Under the pieces are notes generated by a model that searched no databases, was not told the origin of the DNA, and worked only from the letters and a program-made list of their open reading frames with translations. From an uncultured Lachnospiraceae bacterium (GTDB lineage: Bacteria > Bacillota > Clostridia > Lachnospirales > Lachnospiraceae): a DNA stretch of 59,412 nucleotides. The stretch lies in the NCBI GenBank assembly GCA_934320845.1, contig CAKRFU010000017.1, positions 1 through 59,412 of the forward strand. The letters are read 5' to 3'. Both the position numbers and the translations under genes were made by a program. This document shows, one piece after another, positions 1 to 59,412 of this stretch (positions are counted from its first letter, which is position 1; the number at the start of each line of letters is the position of its first letter).

Positions 1-369
1 GCTCATATTGAGCGTCAGGAAATGCAGTACTTATATGCAGACGATATGTATCATTTCATGAATACAGAAACATATGATCAGATTGATATGACAGCTGATC
101 AGGTAGGTGATTCACTTAAGTTTGTCAAAGAGAATGAAATGGTTAAGATGCTTTCTCACAATGGTGAGGTATTTGCGATTGAGCCACCTCTTTTTGTAGA
201 ATTAGAGATTACAGAGACAGAGCCTGGATTCAAGGGAGATACAGCACAGGGCGCATCTAAGCCGGCTATAGTAGAAACAGGAGCACAGGTAAGTGTACCA
301 CTCTTTGTAGAAACAGGAGATCGTATCAGTATTGATACACGTACAGGAGAATATCTTAAGAGAGTATAA
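1..369 (+). CDS. efp: Elongation factor P (C-terminal part, 5' truncated)
   Basis: The frame is open from the first base, so the start lies upstream of the window. The visible 122 residues hold the end of domain I and OB-fold domains II and III of EF-P. The stretch reading [20 protein letters not shown] and the C-terminal [16 protein letters not shown] ending are typical of the family, whose full length is about 185 residues. EF-P binds the ribosome between the P and E sites and relieves stalling at polyproline stretches. The N-terminal loop carrying the modified residue is not visible. A strong terminator follows at 476-508. Identity is near certain from motif recognition; only the missing N-terminus limits the call. 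Confidence 0.95.
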
Positions 370-387
370 TCTAAACGAATTTAAAAA

Positions 388-433
388 AGGGCGTAATTCT
401 ATGAAAACCTTGTGTTTTCAGGGATTGCGCCCT
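388..433. terminator. Hairpin after efp, better placed for minus-strand termination
   Basis: AGGGCG at 388-393 pairs with CGCCCT at 428-433, and GAAAAC/GTTTTC extends the stem inside. Six A residues precede the stem and no T-run follows it, so it looks like an intrinsic terminator for transcripts coming from the right on the minus strand. No minus-strand gene is recognised there. It may only be an mRNA 3' structure. Confidence 0.4.
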
Positions 434-475
434 TTGTGCAAGTTGCTGTAAAGATGTGTTAAATAGGAATAAAAA

Positions 476-508
476 CCCCCGATGCTGGCACATCGGGGAT
501 TTTCGTTT
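476..508 (+). terminator. Intrinsic terminator of efp
   Basis: CCCCGATG (477-484) pairs perfectly with CATCGGGG (491-498) across a 6-nt loop and is followed by ATTTTCGTTTT. An A-run before the stem could let it work in both directions. Confidence 0.85.
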
Positions 509-784
509 TGAAGTGAAAAGCATGAACTTTTCATATCCATTTTTGTCTGTCGACATTACAGCATATGTAAAAAATATTTGCAATATGCGTCATTACAAAA
601 GATAAAAATGAATTTTATAAATTTTGTAAAAGGAGCACTTGTAAGTGACTTTAGTTTCTCATTATGATAAGATATGGTGATAGAGGAAGCAACGGCAGGA
701 GGTTGAATTTTCTGAAGTATAGTGAAAAGACCTTGGAGAGGGTCTATAAAAAATACTACTTTATAATACGAGGAGCATAAAATT
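509..784. other. Intergenic region without a recognised gene
   Basis: With the terminators before it, the span from 370 to 784 holds no convincing gene. Open frames on the minus strand here show no family features or good ribosome sites. A candidate promoter lies at 639-668 and a small AGACC/GGTCT hairpin near 728-746; nothing else is seen. Confidence 0.5.
639..668 (+). promoter_or_regulatory. Candidate sigma-A promoter for the gene at 785
   Basis: TTGTAA (639-644), an 18-bp spacer and TATGAT (663-668). The match is moderate (4/6 and 5/6), about 110 bp before the start codon. Confidence 0.4.
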
Positions 785-1747
785 TTGAATCTGACAAACA
801 TAGATAAATTAAACATTATTATTGAGCAGGGGATGTTTGAGCCGGTAAGTGTTAATCAAAATAGTGATGAAAATGAAAGAAGCGATTACAAAATTATTTA
901 TCTTATGAATGACACGGTCGAAAGTTTCCTTGTATTTAAAAATGCAAAATGTACAGGTGAATATAATGCAAAATTTGAGGGGTTTACGGATATTGAACTG
1001 GAAAAGAGAGACGATGGGTATGTGCTTATAGTGAAGCAGGAGCAGACATATTTCCTTATTTTTTTTGATGACATTGAAATTGAAAACCATTATTATAACT
1101 ATGGAAATACAGGTCATTTTTGGATAAAAAAATATGAACATCTGCGTGTTTTGGAGTATCAGGCTGCTATTGTATGGGATAAGATGTGTTATTTAGGTGA
1201 GGGGTCATGTACTGATGAGGAGCTTAGAATAGCATCGTTAAAACAGTTTCCACCGTTAAATTATTGCAGTTATCCGTGTGTTTCGGATATTTATCAAGTA
1301 CCGCTTGAAGATAAGTGGCATCTTTCTGAGGATGCCAATGAATTTATGATAGAACTTGCGGAAAATGCGGGGGATGTTGATTTAAAACAAATGCTTTTAG
1401 AATATGGAAAAAATCCAACTGTAAGAAATGCAAAGAAATTAGCAAAAATTTTCAGATTAAAAAAGCATAGAAAAGTTGTGATGATGCTTATGGAGTACAT
1501 AAAAAAAGCAGCGTCTGTTTATCCGGACAGAAAATTTAACAAAAATGTTGAAGAAAATAAAAGTTTACTAATGAAAAAAGCAAATGAAAGAAAAAAAGAG
1601 TTAGAAGAAAATAAAAGAGAAGCAGTAATTTATAAAGAAGAACCGTTTGTTTATGACTGTGATGGTGTGGAATTTAATGTCTATATCATGATATGGAAAA
1701 ATGGACTTATAAACAGTGGTGTTGAGATTGAAAAGATAGAATTATAA
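785..1747 (+). CDS. Unrecognised conserved-looking cytoplasmic protein (320 aa)
   Basis: I do not recognise this family. The start is TTG at 785, supported by AGGAG at 771-775 with 9 nt spacing; no ATG competes. The protein has no signal peptide or membrane segment. It is rich in aromatic and acidic residues in the first 150 positions (for example NHYYNYGNTGHFWIKKYEHL), has a pair of cysteines around YCSYPC near residue 162, and a Lys/Glu-rich helical stretch around residues 245-280 that may form a coiled coil. Its stop codon overlaps the first possible start of the following HAD gene in a TAATG arrangement, so the two are probably cotranscribed. The real-gene call rests on codon pattern, the ribosome site and this coupling. 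Confidence 0.7.
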   Translation: MNLTNIDKLNIIIEQGMFEPVSVNQNSDENERSDYKIIYLMNDTVESFLVFKNAKCTGEYNAKFEGFTDIELEKRDDGYVLIVKQEQTYFLIFFDDIEIENHYYNYGNTGHFWIKKYEHLRVLEYQAAIVWDKMCYLGEGSCTDEELRIASLKQFPPLNYCSYPCVSDIYQVPLEDKWHLSEDANEFMIELAENAGDVDLKQMLLEYGKNPTVRNAKKLAKIFRLKKHRKVVMMLMEYIKKAASVYPDRKFNKNVEENKSLLMKKANERKKELEENKREAVIYKEEPFVYDCDGVEFNVYIMIWKNGLINSGVEIEKIEL

Positions 1748-1767
1748 TGAAAGGAATGTTAAACAAT

Positions 1768-2367
1768 ATGATAAAAAATCTTATATTTGATGTTGGTGGC
1801 GTACTTCTTGATTACAGATGGAAAGAAATGCTTATGGATTATGGTCTTGATGAGGCAAATGCCATAAGAGTCGGAACACAGATGTTTGATGACCCTGACA
1901 AAACATGGAGCATTTTTGACCTCGGAACAAAATCGGATGAAGAAATTGCAGAAACATTTTGTAAAAAATATCCTGATGATGAGGATGTGATAAGGTGGTT
2001 TATCGGACATGGTGAATATATGCATGTGCCTAGACCGAAAGTGTGGAAAAGAGTCCATGAATTAAAGGAGAAAGGATATAAAATTTACATATTGTCAAAT
2101 TATCCTGAGTCTTTGTTCAAAAAGCATACAGAATATGCGGATTTTATGGATGATATTGACGGATTGATGGTTTCGTACATGATACATAAAGCTAAACCTG
2201 ACGATGCCATATATAAGGCTCTGTGTGACAAGTATAATCTTGATAAAAATGAGAGTATTTTCTTTGACGACAGAGAAGAAAATGTTGAGGGAGCAATGGA
2301 GTTTGGAATAAAGGCGGTAAGAATTTTATCTGAGCAGGTTCTTTTGGATGAGCTTGATAAATTTTAA
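1768..2367 (+). CDS. HAD-superfamily hydrolase, YihX-like
   Basis: HAD-type hydrolase of about 199 residues. Motif I reads FDVGGVLLD, with Gly where most HAD phosphatases have the second Asp, as seen in the YihX-like subfamily. Motif II is the Ser of ILSNYPE, motif III the Lys of HKAKPDDAIY, and motif IV the acidic FFDDREENVEGA. Substrate is unknown; sugar phosphates are typical for YihX relatives. Possible starts are ATG at 1747 (overlapping the upstream stop), 1756 and 1768. I prefer 1768 because it gives the compact family N-terminus MIKNLIFD and has AAAGGA upstream, although 12 nt away. No clear terminator is seen before galE. Confidence 0.8.
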   Translation: MIKNLIFDVGGVLLDYRWKEMLMDYGLDEANAIRVGTQMFDDPDKTWSIFDLGTKSDEEIAETFCKKYPDDEDVIRWFIGHGEYMHVPRPKVWKRVHELKEKGYKIYILSNYPESLFKKHTEYADFMDDIDGLMVSYMIHKAKPDDAIYKALCDKYNLDKNESIFFDDREENVEGAMEFGIKAVRILSEQVLLDELDKF

Positions 2368-2448
2368 AAATGTCATGTGTTATTTTAAATGTCATTATCA
2401 ATAATATTTGGTACAGATTATTTTATTAATACAAAACATAGTAACGGC

Positions 2449-2477
2449 TTTACATAACAAAGCTGTTGGAATATAAT
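2449..2477 (+). promoter_or_regulatory. Strong sigma-A promoter for galE
   Basis: TTTACA (2449-2454), a 17-bp spacer and a perfect TATAAT (2472-2477). Transcription should start near 2484. An in-frame ATG at 2466 lies upstream of that point, which excludes it as the galE start and supports 2544. Confidence 0.8.
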
Positions 2478-2543
2478 TATGACTTAGGGAATTATCAAAA
2501 AATAAGTTGCATTGCGGTTTATACCGTAGAAAGGGAGGTTTTT

Positions 2544-3533
2544 ATGAAAATATTGGTATTAGGCGGAGCAGGCTATATCGGTTCACATACAGTTAGTGAG
2601 CTTGTAGATGCGGGGGAAGATGTAGTTATAGCAGACAGTCTTGAAACAGGACATATTGAGGCTGTAAACCCAAAAGCAAAATTTTATCAGGGTGACATTA
2701 GAGATAAAAAATTTATCGACAGTGTATTTGATAATGAAAAGATAGATGCAGTTATTCATTTTGCTGCAAACTCACTTGTAGGTGAGAGTATGACAAATCC
2801 ATTAAAATATTATGACAACAATCTTTATGGTACAAAAGTTCTTCTTCAGAGTATGGTTGAACATGATGTAAAAAAGATTGTATTTTCATCAACAGCAGCA
2901 ACTTATGGAGAGCCGGAGAGCATTCCGATTCTTGAGTCAGACAAGACAGAACCTACAAATCCATATGGAGAGACAAAACTTTCAATGGAAAAGATGATGA
3001 AATGGACAGATGTTGCACATGGTGTTCACTATGTTGCACTAAGATATTTCAATGCATGCGGAGCACATGTAAGTGGAGAGATAGGAGAGGCACACAATCC
3101 TGAGACGCATCTTATTCCTCTTATTCTTCAGGTTCCAAACGGACAGAGAGAGTCAATAAGTATTTTTGGTGATGATTATGATACAAAAGACGGCACATGT
3201 GTAAGAGATTACATTCATGTAACAGACCTTGCACAGGCACATATACTTGCAGTTAAGTATCTTATGGATGGCGGAAAGAGTGATGTATTTAATCTCGGAA
3301 ATGGTGTAGGATTTACCGTAAAAGAAGTAATAGAGACAGCAAGAAAAGTAACAGGTCATCCTATTCCGGCAGTTGTATCACCACGCCGTGGCGGAGACCC
3401 TGCAAAACTTATTGCATCAAGTGAAAAAGCAAAGAGTGTACTCGGATGGAAACCTGAGCATGCAGACCTTGAGGAGATAATTGCAACTGCATGGAAGTGG
3501 CATAAGAATCATCCACATGGATATGCCAAATAA
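2544..3533 (+). CDS. galE: UDP-glucose 4-epimerase
   Basis: Short-chain dehydrogenase-type epimerase that interconverts UDP-glucose and UDP-galactose with bound NAD. Residues 7-13 form the Gly-rich NAD motif [16 protein letters not shown] carries the catalytic Ser/Thr region, and the YxxxK pair is Tyr141/Lys145 in [15 protein letters not shown] and the C-terminal substrate region [14 protein letters not shown] also fit GalE. The length of 329 residues is standard. Start 2544 has AAGGGAGGT at 2531-2539. The gene stands alone behind its own promoter and ends at a bidirectional terminator facing aroE. Likely role: nucleotide-sugar supply for surface polysaccharide or galactose use; no other galactose gene is in view. 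Confidence 0.95.
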
Positions 3534-3576
3534 TTAAATTTGGAATTTTTAATCATATAAAAAATTTTAAACATAT

Positions 3577-3626
3577 AAAAAAGCAGTAATGAAGTAAATA
3601 TTTAAATATTCATTGCTGCTTTTTAT
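3577..3626. terminator. Bidirectional terminator between galE and aroE
   Basis: AAAAAGCAGTAATGA pairs with TCATTGCTGCTTTTT. The A-run on the left and T-run on the right give U-tracts on both strands, fitting two convergent genes. Confidence 0.9.
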
Positions 3627-3673
3627 GTCTTGTTGTTTTATAAATTAAATTTACTTGAGATAAATTTAATTAA

Positions 3674-4453
3674 TTATTTATTTTGTTCTGCAAGCTTATC
3701 GGCATAAATCTTTTTATAAACTTTATCGATTTCTGCTTCATCAAGTTTCTTTTCAAGGAAAAATTCAACTGCGTAAAGTGCCTGTGCTACAAGCATTTCA
3801 AGTCCGTTTACACCTGTCATTCCAAGTTCTTTTGCCTGAGCTACAAGTTTTGTCTCAAGTGGGTTATAAATTACATCTGCAACTGCTTCGCATTTAGGGA
3901 ATTTAGTCAAATCAACAGGTGAAGCGTCGCATTTAGGAAACATACCGACAGGGCTTGTATTTGCTATAAATTCTGCATCTGTGTGTTTTTCAAAACATTC
4001 ATCGTAAGTGATGGCTGAGTCTGTTTTGATAATATCTACAATGATAACTTCTTTTGCACCCATTTTCTTTAAAACTGCGACAACAGCTTTTGAAGCACCA
4101 CCGTCACCGAGTACAACACATTTTTTTCCTTCTATAGAGATATTATGTTTTTTTAGCATATACATAAATCCTGAGAAGTCTGTATTATGCCCGTAAAGTT
4201 TACCGCCTTTATTAACGATAGTGTTTACGGCTCCGATTGCCTTTGCATTTTCGTCAAGTTCATCAAGATAAGGAATTACATCTTTTTTGTAAGGGATTGT
4301 AACATTTATTGATTTAAATTCATGCTTGCGCATAAAATCATCGAAATCTTCTTTGCTGACAGGATGTATTTCATATGTATAGTCTGCAAGACTCTCATGT
4401 ATTTCTTTTGAGTAGCTGTGTCCGAGTTTTTCTCCTATTAAACCGTATTCCAT
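3674..4453 (-). CDS. aroE: Shikimate dehydrogenase
   Basis: NADP-dependent reduction of 3-dehydroshikimate to shikimate in aromatic amino-acid synthesis. The shikimate-binding Ser pair is in GHSYS (residues 11-15). NVTIPYK ends with the catalytic Lys56, and NTDFSGF holds the catalytic Asp92. The NADP motif GDGGASKA begins at residue 116. The C-terminal GVNGLEMLVAQA is typical. Length is 259 residues, slightly shorter than the usual 270-290. Two in-frame ATG codons exist, at 4465 and 4453. I choose 4453 because GGAG between them sits 6 nt before it, whereas the outer ATG has no ribosome site. It is a single gene on the minus strand, away from other shikimate genes. Confidence 0.93.
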   Translation of the reverse strand: MEYGLIGEKLGHSYSKEIHESLADYTYEIHPVSKEDFDDFMRKHEFKSINVTIPYKKDVIPYLDELDENAKAIGAVNTIVNKGGKLYGHNTDFSGFMYMLKKHNISIEGKKCVVLGDGGASKAVVAVLKKMGAKEVIIVDIIKTDSAITYDECFEKHTDAEFIANTSPVGMFPKCDASPVDLTKFPKCEAVADVIYNPLETKLVAQAKELGMTGVNGLEMLVAQALYAVEFFLEKKLDEAEIDKVYKKIYADKLAEQNK

Positions 4454-4679
4454 TTTAATCTCCATTTCTGCACACTTTTTGCGGATATCAGTATTGTGTC
4501 AAGTGTGCGGATACACCAATCCTGTGTGTAAAAAATATTATTTTCACACAAATCCTTAATTTCAAATTTTCAGATAAATATGTTTCTGCTTTTTAATAAT
4601 AACTCATTTAATTGATATAAGCAATAAACTTAACATATTTAAAATGTGCATACATATAAATGAAATGGGAGGTGATTTG

Positions 4680-5624
4680 ATGGACAAGAAAAGAGAAGAA
4701 ATAATAAAACTTCTTCCAAAAGAAATACGAAAGTTATTTATGATATCAGAGATTGATTTTTCGAGGCTGCAGGAGATAAGGCTGCGTGTTAATATGCCTC
4801 TTATTGTAGTCTACAGTGCAAAAGAATATTTTATTTCATGTACCGGTAAGCTGGTCAGCGAAATAAAAGAGGCATGCAGGATAACGTGTTCACAGATAAA
4901 AGAAGCAATGGTTTATATAAGCAGTTATTCAAGATATGCATTTGAAGACGAGATACGGCAGGGATTTATTACCGTTGAGGGAGGGCACAGAGTCGGAGTT
5001 GCAGGCAGGATAATATGGGATGGCGGAAAAATAAAAAGCATAACATATATTTCTTTTATAAATATAAGAATTTCACATGAGGTTATAGGTTGTTCTGACA
5101 GTGTTATAGGTTATCTGTACAATGATGACAGTTTTTATAATACATTGATAATATCTCCGCCCAGATGCGGAAAAACAACGCTTTTGAGAGATATAGTAAG
5201 AAGTATTGCAAATGGGAATGCAGGGAGCAGGGGAAGGACAGTGGGAATTGTCGATGAGAGGTCGGAAATAAGTGCATGTCATTTAGGATGCCCGCAAAAT
5301 AATATAGGATGTCGCACAGATGTGCTTGACGGATGTCCGAAATCAGAGGGGATGATGATGCTTGTCCGTTCAATGTCACCTGAGATAGTTGCAGTTGACG
5401 AAATCGGTTCGAGTGAAGATGCGGCTGCCATAGATTATGTAATGAACTGCGGGATTAATATTATAGCGACAGTCCACGGACTTGATATGGATGAAGTGCT
5501 TAATAAACCGGTTATAGGTGAATTGGTCAGAAAGAGAATGTTTAAAAGATATATTTTATTGAAAAAAGGTATGATGGGAAAAATAAGTGCTGTATTTGAT
5601 GACAGGGGGAATGTTATATATTAA
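4680..5624 (+). CDS. spoIIIAA: Stage III sporulation protein AA (SpoIIIAA ATPase)
   Basis: Secretion-type ATPase (314 aa) of the SpoIIIA complex, thought to power or assemble the channel linking mother cell and forespore. The Walker A region is PPRCGKTTLL with Lys165; the Walker B-like segment is EIVAVDEIGSSEDAAAI. A long N-terminal domain precedes it, as in the family. The start ATG at 4680 has GGGAGGTGA at 4667-4675; an upstream in-frame ATG at 4644 lacks one. It is the first gene of an eight-gene operon in standard order. By family knowledge sigma-E should drive the operon in the mother cell, but I could not identify a convincing sigma-E promoter. Its stop overlaps the proposed start of spoIIIAB. 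Confidence 0.95.
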   Translation: MDKKREEIIKLLPKEIRKLFMISEIDFSRLQEIRLRVNMPLIVVYSAKEYFISCTGKLVSEIKEACRITCSQIKEAMVYISSYSRYAFEDEIRQGFITVEGGHRVGVAGRIIWDGGKIKSITYISFINIRISHEVIGCSDSVIGYLYNDDSFYNTLIISPPRCGKTTLLRDIVRSIANGNAGSRGRTVGIVDERSEISACHLGCPQNNIGCRTDVLDGCPKSEGMMMLVRSMSPEIVAVDEIGSSEDAAAIDYVMNCGINIIATVHGLDMDEVLNKPVIGELVRKRMFKRYILLKKGMMGKISAVFDDRGNVIY

Positions 5625-6139
5625 CAATAAAAATAATAGGTTTTTTATTTGTTACGGCGGGCGGTTCAATGTTTGGCATATATATTTGGGAGCGTTATAT
5701 GCTTCGTGTAAGGGTACTGGAAGAATGGCAGAGGATGCTGATTGAGATAAACGGGGAAATAAATTATTCGGCTCAAAGCATGTCACAGATATGCAGGCAG
5801 ATGTCACAGACAAGTGTCTACGGAAAAAAATTCTGGGATGGTATAGCAAAAAAGACAGAGGAAAGAAATGCGGGACTTCCGAGTGAATTTTGGAGAGAAC
5901 ATCTGAGTGAATACAGGTACATAGAACTTTTAAGCAATGAAGACAAAGAAATAATATGCCAGTTTGGAGAGAGTTTTGGAACACTTGATATATATTCGCA
6001 GATAAATGAAATAGAATTATTTGAAAAAAGACTGGAGCAGAATTTGGATGATGCCAAACAAAAAATGGCTGAACAGAAAAAAATATGTATTGTTATGGGT
6101 GTTATTTCAGGCATGATGACGGGGATTTGTCTTTTATAA
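5618..6139 (+). CDS. spoIIIAB: Stage III sporulation protein AB, probable non-standard start
   Basis: SpoIIIAB has an N-terminal membrane helix and a cytoplasmic helical domain resembling type II secretion GspF. The first ATG in this frame (5669) would remove the membrane helix. Upstream the frame stays open and encodes TIKIIGFLFVTAGGSMFGIY, a clear hydrophobic segment matching the family N-terminus. No ATG, GTG or TTG precedes it. The best-placed initiation codon is ATA at 5618, 7 nt after AGGGGGA (5604-5610), giving 173 aa, close to the roughly 170 aa usual for SpoIIIAB. It overlaps the spoIIIAA stop, suggesting translational coupling. A sequence error is the main alternative. Family identity is firm; the start is inference. 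Confidence 0.85.
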   Translation: MLTIKIIGFLFVTAGGSMFGIYIWERYMLRVRVLEEWQRMLIEINGEINYSAQSMSQICRQMSQTSVYGKKFWDGIAKKTEERNAGLPSEFWREHLSEYRYIELLSNEDKEIICQFGESFGTLDIYSQINEIELFEKRLEQNLDDAKQKMAEQKKICIVMGVISGMMTGICLL

Positions 6140-6217
6140 TATTTCAGGTGATAACGGTGAAATCAAAAAGTATGTTTAGAAGAATATGAATTTAGAGATA
6201 TGGGAATGGAGAAATAG

Positions 6218-6415
6218 ATGACAATAAATTTAATTTTCAGAATTGCGGCGGTTGGAATACTTGTTTCGGTACTGGGGACTGTTTTAAAACATTCGGGAAG
6301 GGATGAACAGGCATTTTTGGTGAGTCTTGCAGGTCTGATACTTGTTTTTTTGTGGATAGTTCCGTATATAGAACAGTTGTTTGAAACTATTGAAAAACTG
6401 TTTACGATTGGGTAG
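6218..6415 (+). CDS. spoIIIAC: Stage III sporulation protein AC
   Basis: Small 65-residue integral membrane protein with two hydrophobic segments (about residues 5-21 and 31-50) joined by the conserved-looking KHSGRDEQAF turn. Size, topology and position between spoIIIAB and spoIIIAD match SpoIIIAC, a membrane component of the SpoIIIA channel. The ATG has GGAG just upstream. It lies 78 nt after spoIIIAB, the largest gap in the operon. Confidence 0.95.
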   Translation: MTINLIFRIAAVGILVSVLGTVLKHSGRDEQAFLVSLAGLILVFLWIVPYIEQLFETIEKLFTIG

Positions 6416-6450
6416 ATAAAAGTATATGAATTTGAAAGCGTGGTAGAAGA

Positions 6451-6834
6451 ATGTTAAAAATAGCAATTATAGCGGTGATGGCTGTATTTCTCGCTTTACC
6501 TTTAAAAAACAGTAAACCTGAATTCAGTACAATTATAATAATCTGCGGCTGTCTTTTGATACTTGGCTGTGCCGTTGCTAAAATCAGTGGAATTATTGAT
6601 GTTGTGGCAAGTGTAAAAAAATACATGGGGGATGAAGCAATTTATCTGGGTATACTCATGAAAATAATAGCTATTACATATATTGCGGAATTCGGAGCAG
6701 CAATATGCAGAGATTCGGGATACAGTGCGATAGGTAATCAGGTAGAGTTTTTTGGAAAAATAATGATTTTGGCGGTAAGCATGCCTATAATTACAACATT
6801 GTTGGAGACTATAAGCAGTATTATGAGAAAGTAG
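6451..6834 (+). CDS. spoIIIAD: Stage III sporulation protein AD
   Basis: Membrane protein of 127 residues with about four hydrophobic segments, the first reading AIIAVMAVFLALPL. The motif YLGILMKIIAITYIAEFGAA and the following CRDSGYSAIGNQVEFFGK are typical of SpoIIIAD. With SpoIIIAC and SpoIIIAE it forms the membrane base of the SpoIIIA complex. The ribosome site is weak (GTAGAAG), so translation may depend on coupling with spoIIIAC 35 nt upstream. The next gene starts 9 nt after its stop. Confidence 0.94.
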   Translation: MLKIAIIAVMAVFLALPLKNSKPEFSTIIIICGCLLILGCAVAKISGIIDVVASVKKYMGDEAIYLGILMKIIAITYIAEFGAAICRDSGYSAIGNQVEFFGKIMILAVSMPIITTLLETISSIMRK

Positions 6835-6843
6835 AGGAAGGAT

Positions 6844-7920
6844 ATGTCAGGTGAGGTGTCGGAAAATGATGATGTCTATAGTGAATTGATGGATGAAATA
6901 TCATCAGATGATATACAAAATACAATTGATAATATACTGGGCGATGAAACATTTGATTTTGAGGGGTACATTGGAAAGATAATAAATTCCGGACACGGGC
7001 TGTTTACGGATGATTTTTTTAAAGGGATAACTGATGGAATAGTTTCAAATTTCAATAATGAAAAAGCAATGTATATCAATATTATATTTATTGCTGTTTC
7101 AGGTGCTCTTATAACAAACTTTTCAAAACTTCTTCAAGGAAAAAAAGTAGCACAAATGGGATTTTATACAATATACATATTATTTTTTGCGATATTATCC
7201 AATGCATTTATTCAGACAAGCAGTATCGCAATCGACACACTGACAAAAATATTTGATTTCATGAAAATATTGTCACCGGCATATTTTATATGCATTTCCT
7301 TTACAAAAGGAGCAGGACTTGGGGCAGGTTATTATCAGCTTGCACTTGTTATGATTACAGTTGCGGATGGAATTCTTTTAAATTTTGTAATTCCGGGGAT
7401 AAAGATTTATTTCTGGCTGCAGATAGCAAATCATTTGTCTGAGGAGGATATGTTTTCTAAAATGGCAGGGTTTGTTAAAGATATTATCAGCTTTGTAATG
7501 AAAACAATGTCAATAGTTCTTATGGGAATAAATGTTGTACAAGGTATGGTTGCACCGCTTGCCGCCGAAGCAAAAAATTCTTTTCTGGTGAAAATCGGGA
7601 GCTCGATTCCGGGTATAGGAAATGCTATAAGCAATGTCACAAGCTCGGTTCTTCTTGCGGGAAGGCTTGTGAAAAATGCAGTAGGTGTAACAGGAATAGT
7701 GGTGCTTGTAATACTTTGTGCCGCACCACTGTTAAAATTGTGGGTATCTGAATTTGCGTATAAAGGTCTGGCAGCAGTTTTACAGCCGATATCTGATAAA
7801 AGGATAGTAAACTGTCTTTCAATAACTGCCGATGCTATAAAGCTGCTTGCCTATGCCGTAGGACTTGCAGGAATGTTTTTTGCGGTATCCATTGCAATCA
7901 TAAGTGCAATGACAAATTGA
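6844..7920 (+). CDS. spoIIIAE: Stage III sporulation protein AE
   Basis: Polytopic membrane protein of 358 residues, the large membrane subunit of the SpoIIIA channel. An acidic N-terminal region (residues 1-75) is followed by several hydrophobic segments. GAGLGAGYYQLALVM and SSIPGIGNAISNVTSSVLLA are family-like stretches. In-frame stop codon TAG at 6832-6834 (the spoIIIAD stop) limits the start to 6844, which has AGGAAGGA before it. The protein therefore begins without an obvious signal peptide, unlike the Bacillus version, which is longer at the N-terminus. Identity is firm from family features and operon position. Confidence 0.93.
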   Translation: MSGEVSENDDVYSELMDEISSDDIQNTIDNILGDETFDFEGYIGKIINSGHGLFTDDFFKGITDGIVSNFNNEKAMYINIIFIAVSGALITNFSKLLQGKKVAQMGFYTIYILFFAILSNAFIQTSSIAIDTLTKIFDFMKILSPAYFICISFTKGAGLGAGYYQLALVMITVADGILLNFVIPGIKIYFWLQIANHLSEEDMFSKMAGFVKDIISFVMKTMSIVLMGINVVQGMVAPLAAEAKNSFLVKIGSSIPGIGNAISNVTSSVLLAGRLVKNAVGVTGIVVLVILCAAPLLKLWVSEFAYKGLAAVLQPISDKRIVNCLSITADAIKLLAYAVGLAGMFFAVSIAIISAMTN

Positions 7921-7952
7921 TATGAATTGTGATTTAGTGTTTGGAGAGATAT

Positions 7953-8489
7953 ATGAGGGAACTGATTTTTAATATTCTTATATTTACAATCGTAACATCG
8001 GTGTTGAAGTGCCTTATTATTAAGGAGGAATATAAGCAGTATTTTCAATTTTTCTGTGGACTGATAATGGTATTGATAGTTATTACCCCTGTAATAAAAT
8101 TTTTTGAGGCAGATACTGATTTTTATAATATTTTGAATAAACATATATACAGCAGTGAATTAAAAAATTCTGTAAGTGAGCTTGAAAATGCTGAGGGAAA
8201 TTTAAAAAACAGTGTTATAGCCCAGTGCGAAAAAAAGATAGAAAAACAGATTATGGATATGGCAGAACGAAATAATGTGACATGCAGAGGTGTTGAGGTG
8301 AAAACAAAAACTAAAGGTGATGAACTCGAGATAGTCAGTGTTGTGGTAAACACAAAAGCAGGGGCTGTTGCAGTCTATTCAAATACTGGCGGGGAGGTAA
8401 GAGTTCTCAATAAAAATGAAAAGAAACTTAAGACGGATATATGCAGCAATTACATGTTAAAAAAGGAGGAAGTACAGATTTGGAAATAA
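7953..8489 (+). CDS. spoIIIAF: Stage III sporulation protein AF
   Basis: Protein of 178 residues with two N-terminal membrane helices (about residues 5-20 and 31-50) and a soluble domain that is probably in the intermembrane space. The first helix and the YFQFFCGLIMVLIVITPVIK segment are typical of SpoIIIAF. I choose ATG 7953 because GGAG at 7943-7946 lies 6 nt upstream; the TTG at 7941 would overlap that ribosome site. The 3' end overlaps the likely start of spoIIIAG by 10 bases, which suggests coupled translation. Confidence 0.92.
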   Translation: MRELIFNILIFTIVTSVLKCLIIKEEYKQYFQFFCGLIMVLIVITPVIKFFEADTDFYNILNKHIYSSELKNSVSELENAEGNLKNSVIAQCEKKIEKQIMDMAERNNVTCRGVEVKTKTKGDELEIVSVVVNTKAGAVAVYSNTGGEVRVLNKNEKKLKTDICSNYMLKKEEVQIWK

Positions 8490-9079
8490 ACATAAAAGAT
8501 ATGTTAAAAAATGTTTCAAAAGAAAAAACAAAAGGAAGTCTTATGCATGAAATCGGTATGGGCAAGATTATTGTTATAATAGTGTGCGGGATAATTATTC
8601 TTGCCGGAAGTTTTTTCGACGGCAGCGGAAGTAAAAATTCGTCATCAGATGAGGTGAGCAGCAGTACATCTGACAATGAACTTGGTGAAGACGAGGCTTT
8701 AAATGTGATGAATATATATGCAAAAAGACAGGAAGAAAAGCTTAGAGAGCTTCTTGAAAGCATGGATGGCGTGGGGCAGGCGAAGGTTATGGTGACGCTT
8801 GCGGAATCGGAGGAGAAAGTTGCACTTAAAAATACGGAACGTGGTGAAAATAAGGGAAAAGATTCGTCAGATATAAGTGAAAAGAGTGAGAATGTGATAG
8901 TGACAAACGGCGGTAATGAGAAGCCGTATGTTGTGAGTGTTACATCTCCTAAGATAGCAGGAGTGGCAATTGTATGTGAAGGGGCAGACGGAGGAAAAAA
9001 AGATAGTGAAATAATTGACATGGTAGGGGCATTATTTGGCATAGAGTCACATAAAATCAAAGTAACGAAGATGGATTAA
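8480..9079 (+). CDS. spoIIIAG: Stage III sporulation protein AG
   Basis: SpoIIIAG forms a large ring in the intermembrane space of the SpoIIIA-SpoIIQ complex. The protein has a short cytoplasmic N-terminus, one membrane helix (IIVIIVCGIIILAGSFF), a Ser/Asp-rich linker and a ring-building domain with MDGVGQAKVMVTLAESEE, interrupted by a polar loop before the KIAGVAIVCEGADGG strand. I choose the TTG at 8480, which has GGAGGA at 8465-8470. The alternative is ATG 8441, 13 codons earlier, which has a poorer ribosome site. With the TTG start the product is 199 aa. Confidence 0.92.
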   Translation: MEINIKDMLKNVSKEKTKGSLMHEIGMGKIIVIIVCGIIILAGSFFDGSGSKNSSSDEVSSSTSDNELGEDEALNVMNIYAKRQEEKLRELLESMDGVGQAKVMVTLAESEEKVALKNTERGENKGKDSSDISEKSENVIVTNGGNEKPYVVSVTSPKIAGVAIVCEGADGGKKDSEIIDMVGALFGIESHKIKVTKMD

Positions 9080-9109
9080 TGCTTATTTTGACAAGGAGGT
9101 ATTATTGAT

Positions 9110-9805
9110 ATGAAAAAATCAAGTCACAAAAACGGAATAGTTATCACTGCACTTGCATTGATGATAATAGCAGCGGGGTATCTTAATTTTACGGGGCAGA
9201 AGATAAGCACAAATGGAATAACTGCAAAACAGACAGCATCACCTGATGTGGTGAGTGAGGATACGGCAGATATCTCTGCAGAGGATATAGGTAATGATTC
9301 GGATACAGATGTGAGTTCAGAAGAAAATTCAGATGAGAAAAAAGACAATGATTCGGATGACGGTTCAGAATACACCATTACTGACAGCGGTGAGGTTGTG
9401 GCATCCGAAGAAAATCCGGGTGAAGCAGTTATGGTATCAAACAATATAGGCTCAGATTATTTTGCTTCTTCAAAATTAAACCGTGAGCAGACAAGAGCCA
9501 AAAATAAAGAAACGCTTATGAACATAATCAATGATGACAAAATTGCTTCTGCCGACAAGAAAAGTGCGATAAAGCAGGTTGCAGCCATGACAAAAATTTC
9601 TGAAAAAGAAAATGCCGCTGAACTTATGCTTCAGGCAAAGGGATTCGAGAATGCTATTGTGAGCATAAGTGACGGAAATGCGGATGTGGTAATAAGTTCT
9701 GAGGGGCTTACAAACCAACAGATAGCACAGATAGAAGATATTGTAAAGAGAAAGACGGGGATTGCGGCAGATAAGATAGTAATTACGCCGGTCAATATGA
9801 AATAA
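9110..9805 (+). CDS. spoIIIAH: Stage III sporulation protein AH
   Basis: Mother-cell partner of the forespore protein SpoIIQ. The 231 residues comprise an N-terminal membrane helix (GIVITALALMIIAAGYL), a long acidic Asp/Ser/Glu linker (about residues 45-110) and a C-terminal YscJ/FliF-like domain containing TRAKNKETLMNIIND and the ending GIAADKIVITPVNMK. This domain makes the ring that contacts SpoIIQ. It is the last gene of the operon; AAGGAGG lies upstream of the ATG. No clear terminator follows, and a promoter for the next gene begins almost at once. Confidence 0.94.
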   Translation: MKKSSHKNGIVITALALMIIAAGYLNFTGQKISTNGITAKQTASPDVVSEDTADISAEDIGNDSDTDVSSEENSDEKKDNDSDDGSEYTITDSGEVVASEENPGEAVMVSNNIGSDYFASSKLNREQTRAKNKETLMNIINDDKIASADKKSAIKQVAAMTKISEKENAAELMLQAKGFENAIVSISDGNADVVISSEGLTNQQIAQIEDIVKRKTGIAADKIVITPVNMK

Positions 9806-9807
9806 TA

Positions 9808-9835
9808 TTGCAAAAGTTTGTGATTTTGATATAAT
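9808..9835 (+). promoter_or_regulatory. Sigma-A promoter for the asp23-nusB run
   Basis: TTGCAA (9808-9813), a 16-bp spacer and perfect TATAAT (9830-9835) with an extended -10 TG one base upstream. It separates housekeeping genes from the sporulation operon. Confidence 0.7.
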
Positions 9836-9879
9836 AATATCATAATGCGCTGTTTTGTGCGACGAAGGAGGTAAACATT

Positions 9880-10236
9880 ATGGCAAAAGAACAGGGAGCA
9901 GAAGATATTGTTATGGAAAAAAAAGATATTGGAGAAGTAAAAATAGCTTCTGATGTAGTGTCTGTTATTGCTGCTTTGGCGGCTACTGAAGTAGAAGGAG
10001 TAAGTTCCATGGCAGGCATGAATAAATTTGGTGTAAAAAATACAAAAGGTGTGCGTGTTATTATGAATGAAGGCCGTGTTCATGTTGATATGGTCATAAA
10101 TGTGAAATACGGTTACAGTATTCCTAAGATTTCAAAACAGGTGCAGTCAAGAGTTGGTCAGCAGATAGAGACTATGACCGGGCTTAAAGTATCAGGAGTA
10201 AATGTCAGAGTTGCAGGCGTGAATCTTGATGCATAA
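9880..10236 (+). CDS. Asp23/Gls24 family envelope stress protein
   Basis: Asp23-family protein of 118 residues. The core IASDVVSVIAALAATEVEGV and the later GRVHVDMVINVKYGYSIPKI, VQSRVGQQIETMTGLKV and VNVRVAGVNL match the family. These proteins sit at the cytoplasmic face of the membrane and are linked to envelope stress. The position between spoIIIAH and nusB is the common one in Clostridia and Bacilli (the YqhY place). The ATG has GAAGGAGG upstream. No membrane anchor is present in the protein itself. Confidence 0.92.
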   Translation: MAKEQGAEDIVMEKKDIGEVKIASDVVSVIAALAATEVEGVSSMAGMNKFGVKNTKGVRVIMNEGRVHVDMVINVKYGYSIPKISKQVQSRVGQQIETMTGLKVSGVNVRVAGVNLDA

Positions 10237-10260
10237 AAAATAAGGATGGAGTTATTATAT

Positions 10261-10671
10261 ATGACTAGAAGACAGATAAGAGAAAATTTGTATAAAATGC
10301 TTTTTCAGGTGGAATTTCATGACAAAGATTCACTTAAGAATCAAATGAACATATACCTTGAAGATTTAGAAGGTGCAAATGAAAAAGACAGAAAAGAGCT
10401 TACGGATAAATTTAACGAACTCGTAGAAAATTTGGAAAAGATAGATGCAAAGATAGAGGAAAAGGCAGACGGATGGACGGTAAACAGAATCGCAAAGTCT
10501 GAACTTACTATATTAAGACTTGGAATTTATGAACTGCTTTATGTGGAAGATGTACCAAACAAAGTTGCCATAAATGAAGCAGTAGAACTTGCAAAATCAT
10601 ATGGCGCGGATAAGGCATCAGGTTTTATCAACGGAATACTTGCATCTGTTGTCAAAGAAATATCAGAATAA
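10261..10671 (+). CDS. nusB: Transcription antitermination factor NusB
   Basis: All-helical RNA-binding protein of 136 residues that joins NusE (S10) on boxA RNA and supports rRNA antitermination. The N-terminus MTRRQIRENLYKMLFQVEFH and the C-terminal segment VPNKVAINEAVELAKSYGAD are hallmark NusB sequences. Start 10261 is preferred over the in-frame ATG at 10246 because the GGATGGAG ribosome site overlaps the latter. It lies 24 nt after the Asp23-family gene and is followed by a terminator. Confidence 0.95.
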   Translation: MTRRQIRENLYKMLFQVEFHDKDSLKNQMNIYLEDLEGANEKDRKELTDKFNELVENLEKIDAKIEEKADGWTVNRIAKSELTILRLGIYELLYVEDVPNKVAINEAVELAKSYGADKASGFINGILASVVKEISE

Positions 10672-10690
10672 TTGAATAATATTTTGCAGA

Positions 10691-10715
10691 GGCAAAACAG
10701 TGGTTTTGCCTTTTT
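10691..10715 (+). terminator. Intrinsic terminator after nusB
   Basis: GGCAAAAC (10691-10698) pairs with GTTTTGCC (10703-10710) across a 4-nt loop and is followed by TTTTT. It divides asp23-nusB from the xseA run. Confidence 0.9.
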
Positions 10716-10751
10716 GCCTATTTTGAATATTGTACAGGAATGGGGATTATC

Positions 10752-11951
10752 ATGGGACAGATAAGTTCGGTATCTCAGGTGAATATGTATATAAAAAATA
10801 TGTTTATGAGAGACTACAGGTTAAATGATATTTCTGTAAAAGGAGAAATATCAAATTGTAAGTACCACTCATCAGGACATATTTATTTTACAATAAAAGA
10901 TAAAACCTCCCAGCTTTCATGTGTTATGTTTGCCTCTATGAGAAAAAATCTGGAATTTAAACTTGAAGAGGGGCAGAGCGTTATTGTCGATGGCAATATA
11001 AGCGTGTATGAGCGTGACGGAAAATATCAGCTTTATGCAAGAAACATTACAAAAGAGGGATTTGGAAAGTTATATGAAGAATATGAGAAATTAAAAAAGC
11101 GTCTCTTGGAGGAGGGGCTTTTTGATAAGTTAAAAAAAAGAAAAATTCCTGCATATGCGGGAAAGATAGGTGTAGTTACCGCAAGAACTGGAGCCGTCAT
11201 ACAGGATATATGCAATGTCTCCAATAGAAGAAATCCCTATGTACAGATTATATTGTATCCTGCAAAAGTCCAGGGGACAGGGGCGGCAGAAACTATTATA
11301 AAAGGAATAAAATATTTTGAAAAAGCTGATGTCGATACGATAATAATAGGACGTGGCGGTGGTTCTATTGAAGATTTGTGGGCATTTAATGACGAGAAAC
11401 TTGCGAGAGTTATTGCAGGATGCAGAAAACCGATAATAAGTGCCGTGGGACATGAGACAGATACAACTATTGCCGACTATGCTGCTGATTTGAGAGCACC
11501 GACACCGTCGGCGGCAGCAGAACTTGCAGTATACTCATACAGGGAAACAGTGATTGCGTTGAGAGAGGCAGGACATTCTTTGAGATGGCAGATGGAAAAT
11601 ATATTGAAAATTAAGAAGATGAAACTTGCGGGATATATAACTGTTATTCAGCATGAAAGTCCTAAAAATCTTATAAATGACAGAAGAATGTTTGTTGCCG
11701 ATATGCAGGAAAAGATGGAAAATCTTATGAGACAGAAACTGATATCATCGAAGCACCAATTGGAGTTGTATATTCAGGAGATGAAAGGACTTTCACCGCT
11801 TTATAAACTTCAGGGCGGTTATGCGTTTGTCTCTGATGAGTCAGGCAAAAATATCAAGTCGGTTGACGAACTGGAAAAAGGTGAGCAGATAAATCTTGCA
11901 TTTAAAGATGGATATGCGAAGGCAGTTATCTCATCAAAGAAAAAGGCTTAA
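10752..11951 (+). CDS. xseA: Exodeoxyribonuclease VII large subunit
   Basis: Large subunit (399 aa) of ExoVII, which degrades single-stranded DNA. The N-terminal OB-fold covers about residues 1-100 (SVKGEISNCKYHSSGHIYFT). The catalytic domain contains IGVVTARTGAVIQDI, IIGRGGGSIEDLWAFNDE, PIISAVGHETDTTIADY and PTPSAAAELAV, all typical of XseA. The C-terminal half is helical. Start 10752 is preferred to the ATG at 10740 because GGGGA sits 5-6 nt upstream of it. It is followed after 18 nt by xseB. Confidence 0.96.
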   Translation: MGQISSVSQVNMYIKNMFMRDYRLNDISVKGEISNCKYHSSGHIYFTIKDKTSQLSCVMFASMRKNLEFKLEEGQSVIVDGNISVYERDGKYQLYARNITKEGFGKLYEEYEKLKKRLLEEGLFDKLKKRKIPAYAGKIGVVTARTGAVIQDICNVSNRRNPYVQIILYPAKVQGTGAAETIIKGIKYFEKADVDTIIIGRGGGSIEDLWAFNDEKLARVIAGCRKPIISAVGHETDTTIADYAADLRAPTPSAAAELAVYSYRETVIALREAGHSLRWQMENILKIKKMKLAGYITVIQHESPKNLINDRRMFVADMQEKMENLMRQKLISSKHQLELYIQEMKGLSPLYKLQGGYAFVSDESGKNIKSVDELEKGEQINLAFKDGYAKAVISSKKKA

Positions 11952-11969
11952 AGATATGGAGGACAGATA

Positions 11970-12167
11970 ATGGCGGCAAAAAAGATGTCATTGGAAGAAT
12001 GTTTTGAAGGTTTGGACGATATTATAGTAGAATTGCAAAGCGGGGAACTTTCTTTAGAAGATTCATTCAAAAAATATGAAGAAGGGATGAAACTTATAAA
12101 AAAATGTACCGAAACTATAGACAAGGTAGAGAAAAAGCTTATTGTAGTTGAAAATGAGCAGGAATAA
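11970..12167 (+). CDS. xseB: Exodeoxyribonuclease VII small subunit
   Basis: The 65-residue helical hairpin partner of XseA. The sequence MSLEECFEGLDDIIVELQSG followed by LSLEDSFKKYEEGMKLIK is diagnostic for XseB. GGAGGA lies just before the ATG. It is placed between xseA and ispA, the usual order in Firmicutes. Confidence 0.96.
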   Translation: MAAKKMSLEECFEGLDDIIVELQSGELSLEDSFKKYEEGMKLIKKCTETIDKVEKKLIVVENEQE

Positions 12168-12180
12168 GGAAGGTAAGATT

Positions 12181-13089
12181 ATGGAATTTATGGAAAATAC
12201 AGCATTTAAACAGGAACAGGAAGAAAACATATCATATATAGAAGATGTGCTTAAAAACTACCTTCCTAAAAATCCGTCTTATCAGAAAACGATATATGAT
12301 GCAATGGAATACAGTGTTATGGCAGGCGGAAAACGACTTCGTCCGATGATGATGTATCAGACATATAAAATGTTTGGCGGAGAAGACAAAGAACTTATAG
12401 AACCATTTATGGCTGCCATTGAGATGATTCATACATATTCTTTAGTACATGATGACCTCCCGGCTATGGATAATGATACTTACAGGAGAGGAAGAAAAAC
12501 TACACATGTGGTGTACGGAGAAGATATGGGAATACTTGCAGGTGATGCACTGTTAAATTTTGCATACGAGACGGCAATAAAGGGGGCAGCGGCAGCTAAA
12601 GCCACAAAAAATGCCATAAACGCACTTGACATATTATCTAAAAAAGCCGGAATAACGGGAATGGTAGGTGGACAGGTTGTAGATGTTGAACTTACCGGAA
12701 AAAAACTTGATGAAGAAAGACTTGATTTTATTTTTAAATTGAAAACAGGTGCACTTTTGGAAGCGTCTCTGATGGTTGGAGCAGCACTTGCAGGAGCAGA
12801 TGAAAAATATATAGAATTTATGGAGCAGGCAGGATTAAACATCGGAATGGCATTCCAGATTCAGGATGATATACTGGATATAACCAGCACAACAGAGGAA
12901 CTTGGAAAACCGGTGCACAGTGATGAAAAAAATGATAAAACGACATATGTATCACTCTATGGGATGGAAAAGGCTCATGAGGATGTAGAAAAGTATTCAA
13001 AAAAGGCACTTTCAATAATGGAAGAACTGCCGTATGAAAATCAGTTTTTGTATACATTGATAGAAAAACTGATAAACAGAAGAAAATAG
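12181..13089 (+). CDS. ispA: Polyprenyl synthetase (farnesyl/geranyl diphosphate synthase)
   Basis: Trans-prenyltransferase of 302 residues that condenses isopentenyl diphosphate with allylic diphosphates. The first Asp-rich motif is DDLPAMDND starting at residue 91 and the second is QDDILD with Asp229, Asp230 and Asp233; GGKRLRP near residue 52 binds diphosphate. Its place between xseB and dxs argues for farnesyl diphosphate synthase. Chain length cannot be fixed by eye. AGGAAGG precedes ATG 12181; a downstream ATG at 12190 is less likely. Confidence 0.93.
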   Translation: MEFMENTAFKQEQEENISYIEDVLKNYLPKNPSYQKTIYDAMEYSVMAGGKRLRPMMMYQTYKMFGGEDKELIEPFMAAIEMIHTYSLVHDDLPAMDNDTYRRGRKTTHVVYGEDMGILAGDALLNFAYETAIKGAAAAKATKNAINALDILSKKAGITGMVGGQVVDVELTGKKLDEERLDFIFKLKTGALLEASLMVGAALAGADEKYIEFMEQAGLNIGMAFQIQDDILDITSTTEELGKPVHSDEKNDKTTYVSLYGMEKAHEDVEKYSKKALSIMEELPYENQFLYTLIEKLINRRK

Positions 13090-13134
13090 AAAGTTACTGT
13101 TTATATATGCAGACAGTGGAATGGAGCAAAAAAA

Positions 13135-15015
13135 TTGGGAAAATTACTCGATAAGATAAATGAACCAAACGATATAAAAAAAATAGATTCTAAGGATTAC
13201 AAAATTCTGGCAAAGGAAATAAGACAGTTTTTGGTGCACAAAATAAGTATGACAGGTGGGCATCTATCATCAAATCTGGGTGCGGTTGAGCTTACTATGG
13301 CACTTCATCTTTGTCTTGATTTTCCTAATGATCATTTAGTGTGGGACGTGGGACATCAGAGCTATACGCATAAACTGCTTACAGGCAGAAAAGCGGGATT
13401 TGATACACTGAGACAGTTTGGAGGAATGAGTGGATTTCCAAAAAGAAGTGAAAGTGATTGTGATGCGTTTGATACCGGACACAGTTCGACTTCAATAAGT
13501 CTTGCTCTCGGTATGGCAAAAGCAAGGGATCTAAAAAATGAGAAAAGCAGGGTTTTCGCTGTTATAGGTGATGGAGCACTGTCCGGAGGTATGGCGTTTG
13601 AAGCATTGAATAATGCGGCGAGATTAAAATCAAATCTTGTTATAGTTTTAAATGATAACCAGATGTCTATATCGAAAAATGTAGGCGGAATGTCAAATTA
13701 TCTTGGCAATATAAGAACGAACACAAATTATACAGGACTTAAAGAAGATGTAGAGAACAGATTGAGAAGTATGTCGCATATAGGTAATGCCCTTGCAGAC
13801 CACATAAAAGGTGCAAAAGATATTGTGAAGAGACTGTTTGTGCCGGGAATGCTTTTTGAGGATATGGGGATAACTTATATCGGACCTATAGATGGACATG
13901 ATGTCAAGCAGATGGTTAATGCATTTGAAAATGCTTCAAAGCTGCAGAAGGCGGTTATAGTCCATGTATGCACAAAAAAAGGAAAAGGATATCTGCCGGC
14001 AGAAAATGACCCGTCAGCATTTCACGGAGTTGCACCTTTTAAGCCGAGTGACGGTTCGCTTAAACATAAAGAAAAACAGTTGACATATACTTCTGTTTTC
14101 AGCAAAAAAATTGTTGAACTTGCAGACAGAGACGACAGTATAGCGGCTATCTCGGCTGCGATGCCATCCGGAACAGGACTTAGTGCAATGGCAGCTAAAT
14201 ATCCCGACAGATTTTTTGATGTGGGTATAGCAGAAGAACATGCCGTTACATTTGCGGCAGGATTGGCATCAATGGGAATGAAACCGGTTGTAGCAATATA
14301 TTCGACTTTTTTTCAGAGAGCTTACGACCAGATAATACATGATGTGTGTATAGGAAAACTTCCGGTAGTATTTGCTGTTGACAGAGCAGGACTTGTAGGC
14401 AGTGACGGGGAGACACACCAGGGAATATTTGATATTTCTTATTTCAACAGCATGCCGAACATGACGCTTATGGCACCGAAAAATGTCTGGGAACTTGATA
14501 AAATGCTTGAATTTGCCATGAATTTTGACGGACCGATAGCTGTCAGATATCCGAGAGGAAAGGCTTATACAGGACTTGATGAATTCACAAATAACATAGA
14601 ATACGGAAAAAGTGAAGTGATATCAAAAGATGGGGATATTGCACTTATAGCTGTCGGAAGTATGGTTGAGACAGCATGGGAAGTAAAAAAGATGCTTGAA
14701 GATAAAGGAATTGATGTCAGTGTCGTGAATGCCAGATTTATAAAACCTTTAGACGAAGCGATGCTTTCTGAAATAGTAAACACGCATCATTTTATTGTGA
14801 CTATGGAAGAAGGAATTTTGACGGGAGGATTTGGGCAGTCTGTATCTCATTGGTGTCAGGAGAATGCAAAGAACATGCCTGTTATCGAAAATATAGCATT
14901 GCCGGATAAATTTATAGAGCATGGAAGTGTTGAATTATTAAAGAAAAAATATGAGATAGATGCTTTGAGCATAGCAAAGAAGATTGCTGAATGGAGGCAG
15001 AATGAAAGAGCATAA
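13135..15015 (+). CDS. dxs: 1-deoxy-D-xylulose-5-phosphate synthase
   Basis: Thiamine-diphosphate enzyme (626 aa) making DXP from pyruvate and glyceraldehyde 3-phosphate, the first step of the MEP isoprenoid pathway. GHLSSNLG near residue 42 and the thiamine-binding GDGALSGGMAFEALNN that ends in LNDN are present. The transketolase pyrimidine domain contains DVGIAEEHAVTFAAGLA, and the C-terminal domain contains EEGILTGGFGQSV. The start is TTG at 13135 with GGAG at 13123-13126. The end overlaps tlyA by 14 bases. Pairing with ispA gives a local isoprenoid module. Confidence 0.96.
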   Translation: MGKLLDKINEPNDIKKIDSKDYKILAKEIRQFLVHKISMTGGHLSSNLGAVELTMALHLCLDFPNDHLVWDVGHQSYTHKLLTGRKAGFDTLRQFGGMSGFPKRSESDCDAFDTGHSSTSISLALGMAKARDLKNEKSRVFAVIGDGALSGGMAFEALNNAARLKSNLVIVLNDNQMSISKNVGGMSNYLGNIRTNTNYTGLKEDVENRLRSMSHIGNALADHIKGAKDIVKRLFVPGMLFEDMGITYIGPIDGHDVKQMVNAFENASKLQKAVIVHVCTKKGKGYLPAENDPSAFHGVAPFKPSDGSLKHKEKQLTYTSVFSKKIVELADRDDSIAAISAAMPSGTGLSAMAAKYPDRFFDVGIAEEHAVTFAAGLASMGMKPVVAIYSTFFQRAYDQIIHDVCIGKLPVVFAVDRAGLVGSDGETHQGIFDISYFNSMPNMTLMAPKNVWELDKMLEFAMNFDGPIAVRYPRGKAYTGLDEFTNNIEYGKSEVISKDGDIALIAVGSMVETAWEVKKMLEDKGIDVSVVNARFIKPLDEAMLSEIVNTHHFIVTMEEGILTGGFGQSVSHWCQENAKNMPVIENIALPDKFIEHGSVELLKKKYEIDALSIAKKIAEWRQNERA

Positions 15016-15877
15016 GAAAAAAGAAAGACTAGATGTACTTCTCGTAAAAAGAGGATTAGCCGAGTCAAGAGAGAAAGCTAAAGCGATAATTATGACAGGA
15101 AATGTTTTCGTGAAAGAGCAGAGAGAAGATAAGGCGGGAAGTACATTTGACGAGGACGTTGTCATAGAGGTAAAAGGTGCTCCTATGAAATATGTGAGCA
15201 GGGGCGGCTATAAGCTTGAAAAAGCAATGGAACTCTGGCAGGTTCCTCTTGAGGACAAAATTTGCATGGATGTTGGTTCATCCACAGGGGGATTTACTGA
15301 CTGTATGCTTCAAAACGGTGCACATAAGGTATATGCGATAGACGTTGGAACAAACCAGCTTGCCTGGAAATTGAGACAGGATGAACGTGTCGTTTCAATG
15401 GAAAAAACAAACATCAGATATGTGACACATGAAAATGTACCGGATGAAATAGGTTTTTCGTCAATTGATGTGGCATTTATATCACTTACAAAAGTGCTTG
15501 TTCCGGTGAGAAATCTGCTTGAGAGCCACGGACAGGTAGTCTGTCTTATAAAACCGCAATTTGAAGCAGGAAAAGATAAGGTTGGCAAAAAAGGTGTTGT
15601 AAGAGATAAAAAGGTTCATCTTGAAGTTGTAAGGAATATAATCACATATGCCATTGCCATAGGATTTGATGTGCTTGGACTTAGTTTTTCGCCTATAAAA
15701 GGTCCAGAAGGAAATATAGAATATCTTCTTTATATAGAAAAAAACACGGAAACGACAGATACAGAGTGTGAGATTTCAGAAGAACAGAAAGCAAAGGCAG
15801 CAGATATTTATGAAGAAAAGTACGCTGCGCTTTCAGAAGAGATTGTGGAGAAAGCTCATCAGAAACTGGACGTATAA
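15002..15877 (+). CDS. tlyA: TlyA family rRNA methyltransferase / putative hemolysin
   Basis: Protein of 291 residues with an N-terminal S4 RNA-binding domain (RLDVLLVKRGLAESREKAKA, about residues 8-65) and an FtsJ-like methyltransferase domain. The SAM motif is MDVGSSTGGFTDC, and a later catalytic region contains LIKPQFEAGKDKVGKKGVV. TlyA relatives methylate ribose 2'-hydroxyls in rRNA; the hemolysin name is historical. GGAGG at 14993-14997 supports ATG 15002 inside the end of dxs. A small CCCTGT/ACAGGG hairpin (15887-15914) follows in the gap before nadK. Confidence 0.93.
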   Translation: MKEHKKKERLDVLLVKRGLAESREKAKAIIMTGNVFVKEQREDKAGSTFDEDVVIEVKGAPMKYVSRGGYKLEKAMELWQVPLEDKICMDVGSSTGGFTDCMLQNGAHKVYAIDVGTNQLAWKLRQDERVVSMEKTNIRYVTHENVPDEIGFSSIDVAFISLTKVLVPVRNLLESHGQVVCLIKPQFEAGKDKVGKKGVVRDKKVHLEVVRNIITYAIAIGFDVLGLSFSPIKGPEGNIEYLLYIEKNTETTDTECEISEEQKAKAADIYEEKYAALSEEIVEKAHQKLDV

Positions 15878-15947
15878 TAAATTAAACCCTGTTCATATAT
15901 TAAGTGTGACAGGGAACTAATCTTGCCATAAAGGAGAATAAAAAGGC

Positions 15948-16829
15948 ATGGGCAAAAAAATGACATTTTTTTGTATTATAACTAACAGTGACAAAAAAGA
16001 TAATTACGATAAAGCATTAAATATAAAAAAATATCTTGAAGAAAAGAAATGCATATGTGAGATACTTGAAAACAAGATGACACAGTCAGCAGGCATAAGG
16101 CATTTTACGGACATAAATCATATAGATAAAAATACGGAATGTGCGATTGTGCTCGGCGGTGACGGAACCATGATACAGGCAGCAATAGATCTTGTACATA
16201 CGGAGCTGCCGATTATCGGTGTAAATACGGGAAATCTTGGTTTTCTTACGGAAGTTGAATATCAGAATGTATATTCTGCACTTGATAAGCTTTTAAGTGG
16301 TGATTACACGATAGAATCAAGAATGATGTTAAAAGAAATATCATATTTTAAACAGCCTGACAGCCGTTCGTCATGTTATGCATTAAACGATATTGTGATA
16401 AGTAAGAGAGGAAGCGGAAGACTTATAACGGTGAAAGTATACCTGGAGAATGAACTTGCAGACGTTTACAGAGCAGATGGGATTATTATATCTACACCAA
16501 CCGGTTCAACCGGTTATAACCTGTCGGCGGGCGGGCCTGTTATGGTGCCAAATCTTAAAGCTATGGTGGTTACACCGATATGTGCACATTCACTTAATAA
16601 AAGAAGTCTCGTAGTAGATGCAAAAGAGAATATAACACTTGAGATAGGTCAGACAAAAGATGTCGGCATAGATCTTGCGATGGTGACGGCTGACGGAAGG
16701 ACAATAGGGGAATTGTCAACAGGAGACAGACTTGTACTTGAAGTGCCACATGCTACAACAAAACTCATAAAGTTGTCAGAAATAGGATTTTATGAGAGAA
16801 TGAGAGAAAAGTTAAACGGTGAATTATAG
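15948..16829 (+). CDS. nadK: NAD kinase
   Basis: Phosphorylates NAD to NADP in the cytoplasm. The family signature GGDGT is at residues 70-74, followed by GVNTGNLGFLTEVE. The NAD-binding core ADGIIISTPTGSTGYNLSAGGP and TPICAHSLNKRSLVV complete the pattern. Length of 293 residues is normal. GGAG precedes the ATG. It lies in the conserved order tlyA-nadK-argR. Confidence 0.96.
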   Translation: MGKKMTFFCIITNSDKKDNYDKALNIKKYLEEKKCICEILENKMTQSAGIRHFTDINHIDKNTECAIVLGGDGTMIQAAIDLVHTELPIIGVNTGNLGFLTEVEYQNVYSALDKLLSGDYTIESRMMLKEISYFKQPDSRSSCYALNDIVISKRGSGRLITVKVYLENELADVYRADGIIISTPTGSTGYNLSAGGPVMVPNLKAMVVTPICAHSLNKRSLVVDAKENITLEIGQTKDVGIDLAMVTADGRTIGELSTGDRLVLEVPHATTKLIKLSEIGFYERMREKLNGEL

Positions 16830-16873
16830 AAAAAACTTTGCCGCTAAAAAGGGCATAGGGAAAAGGGGCAAAT

Positions 16874-17332
16874 ATGAAACTTGAAAGACGTTCAAAAATC
16901 ATTGAGCTTATAGGTAAATACCAGATAGAAACTCAGGAGGAACTTGGAGAAAGACTTGAACAGGAAGGTTTTGCTGTGACACAGGCAACAATTTCGAGGG
17001 ACATAAGGGAGTTAAAGCTTACAAAAGTTTCAGTTGACGGAGTGCATCAAAAATATACACTTTTACAGGAGAAGGAAACAAATTTGTATCATAAATATGT
17101 AAGAGTGTTACAGGATGGCTTTTTGTGGATGGATCAGGCAGAAAATATACTTGTTATAAAGACCATATCGGGAATGGCAATGGCAATAGCGGCAGCACTC
17201 GATAATCTTGAAGTTCCAGGAGTAGTTGGAACGATTGCAGGTGATGATACGGTTATGTGCGCCATTCATTCTGTAGGTGAAGTGCCTGCTGTCATGACAA
17301 GAATAGACAGGCTTTTAAAAGAGGAAAAGTAA
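16874..17332 (+). CDS. argR: Arginine repressor ArgR
   Basis: Hexameric arginine-sensing repressor (152 aa). The N-terminal winged helix includes TQEELGERLEQEGF and VTQATISRDIRELKLTKV. The C-terminal oligomerisation and arginine-binding domain includes the GTIAGDDTVM segment with the Asp pair that contacts arginine. No arginine genes are in the window, so its targets lie elsewhere. recN, usually the next gene in this cluster, is 5.9 kb away. Confidence 0.95.
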   Translation: MKLERRSKIIELIGKYQIETQEELGERLEQEGFAVTQATISRDIRELKLTKVSVDGVHQKYTLLQEKETNLYHKYVRVLQDGFLWMDQAENILVIKTISGMAMAIAAALDNLEVPGVVGTIAGDDTVMCAIHSVGEVPAVMTRIDRLLKEEK

Positions 17333-17379
17333 CATTTTAGTGCAAAGTTAAACAAAAGCTAAAATTTTGTATTATATAT

Positions 17380-17408
17380 TTGCAAGAATGAAGGAAAAAT
17401 GCTAAAAT
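17380..17408 (+). promoter_or_regulatory. Sigma-A promoter for yebC
   Basis: TTGCAA (17380-17385), a 17-bp spacer and TAAAAT (17403-17408). It indicates that yebC starts its own transcript after argR. Confidence 0.6.
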
Positions 17409-17466
17409 AAATTAGTTATGGTGGGAAAATATATATTATGTTATTTAAAGAAAGGAAAATAGAGAG

Positions 17467-18210
17467 ATGTCAGGACATTCAAAATTTGCAAACATTAAAC
17501 ATAAAAAGGAGAAAAACGACGCAAAAAAGGGTAAGATTTTTACAATTATCGGACGTGAGATAGCCGTAGCTGTTAAAGAAGGCGGTGCAGACCCTGAAAA
17601 TAACAGCAAACTTCGTGATGTTATCGCAAAAGCAAAAGCAAACAACATGCCAAACGATACTATCGACAGAGGAATCAAAAAGGCAGCAGGCGATGGTGAC
17701 GGCGTAAACTATGAAGAAGTTACATATGAAGGATATGGTCCAAACGGTATTGCCATTATCGTAAAAGCACTTACAGACAATAAAAACAGAACTGCAAGTA
17801 ATGTGCGCAATGCTTTTACAAAAGGAAGCGGAAGTGTAGGAACACAGGGATGTGTGTCATATATGTTTGATGAAAAAGGTCAGATTATTATTTCAAAAGA
17901 AGAACTTGAGGATAATGATATAGAAGTAGATCCGGATGAACTTATGATGCTTGCACTTGATGCGGGTGCAGAAGATTTTTCGGATGAAGAAGAAGCATAT
18001 GAGATAATCACAGCACCGGCTGATTTTTCAGCAGTAAGAGAGGCTCTTGAAAAGGAAAACTATCCTATGGCAAGTGCGGAAGTTACTATGATTCCACAGA
18101 ATTATGTAGAACTTACAGATGAAAATGATATAAGACAGCTTAATCGTACACTTGATCTTCTCGACGAAGATGATGATGTACAGGATGTTTATCACAACTG
18201 GGATGAATAA
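17467..18210 (+). CDS. yebC: YebC/PmpR family protein
   Basis: Protein of 247 residues starting [20 protein letters not shown], the family signature. [20 protein letters not shown] and the acidic loop [15 protein letters not shown] are also typical. YebC proteins act as translation factors easing stalled peptides and have been described as transcription regulators in some species; which applies here cannot be told. The ATG has AGAAAGGA upstream at a somewhat long spacing. The gene lies with its own promoter between argR and the BIG2 gene. Confidence 0.95.
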
Positions 18211-18345
18211 TTAAAGGTGTATATCGTTTCCGTTTCTGTATATAATCAACTTGCATCATTATATAAATAATATATTGTGCCGATAATATATTATAAGATA
18301 AGGGTAGTACCAAAAAGACGGATTGAGTGAGCCAGGGGAGGAATT

Positions 18346-21300
18346 ATGAATCGATTAAAGGAAAAGATAAAGAAAAAATGGAAAGTTATGACAGGGCTGA
18401 CAGTGATGTTTGTGCTCGTCTTTTTAGTAGGGTTTGCAGTGAAAGCTCATTTTACGACAAAAGCTGCGGATAAACCAGTATATAAGATTACGGATGACGA
18501 GAATCGAGATGTGAAGTCATCAATGTCTGTAAGACGAGTGACTAGCAAGATTTCGGTAACAGGAGCTACCTCAGAGAAGACAACTTATACTTGGAAAAGT
18601 TTGAATGATAGTATATTGGTGTTAGGTGCAGATAAAAAAGATACTTTTACAGGTAGTGGCTTGACAAATGAGGTAGATGTAACAGTTAAGAAAACAGGTA
18701 CTGTTGCTTTGCAGCTTACAATTAAAAATAATGATACGGGAGATGTACAATCTTTTTCAATTTCTGTTACTGTAATATTTTCTATTAATGAGTATATGTC
18801 CGATAATGCTGTGAAAGCAAAGATGGGCAGAATTTATTCAACGGATGATAGAAAGTCTCTTATTATGGATTCTGAAACAGAGTTGGAATTTGGAAAAAGT
18901 GCGGTAGATGAAACATCTAAACTTAATATGATTTTTGGAGATGCAACCGATGAGAGAGCAAGCTGGAGTACCAGTAACCCTGATGTAATAGATATAACAC
19001 GAGATGGAACAAAAAATAAAAGTGTTAAGGCTGTAGGTCCGGGGCGTGCGACTTTGTCTGTCACATATACTGACGGAACGTCAGAATTTAAGGATTCGAT
19101 TACCGTATATGTAAGACCTAAAGTATATTATAAAGAATCGACATCAGCAGCAGGAACGGAGGTTACTAATAGTGAAACAGGTGTCAACATCAGCAATGGA
19201 GAATATATCGACTGTAAAGCAGTGTTTGTTGCAAATCCATTGGAGGCAATAAACAACAAATTAATTTGGGTTATTTCTAAAAATGATACAGCTGGTAATA
19301 AAGTATTAGTAAGAGATTCGCTTGGAAACAGCTCTAAAGAATATGGCGATAATGCAAAGCTTGTTTATTCGTCAACAGCAAATATGTATCAGCTTCAGGC
19401 TAAGGCTGGAATTTATACAGTGCAGTTTTATGTAGCCGGAACATACAAAGGATTTGATGAGGCACAGAATAATGTGCCTGGATGTCGACCGGTGAATGTC
19501 GGCGGCGGCGTTTCAGTTAAAAGTGAATATGGTCCAAAAACAAAAACAATTAACATAGGTGGAAAATATAATCTTTCGGATGCGTTTAACATTAGCTTAA
19601 ATGACATGAATGATTTATATACATTAAAAGTTAAAGATGCTGAAGGAAATGATATAAATTATGACGATTATATTTCGATAGATGACTGGGTGGTTACAGC
19701 AAAGAAAGTTGGTACAGTACAATTTATGGTTGCACCAAAAGATGCTAGTATTACAACTTCAAATATTCCGGGAATTCAAACTTTCAAGCAAGAGACTATA
19801 ACGGTTATAATTTCCAATACATTTTCTATGAATGTAAGGTATGCGACGATGTCTGTAGGAAACGAGGAACCATTAAATTTATATGGGGTTTTTGGAGAAA
19901 ATGTTAATGCATTACCAGAACAATTTAAATGGTCAACTTCAGACACTACAAATACATACATTGATATAAAGACGGATCTTGACGATAATCAGGGAAAAAA
20001 TGCAAAAATATATGCTAAAAAGGCAACAGCAGTAGACCAATTTATATTAGTGACGGTTTCGTGGACTAATACGGATGGAGTTACATTGACTGCCGAGTGT
20101 GAGATTAAAATAACAGATAATATCAATGGTTTTAATATAGTACCTAACAAGATTTCAGTTGAAGTAGGTCAGCAGCAGGTTATTGCAACTGATCTTAAAG
20201 ACGGCAGAAGTCTTATCTGGCTTTCATCAGATCCTAAAGTTGGTACCATAGAGCAGATTTCAGGAACTACAAACCCATCTGCAATGTTTACAGCATTAAA
20301 AGCTGGTAAAACAGTAATTACGGCACTTAATCCTGAAAACAATGTATATGCTACCTGTGAGGTTACTGTTACACAGCCTGTAACGGAGCTCGCAATCGGT
20401 GTAGAAGACCAGGATACAAAGCAGGTTACACAGTATGATACATATACAACGACATTGGCAATGAGATATGTATTTTTAAAAGCTATATATGGACCAGCTG
20501 ATACCACAGAGAATGAAGCAGATTTTAAATGGAGTATTGATGGAACATCAATTTTAGGTGTAAGACCTACTGATATTGCAGAGATAGACTCGTCAGGTAA
20601 AGTTACGATGAAACGAGAGGGTGATGTATATATTACAGTAGAAAGTGCAACAGGTAAAGCGAAACCGGGGCGACTTCACCTTATCATTTCATCAAGACCT
20701 ATGACAAGTATTACTACAGATGTTACAAATCTCAGTATGATAAAAGGTGATACATATACGGTTAAAACAACATATCTTCCTGAAGATGCATCAGATACAA
20801 GAATGACATGGAAATCTGATGATGCTAAGGTTGCTACTGTAAATTCAAGTGGTGTTATTACTGCTGTAGGAGCAGGTACAACTTCGATTACCGTATCAGC
20901 TGTTCTGCCACAGTCAGACGATAATCATACTATTGCAACAGCGACTATACTTGTAACTGTAAGAGAACGGCTTGTATCTATTGCCTTTGGCTCAAATGCC
21001 GAATACATAGCTGTTGGCGGTTCAAAAACAGTTGATTTGAGATTTACTCCGAGTGACAATGTAAATAAGAATGTTACATATTCATCATCAGATACGTCAA
21101 TATTTACAGTAACACAGGAAGGTGTTATTACCGGTGTGAAAGAAGGTATAGCAGTTCTTAGCTGTGTGGCTGAAGATTTGGGACAAAGCGGAGCCATAAC
21201 ATGTATGGTATATGTAACTCCGCAGGAAGTTTCAGCTACCGATTTCAGCATTACACCGAGTGAAGATACCGTTTATATAGGAAGTACAATACAGCTTACT

Positions 21301-22977
21301 CCTGTATTTACACCGGAAGATACTACGATAAGGGATGTAACATGGACATCTTCTGATGAAGCAAAGGCTACGGTTGATGCAGACGGTGTTGTTTCAGGTA
21401 TTGCAGAGGGAACAACAGTAATTACGGCTACTTACAAGGATACGACAAACGATAATAAAGTGTGGACAAGTACATGTATTGTGACAGTTGAGAAAGCACC
21501 TATATACGCAACAGGTTTTGAAGTTTCTCCGACAACACAGAATATTATATGTGGTGACGAATTTACAATAACACCTAAATTTACACCTGAGGATACTACA
21601 AATCAAACAGTTATATATCAGTCTCTTGATGAAACAATTGTAACTGTAAATACAAGCGGAGTTGTAACAGGTGTTGGTCCGGGAGATGCGATTGTACAGT
21701 GTACATCGGTGGACGGAGGATTTAATGCGACTGTTGCCGTTCATGTAGACAAAGCAGTTGATTTTAAACTTTCACCACAGAAAAGAGATCTTGCCATTGG
21801 CCAGAGTTTTACACCTAAGAAAGTTATAAAACCTGCTAATGCAAAAAAAACTGCTACATGGAAGTCATCAAATACAAAAATAGCAACTGTTAATTCAGCA
21901 GGTAAGGTTACTGCTAAGAAGAAGGGAACATGTACAATAACATGTACTCTTACAAAATACAGACAGTCAGCTACATGTAAAGTAAAAGTTGGAAAGCTTT
22001 ACTCAAAAGTAAGACTCAACAAACATAATATAAGAATCGGTTTAAATCAGTCATATAGATTGAAAGCAACTGTAAAAACCAATGCAGCTAAGACTCCTAA
22101 ACTTAAATGGAAGAGTTCAAACTCACGAATATTAAAGGTATCAAGTGGAGGCAAGATTACTGCAAAACGAGTTGGTATTGCCAGAGTTACTGTTATGACA
22201 AAAGACGCAATACATGCTAAGGCATCTTGTAAGGTAAGAGTTATAAGACGTGTGACAAGTATCAGGCTTAATACAAACTATACTGTTTGTTATGTAGGCA
22301 GAAGTAAACAGCTTCATGCAATTATTAAACCAAAATCTGCATCTGTTAAGAAAGTTAAATGGCAGAGTTCTGATAAGAATATTGTTCAGGTAAATGGTTC
22401 AGGTAAAATTTGGGGTATTGCTGAAGGTGACGCATATGTCACAGCGACAACTACTGACGGAAGCAACAAGAGAGCCAGATGCTTTGTCAAGGTAGTTGAG
22501 CCGACACCGGTAACAAGTATTGTTATAGCACAGCAGGATGTGACGATGAAACGCGGAGACAGTTTGAAATTGTCATACTCAGTTCTGCCGTCAGACAATT
22601 CAGACGAGATTGAGTTCTCAAGTGACAATAAGAGAGTTGCAACAGTAAACAGAAAGGGTGTTGTAAAGGCTGTTGGTACAGGTAATGCAACTATTACAAT
22701 ACTTGCAACAAGCGGCGTATCATCAACAGTTAATGTAAATGTTGTTGCACTTAACAAATCTGAACTTAATCTCAGACAGTATGATTCAGAGACATTGATA
22801 GTTCATGGAACTTCAAATGCCGTAACATGGTACTCATCTAATACGAGAGTAGCTGTGGTAACAAATGGAAAGGTTGTAGCCAAAGGAATAGGTACAGCGT
22901 ATATATATGCGTATGTAAACGGCTGCAAGCTGGGATGTCAGGTAAATGTTACATCGGTAAATAATAAGAACCGGTAG
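18346..22977 (+). CDS. Large BIG2-domain surface protein (1543 aa)
   Basis: Secreted or surface-attached protein. A basic start and hydrophobic segment (about residues 16-33) form a signal peptide or anchor. The rest is largely bacterial Ig-like group 2 (BIG2) domains of about 80-90 residues. Recognisable repeats begin near residues 595, 786, 876, 964, 1056, 1138, 1221, 1303, 1389 and 1469, each with the W-S-S/D...A-T-V...G-x-V/I-x-A/G core. The first 1130 residues are neutral to acidic; from about 1138 the domains become strongly Lys/Arg-rich and carry paired cysteines. I see no LPXTG motif, SLH or choline-binding domain, so attachment is unclear. A role in adhesion or wall structure is inference. 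GGGAGGA precedes the ATG. Confidence 0.9.
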   Translation: MNRLKEKIKKKWKVMTGLTVMFVLVFLVGFAVKAHFTTKAADKPVYKITDDENRDVKSSMSVRRVTSKISVTGATSEKTTYTWKSLNDSILVLGADKKDTFTGSGLTNEVDVTVKKTGTVALQLTIKNNDTGDVQSFSISVTVIFSINEYMSDNAVKAKMGRIYSTDDRKSLIMDSETELEFGKSAVDETSKLNMIFGDATDERASWSTSNPDVIDITRDGTKNKSVKAVGPGRATLSVTYTDGTSEFKDSITVYVRPKVYYKESTSAAGTEVTNSETGVNISNGEYIDCKAVFVANPLEAINNKLIWVISKNDTAGNKVLVRDSLGNSSKEYGDNAKLVYSSTANMYQLQAKAGIYTVQFYVAGTYKGFDEAQNNVPGCRPVNVGGGVSVKSEYGPKTKTINIGGKYNLSDAFNISLNDMNDLYTLKVKDAEGNDINYDDYISIDDWVVTAKKVGTVQFMVAPKDASITTSNIPGIQTFKQETITVIISNTFSMNVRYATMSVGNEEPLNLYGVFGENVNALPEQFKWSTSDTTNTYIDIKTDLDDNQGKNAKIYAKKATAVDQFILVTVSWTNTDGVTLTAECEIKITDNINGFNIVPNKISVEVGQQQVIATDLKDGRSLIWLSSDPKVGTIEQISGTTNPSAMFTALKAGKTVITALNPENNVYATCEVTVTQPVTELAIGVEDQDTKQVTQYDTYTTTLAMRYVFLKAIYGPADTTENEADFKWSIDGTSILGVRPTDIAEIDSSGKVTMKREGDVYITVESATGKAKPGRLHLIISSRPMTSITTDVTNLSMIKGDTYTVKTTYLPEDASDTRMTWKSDDAKVATVNSSGVITAVGAGTTSITVSAVLPQSDDNHTIATATILVTVRERLVSIAFGSNAEYIAVGGSKTVDLRFTPSDNVNKNVTYSSSDTSIFTVTQEGVITGVKEGIAVLSCVAEDLGQSGAITCMVYVTPQEVSATDFSITPSEDTVYIGSTIQLTPVFTPEDTTIRDVTWTSSDEAKATVDADGVVSGIAEGTTVITATYKDTTNDNKVWTSTCIVTVEKAPIYATGFEVSPTTQNIICGDEFTITPKFTPEDTTNQTVIYQSLDETIVTVNTSGVVTGVGPGDAIVQCTSVDGGFNATVAVHVDKAVDFKLSPQKRDLAIGQSFTPKKVIKPANAKKTATWKSSNTKIATVNSAGKVTAKKKGTCTITCTLTKYRQSATCKVKVGKLYSKVRLNKHNIRIGLNQSYRLKATVKTNAAKTPKLKWKSSNSRILKVSSGGKITAKRVGIARVTVMTKDAIHAKASCKVRVIRRVTSIRLNTNYTVCYVGRSKQLHAIIKPKSASVKKVKWQSSDKNIVQVNGSGKIWGIAEGDAYVTATTTDGSNKRARCFVKVVEPTPVTSIVIAQQDVTMKRGDSLKLSYSVLPSDNSDEIEFSSDNKRVATVNRKGVVKAVGTGNATITILATSGVSSTVNVNVVALNKSELNLRQYDSETLIVHGTSNAVTWYSSNTRVAVVTNGKVVAKGIGTAYIYAYVNGCKLGCQVNVTSVNNKNR

Positions 22978-22982
22978 ATTAT

Positions 22983-23018
22983 GATGCCAGGGTCAAAATA
23001 TCTTTTGAGCCCAACATC
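22983..23018. repeat. Dispersed imperfect palindrome, copy 1
   Basis: Arms GATGCCAGGGTCAAAA (22983-22998) and TTTTGAGCCCAACATC (23003-23018) around a TATC loop. It begins a few bases after the stop of the BIG2 gene. Related copies are at 28944-28983 and 48973-49010. No T-run follows, so it is not a standard terminator. Confidence 0.6.
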
Positions 23019-23040
23019 AAGCTTATAAATGTCTTATGTG

Positions 23041-23100
23041 CCGGCCGTCAATTGTTAGATTTTTAATCTGACTTTTGCCGGTCGGTATTTTTATTTTTCT
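23041..23100 (+). terminator. Two-part terminator of the BIG2 gene
   Basis: CCGGCCG (23041-23047) pairs with CGGTCGG (23079-23085), enclosing an 8-bp hairpin GTTAGATT/AATCTGAC (23054-23072), followed by TATTTTTATTTTTC. Confidence 0.85.
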
Positions 23101-23133
23101 TTTTTATTTGCCATAAAAAAGAAAATGTGTTCA

Positions 23134-23145
23134 GAAAATATGTTC
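23134..23145 (+). promoter_or_regulatory. Probable LexA (SOS) box upstream of recN
   Basis: GAAAATATGTTC differs by one base from the Gram-positive LexA consensus GAAC-N4-GTTC and abuts the recN -35 element. LexA bound here would block RNA polymerase. The one mismatch is in the left half-site (23137). Confidence 0.55.
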
Positions 23146-23175
23146 TTGACAAACAACTGTTCAGTGTGCTAGTAT
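23146..23175 (+). promoter_or_regulatory. Sigma-A promoter for recN
   Basis: Perfect TTGACA (23146-23151), an 18-bp spacer and TAGTAT (23170-23175) with an extended -10 TG. Confidence 0.75.
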
Positions 23176-23219
23176 TCATATAAATAAATGAGCAAACAGA
23201 CTGTTGAGGGGGTATTGAT

Positions 23220-24929
23220 ATGTTATTAAATCTTCATGTAAAAAACTTAGCTGTTATAGATGAAATAGAAGTTGAATTTTCAGATGGACTTAATGTACTT
23301 ACTGGAGAGACAGGTGCCGGAAAATCCATCATTATCGGTTCTATAAATATTGCACTTGGTGGGAAAGTACCCAAAGATATTATTCGAAATGGAACAGAAT
23401 TTGCGTTGATTGAATTGACTTTTTTGGCAGAGACAGATGAGCAGGTATGTGAACTGGAGAAATTGGGGGTTTCTCTTGAGGAAAATATGCTTGTTATATC
23501 AAGAAAAGTTACTAAAAGCCGTACCATAAACAGGGTTAATGGGGAAACAGTGAATGTTTCCATGCTTAAAAGTATTGCTGATATACTTATTGATATTCAC
23601 GGTCAGAATGAACAGCAGTCGCTCCTTCACAAACATAAGCATATGGAGATTGTTGACCGTTATGTTGGTGAAAAGATGTGCGGAAAAGATGTCAAATTTG
23701 GAAAGATGTACAAAGAATATAAGGATATGTCAGAAAAGTACAATGGAAAAGAAATTTCTGAAGATGAACGTCTTAGAGAGATATCATTTATCAAGTATGA
23801 ATTGGAACAGATTGAGGATGCACATCTTGTAAAGGGTGAAGAAGCAAAGTTACAGGAGAGATACCGCTATCTTTCAAATGTAAATGAGATTGAAAATGGG
23901 ATAGGAGAAATTTATTCCATGATGGGAAGTTCAGATACCGGTGTGGAAAATGTATCTCAGATGCTTGGAAGAAGTTCGCGTATATTAGGTAAGATTAGTG
24001 AGTATGATGACGGTTTAAAAAATCTTGCCAGCCAAATATCAGAAATAGATGAACTGATTATGGACTTTAACAGAGACTTGCAGGCATATGCTTCGGGCAT
24101 TGAGAATACGAGTGAAGAATTTGAAAATGTAGAACAGAGACTTGACCTTGTAAGAGGAATTAAGGCGAAATATGGAGCTACTACAGAGCTCGTTGAAAGT
24201 TATGCAAAAAATCTTACGAAAAAATTAGAAAAATATGAGGCATATGGGGAATATAAGGCAAATTTAGAGAAAAAAATAAATTTATATAAAGAAAAATTAT
24301 CAGAACTTGCAAAACAGATATCAAAAATAAGGAAAATCTGTTCAAGGGAACTTCAAAAGAAAATTACTGATGCACTTATAGATTTGAACTTTTTGCAGGT
24401 TAAGTTTGAGATAGCTGTTACAGAACTTAGTGAATTTGATATACACGGAAAGGATGATATTGAATTTATGCTTTCCACAAATCCGGGAGAAGATTTAAAG
24501 CCTTTAGGAAGTGCTGCATCAGGCGGCGAACTGTCACGAATAATGCTCGCCATAAAAGCAGTATTAGCTGAACATGATTCTATAAGTACACTTATTTTTG
24601 ATGAGATTGATGTTGGTATAAGTGGAAGAACAGCACAAAAAGTTGCTGAAAAAATGGCATTTATAGGTAAGTCACATCAGGTCATATGTATATCTCATCT
24701 TGCGCAGATTGCAGCGATGGCAGATTGTCATTATCTTATAGAAAAAAACAACACGGACAATCACACAAGTACAATTATAAGAAGATTGTCTGATGATGAG
24801 GCTGTTGATGAACTTGCCAGAATATTAGGCGGTGCAAGGATAACAGAGGCAGTCAGGGAAAGTGCAAGAGAGATGAAACAGTTAGCAGGAAAAGAAAAAG
24901 AGGAATCGATTAGAAGGCTGACTGCATAA
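23220..24929 (+). CDS. recN: DNA repair protein RecN
   Basis: SMC-like ATPase (569 aa) acting early in double-strand-break repair. Walker A is GETGAGKS at residues 29-36. The middle is coiled coil (about residues 155-370). The ABC signature is AASGGELSRIMLA and the Walker B region LIFDEIDVGISG, followed by QVICISHLAQIAA. GAGGGGG precedes the ATG. A promoter with an apparent LexA box indicates damage-inducible expression, as known for recN in other bacteria. A 9-bp hairpin, AAAAGTATT/AATACTTTT, begins at its stop codon (24929-24949). Confidence 0.96.
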   Translation: MLLNLHVKNLAVIDEIEVEFSDGLNVLTGETGAGKSIIIGSINIALGGKVPKDIIRNGTEFALIELTFLAETDEQVCELEKLGVSLEENMLVISRKVTKSRTINRVNGETVNVSMLKSIADILIDIHGQNEQQSLLHKHKHMEIVDRYVGEKMCGKDVKFGKMYKEYKDMSEKYNGKEISEDERLREISFIKYELEQIEDAHLVKGEEAKLQERYRYLSNVNEIENGIGEIYSMMGSSDTGVENVSQMLGRSSRILGKISEYDDGLKNLASQISEIDELIMDFNRDLQAYASGIENTSEEFENVEQRLDLVRGIKAKYGATTELVESYAKNLTKKLEKYEAYGEYKANLEKKINLYKEKLSELAKQISKIRKICSRELQKKITDALIDLNFLQVKFEIAVTELSEFDIHGKDDIEFMLSTNPGEDLKPLGSAASGGELSRIMLAIKAVLAEHDSISTLIFDEIDVGISGRTAQKVAEKMAFIGKSHQVICISHLAQIAAMADCHYLIEKNNTDNHTSTIIRRLSDDEAVDELARILGGARITEAVRESAREMKQLAGKEKEESIRRLTA

Positions 24930-25035
24930 AAAGTATTATGAATACTTTTGAAGTATTTGCAGATTATATCTATCAGAAAAGAAAATGTGCGTGTGCAGAT
25001 TTACAAAAATAATTGCTTTTCCGGGGGATATGATT

Positions 25036-26283
25036 ATGCAGAGAAAAAAATATTATCAGTTTATACTTATAGGTTTACTGTTATTAGATATTGCAGTTTC
25101 AATCTTATATTATGTATGGTATCTTGACAGAAAAATACCTGCAAATATAAATATTATTGAAAATACAGAAGAATCATTTGATTTTAGTCTTCCGGTTCAG
25201 TGCAATAATGTCGCAAGTGATACTATAAAAGTATTTAATAATTCTCAACATGGCGGAAAAGTAAAGGTGGTTGCAGGAGAAAGTACAGGAAGCTGTAAAG
25301 CTGAACTTAAGTTGTTTGGAATTTTTCATTACAGAAACATTAAATTTAGTGTTGTAAAGAAACAAAAACTTATTCCGTCAGGCAGAGCAGCAGGGATTTA
25401 TGTCAACGCAAAAGGTGTTATGGTTCTTGGAACATCATCAATTGCAGGAAAGGGTGGAAACAGTTACAGTCCGTCTAAAAATATTCTTCAGGCAGGAGAT
25501 TATATTTATAATGTTGCAGGAGAAGAAGTATCTTCCATCGATGATATCGAAAAGATATTACAGACACTTGGAAGCGGAAATATTAAAATGAAGATCCGCA
25601 GAGGAAAAGAAAAGATAGATGTAAAAGTTAAAGCTGTAGAGACTGAGGATGGAAAAGTAAGAATAGGAACATGGCTTCGTGAGGATACCGAGGGAATAGG
25701 AACTATAACATATATATCACCTGATAATACTTATGCCGCACTTGGACATGGTATAGCTGACGCAGATACAGGGCTGCTCGTTGACATATCGGCAGGAGGT
25801 TTGTACAAGGCAGTAGTAAGTAAGGTTATACCGAGCAAAAGAGGTGTACCGGGGCAGATATCAGGCAGTGTTGAATTATCTGACAGGTGTCGAATAGGCA
25901 GTATTATTTCAAATAATGATTCGGGAATAAAGGGTGAAATTCTAAAAAGTGAGGCAGTAAATTATGATAAGAAATATGCTCTTCCTGTTGCACTTAAGCA
26001 GGATATTAAGAAGGGAAAAGCATATATATTGTGCCAATTAGGTGATGATGTTGAAAAATATGAAATTGAAATCTGTAATATAATTCAAAATGCAAAAGAA
26101 AATAAGGATATGGTTATTAAGGTTACAGACAAAAAACTTTTGAAAAAAACAGGAGGGATTGTTCAGGGAATGAGTGGTTCACCAATTGTACAGGATGGCA
26201 GGATAGTGGGAGCAGTTACACATGTATTTGTAGATGAACCGACTAAGGGGTATGCAATATTTATTGAAAAGATGTTAAAATAA
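25036..26283 (+). CDS. spoIVB: Stage IV sporulation serine peptidase SpoIVB
   Basis: S55-family serine peptidase made in the forespore and secreted across its membrane; by family knowledge it triggers pro-sigma-K processing. One N-terminal membrane segment (about residues 8-28) is followed by a PDZ domain (about residues 115-210, including SGRAAGIYVNAKGVMVLGTS). The peptidase domain has His238 in ALGHGIAD and the nucleophile Ser380 in GMSGSPI. Start 25036 lies 8 nt after GGGGG; in-frame ATGs at 25030 and 24985 are less well placed. The 415 aa are close to the family norm. It sits between recN and spo0A, the conserved order. Confidence 0.95.
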   Translation: MQRKKYYQFILIGLLLLDIAVSILYYVWYLDRKIPANINIIENTEESFDFSLPVQCNNVASDTIKVFNNSQHGGKVKVVAGESTGSCKAELKLFGIFHYRNIKFSVVKKQKLIPSGRAAGIYVNAKGVMVLGTSSIAGKGGNSYSPSKNILQAGDYIYNVAGEEVSSIDDIEKILQTLGSGNIKMKIRRGKEKIDVKVKAVETEDGKVRIGTWLREDTEGIGTITYISPDNTYAALGHGIADADTGLLVDISAGGLYKAVVSKVIPSKRGVPGQISGSVELSDRCRIGSIISNNDSGIKGEILKSEAVNYDKKYALPVALKQDIKKGKAYILCQLGDDVEKYEIEICNIIQNAKENKDMVIKVTDKKLLKKTGGIVQGMSGSPIVQDGRIVGAVTHVFVDEPTKGYAIFIEKMLK

Positions 26284-26301
26284 CAAATTGATTTAAAAAA
26301 A

Positions 26302-26456
26302 AGTAGAATGATGTTGTCAAAAAGTAGAAAATAGTAGAAAAACATAGTGAACGATGATGTAACAGGGTATTATAAGTCGAAATGTAGAGCGTGTTTAGCG
26401 TTGAAATATGATGAGTAAGGTAATATTATCAAGAAGTAGTAAAACAGAAAGTCGAA
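26302..26456 (+). promoter_or_regulatory. Repeated AGT(A/C)GAA heptamers upstream of spo0A
   Basis: AGTAGAA occurs at 26302-26308, 26323-26329 and 26333-26339; AGTCGAA occurs at 26375-26381 and 26450-26456. AGTCGAA differs from the 0A box TGTCGAA only in the first base. This may be an autoregulatory region. I could not define a clear sigma-A or sigma-H promoter here. Confidence 0.35.
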
Positions 26457-26469
26457 TTTGGAGGTAAAC

Positions 26470-27282
26470 ATGGACAACATCAAAGTTTTAGTAGTTGATG
26501 ACAACGGAAGAATTGTAAATTTACTAAAGGATGCAATCACAAAAGAAACGGATATGGATGTAGTAGCAACAGCTAATGATGGCGAGGAGGCATTGAAAAA
26601 AATAGAAGTCTACAATCCTGATGTGGTCTTGCTTGATCTTATAATGCCGAGAATTGACGGCTTGGGTGTTATGGAGAGGTTGAAAGAGAAGAAAAAGATA
26701 ACTTCAGTTCCAAAGATAATAGTTATTTCGGCTGTTAGTCAGGAGAGTGTTACGGAAAATGCATTTACGCTTGGTGCGGCATATTACATTCTCAAGCCTT
26801 TTGACACACAGATGGTGCTTTCAAGAATAAGAACAGCAGTCAACGAAGAAAATGCTGAAAATCATGTTATAAATACAATATATGAGAACGGAAACAAAAT
26901 GCTGAAGAAATCATATAATCTTGAGGCTGATGTAACAGATATAATACACGAAATAGGAGTACCTGCACATATAAAGGGGTATCAGTATCTTAGAGATGCA
27001 ATAATCATGTCGGTTAATGATGACGAGATGCTTGGAGCGATTACAAAAAGATTGTATCCTACTATAGCAAAAAATCATAAAACGACATCAAGCAGAGTTG
27101 AGAGAGCTATAAGGCATGCTATTGAAGTTGCATGGAGCAGGGGTAAGGTAGATACAATAGAAGAACTTTTTGGATATACTGTAAGTTCAGGAAAGGGAAA
27201 ACCGACAAATTCAGAATTTGTCGCACTTATATCTGATAAGATAAGACTTGAATATAAAATGAACAGTAAAATGATAGTTTGA
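26470..27282 (+). CDS. spo0A: Sporulation master regulator Spo0A
   Basis: Response regulator (270 aa) that starts sporulation when phosphorylated. The receiver domain has Asp10/Asp11, the phosphoacceptor Asp56 in VLLDLIMP and Lys109 in YILKPF. The C-terminal Spo0A DNA-binding domain includes [20 protein letters not shown] and [19 protein letters not shown], the recognition-helix region. ATG 26470 has TTTGGAGGT immediately before it; the TTG at 26458 overlaps that site and is rejected. Presence of an intact spo0A together with spoIIIA and spoIVB argues that the organism sporulates. Confidence 0.97.
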
Positions 27283-27293
27283 CAGAAAAATGC

Positions 27294-27322
27294 TTTTCAG
27301 AGCCGGCAAATTAGGGTATAAT
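27294..27322 (+). promoter_or_regulatory. Sigma-A promoter for glgA
   Basis: TTTTCA (27294-27299), a 17-bp spacer and perfect TATAAT (27317-27322), starting just after the spo0A stop. Confidence 0.65.
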
Positions 27323-27355
27323 GTATATAAACATTGGCGAAGGAGGTTGGTTTTA

Positions 27356-28792
27356 TTGAAAAATATTTTATTTGTAGCATCAGAGTGTGTTCCTTTTATT
27401 AAAACAGGAGGATTAGCGGATGTAGTGGGGTCACTGCCAAAGTGTTTTGACAAAAAGAAGTATGATGTAAGGGTTATGATACCAAAGTATGCATGTATTC
27501 CTGATGAATGGAAAAACAAGATGGTTTACAAAACTCATTTTTATATAGATTTGGCTTGGCGTAAACAGTATGTAGGTATCATGGAAATGCAGCATGAGGG
27601 TGTAACCTTTTATTTTGTAGATAATGAGTTTTACTTTGCAGGACCAAAGCCATATGGTTATATACATGAGGATATAGAGAAATTTGCATTTTTCTGTAAA
27701 GCAGCATTATCATCACTTCCGAGTCTTGATTTTCACCCGGATGTAATTCATTGTCATGACTGGCAGACAGGACTTATCCCAGTGTATCTTCACGATATGT
27801 TTCAGGAGAATCCGTTCTATACAAACATTAAGACAATCATGACTATACATAATCTTAAATTTCAGGGTGTGTGGGATTTACAGAAAGTAAAAGACATTAC
27901 AGGTATAAATCCATCATTTTTTACATCAGATAAGCTTGAGGCTTATGGTGATGCGAACTACCTTAAGGGTGGCATAGTTTATGCCGATTTAGTTACTACA
28001 GTTAGTGATTCATACGCTGAAGAGATTAAGATGCCGTTTTATGGAGAAAAACTGGATGGTCTTATGCGTGCAAGAGACAATTCCCTTTTTGGAATAGTAA
28101 ACGGACTAGACTATGATGAGTACAATCCTGAGACGGATCCTCTTATCTATAAAAATTATTCGGCAAAGACATTTAGAAGAGAAAAAATTAGAAATAAAAG
28201 AGCACTCCAAAGAGAACTTGGACTTGAGGAAAATGACAAAAAATTCATGATAGGTATTGTTTCAAGACTTACTGACCAGAAAGGTCTTGATTTGGTTGAT
28301 TATGTCATTGAAGAGATATGTGCCGAAGATACACAGCTTGTTGTGCTTGGTACAGGCGAAGAAAAATATGAGCATTTATTCAGACACTATGAGTGGAAGT
28401 ACCATGACAGAGTATCTGCAAATATTTATTACTCAAATGAGCGTTCTCATAAGATTTATGCAGCATGTGATGCATTTCTTATGCCGTCACTTTTTGAACC
28501 ATGTGGACTTAGCCAGTTGATGAGTCTCAGATATGGAACAGTTCCTATTGTAAGAGAAACCGGAGGACTTAAAGACACTGTAGAGCCATATAATGAATAC
28601 GAGAGCAAGGGAACCGGATTTTCATTCTGCAATTATAATGCACATGAAATGTTGAATACGATTCGCTATGCAAAAGATGTATATTTCAACCGTAAGCGTG
28701 AGTGGAACAAGATTATTGACAGAGGAATGGCAAAAGATTTTTCGTGGGGACAGTCAGCACTCAAATATGCGGAATTATATGACAGATTATAA
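27356..28792 (+). CDS. glgA: Glycogen synthase
   Basis: GT5 glycosyltransferase (478 aa) extending alpha-1,4-glucan from ADP-glucose. The N-terminal KTGGLADVVGSLPK binds the nucleotide sugar, and FHPDVIHCHDWQTGLIPVYL and the C-terminal LFEPCGLSQL are typical. The start is TTG at 27356 after AAGGAGGT; no ATG fits. It has its own promoter downstream of spo0A and no other glg gene is near. Glycogen-like granulose is known in sporulating clostridia, so a link with spo0A is plausible but only inferred. Confidence 0.95.
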   Translation: MKNILFVASECVPFIKTGGLADVVGSLPKCFDKKKYDVRVMIPKYACIPDEWKNKMVYKTHFYIDLAWRKQYVGIMEMQHEGVTFYFVDNEFYFAGPKPYGYIHEDIEKFAFFCKAALSSLPSLDFHPDVIHCHDWQTGLIPVYLHDMFQENPFYTNIKTIMTIHNLKFQGVWDLQKVKDITGINPSFFTSDKLEAYGDANYLKGGIVYADLVTTVSDSYAEEIKMPFYGEKLDGLMRARDNSLFGIVNGLDYDEYNPETDPLIYKNYSAKTFRREKIRNKRALQRELGLEENDKKFMIGIVSRLTDQKGLDLVDYVIEEICAEDTQLVVLGTGEEKYEHLFRHYEWKYHDRVSANIYYSNERSHKIYAACDAFLMPSLFEPCGLSQLMSLRYGTVPIVRETGGLKDTVEPYNEYESKGTGFSFCNYNAHEMLNTIRYAKDVYFNRKREWNKIIDRGMAKDFSWGQSALKYAELYDRL

Positions 28793-28861
28793 AATTAAAA
28801 AATTAAGCGTATTTATATTATATGATAAATTAAATATTATATAATTTATAACATGTAGTCA

Positions 28862-28913
28862 GAGCTGAACTATTAGATATAATTTTATATTTAACCGGTT
28901 CAGCTCATTTTAG
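28862..28913 (+). terminator. Terminator after glgA
   Basis: GAGCTGAAC (28862-28870) pairs with GTTCAGCTC (28898-28906) across a long AT-rich loop and is followed by ATTTT. Confidence 0.65.
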
Positions 28914-28943
28914 GTAGATTCTGTCGTGATATTGGATTATTTT

Positions 28944-28983
28944 ATGATACTGAGGTCAAAAGGTATTTTTACCCTGGCATCAT
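28944..28983. repeat. Dispersed imperfect palindrome, copy 2
   Basis: Left arm ATGATACTGAGGTCAAAA (28944-28961) and right arm TTTTACCCTGGCATCAT (28967-28983). Read on the other strand, the right arm begins ATGATGCCAGGGT, the same as the left arm of copy 1. It lies between the glgA terminator and rsuA. Confidence 0.55.
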
Positions 28984-29028
28984 ATTATTATGTTTAATAC
29001 GGCATGGAAATTAATCAGGGAGATAAAA

Positions 29029-29745
29029 ATGATGAGATTAGATAAATACCTTACGGAAATGTCTGTAGGGTCAAGAAGTTCTGTAAAAAAAATAATTAAA
29101 TCCGGCAGAGTTTATGTGGATGGAAGTGAAGTAGTGAAGCCTGAAACAAAGGTTGATGAGAAGGCATCGCAGGTTATGGTAGATGGCAGAGAAATTTGTT
29201 ATAATAAATATGAATATTATATGTTAAACAAACCGAAAGGCTTCGTATCAGCAACAAATGACAGAGAGCATAAAACAGTTATTGATATAATACAGTCATC
29301 TCATAAAAAAGATTTATTTCCGGTTGGCAGACTTGATATAGATACGGAAGGTCTTTTGTTAATTACAAATAACGGAGAACTCGCACATAAATTGTTATCA
29401 CCAAAAAAACATGTTGAAAAGAAATATTATGTTGAAGTACAGGGAATACTTGATGAGAATGATGTAAGGCTTGTATGGGAAGGCTTGGATATTGGAGAAG
29501 AAAAACTGACGCTTCCGGCAAAACTGTCAAATATAAAAACAAATGAACAAAATGGTGCATCATCTTGTTTTTTAACAATACATGAGGGAAAATTTCATCA
29601 GGTAAAAAGAATGATGAAAAAACTTGGAAAATCGGTGACATATCTTAAGAGAGTGAGTATGGGAAATCTTGTATTGGATGAGAATTTAAAAACAGGTGAA
29701 TACAGGGAACTGACAAAAGCCGAGATTGATAAAATGATGATGTAA
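29029..29745 (+). CDS. rsuA: 16S rRNA pseudouridine synthase (RsuA family)
   Basis: Protein of 238 residues with an N-terminal S4 domain (MRLDKYLTEMSVGSRSSVKK) and an RsuA/RluB-type catalytic domain. The catalytic Asp is in the motif VGRLDIDTEGLLLITN. MLNKPKGFVSA and the C-terminal KFHQVKRMMKKLGK are typical. RsuA modifies 16S rRNA; an RluB-type 23S target is possible and cannot be separated by eye. AGGGAGA lies before the adjacent ATGs at 29029 and 29032. Confidence 0.9.
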   Translation: MMRLDKYLTEMSVGSRSSVKKIIKSGRVYVDGSEVVKPETKVDEKASQVMVDGREICYNKYEYYMLNKPKGFVSATNDREHKTVIDIIQSSHKKDLFPVGRLDIDTEGLLLITNNGELAHKLLSPKKHVEKKYYVEVQGILDENDVRLVWEGLDIGEEKLTLPAKLSNIKTNEQNGASSCFLTIHEGKFHQVKRMMKKLGKSVTYLKRVSMGNLVLDENLKTGEYRELTKAEIDKMMM

Positions 29746-29845
29746 GTCATACAGAGATAACGAAAAAGAACTTTGAAGTTTTAAGAATATAAGATGTAAA
29801 TAGAAATATTTAGTTAAAACAAATAAAAATATTTAGTTAAATATC

Positions 29846-29874
29846 TTGACCACCAATTAGAAATAGGGTAAAAT
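29846..29874 (+). promoter_or_regulatory. Promoter of tRNA-Thr
   Basis: TTGACC (29846-29851), a 17-bp spacer and TAAAAT (29869-29874), 12 bp before the tRNA. A direct repeat containing AAATATTTAGTTAAA lies just upstream (about 29803-29842). Confidence 0.75.
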
Positions 29875-29885
29875 AATAAGGCAGT

Positions 29886-29958
29886 GCTGAAATAGCTCAG
29901 TTGGTAGAGCACTTCACTCGTAATGAAGGGGTCGTGGGTTCGAGTCCCATTTTCAGCT
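29886..29958 (+). tRNA. tRNA-Thr, anticodon CGT
   Basis: Acceptor arms GCTGAAA (29886-29892) and TTTCAGC (29951-29957) pair fully. The D arm is AGCTCAGTTGGTAGAGC, and the anticodon stem CTTCA/TGAAG closes loop CTCGTAA with anticodon CGT, which reads ACG (Thr). The T arm contains GGGTTCGAGTCCC. CCA is not encoded. Length 73 nt. It is followed by its own terminator, so it is a single-gene transcript. Confidence 0.95.
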
Positions 29959-29966
29959 TAGACAGA

Positions 29967-30010
29967 AAAGTACCGGAAAGCCTTAAATAAAGGGATTCGG
30001 TACTTTTTTT
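29967..30010 (+). terminator. Terminator of tRNA-Thr
   Basis: AAAGTACCG (29967-29975) pairs with CGGTACTTT (29998-30006) followed by a T-run. Confidence 0.88.
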
Positions 30011-30107
30011 GTGCTCGAAATTTCATCGAACATACTTGCGATTTTTTCTGCTTTTTGCTAGAATTTCTTTTATAGTTATGGTAACTGGTTTGTAACCAAG
30101 ACTATTG

Positions 30108-30144
30108 ACAGATTATCGGAAACAGATTATCGGAAACAGATTAT
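30108..30144. repeat. Short tandem repeat, 14-bp unit
   Basis: The unit ACAGATTATCGGAA occurs twice in full (30108-30121 and 30122-30135), followed by a 9-base partial copy. Possibly a replication-slippage product; function unknown. Confidence 0.85.
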
Positions 30145-30263
30145 TATACATATAAAGAAAGAGCGACTGACCACAAGTGTGGTTTAGCTCCCACTAGATA
30201 ATTGTTGATGCTATGATTTGAAATGTAGGATCTTGTGCTCCTATATAACATTGAGGTCTTGAT

Positions 30264-30448
30264 ATGAATAAAGAAGCAGGCAAAAGTGAGGCTGATATTA
30301 TGATGAATACAAATATTGAGTATAATAAACATGATGTTTTTGCCGACTTGGAATCATCTTTGAAAGAAGTAAAGTTAATGCGAGTAGAAAAAAGGCAAAG
30401 AGAAGTTGGGCTGATTTTAAAAAACGTATGAAAGATGAGATGTCATAG
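30264..30448 (+). pseudogene. Frameshifted type II antitoxin remnant
   Basis: ATG 30264 opens a 55-codon frame (MNKEAGKSEADIMMNTNIEY, then DVFADLESSLKEVKLMR) that ends at TGA 30429-30431. In another frame the sequence continues as RSWADFKKRMKDEMS to TAG 30446-30448. Joined, these resemble the short antitoxin that precedes RelE/HigB-type toxins. The switch can be explained by loss of one A in the GAAAAAAGG run at about 30390-30400. A degenerate toxin follows 9 nt later. The family call rests on context and residue pattern. Confidence 0.6.
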
Positions 30449-30457
30449 GAGAAATAA

Positions 30458-30717
30458 ATGTAATTTGAGATTATACCAACAGAGCAATTTGAAAGTTATA
30501 TGCAATATTATCTTAAAAAGAAGAAATATAAGCAGATACTTGATGATGTAGACAAAATAGTCCAAAAGCTGGAAAATAAAATGGATATCGCTTAATCTAC
30601 TATGTAGTTAAAAATGACCATGAAATCTATTTGCTTACCATTTATTACAAGAAAGAAGATAATAACATTCCAAGTAATAAAGAAATCGAGAGATTAGTGA
30701 AAGAATATTGTTTGTAG
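30458..30717 (+). pseudogene. Decayed RelE/HigB-like toxin
   Basis: AGGAGA precedes ATG 30458, but the second codon is TAA. The frame then reads FEIIPTEQFESYMQYYLKKK and on to KLENKMDIA before another stop. A second frame supplies RLIYYVVKNDHEIYLLTIYY and NKEIERLVKEYCL, the typical C-terminal strand-helix ending of RelE-like ribonuclease toxins. So there is an early nonsense codon plus a frameshift or small deletion between about 30585 and 30595, removing part of the core. The toxin is surely inactive. Confidence 0.75.
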
Positions 30718-31074
30718 TTATAAAATAATCGTTCTACTTTTTGTATATAGTAGGACGATTATTTTTGTTATAATTGTTTATTAAGCGTTTCTTCTTTGGA
30801 CTTTTTGTGTTTGGTTCATTACGTGTTTGTGGTTTTGATGCTGATGTATGTACAACAACGTACATATAGAAGTTGATAACACAACATACATATAATATAA
30901 TAATATTATCGAAAGACAATAACAGGGTATGCGGAGAAAGGAGATATAGCCGGAGATAAGCAGATTTTCAAGATTTATTGTATATCCCGGGGCTGTTTTC
31001 ACAGGTACAACTTGATAAAAGCAGAACGTGTGTATTTTGGAACGATAGAATTGATTTGGCAAGTGATACGATTT
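30718..31074. other. Non-coding stretch after the decayed toxin
   Basis: Holds the terminator at 30722-30767 and a perfect inverted repeat TATGTAC/GTACATA (30847-30866). I see no gene here. A TTG at 31012 in frame with the next gene could extend it, but that extension does not look like the family. Confidence 0.5.
30722..30767 (+). terminator. Terminator of the toxin-antitoxin remnant
   Basis: AAAATAATCGT pairs with ACGATTATTTT, with inner pairing TCTAC/GTAGG, followed by TTTTTG. It may work in both directions. Confidence 0.8.
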
Positions 31075-31656
31075 ATGAGTATGGAAAACAAAGAGAAAAT
31101 TGAAATAGAGATAATTAAAAGTAACAGAAAAACAATTGCCATCGAAGTAAGAACAGATTTAAGAGTTATAGTAAGAGCACCTAAAAGAGCATCCAATAGA
31201 GAAATAATGAAGTTTGTTGAGCAAAAGCAGGATTGGATTGCCAAGCATCTTGCACAGATGCAAATAAGATATGAGGAAGTATGGAGAAGAAAAGAAGAAC
31301 TGTTTACAGATGATGACATCAGAAAAATGAAAGACGAGGCAAAAAAGATTATACCGGATAGAGTAAAATATTATGCTGATATTATGGGAGTTACGTTTGG
31401 AAAAATAACGATTAAAAATCAAAAAACAAGATGGGGCAGCTGCAGCAGTAAGGGAAATTTAAATTTTAACTGTCTGTTGATGTTGACACCAGAAAGAGTA
31501 AGGGATTATGTAGTTATACATGAACTTTGCCACTTGCGGCAGATGAATCATTCAAAACTGTTTTGGGCGGAGGTAGAGAAAGTTATGCCCGACTATAAGG
31601 TTTACAGACAATGGCTTAGCCAAAATGGAAATATTCTGATTGAGCGCATGAAATAA
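31075..31656 (+). CDS. YgjP-like metallopeptidase domain protein
   Basis: Putative zinc metallopeptidase of the YgjP/DUF45 type (193 aa). An N-terminal beta domain (IEIIKSNRKTIAIEVRTDLR) is followed by a helical linker, the strand motif TRWGSCSSKGNLNFN and the zinc site His149-Glu150-x2-His153 with His159 downstream (HELCHLRQMNHSKLFW). Substrates of the family are unknown. The start is uncertain: ATG 31075 or 31081 gives the usual family N-terminus but neither has a good ribosome site; a TTG at 31012 would add 21 residues that do not look conserved. Confidence 0.87.
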   Translation: MSMENKEKIEIEIIKSNRKTIAIEVRTDLRVIVRAPKRASNREIMKFVEQKQDWIAKHLAQMQIRYEEVWRRKEELFTDDDIRKMKDEAKKIIPDRVKYYADIMGVTFGKITIKNQKTRWGSCSSKGNLNFNCLLMLTPERVRDYVVIHELCHLRQMNHSKLFWAEVEKVMPDYKVYRQWLSQNGNILIERMK

Positions 31657-31742
31657 GTTTTTAGTAGTTGAAAATTTTATTTTTTAGTATAGGCTAATAC
31701 AGATGGAGGACAATTAGAAAATAAAAAGAAAAGAGGGGTAAG

Positions 31743-32498
31743 ATGGCAGGAACAATGATACACCTTGTTATAGCTGTACGGTTGGCAGATTTTATTAAAA
31801 ATAATGGGTATTTGATAAAAACAAAAAAATCAATTGAGGATGAAAATGGTACGGATTTTAACAGAAATATGTTTGTTGTCGGTAATATTTGTCCTGATGG
31901 GATAATGAATCATGAAAATTATGAAAGAAGTATGAAACTGCATACACACTTCAGAGATGGAATACCTGATGGGGATTTTGGAAAAGAGGGGAATATTGAA
32001 ATATTTGAGGAAAGGCTTAAAGGATTTTGGAAAGAACATTTAGAGGATGAAAAGTCTGTCGGCGGACTTTATCTTGGATATATAACTCATATGATGACTG
32101 ACAAACGATTTGTTTTGTATGAACGACCAAAATATTTTGAAAACATTTCTGTTATAGGTTTGACTGACCATGATAGAGAAACTTTTGTATATTTTAACAG
32201 AGATACCGATTTGGTTGACTTTAGGCTTATAAGAGAAATGCCAGAACTTTTAGAGACGAGAGATATATTGGAAAAAACGAGAGGATATTATATAAAGGAT
32301 ATGATAACAAGCACAGACCTCGACAAAAGCCGCAGATGGATATTAAAGCATTTTTTTGAAGAAGGACATGCGATTGAAGAAAGCAGATTTTTAGATTATA
32401 ATAGTATAGTAAAATTTATTGATGATACTGTCGAATATATAAAAAAGAGACTGCTCGATGAGAAATTTATAATTTCTGCGTGCCCTGCCAAACACTGA
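31743..32498 (+). CDS. Zinc-dependent phospholipase C-like protein
   Basis: Protein of 251 residues with a His-rich pattern: MIHLVIAVRLADF at the N-terminus, NMFVVGNICPDG, LHTHFRDG and GGLYLGYITHMMTD. This spacing of His and Asp residues is like zinc-dependent phospholipase C/P1-nuclease-type folds found in many uncharacterised clostridial proteins. No signal peptide is visible, so it is probably cytoplasmic and may not be a lipase. AGGGGT precedes the ATG. Function unproven. Confidence 0.65.
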   Translation: MAGTMIHLVIAVRLADFIKNNGYLIKTKKSIEDENGTDFNRNMFVVGNICPDGIMNHENYERSMKLHTHFRDGIPDGDFGKEGNIEIFEERLKGFWKEHLEDEKSVGGLYLGYITHMMTDKRFVLYERPKYFENISVIGLTDHDRETFVYFNRDTDLVDFRLIREMPELLETRDILEKTRGYYIKDMITSTDLDKSRRWILKHFFEEGHAIEESRFLDYNSIVKFIDDTVEYIKKRLLDEKFIISACPAKH

Positions 32499-32559
32499 CA
32501 ATAAGATTAAAGGTGTTTGCAGAATTGCGGAAGTTGCATGGCAATGGAGGATAAGTGAT

Positions 32560-33063
32560 ATGGGGGTTGAAAGACAGAATATATTAGAACAGATAGAGAA
32601 GAACATACCAACAGAGTGTCCGGATTGTTTTGAGAGATTGTATTTTAAGGGATCGGGAAAATATACATGTCCGAGATGTCATAAAATTTATTATGATTAT
32701 TTTGGTCTTATAAAAAAATATCTTGAAGAAAATGGACCGGCACCGGCGGTAGATATAGCAACTAATACAGGTATTAGTTTGGAAATTATAGATACGTTAT
32801 TAGAAGATGGAAGCCTTGAAATGCCTAAAGAATTTAAGGATGTAAAAAGATGTGAAAGATGTGGTGCATTTTTCCCGGTGGGAAGGTATTGTCAAAAGTG
32901 CATTGAGAGTACCAGCAAGGGGATTATGAACATATTTAAAGATGAAGAGGCACAGCGGAAAAAATTTGCAAAATCAAGATTTGACAGAGAGAATGAAACT
33001 AAAAGACAGTATGAAAAAGATAAGATGCATTATCTGAATCATATAAGAGATGACAGGAAATAG
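32560..33063 (+). CDS. Zinc-ribbon / winged-helix regulator-like protein
   Basis: Protein of 167 residues. Two Cys pairs at the N-terminus (CPDC...CPRC, about residues 20-40) form a zinc ribbon. A helical segment with IATNTGISLEIIDTLLEDG looks like a winged-helix DNA-binding region. A second Cys cluster (CERC...CQKC, about residues 101-120) follows, then a charged Lys/Arg/Glu tail. The layout is like YvyF-type proteins found in flagellar operons. GGAGGA precedes the ATG. A regulatory role is inference. Confidence 0.6.
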   Translation: MGVERQNILEQIEKNIPTECPDCFERLYFKGSGKYTCPRCHKIYYDYFGLIKKYLEENGPAPAVDIATNTGISLEIIDTLLEDGSLEMPKEFKDVKRCERCGAFFPVGRYCQKCIESTSKGIMNIFKDEEAQRKKFAKSRFDRENETKRQYEKDKMHYLNHIRDDRK

Positions 33064-33126
33064 CATAATAGTTAAAAGGGAAAATAACATTATATAGTTA
33101 GTGAAAAGAAAGTTATATAATCAAAT

Positions 33127-33166
33127 AAAAAAGGATGCCATACAATATATGACATCCTTTTTTTAT
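33127..33166. terminator. Bidirectional terminator between the zinc-ribbon gene and gdhA
   Basis: AAAAAAGGATG pairs with CATCCTTTTTTT. A- and T-runs on the two sides serve both convergent transcripts. Confidence 0.9.
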
Positions 33167-33226
33167 AAATTTTTAGTCAAAAACTATTTTAAATTCATAT
33201 AATTTATGATAAGAAATCAGCTAAAA

Positions 33227-34997
<1,771 letters not shown>

Positions 34998-35090
34998 AGA
35001 AAGTGAAAACTTTCTACTCCCACCCTATTATACGCTGGATAATGTATATTATCCGATAAAAAGAGCCTTCCCGGGCTCTTTTTATTTTTA
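34998..35090 (+). ncRNA. Candidate small structured RNA with terminator (unrecognised)
   Basis: Three helices follow each other: AGAAAGT/ACTTTCT with a GAAA tetraloop (34998-35015), GGATAAT/ATTATCC with a GTAT loop (35037-35054), and AAGAGCC/GGCTCTT (35061-35080) followed by TTTATTTTT. A CCCACCC stretch (35019-35025) lies unpaired between the first two. No plus-strand gene precedes it, since the nearest one ends at 33063 and has its own terminator, so this is either a small RNA or a leader of the HAD gene starting 52 nt later. It matches no riboswitch class I know. The 5' end is inferred from TATACT at 34984-34989. Confidence 0.6.
35057..35090 (+). terminator. Intrinsic terminator of the structured RNA
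   Basis: AAGAGCC (35061-35067) pairs with GGCTCTT (35074-35080), extended by flanking A and T runs, with a T-rich tail. Confidence 0.88.
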
Positions 35091-35141
35091 TGCTATAGAA
35101 AAATGCTATGTTATACCATTAAAATCAACAGGAGGATTATT

Positions 35142-35825
35142 ATGTTTAAATATATATTTTTTGACCTCGATGGAACATTGACGGATTCCAGCAAGGGAAT
35201 TATAAATTGTGTAAAATATGCAATGGATGCAGCCGGAGTTACTATTGAAAATGATGACGATTTGTTTGAATTTATAGGCCCGCCTCTTAATGACGGTTTT
35301 ATGACAATTTTGGGAATGAACAGAGAAGAGGCTGAAAGAGCAACAACAAAATTCAGAGAAAGGTATAATGTGACAGGACTTTTTGAAAATGAGCCATATG
35401 ATGGAATAAAAGAAGTGCTTGAAACATTATCAGAAAGAGGTTTTGTTTTAGCAGTAGCGACTTCTAAACCGGAGGAAACAGCAAAAAGAGTTTTAGAACA
35501 TTTTGAACTTACAAAATATTTTGATGAAATTGTCGGAAGCAGTGCTGAAGAAAACAGGAATACAAAGCAGGCGGTTATAGAAGAAGTTTTAAAAAGATTA
35601 AATATAATCGGGGCAGAAAAGCAAAGTGTACTTATGACAGGTGACAGAAGACATGATGTAATAGGAGCACATGCATGCGGTATTAAAGCTCTTGGAGTTT
35701 ATTATGGCTTTGCAAAAGATGGAGAACTTGAAGAAGCGGGTGCTGATTATATTGCAAAAAAAGTCAAAGATATATTAGATTTAGAAGAATTAAAATTATC
35801 ACTTAATAAACAGAAACAGTTGTGA
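35142..35825 (+). CDS. HAD hydrolase, phosphoglycolate phosphatase-like
   Basis: HAD phosphatase of 227 residues with a helical cap. Motif I is FFDLDGTLTDSSKGI, motif II the Thr of VATSKPEE, motif III a Lys of the NTKQAVIEE region and motif IV GDRRHDVIGAHACG. GPPLNDGFMTILG is in the cap, as in Gph-like proteins. Substrate unknown. AGGAGG precedes ATG 35142; an upstream in-frame ATG at 35103 has no ribosome site. It lies directly after the structured RNA and its terminator, so expression may depend on read-through or on a promoter hidden in between. Confidence 0.85.
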   Translation: MFKYIFFDLDGTLTDSSKGIINCVKYAMDAAGVTIENDDDLFEFIGPPLNDGFMTILGMNREEAERATTKFRERYNVTGLFENEPYDGIKEVLETLSERGFVLAVATSKPEETAKRVLEHFELTKYFDEIVGSSAEENRNTKQAVIEEVLKRLNIIGAEKQSVLMTGDRRHDVIGAHACGIKALGVYYGFAKDGELEEAGADYIAKKVKDILDLEELKLSLNKQKQL

Positions 35826-35893
35826 TATAATTTGTTAAAAACAGTGTGATGCTGTGAGAAAAATAGAAAGCAATGCAGAAATTGGAGATTAGC

Positions 35894-37024
35894 ATGAAAG
35901 ATAAAAATAATAGCAAGGGCATGAGTAAAACTGTATTTGTGACAGCGATTATTTGTGTTCTTATAGTAGGATTGATATCGGGAATTGTTGCCGGATATTT
36001 TATGAATCAGAATAAGAAAGAAGAAAAATCGTCTGAGCAGGTAAGTTCATACAGCAAAGATTTTGATGCCCTAAAATATATAGAAATTGGTGACTATAAA
36101 AATATTACTGTAAATGTAGGTGTGTCAGAGGATGATATAAAATCAGAGATAGATTCACTGCTTGAGGACAATACAAAGTATGAGAAGAAGCAGGGAAAAG
36201 TCAAAGACGGTGATAAGGTTTATGCGAAATATGCAGGTTATGTTAAAGGAAAGAAAATAGACGTCACATGTGGCGAAGATTATATAGATGTAGGTTTAGG
36301 TGACTGGCTTGAGGACTTTGAGAAAGCATTATCAGGCGCAAGGACAGGCAAAAAAGTGAAATTTACATGTAAAGTGCCAAAAGGAACTTATGATGATGAG
36401 AGAGTAGACGGGCATAAGGTTGATTTTGAAATTACGGTTAATTATATATGTGGAAAGAAAATTGTGCCAAAGTTTAACAACAAGTTTGTAAGTCGTATAT
36501 CTTCGGGAAAATACAAAACAGTTAGTGAATATAGAAAATACATCAAAGAAAAGCTGTTAAAAGAAAATAAAAACGACAGAGGAGATTATGCATGGTCGGA
36601 TGTCATGGAGTTATGCAATGTAATCAAATATCCTTCGGACATGATGGCACTTGCAGAAAAAGAAAATCTTCAGGGATATTATGATATGGCTGAAATTTAC
36701 GGTTATAGTGTTGATGAGGTATTGAAACAGTATGGATATAATAATCTTGAAGATTTTAAGAAATACGATTTGAAGGAACTTGCCAAGGATACCGTAAAAG
36801 AAAATCTTGCAGCAATGGCAATCGCCAAACTTGAAAATATTAAGTATAGTGATGAGGATTATAAGAGTGTACTTGATGAGGAATACGAGTATAACTCTGA
36901 AAAGTATGCGACTAAAAGCGATTATGAGAAGGAAAACAAAGAGGCTGTTATAAATGAAACTACTTTAAATGTAGTGAAAAAATGGCTTGCGGATAATTTA
37001 AAGTATGATTATTCAAAGGCATAG
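35894..37024 (+). CDS. Membrane-anchored FKBP/trigger factor-like protein
   Basis: Protein of 376 residues. A short cytoplasmic N-terminus is followed by one membrane helix (TVFVTAIICVLIVGLISGIV, about residues 13-36). The extracellular part has an N-terminal alpha/beta segment, an FKBP-type domain (about residues 95-190: KVKDGDKVYAKYAGYVKGK, GLGDWLEDFEKALSGARTGK) and a helical C-terminal region like that of trigger factor. The likely role is folding or prolyl isomerisation of exported proteins. ATG 35894 has GGAG upstream. It precedes a coiled-coil membrane protein and a two-component system. Confidence 0.82.
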   Translation: MKDKNNSKGMSKTVFVTAIICVLIVGLISGIVAGYFMNQNKKEEKSSEQVSSYSKDFDALKYIEIGDYKNITVNVGVSEDDIKSEIDSLLEDNTKYEKKQGKVKDGDKVYAKYAGYVKGKKIDVTCGEDYIDVGLGDWLEDFEKALSGARTGKKVKFTCKVPKGTYDDERVDGHKVDFEITVNYICGKKIVPKFNNKFVSRISSGKYKTVSEYRKYIKEKLLKENKNDRGDYAWSDVMELCNVIKYPSDMMALAEKENLQGYYDMAEIYGYSVDEVLKQYGYNNLEDFKKYDLKELAKDTVKENLAAMAIAKLENIKYSDEDYKSVLDEEYEYNSEKYATKSDYEKENKEAVINETTLNVVKKWLADNLKYDYSKA

Positions 37025-37096
37025 GACTAAAATAAAGAAAGACAACAGGTATAAGGTTTAAAATTATTTCAAAGGATATTTAAGCTGGGGTAAAAT

Positions 37097-37714
37097 ATGG
37101 TAAACGAAAAAGAAATGGTTTTGGATGGATTTAAATTTTCATCAAAAAAAGAATTTGAGCGTGCGATGAAGGAAAAGGAAACTATAGAGTATATTGTAGC
37201 GAATACAAATATGTCTGATATGAAGGCAGTTTTGAAAGTTTATAATAAAGCTATAGATAAGAAGTCTTTTCAGACTGTTATTGGTCTTGAATTTGTCAAT
37301 AACATGAGAAAGAGACTTATTGCATCAGGGACTGTTATGGAGAAAAATCTTGCGTATGTACCGGTGGCATCCAAAAACGCTGTGATACATAAGGCGCCTG
37401 CAATGAGCAAGGATGAGGCAGTACGAAATGCTGAAAAATATAAGAAGGCATATGAGGCGGCAATAACCGGGAAAAAAATAAAAAATATGGCTATTGCATT
37501 TTTGGTTGTATTATTAGCAGCACTTGTCATAATAACAGTAAAATCAAAATATTCGGTATTTACATATTTTACAGATTACAAATCTAATATAGAAAATGAA
37601 ATAATAGATAAGTATGAGAAGTGGGAACAGACACTTGAGGACAGACAGAAGGCTCTTGAAAAGGAAGAAAAAGAATTGCAGGATAAACAAAAAGATGCTG
37701 AAAACAATAAATGA
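37097..37714 (+). CDS. Unrecognised membrane protein with C-terminal coiled coil
   Basis: Protein of 205 residues of unknown family. An N-terminal cytoplasmic helical region (about residues 1-130) contains the Lys/Glu-rich KKEFERAMKEKETIEYIV stretch. A single membrane helix (about 134-152, MAIAFLVVLLAALVIITV) leads to an external segment. The tail, from about residue 165, is a highly charged coiled coil (EKWEQTLEDRQKALEKEEKE). The ATG has GGGGT upstream. It lies 27 nt before the response regulator and may belong to the same transcript. Confidence 0.7.
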   Translation: MVNEKEMVLDGFKFSSKKEFERAMKEKETIEYIVANTNMSDMKAVLKVYNKAIDKKSFQTVIGLEFVNNMRKRLIASGTVMEKNLAYVPVASKNAVIHKAPAMSKDEAVRNAEKYKKAYEAAITGKKIKNMAIAFLVVLLAALVIITVKSKYSVFTYFTDYKSNIENEIIDKYEKWEQTLEDRQKALEKEEKELQDKQKDAENNK

Positions 37715-37741
37715 TTATGATAATAAAAGCGGGGGTCAATT

Positions 37742-38416
37742 ATGGAAAAATTAAAAATATTGGTGGTTGATGACGAAGCGAGAATGCGAAAACTTGTAAA
37801 GGATTTTTTGATTAAGAGCAAATTTGATGTGCTGGAGGCTGGAGACGGTGAAGAAGCAGTTGATCAATTCTATGAAAATAAGGATGTTGCTTTGATTATA
37901 CTTGATATTATGATGCCTAAAATGGATGGCTGGGAGGTAGTAAGAGAGATAAGAAAATACTCTCAGGTTCCTATTATTATGCTGACTGCGAAAAGTGATG
38001 AGAAAGACGAACTGCTTGGATTTGAACTTGGTGTTGACGAATATATTTCAAAGCCGTTCAGCCCAAAAATATTGGTAGCTAGAGTAGAAGCAATACTCAG
38101 GCGTACAAACCAGCTTGATGATGGAGATATTGAAGTCGGAGGAATATATATAAATCAGTCGGCACATGAGGTTAAGATTGATGGCAATCCGATAGATCTT
38201 AGTTTTAAAGAATTTGAGTTGCTTACATATTTTGTTACTAATCAGGGCGTTGCGTTGTCGAGAGAGAGAATTTTAAATAATGTTTGGAATTACGATTACT
38301 TTGGTGATGCAAGAACCATTGATACTCATGTGAAGAAACTTCGCAGCAAACTTGGAAAAAAGGGTGAATATATTAAGACAATATGGGGAATGGGCTACAA
38401 ATTTGAGGTTGGATGA
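37742..38416 (+). CDS. OmpR-family response regulator
   Basis: Response regulator of 224 residues. The receiver has Asp10/Asp11, phosphoacceptor Asp55 in LIILDIMMP and a Lys in YISKPFSPK. The C-terminal winged helix includes FKEFELLTYFVTNQGVALSR and ARTIDTHVKKLRSKLG. It pairs with the histidine kinase whose start lies 1 nt after its stop codon. GGGGGT precedes the ATG. Its target genes are unknown; the neighbouring envelope proteins are candidates. Confidence 0.94.
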   Translation: MEKLKILVVDDEARMRKLVKDFLIKSKFDVLEAGDGEEAVDQFYENKDVALIILDIMMPKMDGWEVVREIRKYSQVPIIMLTAKSDEKDELLGFELGVDEYISKPFSPKILVARVEAILRRTNQLDDGDIEVGGIYINQSAHEVKIDGNPIDLSFKEFELLTYFVTNQGVALSRERILNNVWNYDYFGDARTIDTHVKKLRSKLGKKGEYIKTIWGMGYKFEVG

Positions 38417-38417
38417 C

Positions 38418-39995
38418 ATGAAAGATAACAAAAAAATGTTTGGAATAAAGTCAATTCGTACCAAACTTATATTGATAATGATTGGAATGCTTGGATTTAC
38501 ACTTGCTGCAATCTGGTTTATGAACAGGATATTTCTGCCGGCATATTATCAGCACAGCAAAGTGTCAATGTTAGAGGGATGCTATGAAAATGCAAACTCT
38601 ATAATAAACAGTGACAGTGAGTATAAATCAGGTGAGAGTGCGACATTGTCTGATGATTCTACATTGGATCTCGAAATATTGTCTGAAAATAATACGTCGA
38701 ATGTATATGTTTTCAGATTGAATAATTTTTTTGGAAAAGTGTATTATCAATATGATTATCCCGGTGAGAATGTGATAACACAATTTCAGAGAGAGGATGT
38801 TATTGACAAAACCAAGGATTATGTCGTAGGCATAGAAGATACACAGAGTTTTGCAGTCAAGGATAAAAAACGCCATTTAATGACGCTTGCGGATAACTAC
38901 AGTGTTTGTAAAGTGTTAGATGAGAGAATAGGCTCATATTATATAGAATTGTTTGGAAAGCTTGATTCAGGTGCATTTATTTATGTGAGCACAAATTATC
39001 AAAGCATGACGGAAAATATAGGGATTTTCAATTCATTTTTACTTTATGTCGGTATTGGAGTAATTGTGTTTGGCGTTGTGATAATGGTGTTTATAGGAAA
39101 CAATTTCACAAAACCGATAAGACAGCTTACGGGAATTGCTCAGAAAATGGCAGATTTTGATTTTGAAGTGCGCTATCCGGTAAAGAGTGATGACGAGATA
39201 GGCGCGTTGGGCAGCAGTATAAATACATTGTCGGAAAATCTGGAAGAAAAAATATCAGAATTGAAAGCGGCGAATAATGAGTTAAAGAAGGATATCGAAA
39301 ATAAGATTCAGATAGATGAGATGAGGAAAGAATTCCTTTCAAATGTATCGCATGAATTAAAAACACCTATTGCGCTGATACAGGGATATGCAGAGGGCCT
39401 GCAGGATAATATTAATGATGATGTTGAGAGCAGGGAATTTTACTGTGAAGTAATAATAGATGAAGCAGACAAAATGAACAAGATGGTAAAAAAACTGCTG
39501 ACTCTGAATCAGATTGAATTTGGAAATAATCAGGTTTCCTTTGAACATTTTGATATTGTGCAGGTTTTAAAATCAGTTATAAATTCAGCATTGTTATTAG
39601 CAGAGCAAAAAGAGGCTGTGATAACAATAGAAGATTATGAGCCTTTATATGTCTGGGCTGACGAATACATGATTGAGGAAGTTGTGACAAATTATATAAG
39701 CAATGCAATAAATCATGTTGACGGAGAGAAAAAAATAAACGTGAGTATGGTAAAACATGATGGCGTTGTGAGAGTTAGTGTATTTAATACAGGAAAATGT
39801 ATACCTGAGGATGAGCTTGACAAAATATGGATAAAATTCTATAAAGTTGATAAAGCAAGAACAAGAGAATACGGCGGCAGTGGAATAGGATTATCAATAG
39901 TTAAAGCGATAATGGAGTCTATGAATCAGAAGTTTGGTGTTATAAACCATGATAACGGCGTTGAATTCTGGTTTGAACTTGATACCGAAAATTAG
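38418..39995 (+). CDS. Sensor histidine kinase
   Basis: Membrane histidine kinase (525 aa). Two membrane helices (about residues 14-38 and 210-235) flank an external sensor domain of about 170 residues. A HAMP domain (NFTKPIRQLTGIAQKMADFD) leads to the HisKA domain with phospho-accepting His312 in NVSHELKTPIALIQGYAEGL. The ATPase domain contains the N box (NYISNAINHV), G1 (VFNTGKCI) and G2 (YGGSGIGLSIV). It is coupled to the response regulator just upstream. The signal is unknown. Confidence 0.94.
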   Translation: MKDNKKMFGIKSIRTKLILIMIGMLGFTLAAIWFMNRIFLPAYYQHSKVSMLEGCYENANSIINSDSEYKSGESATLSDDSTLDLEILSENNTSNVYVFRLNNFFGKVYYQYDYPGENVITQFQREDVIDKTKDYVVGIEDTQSFAVKDKKRHLMTLADNYSVCKVLDERIGSYYIELFGKLDSGAFIYVSTNYQSMTENIGIFNSFLLYVGIGVIVFGVVIMVFIGNNFTKPIRQLTGIAQKMADFDFEVRYPVKSDDEIGALGSSINTLSENLEEKISELKAANNELKKDIENKIQIDEMRKEFLSNVSHELKTPIALIQGYAEGLQDNINDDVESREFYCEVIIDEADKMNKMVKKLLTLNQIEFGNNQVSFEHFDIVQVLKSVINSALLLAEQKEAVITIEDYEPLYVWADEYMIEEVVTNYISNAINHVDGEKKINVSMVKHDGVVRVSVFNTGKCIPEDELDKIWIKFYKVDKARTREYGGSGIGLSIVKAIMESMNQKFGVINHDNGVEFWFELDTEN

Positions 39996-40025
39996 GCAAA
40001 TTAGATATTGCAGTTACTTTCTACA

Positions 40026-40055
40026 TTGACGATGTTGCAATGTATGTGATATTAT
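40026..40055 (+). promoter_or_regulatory. Sigma-A promoter for the lipoprotein gene
   Basis: TTGACG (40026-40031), an 18-bp spacer and TATTAT (40050-40055) with an extended -10 TG. It sits after the kinase gene. Confidence 0.65.
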
Positions 40056-40130
40056 ATAAAAAGACAAAAATGGGTTAAATTAGCAAGTATATACCTGTAT
40101 TAAAAGTGTAGTAAAGCACGGAGGGTTAGT

Positions 40131-40844
40131 ATGAGAAAAAGGATTTTCGTTGTGGCAGCGGTCACAGTTATTGGATTGACAGGTTGTGCAAGTGTACCGA
40201 CACTATCTGAAGATCAGAATAATGCTATGGCAGAATATATGGCGGACAGTCTGCTTATGCATGATAAAAATTATTCAAATTCGATAAAATTAAACAGTGA
40301 AGTTGAGATTGAAACACCACAGCCGAGTGTGCAGCCGACAGTGGCACCGTCACCAAAAGTATCAGATACGCCGGCAGAAATTCAGAATAACGGAACAACG
40401 TCTGAGATATCACAGGCAACAGAAACACCGAAACAGACATATGTTTCTTTGAGTGATGTGTTACAGATACCTGGATTTAAAGTTAAGTTTGATGGATTCA
40501 AATTCAATACAAATATAAGTACGAAGGATTCAAATATTTCTTCTAAAGCGGGCAAAAAACTTTTTGTCGTAAAGATGAAATTTAAGAATAATACAAGTTC
40601 AGCCAAAAAGATTGATATGACAAAGAATCATAGCAAGTATGTATTATCTGTAGATGGAAAACAGATGGATTCGCCACTCTTGACTATCGCTGATGAGGAC
40701 ATACACTTTATTAAGAAAAAAATACCGGCTAAAAAGAGCCTGAATGCGATTTTGGTATTTGAAATTCCGTCAAAAACCAAAATGAAGAATGTAGTGCTTG
40801 AAGTCACAAATAAAGATAATGTGGCTCAGCTTAAAATTAAATAA
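40131..40844 (+). CDS. Lipoprotein with a DUF4352-like beta domain
   Basis: Lipoprotein of 237 residues. The signal peptide ends in the lipobox LTGC, placing the lipid-modified Cys at residue 19. A Pro/Thr/Ser-rich spacer (about residues 55-105) follows. The C-terminal domain (about 115-237) has beta strands such as KKLFVVKMKFKNNTSSAKKI and reads like the Ig-like DUF4352 fold common in clostridial lipoproteins. Outer face of the membrane; function unknown. GGAGGG precedes the ATG. Confidence 0.75.
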   Translation: MRKRIFVVAAVTVIGLTGCASVPTLSEDQNNAMAEYMADSLLMHDKNYSNSIKLNSEVEIETPQPSVQPTVAPSPKVSDTPAEIQNNGTTSEISQATETPKQTYVSLSDVLQIPGFKVKFDGFKFNTNISTKDSNISSKAGKKLFVVKMKFKNNTSSAKKIDMTKNHSKYVLSVDGKQMDSPLLTIADEDIHFIKKKIPAKKSLNAILVFEIPSKTKMKNVVLEVTNKDNVAQLKIK

Positions 40845-40898
40845 TCATATACAATATACAAAGTTTGGAAAGACCAGACATACAGTGGAGGTACGGAT

Positions 40899-41813
40899 AT
40901 GGAAACAGGAATCTTATTAGAGAGTGGAACGAATGAATTGGAAATATTGGAATTTCGTGTTGCGAATAACTATTATGGAATAAATGTAGCGAAAATCAGA
41001 GAAATTATTTCATTTCAGACACCTACTCCTATACCGAATGCAGATTCGCGTATAGAGGGAATATTTATGCCGAGGGATGAAATTATTTCTATTATAGATT
41101 TGGCAGAATGTTTACATCTTCCAAAACCAGAGACACCAGCCGGAGATATGTACATAGTGACGAATTTCAATAAATTAAATACTGCATTTCATGTAAATGG
41201 TGTATTAGGAATACATAGAGTATCATGGTCAGATATTGTAAAACCGGATTCAACAATAAATACTGCCGGAGAGGGAATGGCAACAGGAATCGTAAGAATT
41301 GACGGAAAACTCATAATTATACTTGATTTTGAAAAGATTGTTTCAGACATAAATCCTGAGACAGGACTTAAAATATCTGATGTTGAGAGAATGGCACACA
41401 GAACAAGAAATGAAACTCCAATTTTGATAGCGGAAGATTCAGCACTGCTCAGTAAGATGATTGTAAATTGTCTTGAGCAGGCAGGATATACGAATATTAC
41501 CACAACTGCAAATGGACAGGAATGCTGGGATAAACTTCAGGAGTACAATGCAAGCGGAGATTTAGATTCAAAAGTTGCATGCATTATAACAGATATTGAG
41601 ATGCCTCAGATGGATGGACATCGTCTCACAAAACTTGTCAAAGATGATCCTGACATGAATCATTTACCAGTAGTTATATTCTCATCTCTTGTAAATGAGG
41701 AAATGAAAATTAAGGGAAAACAGCTCGGGGCAGATGCACAGCTTTCAAAGCCGGAAATCGGTCAGTTAGTTTCTGAAATTGATAAGCTTGTTGGAAATGT
41801 GCAGGCTGAATAG
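40899..41813 (+). CDS. cheV: Chemotaxis protein CheV
   Basis: CheW-like coupling domain (about residues 10-155, including GINVAKIREIISFQTPTP and IIDLAECLHLP) fused to a receiver domain with phosphoacceptor Asp in TDIEMPQMDGHRL and a Lys in LSKPEIG. CheV couples chemoreceptors to CheA and adjusts adaptation. Length 304 residues is normal. No other chemotaxis or flagellar gene is in the window. GGAGG precedes the ATG. The next gene, a large acidic-repeat membrane protein, begins within 30 nt of its stop. Confidence 0.95.
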   Translation: METGILLESGTNELEILEFRVANNYYGINVAKIREIISFQTPTPIPNADSRIEGIFMPRDEIISIIDLAECLHLPKPETPAGDMYIVTNFNKLNTAFHVNGVLGIHRVSWSDIVKPDSTINTAGEGMATGIVRIDGKLIIILDFEKIVSDINPETGLKISDVERMAHRTRNETPILIAEDSALLSKMIVNCLEQAGYTNITTTANGQECWDKLQEYNASGDLDSKVACIITDIEMPQMDGHRLTKLVKDDPDMNHLPVVIFSSLVNEEMKIKGKQLGADAQLSKPEIGQLVSEIDKLVGNVQAE

Positions 41814-41840
41814 TTTAATGTGAACAAGGAGAAAAGTGGA

Positions 41841-43751
41841 TTGAGAGAAGAAGACAATATTGAAAAGGATGGTTTACAAGAGGATAATCAGAATAATTCA
41901 GATAATGATGTTTACGATGGACTTGATGATTTTGTAGAGTATGATGATCTTGCAAGCCTTGAGGGGTTGCCGCAGTTAGATGAACTTGATGGTATGGATG
42001 ATTTGTCTGCACTTCCGGAAGTTGCTGCATCTATAAAAATGGATGATTCTAAACTTAAGGAATCTGGAAACGATGATATTGACGATACGACAATAGATAT
42101 ACCTCTTCCGAATGTTGGAATAACAGAGGAAGACGGAGTTGCATCGGAACTTTCAGATGGGAAAGATATACAAACTACTTTCCCTCAGTTAGAGCCGGAA
42201 GAATATATTAGCGAAGATACATTGTCTGCCGATGCAGAGAATGATATAAAGTCGGAAGAGAATACATACAGCCAAACAGATGCATCTGAAGAAGTGGAAG
42301 AGCAGTCGGAGGATGTGTTGGCATTTTCGGAAGAGGAACCTAAGGAAGATGTAACGCCGTTACCGGAAGTAGAAGAAGAATCTGGAGAGGATATAATGTC
42401 AATACCGGAAGGTGGAGAAGAATCTGAAGAAGACATAATGTCAATACCGGAAGGCGGAGAAGAATCTGAAGAAGACATAATGTCAATACCGGAAGGCGGA
42501 GAAGAACCTGAAGAAGACATAATGTCAATACCAGAAGGCGGAGAAGAACCTGAAGAAGACATAATGTCAATACCGGAAGGTGGAGAAGAATCTGAAGAGG
42601 ATATAATGTCATTATCTGAAGATGGAACTGATAATGAAGATGCGGATTCGGCAGATATAGATGATATGTTAGGCGGCTTGTTAGATGATTTAGATACAAA
42701 CGGTTCAATTGACAGAGCAGAAGAAAACATAACAGATACATCAGAAGAAACAGAGAGCAAACAGGCGGATGATATTGAGGATTTGTTAGGAATGCTTAGT
42801 GATGATTCAAGTTCAGAAGATATTATGAGCCTTGATAGTGATTCAACTGATGCGGTACCTGACATAAATGATATACCTGACGTGCCGATTGGTGAGCCGG
42901 GGGAGAAAGATATAGCAAATATACTTCCGACAGAGGATAGTGATGACAGCAATGCAGAGCAGCCGGGATTTTTTAAGAAGGTATTTGGAAATGTAGTCAC
43001 AGATGAGATTGCCGAGGCTGAACGACAGGCTAAAGAAGAAGAGGAAGCAAAACTTGAAGAAGCCGAAAAGCTAAAAGAAGAAAAGGCGGCTGAGAAGGCA
43101 CAGAAAAAAGAGGAAAAAGCAAAGTTAAAGGCTGAAAAGGCCGAAGAAAAAGCAGCGAAAAAGGCTAAAAAAGCTGAAGAAAAGGCAGCAAAGAAAGCAG
43201 AAAAACTTGCTAAAAAAGAAGAAGAGGAAGCTGCGGCAGCTCAAGAGGTAGTCGGAAAACTCAATAAGGCAGGAGTTACTATTATTGTTCTTTTGGGAAT
43301 GGTATTACTTTTGGGAACAATTATTTTGACAAACAGTTTTGGTGGCAGTCTGGATAAGAAAAAAGCCAAAAACTATTTTGACATGAATAAATATTCGCAG
43401 GCGTATGAATATGCTATTGGAACAAATATGAAGAAAAAAGATCCTGAACAGTATCAGAAAATAGTAACTGTTATGAAAGTTCAGCATTCGATTGATGCAT
43501 ATCAGGATTATGAAAATGTTAAAAAGTATCCGGAGGCTTTGGATGCACTTCTTATGGGATTAAAAAAATATGATGCCAATAAGAAAACAGCATATAATCT
43601 CGAGATAGAAGATAAGCTCGAAAGTGTATATCAGGATATACTTGATATATTATCAGATGAATTTTATTTATCAAAAGCACAGGCATATGACATACTTAGT
43701 TTAAGTGGAAGTGATTATACAAGAAAGGTTAATGAAGTAGCAAATAAATAA
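41841..43751 (+). CDS. Acidic-repeat membrane protein downstream of cheV
   Basis: Unrecognised protein of about 636 residues. From the N-terminus: an extremely acidic low-complexity region (about 1-380) containing a 14-residue tandem repeat EDIMSIPEGGEESE (five copies plus a part); an Ala/Lys/Glu charged helix (about 390-470); one membrane helix (VTIIVLLGMVLLLGTIILT); and a C-terminal helical domain of about 140 residues with TPR-like flavour. The cytoplasmic part is therefore negatively charged and very large. The start is probably TTG 41841 with AAGGAG at 41826-41831; GTG 41820 has no ribosome site. It probably shares a transcript with cheV, so a chemotaxis or polar-scaffold role is possible. 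Confidence 0.75.
   Translation: MREEDNIEKDGLQEDNQNNSDNDVYDGLDDFVEYDDLASLEGLPQLDELDGMDDLSALPEVAASIKMDDSKLKESGNDDIDDTTIDIPLPNVGITEEDGVASELSDGKDIQTTFPQLEPEEYISEDTLSADAENDIKSEENTYSQTDASEEVEEQSEDVLAFSEEEPKEDVTPLPEVEEESGEDIMSIPEGGEESEEDIMSIPEGGEESEEDIMSIPEGGEEPEEDIMSIPEGGEEPEEDIMSIPEGGEESEEDIMSLSEDGTDNEDADSADIDDMLGGLLDDLDTNGSIDRAEENITDTSEETESKQADDIEDLLGMLSDDSSSEDIMSLDSDSTDAVPDINDIPDVPIGEPGEKDIANILPTEDSDDSNAEQPGFFKKVFGNVVTDEIAEAERQAKEEEEAKLEEAEKLKEEKAAEKAQKKEEKAKLKAEKAEEKAAKKAKKAEEKAAKKAEKLAKKEEEEAAAAQEVVGKLNKAGVTIIVLLGMVLLLGTIILTNSFGGSLDKKKAKNYFDMNKYSQAYEYAIGTNMKKKDPEQYQKIVTVMKVQHSIDAYQDYENVKKYPEALDALLMGLKKYDANKKTAYNLEIEDKLESVYQDILDILSDEFYLSKAQAYDILSLSGSDYTRKVNEVANK
42387..42626 (+). repeat. 42-bp in-frame tandem repeat
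   Basis: Five 42-bp units start at 42387, 42429, 42471, 42513 and 42555, and a partial sixth at 42597. Each encodes the 14-residue acidic repeat. Differences are mainly synonymous, plus one Ser/Pro position. Copy number may vary between strains. Confidence 0.92.
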
Positions 43752-43760
43752 GCGAATAAG

Positions 43761-43797
43761 AAAATCACCGATGGATATATATCTGTCGGTGATTTTT
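43761..43797 (+). terminator. Terminator of the cheV run
   Basis: AAAATCACCGA (43761-43771) pairs with TCGGTGATTTTT (43786-43797). Confidence 0.9.
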
Positions 43798-43800
43798 AGG

Positions 43801-43839
43801 TATTGTCATATCGACAATATGTCCTGTATGTGGTAAACT
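43801..43839 (+). promoter_or_regulatory. hisH promoter with overlapping inverted repeat
   Basis: TCGACA (43811-43816), a 17-bp spacer and TAAACT (43834-43839). The perfect repeat TATTGTC-ATATC-GACAATA (43801-43819) covers the -35 element and could be an operator. Confidence 0.5.
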
Positions 43840-43871
43840 TACAAAAAAGACAACAGAGGTGATATACAACA

Positions 43872-44477
43872 ATGATAGCAATAATAGACTATGATGCAGG
43901 AAATCTTAAGAGTGTTGAGAAGGCTTTGCAATATCTTGGTGAAGAATGTATAGTGACCAGAGATAAAGAGGAATTACTTAAAGCGGATAAAGTTATTTTG
44001 CCGGGAGTCGGTGCTTTCGGTGATGCTATGGAAAAACTTCACAAGTTTGGACTTGTAGATGTTATACATGAAATTGTTAAAGAAAATAAACCATTTTTAG
44101 GCATATGTCTTGGACTTCAGCTTATGTTTGAGAGCAGTGAAGAGGGACCCGGAGTGAAAGGTCTTGGACTTCTTCCGGGAAAGATAGTAAAATTTCCGGA
44201 AAAGGAAGGCTTTAAAATTCCGCATATGGGATGGAATTCTATCGATATAAAAGAAGGAAGCAGGCTTTTTAAAGGAATTTCTAATAATTCATATGTATAC
44301 TTTGTACATTCATATTATCTTCAGGCAGAAAATAAAAATGACGTAGCAGCTACTACTGAATATATAACACATGTTCATGCGTCTGTTGAACATGGCAATA
44401 TATTTGCGTGTCAGTTTCATCCGGAAAAAAGCGGTGATATTGGATTGCAGATATTAAAGAATTTTTGTGAATTATAG
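43872..44477 (+). CDS. hisH: Imidazole glycerol phosphate synthase, glutaminase subunit
   Basis: Class I glutamine amidotransferase (201 aa) that supplies ammonia to HisF for imidazole-ring formation in histidine synthesis. The nucleophile is Cys79 in GICLGLQ; His183 and Glu185 in FHPEKSG complete the triad. DYDAGNLKSVEKAL is the typical N-terminus. GAGGTGAT precedes the ATG by 9 nt. With hisF it forms a pair separated from other his genes. Confidence 0.96.
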   Translation: MIAIIDYDAGNLKSVEKALQYLGEECIVTRDKEELLKADKVILPGVGAFGDAMEKLHKFGLVDVIHEIVKENKPFLGICLGLQLMFESSEEGPGVKGLGLLPGKIVKFPEKEGFKIPHMGWNSIDIKEGSRLFKGISNNSYVYFVHSYYLQAENKNDVAATTEYITHVHASVEHGNIFACQFHPEKSGDIGLQILKNFCEL

Positions 44478-44563
44478 TGTGAAATATTATCGATGCAGTG
44501 TTTTGTGCATTATTTCAGAGAATTGTTCAAATAGAAGCAGAAAAAGAAAGGCTTGGTAGATAC

Positions 44564-45325
44564 ATGTTTACAAAGAGAATAATCCCATGTTTGGATGTGA
44601 ATAACGGAAGAGTAGTAAAAGGTGTAAATTTTGTTGATTTGAAAGATGCAGGAGACCCTGTTACAGTCGGTGCTGCATATGGAAAAGCAGGTGCGGACGA
44701 ATTAGTATTTCTTGACATAACCGCATCTTCCGATGCAAGGGCAACAAAAATAGATATGGTTAGAAGAGTGGCAGAAACAGTATTCATACCATTTACTGTT
44801 GGTGGTGGAATAAGAACAGTGGATGACTTTAAGGTTGTTTTGAGAGAGGGTGCAGACAAGGTTGCCGTAAATTCTGCTGCTATATTGAATCCGGAACTTA
44901 TATCAGAAGCAGCAATGAAATTTGGAAGTCAGTGTGTCGTTGTTGCTATTGATGCTAAGAGAAGAGAAGACAAAAAAGGATGGAACATTTACAAAAACGG
45001 TGGACGAGTTGATATGGGAATAGATGCGGTAGAATGGGCTATGAAAGCATATGAACTCGGAGCCGGCGAAATTTTACTTACAAGTATGGATTGTGACGGA
45101 ACAAAGGATGGGTATGATATAGAGCTGACAAGAACAGTTTCAGACAATGTAAATATACCCGTTATTGCATCGGGTGGTGCAGGCAAACTTGAGCATTTCA
45201 AGGAGGCATTTACAGAGGGAAATGCGGATGCTGTTCTTGCAGCTTCTCTTTTTCACTATAAAGAATTGGAGATAAATGAAGTTAAGCAGTATCTCAGAGA
45301 TGAAGGTATAAGTGTGAGACTTTAG
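44564..45325 (+). CDS. hisF: Imidazole glycerol phosphate synthase, cyclase subunit
   Basis: TIM-barrel cyclase of 253 residues, the standard HisF length. [20 protein letters not shown] holds the first catalytic Asp (residue 11) and [14 protein letters not shown] the second. The phosphate sites are [10 protein letters not shown] and [14 protein letters not shown]. The ATG at 44564 is chosen because the in-frame upstream ATG at 44498 adds 22 residues unlike the family. Confidence 0.97.
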
Positions 45326-45338
45326 TGGGAGGATTATT

Positions 45339-46031
45339 ATGGGAATGATTGATAATGACTGGCTTCCGGCTTTGAAGCCGGAGTTTGCCAAACCGTATTA
45401 TAAAGATTTATTTGATTTTGTTAAGGCAGAATACAGCAGGGTCGTTGTTTATCCGCCAGCTGATGATATATTTAATGCATTTCATTTTACACCGCTGTCA
45501 AAAGTTAAAGTGGTTATACTCGGGCAGGATCCTTATCATAATGTAAATCAGGCACATGGACTTAGTTTTTCTGTGCCGCCAAGTCAAAAAGAAATACCGC
45601 CTTCACTTCAGAACATTTATAAGGAACTTCATGACGATTTAGGATGTTATATACCAAATAACGGTTATCTTAAAAAGTGGGCTGATCAGGGAGTTCTTAT
45701 GTTAAATACGGTGCTTACCGTGAGAGCACATCAGGCAAATTCGCATCAGAATAAGGGCTGGGAACATTTTACGGATGCTGTGATAAATGCGGTGAATGAG
45801 CAGGACAGACCTATTGTATATCTGTTGTGGGGCAGACCTGCACAGAGCAAGATACCAATGTTAACCAACCCGAAACATCTTATATTGAAAGCACCACATC
45901 CGAGTCCGCTTTCAGCATACAGAGGATTTTTCGGATGCAGGCATTTCAGTCAGACAAATGATTTCCTTAAAAAGAACGGAATAGAACCTATAGACTGGCA
46001 GATAGAAAATATTGCCGGTACAAATATTTAA
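45339..46031 (+). CDS. ung: Uracil-DNA glycosylase
   Basis: Family 1 uracil-DNA glycosylase (230 aa) removing uracil from DNA. The water-activating motif is GQDPYH at residues 62-67 with Asp64, and the DNA-intercalating region is HPSPLSAYRGFFGC with His187. It starts 13 nt after hisF with GGAGG upstream, so it is probably cotranscribed with hisHF, an unusual pairing of repair with histidine synthesis. Confidence 0.97.
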   Translation: MGMIDNDWLPALKPEFAKPYYKDLFDFVKAEYSRVVVYPPADDIFNAFHFTPLSKVKVVILGQDPYHNVNQAHGLSFSVPPSQKEIPPSLQNIYKELHDDLGCYIPNNGYLKKWADQGVLMLNTVLTVRAHQANSHQNKGWEHFTDAVINAVNEQDRPIVYLLWGRPAQSKIPMLTNPKHLILKAPHPSPLSAYRGFFGCRHFSQTNDFLKKNGIEPIDWQIENIAGTNI

Positions 46032-46058
46032 GAAATACTTACATTTCTTTCAAATATA

Positions 46059-46087
46059 TTGTGTCAAAAATGTGTCTATGTTAAAAT
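46059..46087 (+). promoter_or_regulatory. Candidate promoter for the CotH-domain gene
   Basis: TTGTGT (46059-46064), a 17-bp spacer and TAAAAT (46082-46087), about 140 bp before the start. Confidence 0.45.
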
Positions 46088-46228
46088 ATCATAAGAGATT
46101 AGTACAATGTATCAAAGATTTAATTTACGTTGTATTAGCTTTATAAAAAGTCTTTATATAAGGTGGGATATGTTGATATATGCAATGGATGACACATTAT
46201 CAACATACATTTGAAAGGAGTGTTTTTT

Positions 46229-48967
46229 TTGAAAAAAAAGAAAAAAATAATAGCCATGACTTTGGCGGCAGCTATATCACTGGTTACCGTATTTGGCAGT
46301 GGAAATTATTCCAAAGCGGTGTCTGTAAAGAAAGCTGATAAGAAACAGGAAAGTTTAGTCAGCGATAAGACTGGATTTGGGGCAAAAAAGTCCGGTGCGG
46401 GCATTAAAAAAGCAAATATCAAAACAACTGACAATAAAACTGATGCATATATCAGTCCTGATGATAAGCAGGAGTTTTCTAAGTTATATGAGTCTAAAAT
46501 TCTTAGTAAGGATAATGAAAACATTATCTTATCTCAGCATGAAAGCACATCAGCACTTATGGTGAGTGGAAATACAGAAGAAATTGAGAAAACCAATTTC
46601 ACTATCAGCAAAGAAATTGATTTTAATGAAAAGAGCAGATATATTGTTTTTTCGGGAATTGCTGAGAGAAAGAGAGACATAAGTATTTCTTTTTATCTGG
46701 ATGGTTCAAATGAAAGTTTTGCAAAGATAAAGCTGCCAAGTCAGAAAAGAAAGAATGTTTGGAGATTAGGCGATAATGAGTGCGTAAAACTTAGTCTTGA
46801 TAAAATCAGCGGAAAACATAAGGTTTCATTTAAAATAACTGACAATAATGGTAAAGATTATGCAGGAAAAGACTTAAAACTTCTTTTAGAGTATATGTTT
46901 TTTCTTGAAGAAGATATACCGACGGTAAATGTTGATATTGATGAGTCGATAACTCCTATAGCATCTATGAATGGAGATGTGGATCACCAGACAGAGTGTT
47001 ATGGAAATATTACGCTCAATATACCGGAAGGTTATAAATCGGAGTATACTGATAAAGAACTCAAAACAGCAACATACGAGCTTGAATACATAAGAGGAAG
47101 AGGAAATTCCACATGGGGTCCAAGTAAAAGACCGTACAAGTTTAAATTGGATAAAAAAGCAGACCTTTTGGGAATGGGTGCCAATAAACACTGGATACTT
47201 TTGGCAAACTATTATGATGTGTCAATGCTTAGAAACAAGTTTACATACTGGCTTGGTGATGCTATCGGTCTTGAATATACACCAAAATGTGAATTTGTAA
47301 ATGTTGTTATGAATAACAAGTACCTTGGAAGTTATTATCTGTGTGAACAGGTAAGGGTAGGAAAGAGCAGAGTAAATATTGACGATCTTGCTGAAAACGA
47401 TGAAACAAAAGCAATCACGAGTGGTTCAGCCATAACAGGAGGATATCTTTTGGCATGTGATCAGGAGAGTGACAGATTAAATATAAATACCGAGAAGGGA
47501 ATGACATTTGCAATTGAAAGTCCTGACTTTGAGGATTACACAAATGTTGAACAGTATAATTACATATCAAATTATGTACAGCAGACAGAAAACGCCATAT
47601 TTGGAAAGGATTTTAAAGACAGTGATGGTATTTCGTATGATGAGTATCTTGATGTTGACTCAGCAATAGATTATTACTGGGTGCAGGAATTTTCATTAAA
47701 TGGAGATGCTTTTGGTTCAGGCAGTACATATCTTTATAAAAAGAGAAACGGCAAGCTTTATTGGGGACCTTTGTGGGACTTTGATTATGTTGCGTGGGGT
47801 GCTACTGAATTTAGTGGAGAAAATCAGGTTGAGGGATTGAATTTAGGAAGAAATCCATGGTTTATAAAATTGTTTTCAAATGAAAAATTTAGAAACAAAT
47901 TTGCAGCAAGATGGCCATATATTAAAGAAAAACTTCTTGAAGGCATAAAAGATGGCGGGATTATAGATACATATTCAAAAAAACAGTATGCTTCACAAAA
48001 AGCAAATTATAATGTAAATGAAAAGTATTCTCGTTATGATGGTGATAATTTAATGCTAAATGAGGAGGCTTTGGCAGGAGTGAAAGATATACTTGATTTG
48101 CCACTGCCTTCGGGGAATGAAGTGACATATGACAGTGAGGAAACCAGATTTAAAAAGTGGATTCGTGAAAGAATTGACTGGATTGACAAGAATATATCAT
48201 CAATAGATAAGTTCGCATCCGGTACAAAAGTCACATTTAAAGTTGGCAAAAAAGTATATTATACTGCCGATTTTGTGTCGGGAACAGAAAATATAATGCC
48301 TAAAGATCCGACTAAGAAGGGATACTATTTTGAAGGATGGTATTACAGGCAAAAGATTGATGGGAAGTCATATGAGACTAAATTTACAGCAGACACGACA
48401 TTGACGGAGAAAAAAGCTACAGTATATGCGAAGTGGAAGAAAAAAACTAAAGTTAATAAACCTAAAAGCTTAGTTTTCAGGAACAATGAAATATATATGA
48501 CACCTTATGATGATTATGTACTTAAATACAGTATACAGCCGTTAGGAGCAGTTATGCCTGAAATTAAGTGGTCAGTATCGGATAAGGATATGGTTTCAGT
48601 AAGCAATGGGGTTGTTTCTGCTACTCAGAAACTTGGAGTTTGTACTGTTACAGCAAAGATAAAGGGATTAAAAGCAGTGAAGTGTAAGATTCATGTGATT
48701 TCATGGGACGATATTGTTATGATAAAGGATTTTAAGCTGGGCAAAACAAAAATGACTTTGAAAAAGGGTAAATCACAGAAACTAAATATTACGGTATTGC
48801 CTGAAAAAGTGTACAATCCGAATTTGAATTTTGTATCTTCAAATAAAAAAGTGGCAGAGATTGATGATGCAGGGATAATTCATGCAAAGAAAAAGGGAAC
48901 GGCATTGATTGTTGTATATTGTTATCAGGAGAATATAATCAAATTCTGTAAGGTAACAGTTAAATAA
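46229..48967 (+). CDS. CotH-kinase-domain surface protein with BIG2 repeats
   Basis: Secreted protein of 912 residues. The N-terminus MKKKKKIIAMTLAAAISLVT is a signal peptide. A beta-rich region (about 60-240) precedes a CotH-kinase domain (about 260-620) containing RGRGNSTWGPSKRPYKFKLD, WILLANYYDVSMLRNKF and GKLYWGPLWDFDYV. Next is an InlB-type repeat (KKGYYFEGWYYRQK...VYAKWKKK), then two BIG2 domains ending FVSSNKKVAEIDDAGIIHAK and CKVTVK. CotH in Bacillus phosphorylates spore-coat proteins; here the extra surface domains suggest an extracellular role. Start TTG 46229 has AAAGGAG at 46214-46220. No LPXTG motif is seen. Confidence 0.88.
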   Translation: MKKKKKIIAMTLAAAISLVTVFGSGNYSKAVSVKKADKKQESLVSDKTGFGAKKSGAGIKKANIKTTDNKTDAYISPDDKQEFSKLYESKILSKDNENIILSQHESTSALMVSGNTEEIEKTNFTISKEIDFNEKSRYIVFSGIAERKRDISISFYLDGSNESFAKIKLPSQKRKNVWRLGDNECVKLSLDKISGKHKVSFKITDNNGKDYAGKDLKLLLEYMFFLEEDIPTVNVDIDESITPIASMNGDVDHQTECYGNITLNIPEGYKSEYTDKELKTATYELEYIRGRGNSTWGPSKRPYKFKLDKKADLLGMGANKHWILLANYYDVSMLRNKFTYWLGDAIGLEYTPKCEFVNVVMNNKYLGSYYLCEQVRVGKSRVNIDDLAENDETKAITSGSAITGGYLLACDQESDRLNINTEKGMTFAIESPDFEDYTNVEQYNYISNYVQQTENAIFGKDFKDSDGISYDEYLDVDSAIDYYWVQEFSLNGDAFGSGSTYLYKKRNGKLYWGPLWDFDYVAWGATEFSGENQVEGLNLGRNPWFIKLFSNEKFRNKFAARWPYIKEKLLEGIKDGGIIDTYSKKQYASQKANYNVNEKYSRYDGDNLMLNEEALAGVKDILDLPLPSGNEVTYDSEETRFKKWIRERIDWIDKNISSIDKFASGTKVTFKVGKKVYYTADFVSGTENIMPKDPTKKGYYFEGWYYRQKIDGKSYETKFTADTTLTEKKATVYAKWKKKTKVNKPKSLVFRNNEIYMTPYDDYVLKYSIQPLGAVMPEIKWSVSDKDMVSVSNGVVSATQKLGVCTVTAKIKGLKAVKCKIHVISWDDIVMIKDFKLGKTKMTLKKGKSQKLNITVLPEKVYNPNLNFVSSNKKVAEIDDAGIIHAKKKGTALIVVYCYQENIIKFCKVTVK

Positions 48968-48972
48968 AATAT

Positions 48973-49010
48973 ATGATACAATGGTCAAAATGCCTTTTGA
49001 CTCCAATATT
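48973..49010. repeat. Dispersed imperfect palindrome, copy 3
   Basis: Arms ATGATACAATGGTCAAAA (48973-48990) and TTTTGACTCCAATATT (48995-49010) with a TGCC loop. As with copy 1 it begins a few bases after the stop of a BIG2-containing surface gene. Confidence 0.55.
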
Positions 49011-49031
49011 AAATACATAAATTATAATGGG

Positions 49032-49084
49032 AGACTTTGGTAACTGCGGTTTTAAAACGTATGCACCAAAGTCTTCTGTTTTGT
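49032..49084 (+). terminator. Terminator of the CotH-domain gene
   Basis: AGACTTTGGT (49032-49041) pairs with ACCAAAGTCT (49065-49074), followed by TCTGTTTTG. Confidence 0.75.
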
Positions 49085-49146
49085 TATCATATCAGTGAAT
49101 ATGCGGTCATAAAAGTTATAGGTATTCTGATGTTGCGGCTTAAGAC

Positions 49147-49175
49147 TTGTATTATAACAATTTATTTGGTAAAAT
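49147..49175 (+). promoter_or_regulatory. Candidate promoter for the FtsA-like gene
   Basis: TTGTAT (49147-49152), a 17-bp spacer and TAAAAT (49170-49175), about 34 bp before the GTG start. Confidence 0.5.
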
Positions 49176-49208
49176 ACTGATAATTGTGATGATTAAGGGG
49201 GTTCCATA

Positions 49209-51539
49209 GTGATAAGTGAGACAGAGTATGTCGAGATAAAAAAAGTGAATATGGAAGGTGTTCCGGAACAGCTTGTCTTTGGACTGGATATAGGTACAAG
49301 AAGTATTGTTGGAACAGTTGGATATCGTGACACAAAGGGATTTACTGTAGTTGCACAGACCTCGAAAGAACACGAAACAAGAGCAATGATGGATGGACAG
49401 ATTCATGACATAAACATGGTTGCGGCCACCATAAGCGAAATTCGTGAAAGGCTTGAGCAGATGACCGGGCGTACATATAAAGATGTATGTATTGCGGCAG
49501 CGGGACGTGTGCTTATGACTGTAGAGGCAGAAGCAGAAATTGATTTTAATTCTGAGACAGTTGTTACAACGGAAAATATATACACACTTGATATGCTTGG
49601 TGTTGAAAATGCATATGAAAAACTTAGAGAAGAGAAAAAAAGTGATGATATAAAATTTTATTGTGTAGGATATTCTGTTAAACATTATTATCAGAATGGA
49701 TATGTTATAACGAACCTTGAAGGTCATAAATGTAATAAGATTTCATGTGAGCTGATTGCCACTTTCCTGCCTGATGAGGTTGTAGACGGACTTTATGCGG
49801 CTGTTGAGAGAGCAGGACTATATGTGGCTAATCTTACTTTGGAGCCTATTGCGGCGATAAATGTTGCGATACCGGAAAGATTCAGATTGCTGAATATAGC
49901 ACTTGTAGATGTAGGGGCAGGAACATCGGATATTTCCATTACAAAGGATGGAAGTATTATTGCATACGGAATGATACCGAGTGCAGGAGATGAAATCACG
50001 GAATGTCTTGCAAAACACTATCTGACAGATTTTAATGAAGCGGATGCATTGAAATGTAAAAGCACAGAGATGGACGAAGTTGAATTTAGTGACATAATGG
50101 GACTTCCGTATAAAGTTTCTTCTGAGGAAATAGCCGAGGTTGTAAAAGACACAGTTTATTCTATTACCAAGAGTGTTGCCGATAAGATTATAGAACTTAA
50201 TGGCGGAAAATCTGTAAGTGCTGTTTTTGTAGTCGGAGGCGGAGGCAAAATAAAAGGATTCGTTGAAAGTCTTGCTGAATTTCTGGAACTGCCAAAAGAG
50301 AGAGTGGCACTCAGAGGTTCAGAAGTTATGGGCAACATTACGTTTATGCAGGATGATATAAAAGTGGATTCGCTTCTTGTCACACCGGTAGGAATATGCC
50401 TGAACTTCTATGAACAGCGAAACAATTTTATTTTTGTCAACATAAATGACGAGAGAATCAAGCTTTATGATAATGGTAAACTCACTGTAATAGATGCGGC
50501 ACTCAATATAGGATTTCCAAATGAAGATTTGTTCCCTAAGAGAGGAAAAAGCATTATTTATACAGTAAATGGCGAAAAGAGAATGCTCAGGGGAAAACAG
50601 GGTGAATCAAGCTTAATAAAAATGAACGGTGTTGAAGTAGGCATGAACACACCTGTTACGCAGAATGCAAAGATAGATATAGAACCTTCTACGGCAGGTG
50701 AAGATGCTGTACTCGAAATAGAAGATATTCCGGAGTACAAAGCAACTATAAAGTTTATGTTTAACAAAAAAGAAATACTCTGTCCAAGATTTGTTATAGT
50801 AAACGGTGAGTTCGTATCCGGTTTTTATGATATAAAGGATGGGGATGAGATAGAGTTTCAGGATTACTATACATTGAAACAGGTTCTTGAATTCATGGAT
50901 ATAATATACTGTGGAAAAGTATATGTAAATAATGTGCCGGCAGATATGGAAACGAAAGTTTACGACAATTTTTCGATATTATGTGAAATAAAAAAAGAAG
51001 AGCCGAATTATGCCGAACTTTTTGAAAAGTACGGAGAGCCTGAGTTTCCTGAAGAGACAATCTATTCAATAGAAGAGTTAGAAGAACATTCTAACGAAAA
51101 CCAAAGAGAGGAACACTCTGACGAAAGCGAAATCGAAATAGACCAAAAAGAAGAAATCTCCGGAGAAAATGCTGTTGATTTTCACGCTGATTTAGCGTAT
51201 GACAGTGAATTAGCAGGCAACAATGAAAAAGAGAATGTTACTAAGGATGACAATAATAAACCGGAAACACACAGCACCGGTGGTGAGACAGCCGGGGAGC
51301 AGTCTAAGAATGAAGAAGAGAATACAGAAGTTCATGATATTACTATTACGGTAAACGGTGACACGGTTGTTATGAAAGGAAAGAAAAAATATATTCTTGT
51401 AGATGTACTTGATTTTTATCCTGTAGATACATCAGTGGCTCACGGTGACCATTTGGAGACATCAGTAAATGGTGTGGCTGGTGACTTTATGCTGCCTGTA
51501 AACGATGGTGACAATGTTGTGATACAGTGGGTAGGTTGA
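49209..51539 (+). CDS. Extended FtsA/PilM-like ATPase
   Basis: Actin-fold ATPase of the FtsA type (776 aa). The phosphate-1 motif is FGLDIGTRSIVGTVGY and the phosphate-2 motif VDVGAGTSDISI; VFVVGGGGKIKGFVESLAEF is the adenosine motif. The segment between holds the SHS2-like insertion (MMDGQIHDINMVAATISEIR). FtsA is usually about 420 aa; here about 350 extra residues follow, including beta-rich domains, an acidic linker (about 620-700) and a small C-terminal domain. The start is GTG with AAGGGGGT upstream. It may be the cell-division FtsA of this lineage or a specialised paralog. No ftsZ is near. Confidence 0.82.
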   Translation: MISETEYVEIKKVNMEGVPEQLVFGLDIGTRSIVGTVGYRDTKGFTVVAQTSKEHETRAMMDGQIHDINMVAATISEIRERLEQMTGRTYKDVCIAAAGRVLMTVEAEAEIDFNSETVVTTENIYTLDMLGVENAYEKLREEKKSDDIKFYCVGYSVKHYYQNGYVITNLEGHKCNKISCELIATFLPDEVVDGLYAAVERAGLYVANLTLEPIAAINVAIPERFRLLNIALVDVGAGTSDISITKDGSIIAYGMIPSAGDEITECLAKHYLTDFNEADALKCKSTEMDEVEFSDIMGLPYKVSSEEIAEVVKDTVYSITKSVADKIIELNGGKSVSAVFVVGGGGKIKGFVESLAEFLELPKERVALRGSEVMGNITFMQDDIKVDSLLVTPVGICLNFYEQRNNFIFVNINDERIKLYDNGKLTVIDAALNIGFPNEDLFPKRGKSIIYTVNGEKRMLRGKQGESSLIKMNGVEVGMNTPVTQNAKIDIEPSTAGEDAVLEIEDIPEYKATIKFMFNKKEILCPRFVIVNGEFVSGFYDIKDGDEIEFQDYYTLKQVLEFMDIIYCGKVYVNNVPADMETKVYDNFSILCEIKKEEPNYAELFEKYGEPEFPEETIYSIEELEEHSNENQREEHSDESEIEIDQKEEISGENAVDFHADLAYDSELAGNNEKENVTKDDNNKPETHSTGGETAGEQSKNEEENTEVHDITITVNGDTVVMKGKKKYILVDVLDFYPVDTSVAHGDHLETSVNGVAGDFMLPVNDGDNVVIQWVG

Positions 51540-51570
51540 AAATAGGATATAGAAAAGAAGCGAGGTAAAT

Positions 51571-52365
51571 ATGAGAATATGCAGTATTGCCAGCGGAAGC
51601 AGTGGTAACTGTACATATGTTGGCAGCGGTGATACAAACATTTTGATAGATGCGGGAGTAAGCAGGAAGAGGATAGTAGAGGGACTTAAAAAGATTGGTG
51701 TTGCACCTGAGCAGCTGAATGGCATATTTGTAACACATGAACACAGCGATCATATTCAGGGAATAAACATGATGGTAAAAATGTTTGATACACCTGTTTA
51801 TGCGACAGGTGGGACACTTGATTCCATAAGGCTTAAAGACAAAAAAGGTGTTATTTCAATGAATCATCTTTTTGAAGTCCATGCAGATGAACCGGTATCA
51901 ATGGGAGAAATAACAGTTATGCCATTTTCTACTTCACATGATGCAGCAGACCCGGTTGGATATACACTTACAGCTGAGGGACATAAGGCAAGTATAGCAA
52001 CTGATCTGGGAAAATATGATGAATATATCATTTCACATTTGAAAAATACGGAAGTATTATTTATTGAAGCTAATCATGATATCAGTATGCTTGAAGCGGG
52101 AAGTTATCCGTATTCACTTAAGAGAAGAATATTAAGTGAATATGGGCATTTATCCAATGAAGATTCAGGAAGCCTTTTATGTAAAGTTATAAATAAAAAA
52201 TTGAAATATGCATTTCTTGCACATTTATCAAAAGAAAACAATTATCCGCAGCTTGCATTTGAAGCAGTAAAATGTCAGTTGTGGGAAGAGATAGGGTTAA
52301 AAGAACTTAATTTTGACCTGTCTGTGGCAAAGAGAGATGAGCCTTCCAAAATGGTTGTGCTTTAG
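51571..52365 (+). CDS. MBL-fold hydrolase, WalJ/YycJ type
   Basis: Metallo-beta-lactamase-fold protein of 264 residues. SIASGSSGNCTYVGSGDTNI is the family N-terminus; the metal motif THEHSDH lies at residues 55-61 (His56, His58, Asp60, His61). STSHDAADPVGY and EANHD supply further ligands. In Bacillus YycJ/WalJ is tied to cell-wall control and DNA metabolism; relatives act as 5'-3' exonucleases. No walRK genes adjoin it. GAGGT precedes the ATG. Confidence 0.88.
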   Translation: MRICSIASGSSGNCTYVGSGDTNILIDAGVSRKRIVEGLKKIGVAPEQLNGIFVTHEHSDHIQGINMMVKMFDTPVYATGGTLDSIRLKDKKGVISMNHLFEVHADEPVSMGEITVMPFSTSHDAADPVGYTLTAEGHKASIATDLGKYDEYIISHLKNTEVLFIEANHDISMLEAGSYPYSLKRRILSEYGHLSNEDSGSLLCKVINKKLKYAFLAHLSKENNYPQLAFEAVKCQLWEEIGLKELNFDLSVAKRDEPSKMVVL

Positions 52366-52386
52366 GATAAGAAAGGAAAAGATAAA

Positions 52387-52659
52387 ATGAAAAAAACAGT
52401 TATAACAGTAGTAGGTAAGGATAGTGTGGGTATTATTGCAAAAGTTTGTACATATCTCGCAGAGAACAATGTAAATATTCTTGATATTTCACAGACAATA
52501 GTAGGTGGATTTTTCAACATGATGATGATTGTTGATGTGGCAGAATGCAAAACAGACTTTGCAGGATTTAACAGCGCACTTGAAAAGATTGGTGAGGACA
52601 TGGGTTGTACGATAAAGGCACAGCGTGAAGATATATTTGATAAAATGCACAGAATTTAA
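52387..52659 (+). CDS. ACT-domain protein (UPF0237)
   Basis: Ninety-residue ACT-domain protein. MKKTVITVVGKDSVGIIAKV and ENNVNILDISQTIVGGFFNM are typical of this group, which binds small ligands such as amino acids. It is 21 nt upstream of the UPF0210 gene. The two form a conserved pair in many Firmicutes, which suggests the ACT protein regulates its partner. Function unproven. Confidence 0.92.
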   Translation: MKKTVITVVGKDSVGIIAKVCTYLAENNVNILDISQTIVGGFFNMMMIVDVAECKTDFAGFNSALEKIGEDMGCTIKAQREDIFDKMHRI

Positions 52660-52680
52660 TGAGGGGGAAATAAAGTTAGT

Positions 52681-54045
52681 ATGATAAATATAGCAGAAGT
52701 AAAAGAAACTAACGATATGATTGAGAAGGAAAACCTTGATGTAAGAACTATTACACTTGGAATCAGCCTTTTAAATTGTATAGATGATGATCTTGAAAAA
52801 TTAAATGAAAAAATATACAACCGTATCACAACTGTAGCAAAAAATCTTGTTTCTACAGGAAAAGAAATAGAACTTGAATACGGTATTCCTATTGTAAACA
52901 AGAGAATTTCGGTTACACCTATTGCTCTTATCGGGGGATCTGCATGTAAGACATCTGAGGATTATGTAACGATAGCAAAGACACTTGACAAAGCTGCAAA
53001 AGAAGTCGGAGTAAACTTTATCGGAGGTTACTCGGCACTTGTTTCTAAAGGAATGACAAAGAGCGATGAACTTCTTATACGCTCTATCCCGGAGGCACTC
53101 AAAGCGACAGATTTTGTATGCAGTTCAGTAAATGTTGGTTCAACAAAAACAGGTCTTAATATGGATGCCGTAAGACTTATGGGAGACATTGTCCGTGAGA
53201 CTGCTGATATTACAGTTGATTGTGACTGCAATGGCTGTGCAAAGCTTGTTGTCTTTTGCAATGCACCTGATGATAATCCGTTTATGGCGGGAGCATTCCA
53301 CGGTGTTACGGAAGCTGACGAGATAATAAATGTCGGAGTCAGCGGACCGGGAGTTATGAGAAAAGCACTTGAGTCAGCACATGGACTTGATTTTGGAGCT
53401 CTCTGTGAAAAAATTAAAAAGACTGCATTTAAGATTACAAGAGTGGGTCAGCTTGTTGCACTTGAGGCATCAAAAAGACTTGACATTCCATTTGGAATTA
53501 TAGACCTTTCACTTGCACCTACACCTGCAATAGGAGACAGTATTGCAGACATCTTTGAGGAGATGGGACTTGAGAGAGCAGGAGCACCGGGAACTACCGC
53601 AGCACTTGCAATGCTTAACGATCAGGTTAAAAAAGGTGGTGTAATGGCATCTTCATATGTTGGAGGCCTTAGCGGAGCGTTTATTCCGGTTAGTGAGGAT
53701 CAGGGAATGATAAATGCTGTTCAGGACGGGGCACTCACACTTGAAAAGCTTGAAGCAATGACATGTGTCTGCTCAGTTGGACTTGACATGGTTGCTATAC
53801 CGGGAGATACAAAGCCTGAGACAATAGCCGGTATTATTGCTGACGAGATGGCAATCGGAATGATAAATCAAAAGACAACAGCAGCGAGACTTATACCTGT
53901 TCCGGGAAAGAAAGTCGGAGAGATGGTTGAATTTGGAGGACTGTTAGGATATGCACCTGTAATGCCTGTAAATCAGTTTGACTGCAGCGAGTTTGTGAAC
54001 AGGGGAGGAAGAATTCCGGCACCAATCCATAGCTTTAAGAACTAA
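52681..54045 (+). CDS. UPF0210 (PFL-like) family protein
   Basis: Protein of 454 residues of the UPF0210/DUF711 family, distantly related to glycyl-radical enzymes but without a known activity. The stretch [20 protein letters not shown], the Cys pair in [30 protein letters not shown] and [15 protein letters not shown] are family-like. GAGGGGG lies 12 nt before the ATG. It follows the ACT-domain gene in the usual order. Confidence 0.93.
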
Positions 54046-54078
54046 GAAAATTAAGAATAAACATAAAATTACATTATT

Positions 54079-54136
54079 ATACCTTAAAATTGTAAGGGTT
54101 TTGTTAATTTTTACAATTTTAGGGTATATTTTTTTG
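54079..54136 (+). terminator. Terminator after the UPF0210 gene
   Basis: ATACCTTAAAATTGTAA pairs with TTACAATTTTAGGGTAT (one G-U), followed by ATTTTTTT. Confidence 0.9.
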
Positions 54137-54292
54137 ATATAATTGTTAACATATATATTGACGCACATATGTATATTGTGAGATAATTAAAATCGTATTG
54201 TGAATAAAATTCATTTTGAATAATATTCTTGGTACGGGCGTAAAAATATTAAATTACTTATGCGATAAAGTCGCAGGAATGAGGTTAGAAAC

Positions 54293-55492
54293 ATGTCATT
54301 AGAATTATCAAAAAAAGCAGCAGCAGTTAAACCTTCGTCAACTCTTGCAATTACAGCGAAAGCAAAAGAACTTAAAGCGCAGGGAAAAGATGTAGTTGGA
54401 TTTGGAGCAGGCGAACCTGATTTCAACACACCTGAAAACATTTGTGAAGCAGCTATAAAGGCTATTAAAGACGGTTTTACAAAGTACACACCAGCTTCAG
54501 GAACAAATGAATTAAAAGAGGCTATATCTAAAAAATTTAAGGAATTTAACGGACTTGATTATGATACAGACCAAATCGTTATAAGCAATGGTGGAAAACA
54601 TTCACTTACAAATATATTTACTGCACTTTTGAATCCGGGAGATGAGGTTATTATACCTGCACCATTCTGGCTCAGTTATCCTGAGATAGTAAAACTTGCA
54701 GGAGGTGTACCTGTAATAGTTACAACAACAAAAGAGCAGAACTTTAAACTTACAGCAGAGGATCTTGCAAATGCGGTGACAGACAAGACAAAGGCACTTG
54801 TATTAAATACACCAAATAATCCTACAGGAATGCTTTACACAGAAGAAGAACTTCGTGCAATTGCAAAAGTTGCAGTAGAAAAAGATTTTTATGTTGTAGC
54901 AGATGAAATGTATGAGATGCTTGTTTACGGTGAGCAGAAACACATAAGTATTGCATCACTTGGAAAAGATATATATGACAGAACAATCACATGCAGCGGA
55001 CTTGCAAAGAGCTATGCGATGACAGGATGGAGAATCGGCTATACAGGTTCATCAAAAGAAATCGCAAAGATGATGGGAAGTGTACAGAGCCACCAGACAT
55101 CAAATCCAAACTCAATAGCACAGAAAGCAGCAGTAGAAGCACTTACAGGACCACAGGATTCTGTAGAAAAAATGCATGCTGAATTTGACAAGCGCCGCAA
55201 ATATATGTACAAGAGAGTATGCGAAATGCCTCTTCTTGATACACTTGAGCCAATGGGAGCATTTTATGTGTTCGTAGACGCAAGCGCAGTATTAGGCAAG
55301 TCATACAAGGGAACAAAGATTGACAGCGTTCCACAGATGGCGGATATACTTATCAACGAGTACAATACAGCTATTGTACCGTGTGCAGACTTCGGTTTTG
55401 CTGACTGTTTCCGTCTTTCATATGCTATATCAATTGAGCAGATTGAAAAGGGACTTGACAGAATTGAGAGTTTCATAAAAGAGCTTGCATAG
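54293..55492 (+). CDS. aspC: Class I aminotransferase (aspartate aminotransferase-like)
   Basis: PLP-dependent fold-type I aminotransferase (399 aa). The PLP Lys is Lys239 in CSGLAKSYAMTGWRIGY. PGDEVIIPAPFWLSYPEIVK, NTPNNPTGMLYTEEEL and the C-terminal FRLSYAISIEQIEKGLDRI are typical of aspartate aminotransferases of the Bacillus type. Exact substrate range is not certain. The ribosome site is weak (GAGGT), and a small TGCGA/TCGCA hairpin (54261-54275) lies just before it. It is a single gene between two terminators. Confidence 0.9.
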   Translation: MSLELSKKAAAVKPSSTLAITAKAKELKAQGKDVVGFGAGEPDFNTPENICEAAIKAIKDGFTKYTPASGTNELKEAISKKFKEFNGLDYDTDQIVISNGGKHSLTNIFTALLNPGDEVIIPAPFWLSYPEIVKLAGGVPVIVTTTKEQNFKLTAEDLANAVTDKTKALVLNTPNNPTGMLYTEEELRAIAKVAVEKDFYVVADEMYEMLVYGEQKHISIASLGKDIYDRTITCSGLAKSYAMTGWRIGYTGSSKEIAKMMGSVQSHQTSNPNSIAQKAAVEALTGPQDSVEKMHAEFDKRRKYMYKRVCEMPLLDTLEPMGAFYVFVDASAVLGKSYKGTKIDSVPQMADILINEYNTAIVPCADFGFADCFRLSYAISIEQIEKGLDRIESFIKELA

Positions 55493-55520
55493 ATTAGATT
55501 AAAAAATAATAAGATATAAT

Positions 55521-55577
55521 AAAAAGGATAATGATAATTGAGCTATTAAGGTGTTCGATTAACATTATCCTTTTTTG
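55521..55577 (+). terminator. Terminator of aspC
   Basis: AAAAAGGATAATG (55521-55533) pairs with CATTATCCTTTTTT (55563-55576). Confidence 0.9.
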
Positions 55578-55644
55578 GTGTGAAATATTATACATTAAAA
55601 AAGGAATGTGTAAAGATAAAATAAAAAAATATGAGTCAAAAACA

Positions 55645-55670
55645 AAAAACTCGTCAAAAACGAGTTTTTC
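55645..55670. terminator. Second hairpin terminator after aspC
   Basis: AAAAACTCG (55645-55653) pairs with CGAGTTTTT (55661-55669) across a 7-nt loop; usable in both directions. Confidence 0.75.
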
Positions 55671-55856
55671 AAGTTCACACACTGTGATGCCATAAGGCGG
55701 TTTGAATAAATTTTTATTTGAATTTATGATGTAAAACTAAGTATGGTACTTAATCTATTGGCATGATATAATGATTAAAAGAATGTTAAGGAGTTAATGT
55801 TTGAGGAGGATATAAATATATGTATGTGACTCAACAGTGTTATGAAAGGAGCAGTT

Positions 55857-56012
55857 ATGAGTAGAAAATTAAGAAGTGATTGTACTGTAGGAACAGCAGA
55901 AAAAAAGTTTGGTTTACCAGCAGGAACCTTTAGAAATGTTAATGGAAGAGATACTAGAAGTGATAAAAAAATTGGAACAATTAGAAGAGAAGCAGAAAAG
56001 AAAAAAAGATAG
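55857..56012 (+). CDS. Small basic protein (51 aa), unrecognised
   Basis: A 51-codon frame from ATG 55857 with AAGGAG 5 nt upstream. The sequence begins MSRKLRSDCTVGTAEKKFGL and ends in a Lys-rich tail (REAEKKKR). It is strongly basic with one Cys and no membrane segment. A Gly-Thr-Phe-Arg-Asn segment and GRDTRSDKKIG look like conserved turns. The next gene, strongly acidic, begins 51 nt later. A nucleic-acid-binding or partner-binding role is only a guess. Confidence 0.6.
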   Translation: MSRKLRSDCTVGTAEKKFGLPAGTFRNVNGRDTRSDKKIGTIRREAEKKKR

Positions 56013-56063
56013 ATGGATATAGTTAATATATTGTAAATAGTAAGATAAGGAAGGAAAGGGTTT

Positions 56064-56255
56064 ATGATCAAATATAGAGTATTAGTAAATGGAGAACCAG
56101 AAGATGAAATTTATGATACATATGAAGAAGCAGAGGATGCAGCAATGTATTTAAGAAGTTGTTCGGCAGAAGGAGCAGAAATATTATTTTTATCAAATCC
56201 AGGTGATTATGAAGATGAGGAAGATGAAATTGACATTGAGGAATTTGAAGAATAA
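56064..56255 (+). CDS. Small acidic protein (63 aa), unrecognised
   Basis: A 63-residue protein with GGAAGGAAAGG upstream. The first two thirds look like a compact fold (MIKYRVLVNGEPEDEIYDTY, then AEDAAMYLRSCSAEGAEILF), and the tail is almost all Asp/Glu. It follows a small basic protein and precedes a terminator, so the two form a short operon of opposite charge. Function unknown. Confidence 0.7.
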   Translation: MIKYRVLVNGEPEDEIYDTYEEAEDAAMYLRSCSAEGAEILFLSNPGDYEDEEDEIDIEEFEE

Positions 56256-56303
56256 GTATTTATAGTATATATGGCTTACAGGTTAAGAATATAAAATTTG
56301 AAG

Positions 56304-56338
56304 AAAGAGATGCATCAATGTTGAAGTATCTCTTTTTT
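56304..56338 (+). terminator. Terminator of the small-protein pair
   Basis: AAAGAGA (56304-56310) pairs with TCTCTTT, followed by TTT, with a 17-nt loop. Confidence 0.75.
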
Positions 56339-56515
56339 GAGGATACAATAGTGAGTCAAAAAGTCACCTATACAAATGACATTTAGAATGATTGGTTATG
56401 CTTATAATACCAACTAAGTATTATAAGTGTTGAGAGTGTGATAATTAAAATACAGTAAAATAAATTTTAAAAAAGATTAAAAAGAGCCATTTGATTTATC
56501 AGGTTGCACACACAG

Positions 56516-56544
56516 TTCACAGCAGATTAAAAATATGATATAAT
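56516..56544 (+). promoter_or_regulatory. Strong sigma-A promoter of the leuDC operon
   Basis: TTCACA (56516-56521), a 17-bp spacer and perfect TATAAT (56539-56544) with an extended -10 TG. The leader of about 90 nt holds one stem-loop. Confidence 0.8.
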
Positions 56545-56643
56545 CACTCTCGGAGAAAAGTAAGCGGTTTTGAAACAGGCATTTACTTTTTATATAATAG
56601 AAATTCAACATCTAAAACACATTATAAATGGAGGAAATTATAA

Positions 56644-57117
56644 ATGGGTAAGATTTTTAAATTCAATCAGGATGTTGATACTGACCAGATAATAGCATCG
56701 CAGTATCTTCTTTTTCCGACAATTGATGAGATGAAAACACATACTTTTGAGTCACTTGATCCTGACTTTGCAGCAAATGTGAAACCGGGTGATTATGTGG
56801 TGGCTTCTGAAAATTTCGGATGCGGTTCTTCGAGAGAGCAGGCACCAAGCGTATTAAAAGCACTTGGAGTTAAGGCAGTCATCGCAAAATCGTTTGCGAG
56901 AATATTTTATAGAAATTCAATCAACATCGGACTTCCGGTTATTGTCTGTAAGGACTTGCATGACAATGTAAATGCGGGTGATGAGATGGAACTTAATCTT
57001 CAGGAAGGTATTGTGCGTGTAGGTGACAAAGAATACCAGTGTACAAAACTTCCGGCATATATGCAGGGAATACTTGACCAGGGCGGTCTTATTGCATCAT
57101 TAAATAAGGAGGATTAG
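56644..57117 (+). CDS. leuD: 3-isopropylmalate dehydratase small subunit (first copy)
   Basis: Aconitase-family small subunit (157 aa) with the swivel domain. VDTDQIIASQYLLFPT contains the loop that sets substrate choice; [20 protein letters not shown] and [19 protein letters not shown] are the substrate-binding motifs. The loop reads YLLF, hydrophobic, which fits isopropylmalate better than tricarboxylates. GGAGG precedes the ATG. It is placed before its large subunit, the reverse of the enterobacterial order. Confidence 0.9.
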   Translation: MGKIFKFNQDVDTDQIIASQYLLFPTIDEMKTHTFESLDPDFAANVKPGDYVVASENFGCGSSREQAPSVLKALGVKAVIAKSFARIFYRNSINIGLPVIVCKDLHDNVNAGDEMELNLQEGIVRVGDKEYQCTKLPAYMQGILDQGGLIASLNKED

Positions 57118-57121
57118 TTTC

Positions 57122-58369
57122 ATGGGAATGACAATAGCAGAAAAGATTATTGCGGCGGCCGCAGGTGTAAATGAGGTTAAGCCGGGAGATATACATACAG
57201 TAGAACTTGACAGACTTATGAGTAATGACGGAACAACACATCTTACAATAGATATGTACAATAAACTTAAAAATCCGCATATCGCAGATGTAGACAAGCT
57301 TGTCTGGATAGTAGACCACAATGTTCCGTGTGACAGTGTAAAAACAGCAGCGTCTCATAAGAAAATGAGAGATTTTGCCAAAGAGCATGGAATTAAATTT
57401 TATGAAGGTGCGGGCGTATGTCATCAGGTCATGATGGAAAATCATGTTACATCGGGTGAACTTATCTTTGGAGCTGACAGCCATACATGTGCTTATGGAG
57501 CAGTAGGTGCGTTTGGTACAGGTGTTGGATGTACAGATTATCTCTATGCTATGGTTACAGGTAAGTCATGGCTTCTTGTTCCTGAGACACTCAGATTTAA
57601 TCTTAAAGGAAAACTTAGAGACGGTGTTTATGCAAGAGACCTCATACTTACTATTATAGGAAAGATTGGTGCTAACGGTGCCAATTACATGGCTATGGAG
57701 TTTGGCGGAGAAGGTCTTAAAAATTTGAATATGAGTGACAGAATATCAATCTGTAATCTCTGTGTTGAGGCAGGTGCTAAAACTGCTCTTATGGAAGTTG
57801 ACGACATAACAATAGAATATCTTAAAGAGCATGGAAGAAAGCCAAAACACAGTTTTTCAAGTGATGCAGATGCAAAGTTTGCAAAGGTTTACGACATTAA
57901 TCTTGATGAGATTGAACCAATCGTTGCAAAACCTCATTTTGTAGACAGCGTGGTGCCTGCAAAGGAGTGTCTTGGAACTCATATTGATGAGGCGTTTTTA
58001 GGTTCATGTAATAATGGTCGAATAGAAGATTTGCGTGCGAGTGCAGAGATTATCAAAGGAAAGAAGGTTGCTCCGCTTGTACGTTTCCTTGTAGTACCTG
58101 CAAGTGCGGCTGTTTATGAACAGGCACTTAAAGAGGGCATTATTGATACATTTATGGAAGCAGGGGCAATTGTTATGAATCCAAATTGCAGTGTATGCTG
58201 GGGAAGCTGTCAGGGAGTTATCGGTGAAAACGAGGTTCTTATAAGTACAGGAACAAGAAACTTTAAAGGACGTGCAGGACATAAGGATTCATTTATCTAT
58301 CTTGCATCAGCAGCAACAGTTACAGCGTCAGCCATAAAAGGGGAGATTACAACATCAGATATGCTTTAA
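57122..58369 (+). CDS. leuC: 3-isopropylmalate dehydratase large subunit / aconitase family (first copy)
   Basis: Large subunit (415 aa) with a [4Fe-4S] cluster bound by Cys296 (LGSCNNGR), Cys356 and Cys359 (NPNCSVCWG). FGADSHTCAYGAVGAFGTGV is the family motif. It starts 4 nt after leuD with GGAGG upstream. The size of about 415 aa is of the archaeal/clostridial LeuC-homoaconitase type rather than the 466-aa Escherichia type. Whether it acts on isopropylmalate, homocitrate-type or dimethylmalate-type substrates is not certain. Its stop codon lies in the loop of a perfect hairpin. Confidence 0.88.
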   Translation: MGMTIAEKIIAAAAGVNEVKPGDIHTVELDRLMSNDGTTHLTIDMYNKLKNPHIADVDKLVWIVDHNVPCDSVKTAASHKKMRDFAKEHGIKFYEGAGVCHQVMMENHVTSGELIFGADSHTCAYGAVGAFGTGVGCTDYLYAMVTGKSWLLVPETLRFNLKGKLRDGVYARDLILTIIGKIGANGANYMAMEFGGEGLKNLNMSDRISICNLCVEAGAKTALMEVDDITIEYLKEHGRKPKHSFSSDADAKFAKVYDINLDEIEPIVAKPHFVDSVVPAKECLGTHIDEAFLGSCNNGRIEDLRASAEIIKGKKVAPLVRFLVVPASAAVYEQALKEGIIDTFMEAGAIVMNPNCSVCWGSCQGVIGENEVLISTGTRNFKGRAGHKDSFIYLASAATVTASAIKGEITTSDML

Positions 58370-58381
58370 GCATATCTGATG
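58353..58381. repeat. Perfect 12-bp inverted repeat over the leuC stop
   Basis: CATCAGATATGC (58353-58364) and GCATATCTGATG (58370-58381) with a 5-nt loop that contains the stop codon TAA (58367-58369). No T-run follows. Confidence 0.95.
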
Positions 58382-58384
58382 TAA

Positions 58385-58407
58385 GAAATTTGTCAAAGAC
58401 AAATTTC
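58385..58407. repeat. Perfect 10-bp inverted repeat after leuC
   Basis: GAAATTTGTC (58385-58394) and GACAAATTTC (58398-58407) with an AAA loop, only 3 nt after the previous hairpin. It lacks a T-run on the plus strand. Confidence 0.95.
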
Positions 58408-58509
58408 AATAACAATAAATAAAGATTATAGAAAAATCAAAGACAGATTAAAAAATGAGCAATAAAATATTATCAACAACCATAAGAATAACGAAAAGAG
58501 GAAAGACAA

Positions 58510-59001
58510 ATGGCACAGTTTAGTGGAAAAGTATGGGTGCTTGGTGATGATATAGATACAGATATTATTATTCCGACAGAGTACCTTGCATTAGAAACAG
58601 TTAACGATATGGCACCATATGCATTTTCGCCACTCAGACCTGAGCTTGCAGGTCAGATTAAGGAGGGTGACATTATCGTTGCAGGAAAGAATTTTGGCTG
58701 TGGTTCATCGAGAGAACAGGCACCTGAGATAATAAAAGCACTTGGTATCAAATGTGTAATCGCAAAATCATTTGCGAGAATATTCTTTAGAAATTCAATA
58801 AATAACGGACTTTTACTTATTGAGAATGATAAACTTCATGATGATGTAAAAGAGGGTGACAGTGTCACGGTTACAGTTAATGAAAATATAGAGTACAATG
58901 GAAATAAATATCCTATAGCATCACTTCCTGATAATCTTGTTAAGATAATTGATGCAGGCGGACTTGTAAAGGCAATGCGCAAATTAAATGGTTTAGATTA
59001 G
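58510..59001 (+). CDS. Aconitase-family small subunit, second copy
   Basis: Second LeuD-like protein (163 aa), paralogous to the one at 56644. [19 protein letters not shown] carries the substrate loop, here [23 protein letters not shown] and [19 protein letters not shown] match the first copy closely. The loop differs from the first copy (YLLF), so the two pairs may prefer different substrates. AGAGGA precedes the ATG. It is 140 nt after leuC with two hairpins in between. Confidence 0.88.
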
Positions 59002-59011
59002 GAGGAAAGTT

Positions 59012-59412
59012 ATGGGTTCAACAATTATTGAAAAAATCATTAGAAATAATGTCGGCAAAGAAGTGAAGCCGGGAGAGATAGTTACCGTAAATGTTGACAG
59101 AGTTATGATTCATGATATATTTATTCCATTTGTTGCCTCAAAGTTTGAGGAGATGGGATTTACAAAGATATGGGATGCTGATAAGGCTGTTCTTATATAT
59201 GACCACCTTGTTCCTGCAAGTCAGGTTGATGATACAAGACATTTCAGAATCGGAAATGAATTTGTTGAAAAATATGGCATGAAAAATATTCACCGTTCAG
59301 ACGGAATTTGTCATCAGCTTATGACAGAAGCAGGATATGTCAAACCGGGAAACATAGTTTTTGGAACAGACAGCCATACTACTACATATGGATGTGTTGG
59401 TGCATTTTCATC
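59012..59412 (+). CDS. Aconitase-family large subunit, second copy (3' truncated)
   Basis: The first 133 codons of a LeuC-like large subunit; the gene runs off the window. FGTDSHTTTYGCVGAFS is the family motif. Compared with the first copy, the N-terminal region differs clearly (MIHDIFIPFVASKFEEMGFT against the NDGTTHLTIDMYNKL region), pointing to an older split in function. This region looks like 2,3-dimethylmalate dehydratase or homoaconitase-like subfamilies, but I cannot separate them. AGGAGG precedes ATG 59012, 10 nt after the small subunit. Confidence 0.88.
   Translation, partial: MGSTIIEKIIRNNVGKEVKPGEIVTVNVDRVMIHDIFIPFVASKFEEMGFTKIWDADKAVLIYDHLVPASQVDDTRHFRIGNEFVEKYGMKNIHRSDGICHQLMTEAGYVKPGNIVFGTDSHTTTYGCVGAFS

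Follow-up and report, generated by a model that had tools for sequence, protein, structure and literature searches.

A putative regulatory small RNA of Lachnospiraceae with promoter repeats in common with htrA-type protease genes

Structure, conservation and distribution of the RNA

The window, i.e. the whole 59,412-nt stretch of Lachnospiraceae DNA that was analyzed, carries on its plus strand a predicted small RNA of ~95 nt (34996-35092), recognized by fold and conservation, whose ends were placed by a -10 box and a T-tail; a HAD phosphatase gene (35142-35825) starts on the same strand ~55 bases past the terminator. Four elements of the plus strand make up the predicted fold: i) hairpin 1, of 7 bp with a GAAA loop (34998-35015; stem 34998-35004/35009-35015); ii) a C-rich core, ACUCCCACCCUAUUAUACG (35016-35034), which is unpaired and nearly constant according to pairing probabilities and alignments and is the presumed seed; iii) hairpin 2, of 7 bp with a GTAT loop (35037-35054; stem 35037-35043/35048-35054), supported by fold and covariation; and iv) an intrinsic terminator stem-loop (35055-35086) with a T-tail to ~35092, supported by a terminator scan and covariation. 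Both hairpins with their loops, and the CCCACCC spacer between them, had been pointed out in a preliminary description of the DNA and were found at the same positions. The terminator named there is present as a stem with a T-tail, but it has 14 pairs, four of them G-C, and not the 7-bp GC-rich stem that had been proposed.

The 111 nt from 34990 to 35100 folded at -30.9 kcal/mol, whereas shuffled versions averaged -15.64 (z = -5.07), and none of 200 shuffles reached the native stability. One terminator-like site was observed in the 801 bases scanned vs. 0.1 expected from shuffles, and the terminator was formed in both the minimum-energy and the centroid folds. Together with the conservation and covariation in relatives described below, these values place the proposed RNA beyond chance. 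For all 19 core positions the predicted unpaired probability was 0.99 or higher. Eleven further members were folded with their 3' ends set arbitrarily, and the mean over the core then ranged from 0.53 (L092) to 0.99.

Covariation was assessed in an alignment (A3) of 28 sequences, which comprised the close group plus L028. In A3, 99.9% of the cells paired and 14 of the 25 pairs had changed on both sides, with 33 double-changed cells; shuffles gave 5.3 of these, and sliding the partners no more than 6. Double-sided changes were found in five of the seven pairs of hairpin 2 and in nine of the 11 terminator pairs scored. Hairpin 1 barely varied within A3, and more distant members (L049, L082, L086) retained it in position with different stems. 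The core was nearly invariant in alignments A1 and A3, a constancy that is partly selected for because the underlying searches were seeded on the core; its variants were G264, which keeps the first half only, and G130, which is short of one base. A small protein as the product was rejected, since the distance from start codon to core, and hence the frame, shifts among relatives (alignment by inspection).

No Rfam family reached its gathering score at 34996-35092, the window's only Rfam match being a tRNA, and the 11 Rfam matches by E-value were all far under the family thresholds; the Rfam search thus bears out the earlier remark that the RNA fits no riboswitch class. The HAD protein of the window led to a homologue (71% identity; L001) in another member of Lachnospiraceae, Butyribacter intestini, where the same RNA is located between gdhA and the HAD gene. 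A sequence search with the RNA found it in 25 of the 28 genomes of the Butyribacter genus group. At the family level BLASTN gave matches in 30 of 299 sampled genomes, three of which (G096, G249 and G301) covered the terminator part only. A covariance model built from hairpin 1 and the core matched 30 of the 299 genomes; its additions were G105 and G264, both with box and terminator, and G261, a doubtful member (E = 0.009). At the class level the model matched four of 391 genomes, with G001 and G139 certain; those in G442 and G559, weak and without the core, were rejected as members. Phage (INPHARED) and plasmid collections yielded no match to the RNA. Most genomes with the RNA showed one copy, and some also diverged siblings.

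Based on these counts at genus, family (~10% of the 299 sampled genomes) and class level (certain in only 2 of 391), the RNA family seems largely confined to part of Lachnospiraceae. Conservation in related genomes had been set beforehand as the test on which the proposal could fall; the RNA proved conserved, with covarying stems. The label "orphan" does not apply; the promoter box, likely regulon and likely action of the RNA had been missed. In terms of sequence and structure, it looks like a conserved small regulatory RNA of Lachnospiraceae outside existing Rfam families.

Promoter repeats shared with htrA-type genes

Upstream of the RNA on the plus strand lies a four-fold direct-repeat box with an 11-bp period, TGAACG-N5-TTAACA-N5-GACATA-N5-GACATA (34936-34974; profile score 34.1). 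OmpR-family response regulators typically bind direct repeats of this type, and the box is presumed to be such a site. Nine nt past the box is TATACT (34984-34989, plus strand), a putative -10 element with similar spacing in most relatives. In their upstream regions a -10 box is preceded, at a distance of ~9 bases, by as many as four hexamers that repeat every 11 bp. Sigma-70 consensus hits were not in excess in the region (7 found vs. 7.3 expected), and the best one on the plus strand, TTGACA-N16-TATCGT at 34956-34983, provides an alternative -10; based on conservation, we prefer TATACT over TATCGT.

Fifty promoters of the family, the window promoter included, served to train a box profile with the consensus TTAACA-N5-TTCACA-N5-GACACA-N5-GACACA. 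All but one (L042) of the training promoters scored above 2 (49 of 50; 13 to 41), while the box was absent from four extra copies of the RNA: L042, L086, L090 (= L234) and L092. Two of 118,748 positions in the window scored above 10, one being the RNA promoter. The second is a box-like repeat at 46098 on the minus strand (score 13.6).

When a strict three-repeat pattern was run on the 28 genus genomes, it occurred at 22 places in 18 genomes, as compared to 3 for the reversed pattern used as control: 18 were RNA promoters, two were located before htrA (L168 and L165) and two before a second structured RNA (L167 and L155). HtrA proteases serve quality control at the cell envelope, and the htrA protein of L168 has Pfam Trypsin_2 and PDZ domains. 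Among the best 60 htrA-type loci (59 readable), a set that includes L171 and L172, the loci that first suggested the link, the RNA-derived profile scored above 10 at 41 of 59 vs. 9 of 1120 control windows from other loci, while 18 of 59 were below 10. A profile-free count, likewise with L171 and L172 in the set, found three repeats in 23 of 56 htrA upstream windows vs. one in each control set of 560 windows, random or shuffled. At the level of single positions, the profile exceeded 10 at 4 of 167,812 in the other loci.

Outside the genus, a looser box pattern was run on 25 RNA-bearing genomes and matched at 44 partly overlapping places in 21 genomes, while the control matched at 10. Thirty loci that were retrieved (28 distinct sites) included seven with the RNA and seven with a second PDZ/trypsin-like protease (for L262 the Trypsin_2 score was slightly under cut-off), in addition to htrA (L255), hsp20 (L250), an S-layer-homology protein (L252) and a peptidoglycan-binding-repeat protein (L265); a few loci were without an evident product. 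Co-regulation of the RNA with htrA-type proteases via the shared promoter repeats is our best reading of these sequences.

None of the 60 htrA loci had a response-regulator gene in its flanks. The only receiver-domain match was a receiver-domain-like frame near a box in G042 (L247 2320-2637, minus strand), which shares 31% identity with the response regulator of the window across 107 aa; it is a possible regulator candidate. The two-component system of the window (37742-39995), considered as the regulator, drew evidence neither for nor against this role, the NCBIfam scores shown being all below cut-offs.

The second box-driven RNA found with the strict pattern is ~250 nt long, structured and highly conserved, and is located downstream of prs in two genomes (L167 1500-1800; L155, minus strand). 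One of its hairpins covaries and has a CUCCCU loop; Rfam gave no match to this RNA. A sponge function for the second RNA of G001 and G012 was rejected: its duplex beat shuffles in G012 (1 in 300) but not in G001. The loci retrieved outside the genus also included box-driven stretches that are short and C-rich, end in a terminator and hold no gene (L243, L247, L257, L260 and L263), several of which have a UAGAU...UUUUUCAU-like motif in common (by eye).

Sibling RNAs and a candidate mode of action

In four genomes (G085, G272, G192 and G308) sibling RNAs were found in tandem with the RNA described above (type 1), ~170-380 bases upstream of it (L034, L037, L038 and L043). The model scored them weakly (17.6 to 21.4 bits), alongside matches due to chance, and several other weak matches were rejected as siblings, being on the antisense strand or due to chance. 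Each of the four siblings has a box of its own (scores of 17.3 to 23.7), a hairpin of the type-1 kind, a CUCCUCC-type stretch that replaces the type-1 core, and a terminator; in two of them (the type-2 siblings L034 and L043) CAUUCAU follows the CUCCUCC-type stretch. The sibling seeds would cover the Shine-Dalgarno sequence and, in these two, the AUG as well. The siblings provide the best clue that the type-1 core also acts on ribosome-binding sites, in parallel with csRNAs and LhrC (see below).

We propose, at a probability of roughly 70%, that the window encodes a ~95-nt trans-acting RNA which is co-regulated with htrA, controlled by a response regulator and uses its C-rich segment to pair with ribosome-binding sites. 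An OmpR-family response regulator for secretion or envelope stress, CssR- or CiaR-like, would bind the 11-bp direct repeats and switch on the small RNA and htrA-type proteases alike. Translation of target mRNAs would then be lowered through pairing of their G-rich ribosome-binding sites with the nearly invariant C-rich stretch left unpaired between the hairpins, while the terminator hairpin would end and protect the RNA. We infer the pairing step from anatomy and analogy, because no target was established by the searches described next.

The complement of the core (19 nt, up to 3 mismatches) occurred at 10 places beyond the RNA genes vs. 22 for the reversed control, while 25 RNA genes were recovered exactly. 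A long conserved antisense target was rejected: the closest other matches were one in G025, inside a coding frame, and three in G029, which belong to a repeated ~55-bp element. The motif GGGTGGGAG followed by ATG occurred at 62 places vs. 23 for the control. Of 31 such places inspected (30 loci plus L237), 25 were inside an open frame and were rejected as targets; among the six outside open frames, only L277 and L285 start long frames. Some places recurred with the same letters (in G008, G022 and G030, and in G001 and G012), and those inspected were inside frames.

The 19-nt constant core exceeds the typical seed length, and for this reason binding of a protein, with the RNA as sponge or scaffold and with its constant C-rich single strand as the contact in place of mRNA pairing, has to be considered. 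A core more constant than a seed requires and complement searches that returned no conserved target would both agree with it. We nevertheless judge protein binding unlikely: in siblings of the same architecture the seeds are C-rich but different, complementary to SD-like sequence and in two cases, through a CAU, also to AUG, and such differing seeds fit mRNA pairing better than protein binding; moreover, the member in G264 is without the UAUUAUACG half of the core. As for the regulon, TTHACA-N5 repeats also describe PhoP boxes, and the upstream two repeats indeed read TTTACA/TTAACA/TTCACA, as a member of the phosphate (PhoP) regulon might. However, seven pstS promoters of the genus group have TTTACA/TTAACA-type repeats without the GACAYA pair, and 0 of 163,290 positions in 26 pstS-type loci scored above 10 with the RNA-box profile, whereas htrA promoters match; membership of the PhoP regulon is therefore improbable.

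The RNA could also be a leader or attenuator of the HAD gene (35142-35825), with a premature stop at 35086 and conditional read-through, as its distance of ~55 bases from that gene on the same strand might suggest. In the close group, the flanks contained a HAD homologue at 13 of 27 loci and gdhA at 24 of 27, yet outside it neither gene was found at any of 24 loci (fetched flanks, mostly 1.5 kb; the linkage count took only loci with the exact ten-base core, L080 being among those left out), so that the RNA stands alone and its linkage to the HAD gene is not constant. The terminator formed in both predicted folds and the copies behind phage endolysin genes (see below) also speak against a leader, which we consider very improbable indeed. 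Judged from its genomic context, this is a free small RNA rather than a leader of the HAD gene, the option that the preliminary description had favored.

Parallels with known small RNAs and phage-type copies

According to two reports (PMC3091779, PMC8186281), the csRNAs of streptococci are controlled by CiaR via direct repeats of hexamers that are separated by N5 (11-bp period) and located ~ten bases before the -10; htrA is in the same regulon, many csRNAs have two stem-loops, several siblings occur per genome, and their sequences are able to pair with translation initiation regions. The RNA here is like them in the 11-bp period, the box-to--10 gap (9 bases), the sharing of the box with htrA and the sibling RNAs. 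Unlike them, it has units of TTNACA/GACAYA (TTCACA/GACACA-like) rather than TTTAAG-N5-TTTAAG (revised NTTAAG), up to four repeats rather than two and a 19-nt nearly constant core, and it belongs to another lineage; neither Rfam nor other sequence kinship to csRNAs was detected. Sharing of a regulon with htrA is indicated here by the promoter repeats, that is by sequence and not by expression. As for a complement of SD and AUG, an unpaired C-rich stretch is present in the core, which is without CAU, while CAU is found in siblings L034 and L043.

In Listeria, LisR drives LhrC transcription. LhrC consists of stem-loop A, a single-stranded stretch and a terminator loop, and its CU-rich motifs base-pair with ribosome-binding sites (PMC13350326). 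It works with LisRK, the regulon of which includes htrA (PMC6305404). The RNA here has a similar order of stem-loop, single-stranded C-rich stretch and terminator and a presumed link to an htrA regulator, but LhrC1-5 are five homologous copies as compared to mostly one copy here, and the lineage is different. The Rfam library includes an LhrC model, and LhrC was absent both from the gathering-score matches and from the 11 E-value matches.

The canonical CssR box, TTTTCACA, contains a TTCACA unit (PMC6749698), with which the TTCACA units at the RNA and htrA promoters agree, and CssRS of Bacillus induces HtrA and HtrB (PMC4812647). A literature search, judged at listing level, found no CssR-controlled small RNA. 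Nor did we find a report of the window RNA in the literature covered, which is thin for subscription journals and supplementary lists.

Six stretches of viral contigs contain a 17-nt core, accompanied by the hairpin in two (L092 and L090) and without it in four (by inspection). In L092 (8093-8139) the RNA is directly behind an endolysin gene, with a holin and a repressor nearby. The copy in L090 (5082-5129) matches L234 of genome G132 over the 205 bases printed, and in L234 the RNA is directly behind another endolysin gene, with a holin and a reverse transcriptase. Both phage-type copies are without the box (scores of -9.8 and -13.9); in L092 a promoter-like TTGAAA-N17-TATAAT takes its place (by inspection).

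It is possible, though on balance doubtful, that the RNA represents a third, sequence-unrelated case, after CiaR/csRNA and LisR/LhrC, of a general circuit of Firmicutes in which an htrA regulator is coupled to C-rich RNAs directed against ribosome-binding sites; that its age has allowed siblings to diverge; and that phages captured it behind lysis genes under box-free promoters, so as to apply a host envelope-stress brake on translation on their own schedule. The RNA also suggests that such coupling is a recurring Gram-positive design, which phages may exploit. Few small RNAs seem to have been described in Lachnospiraceae, a major gut family, in the literature covered, which is thin for subscription journals. 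The window RNA makes post-transcriptional control in this family directly testable: it is easily recognized and has a predicted inducer (secretion or envelope stress), predicted co-regulated genes (htrA-type proteases and hsp20) and a candidate seed.

Two minor observations concern loci already named. The ~55-bp element of G029 is present in three copies (L231 3984, L232 3787 and L233 3989) and has 18 bases in common with the RNA core; it is without hairpin 1, its flanks differ and one copy has a mismatch in the core-like bases. In L234, the locus that holds the RNA copy of G132, an Rfam RT-2 RNA (741-966) is located beside the phage reverse transcriptase gene.
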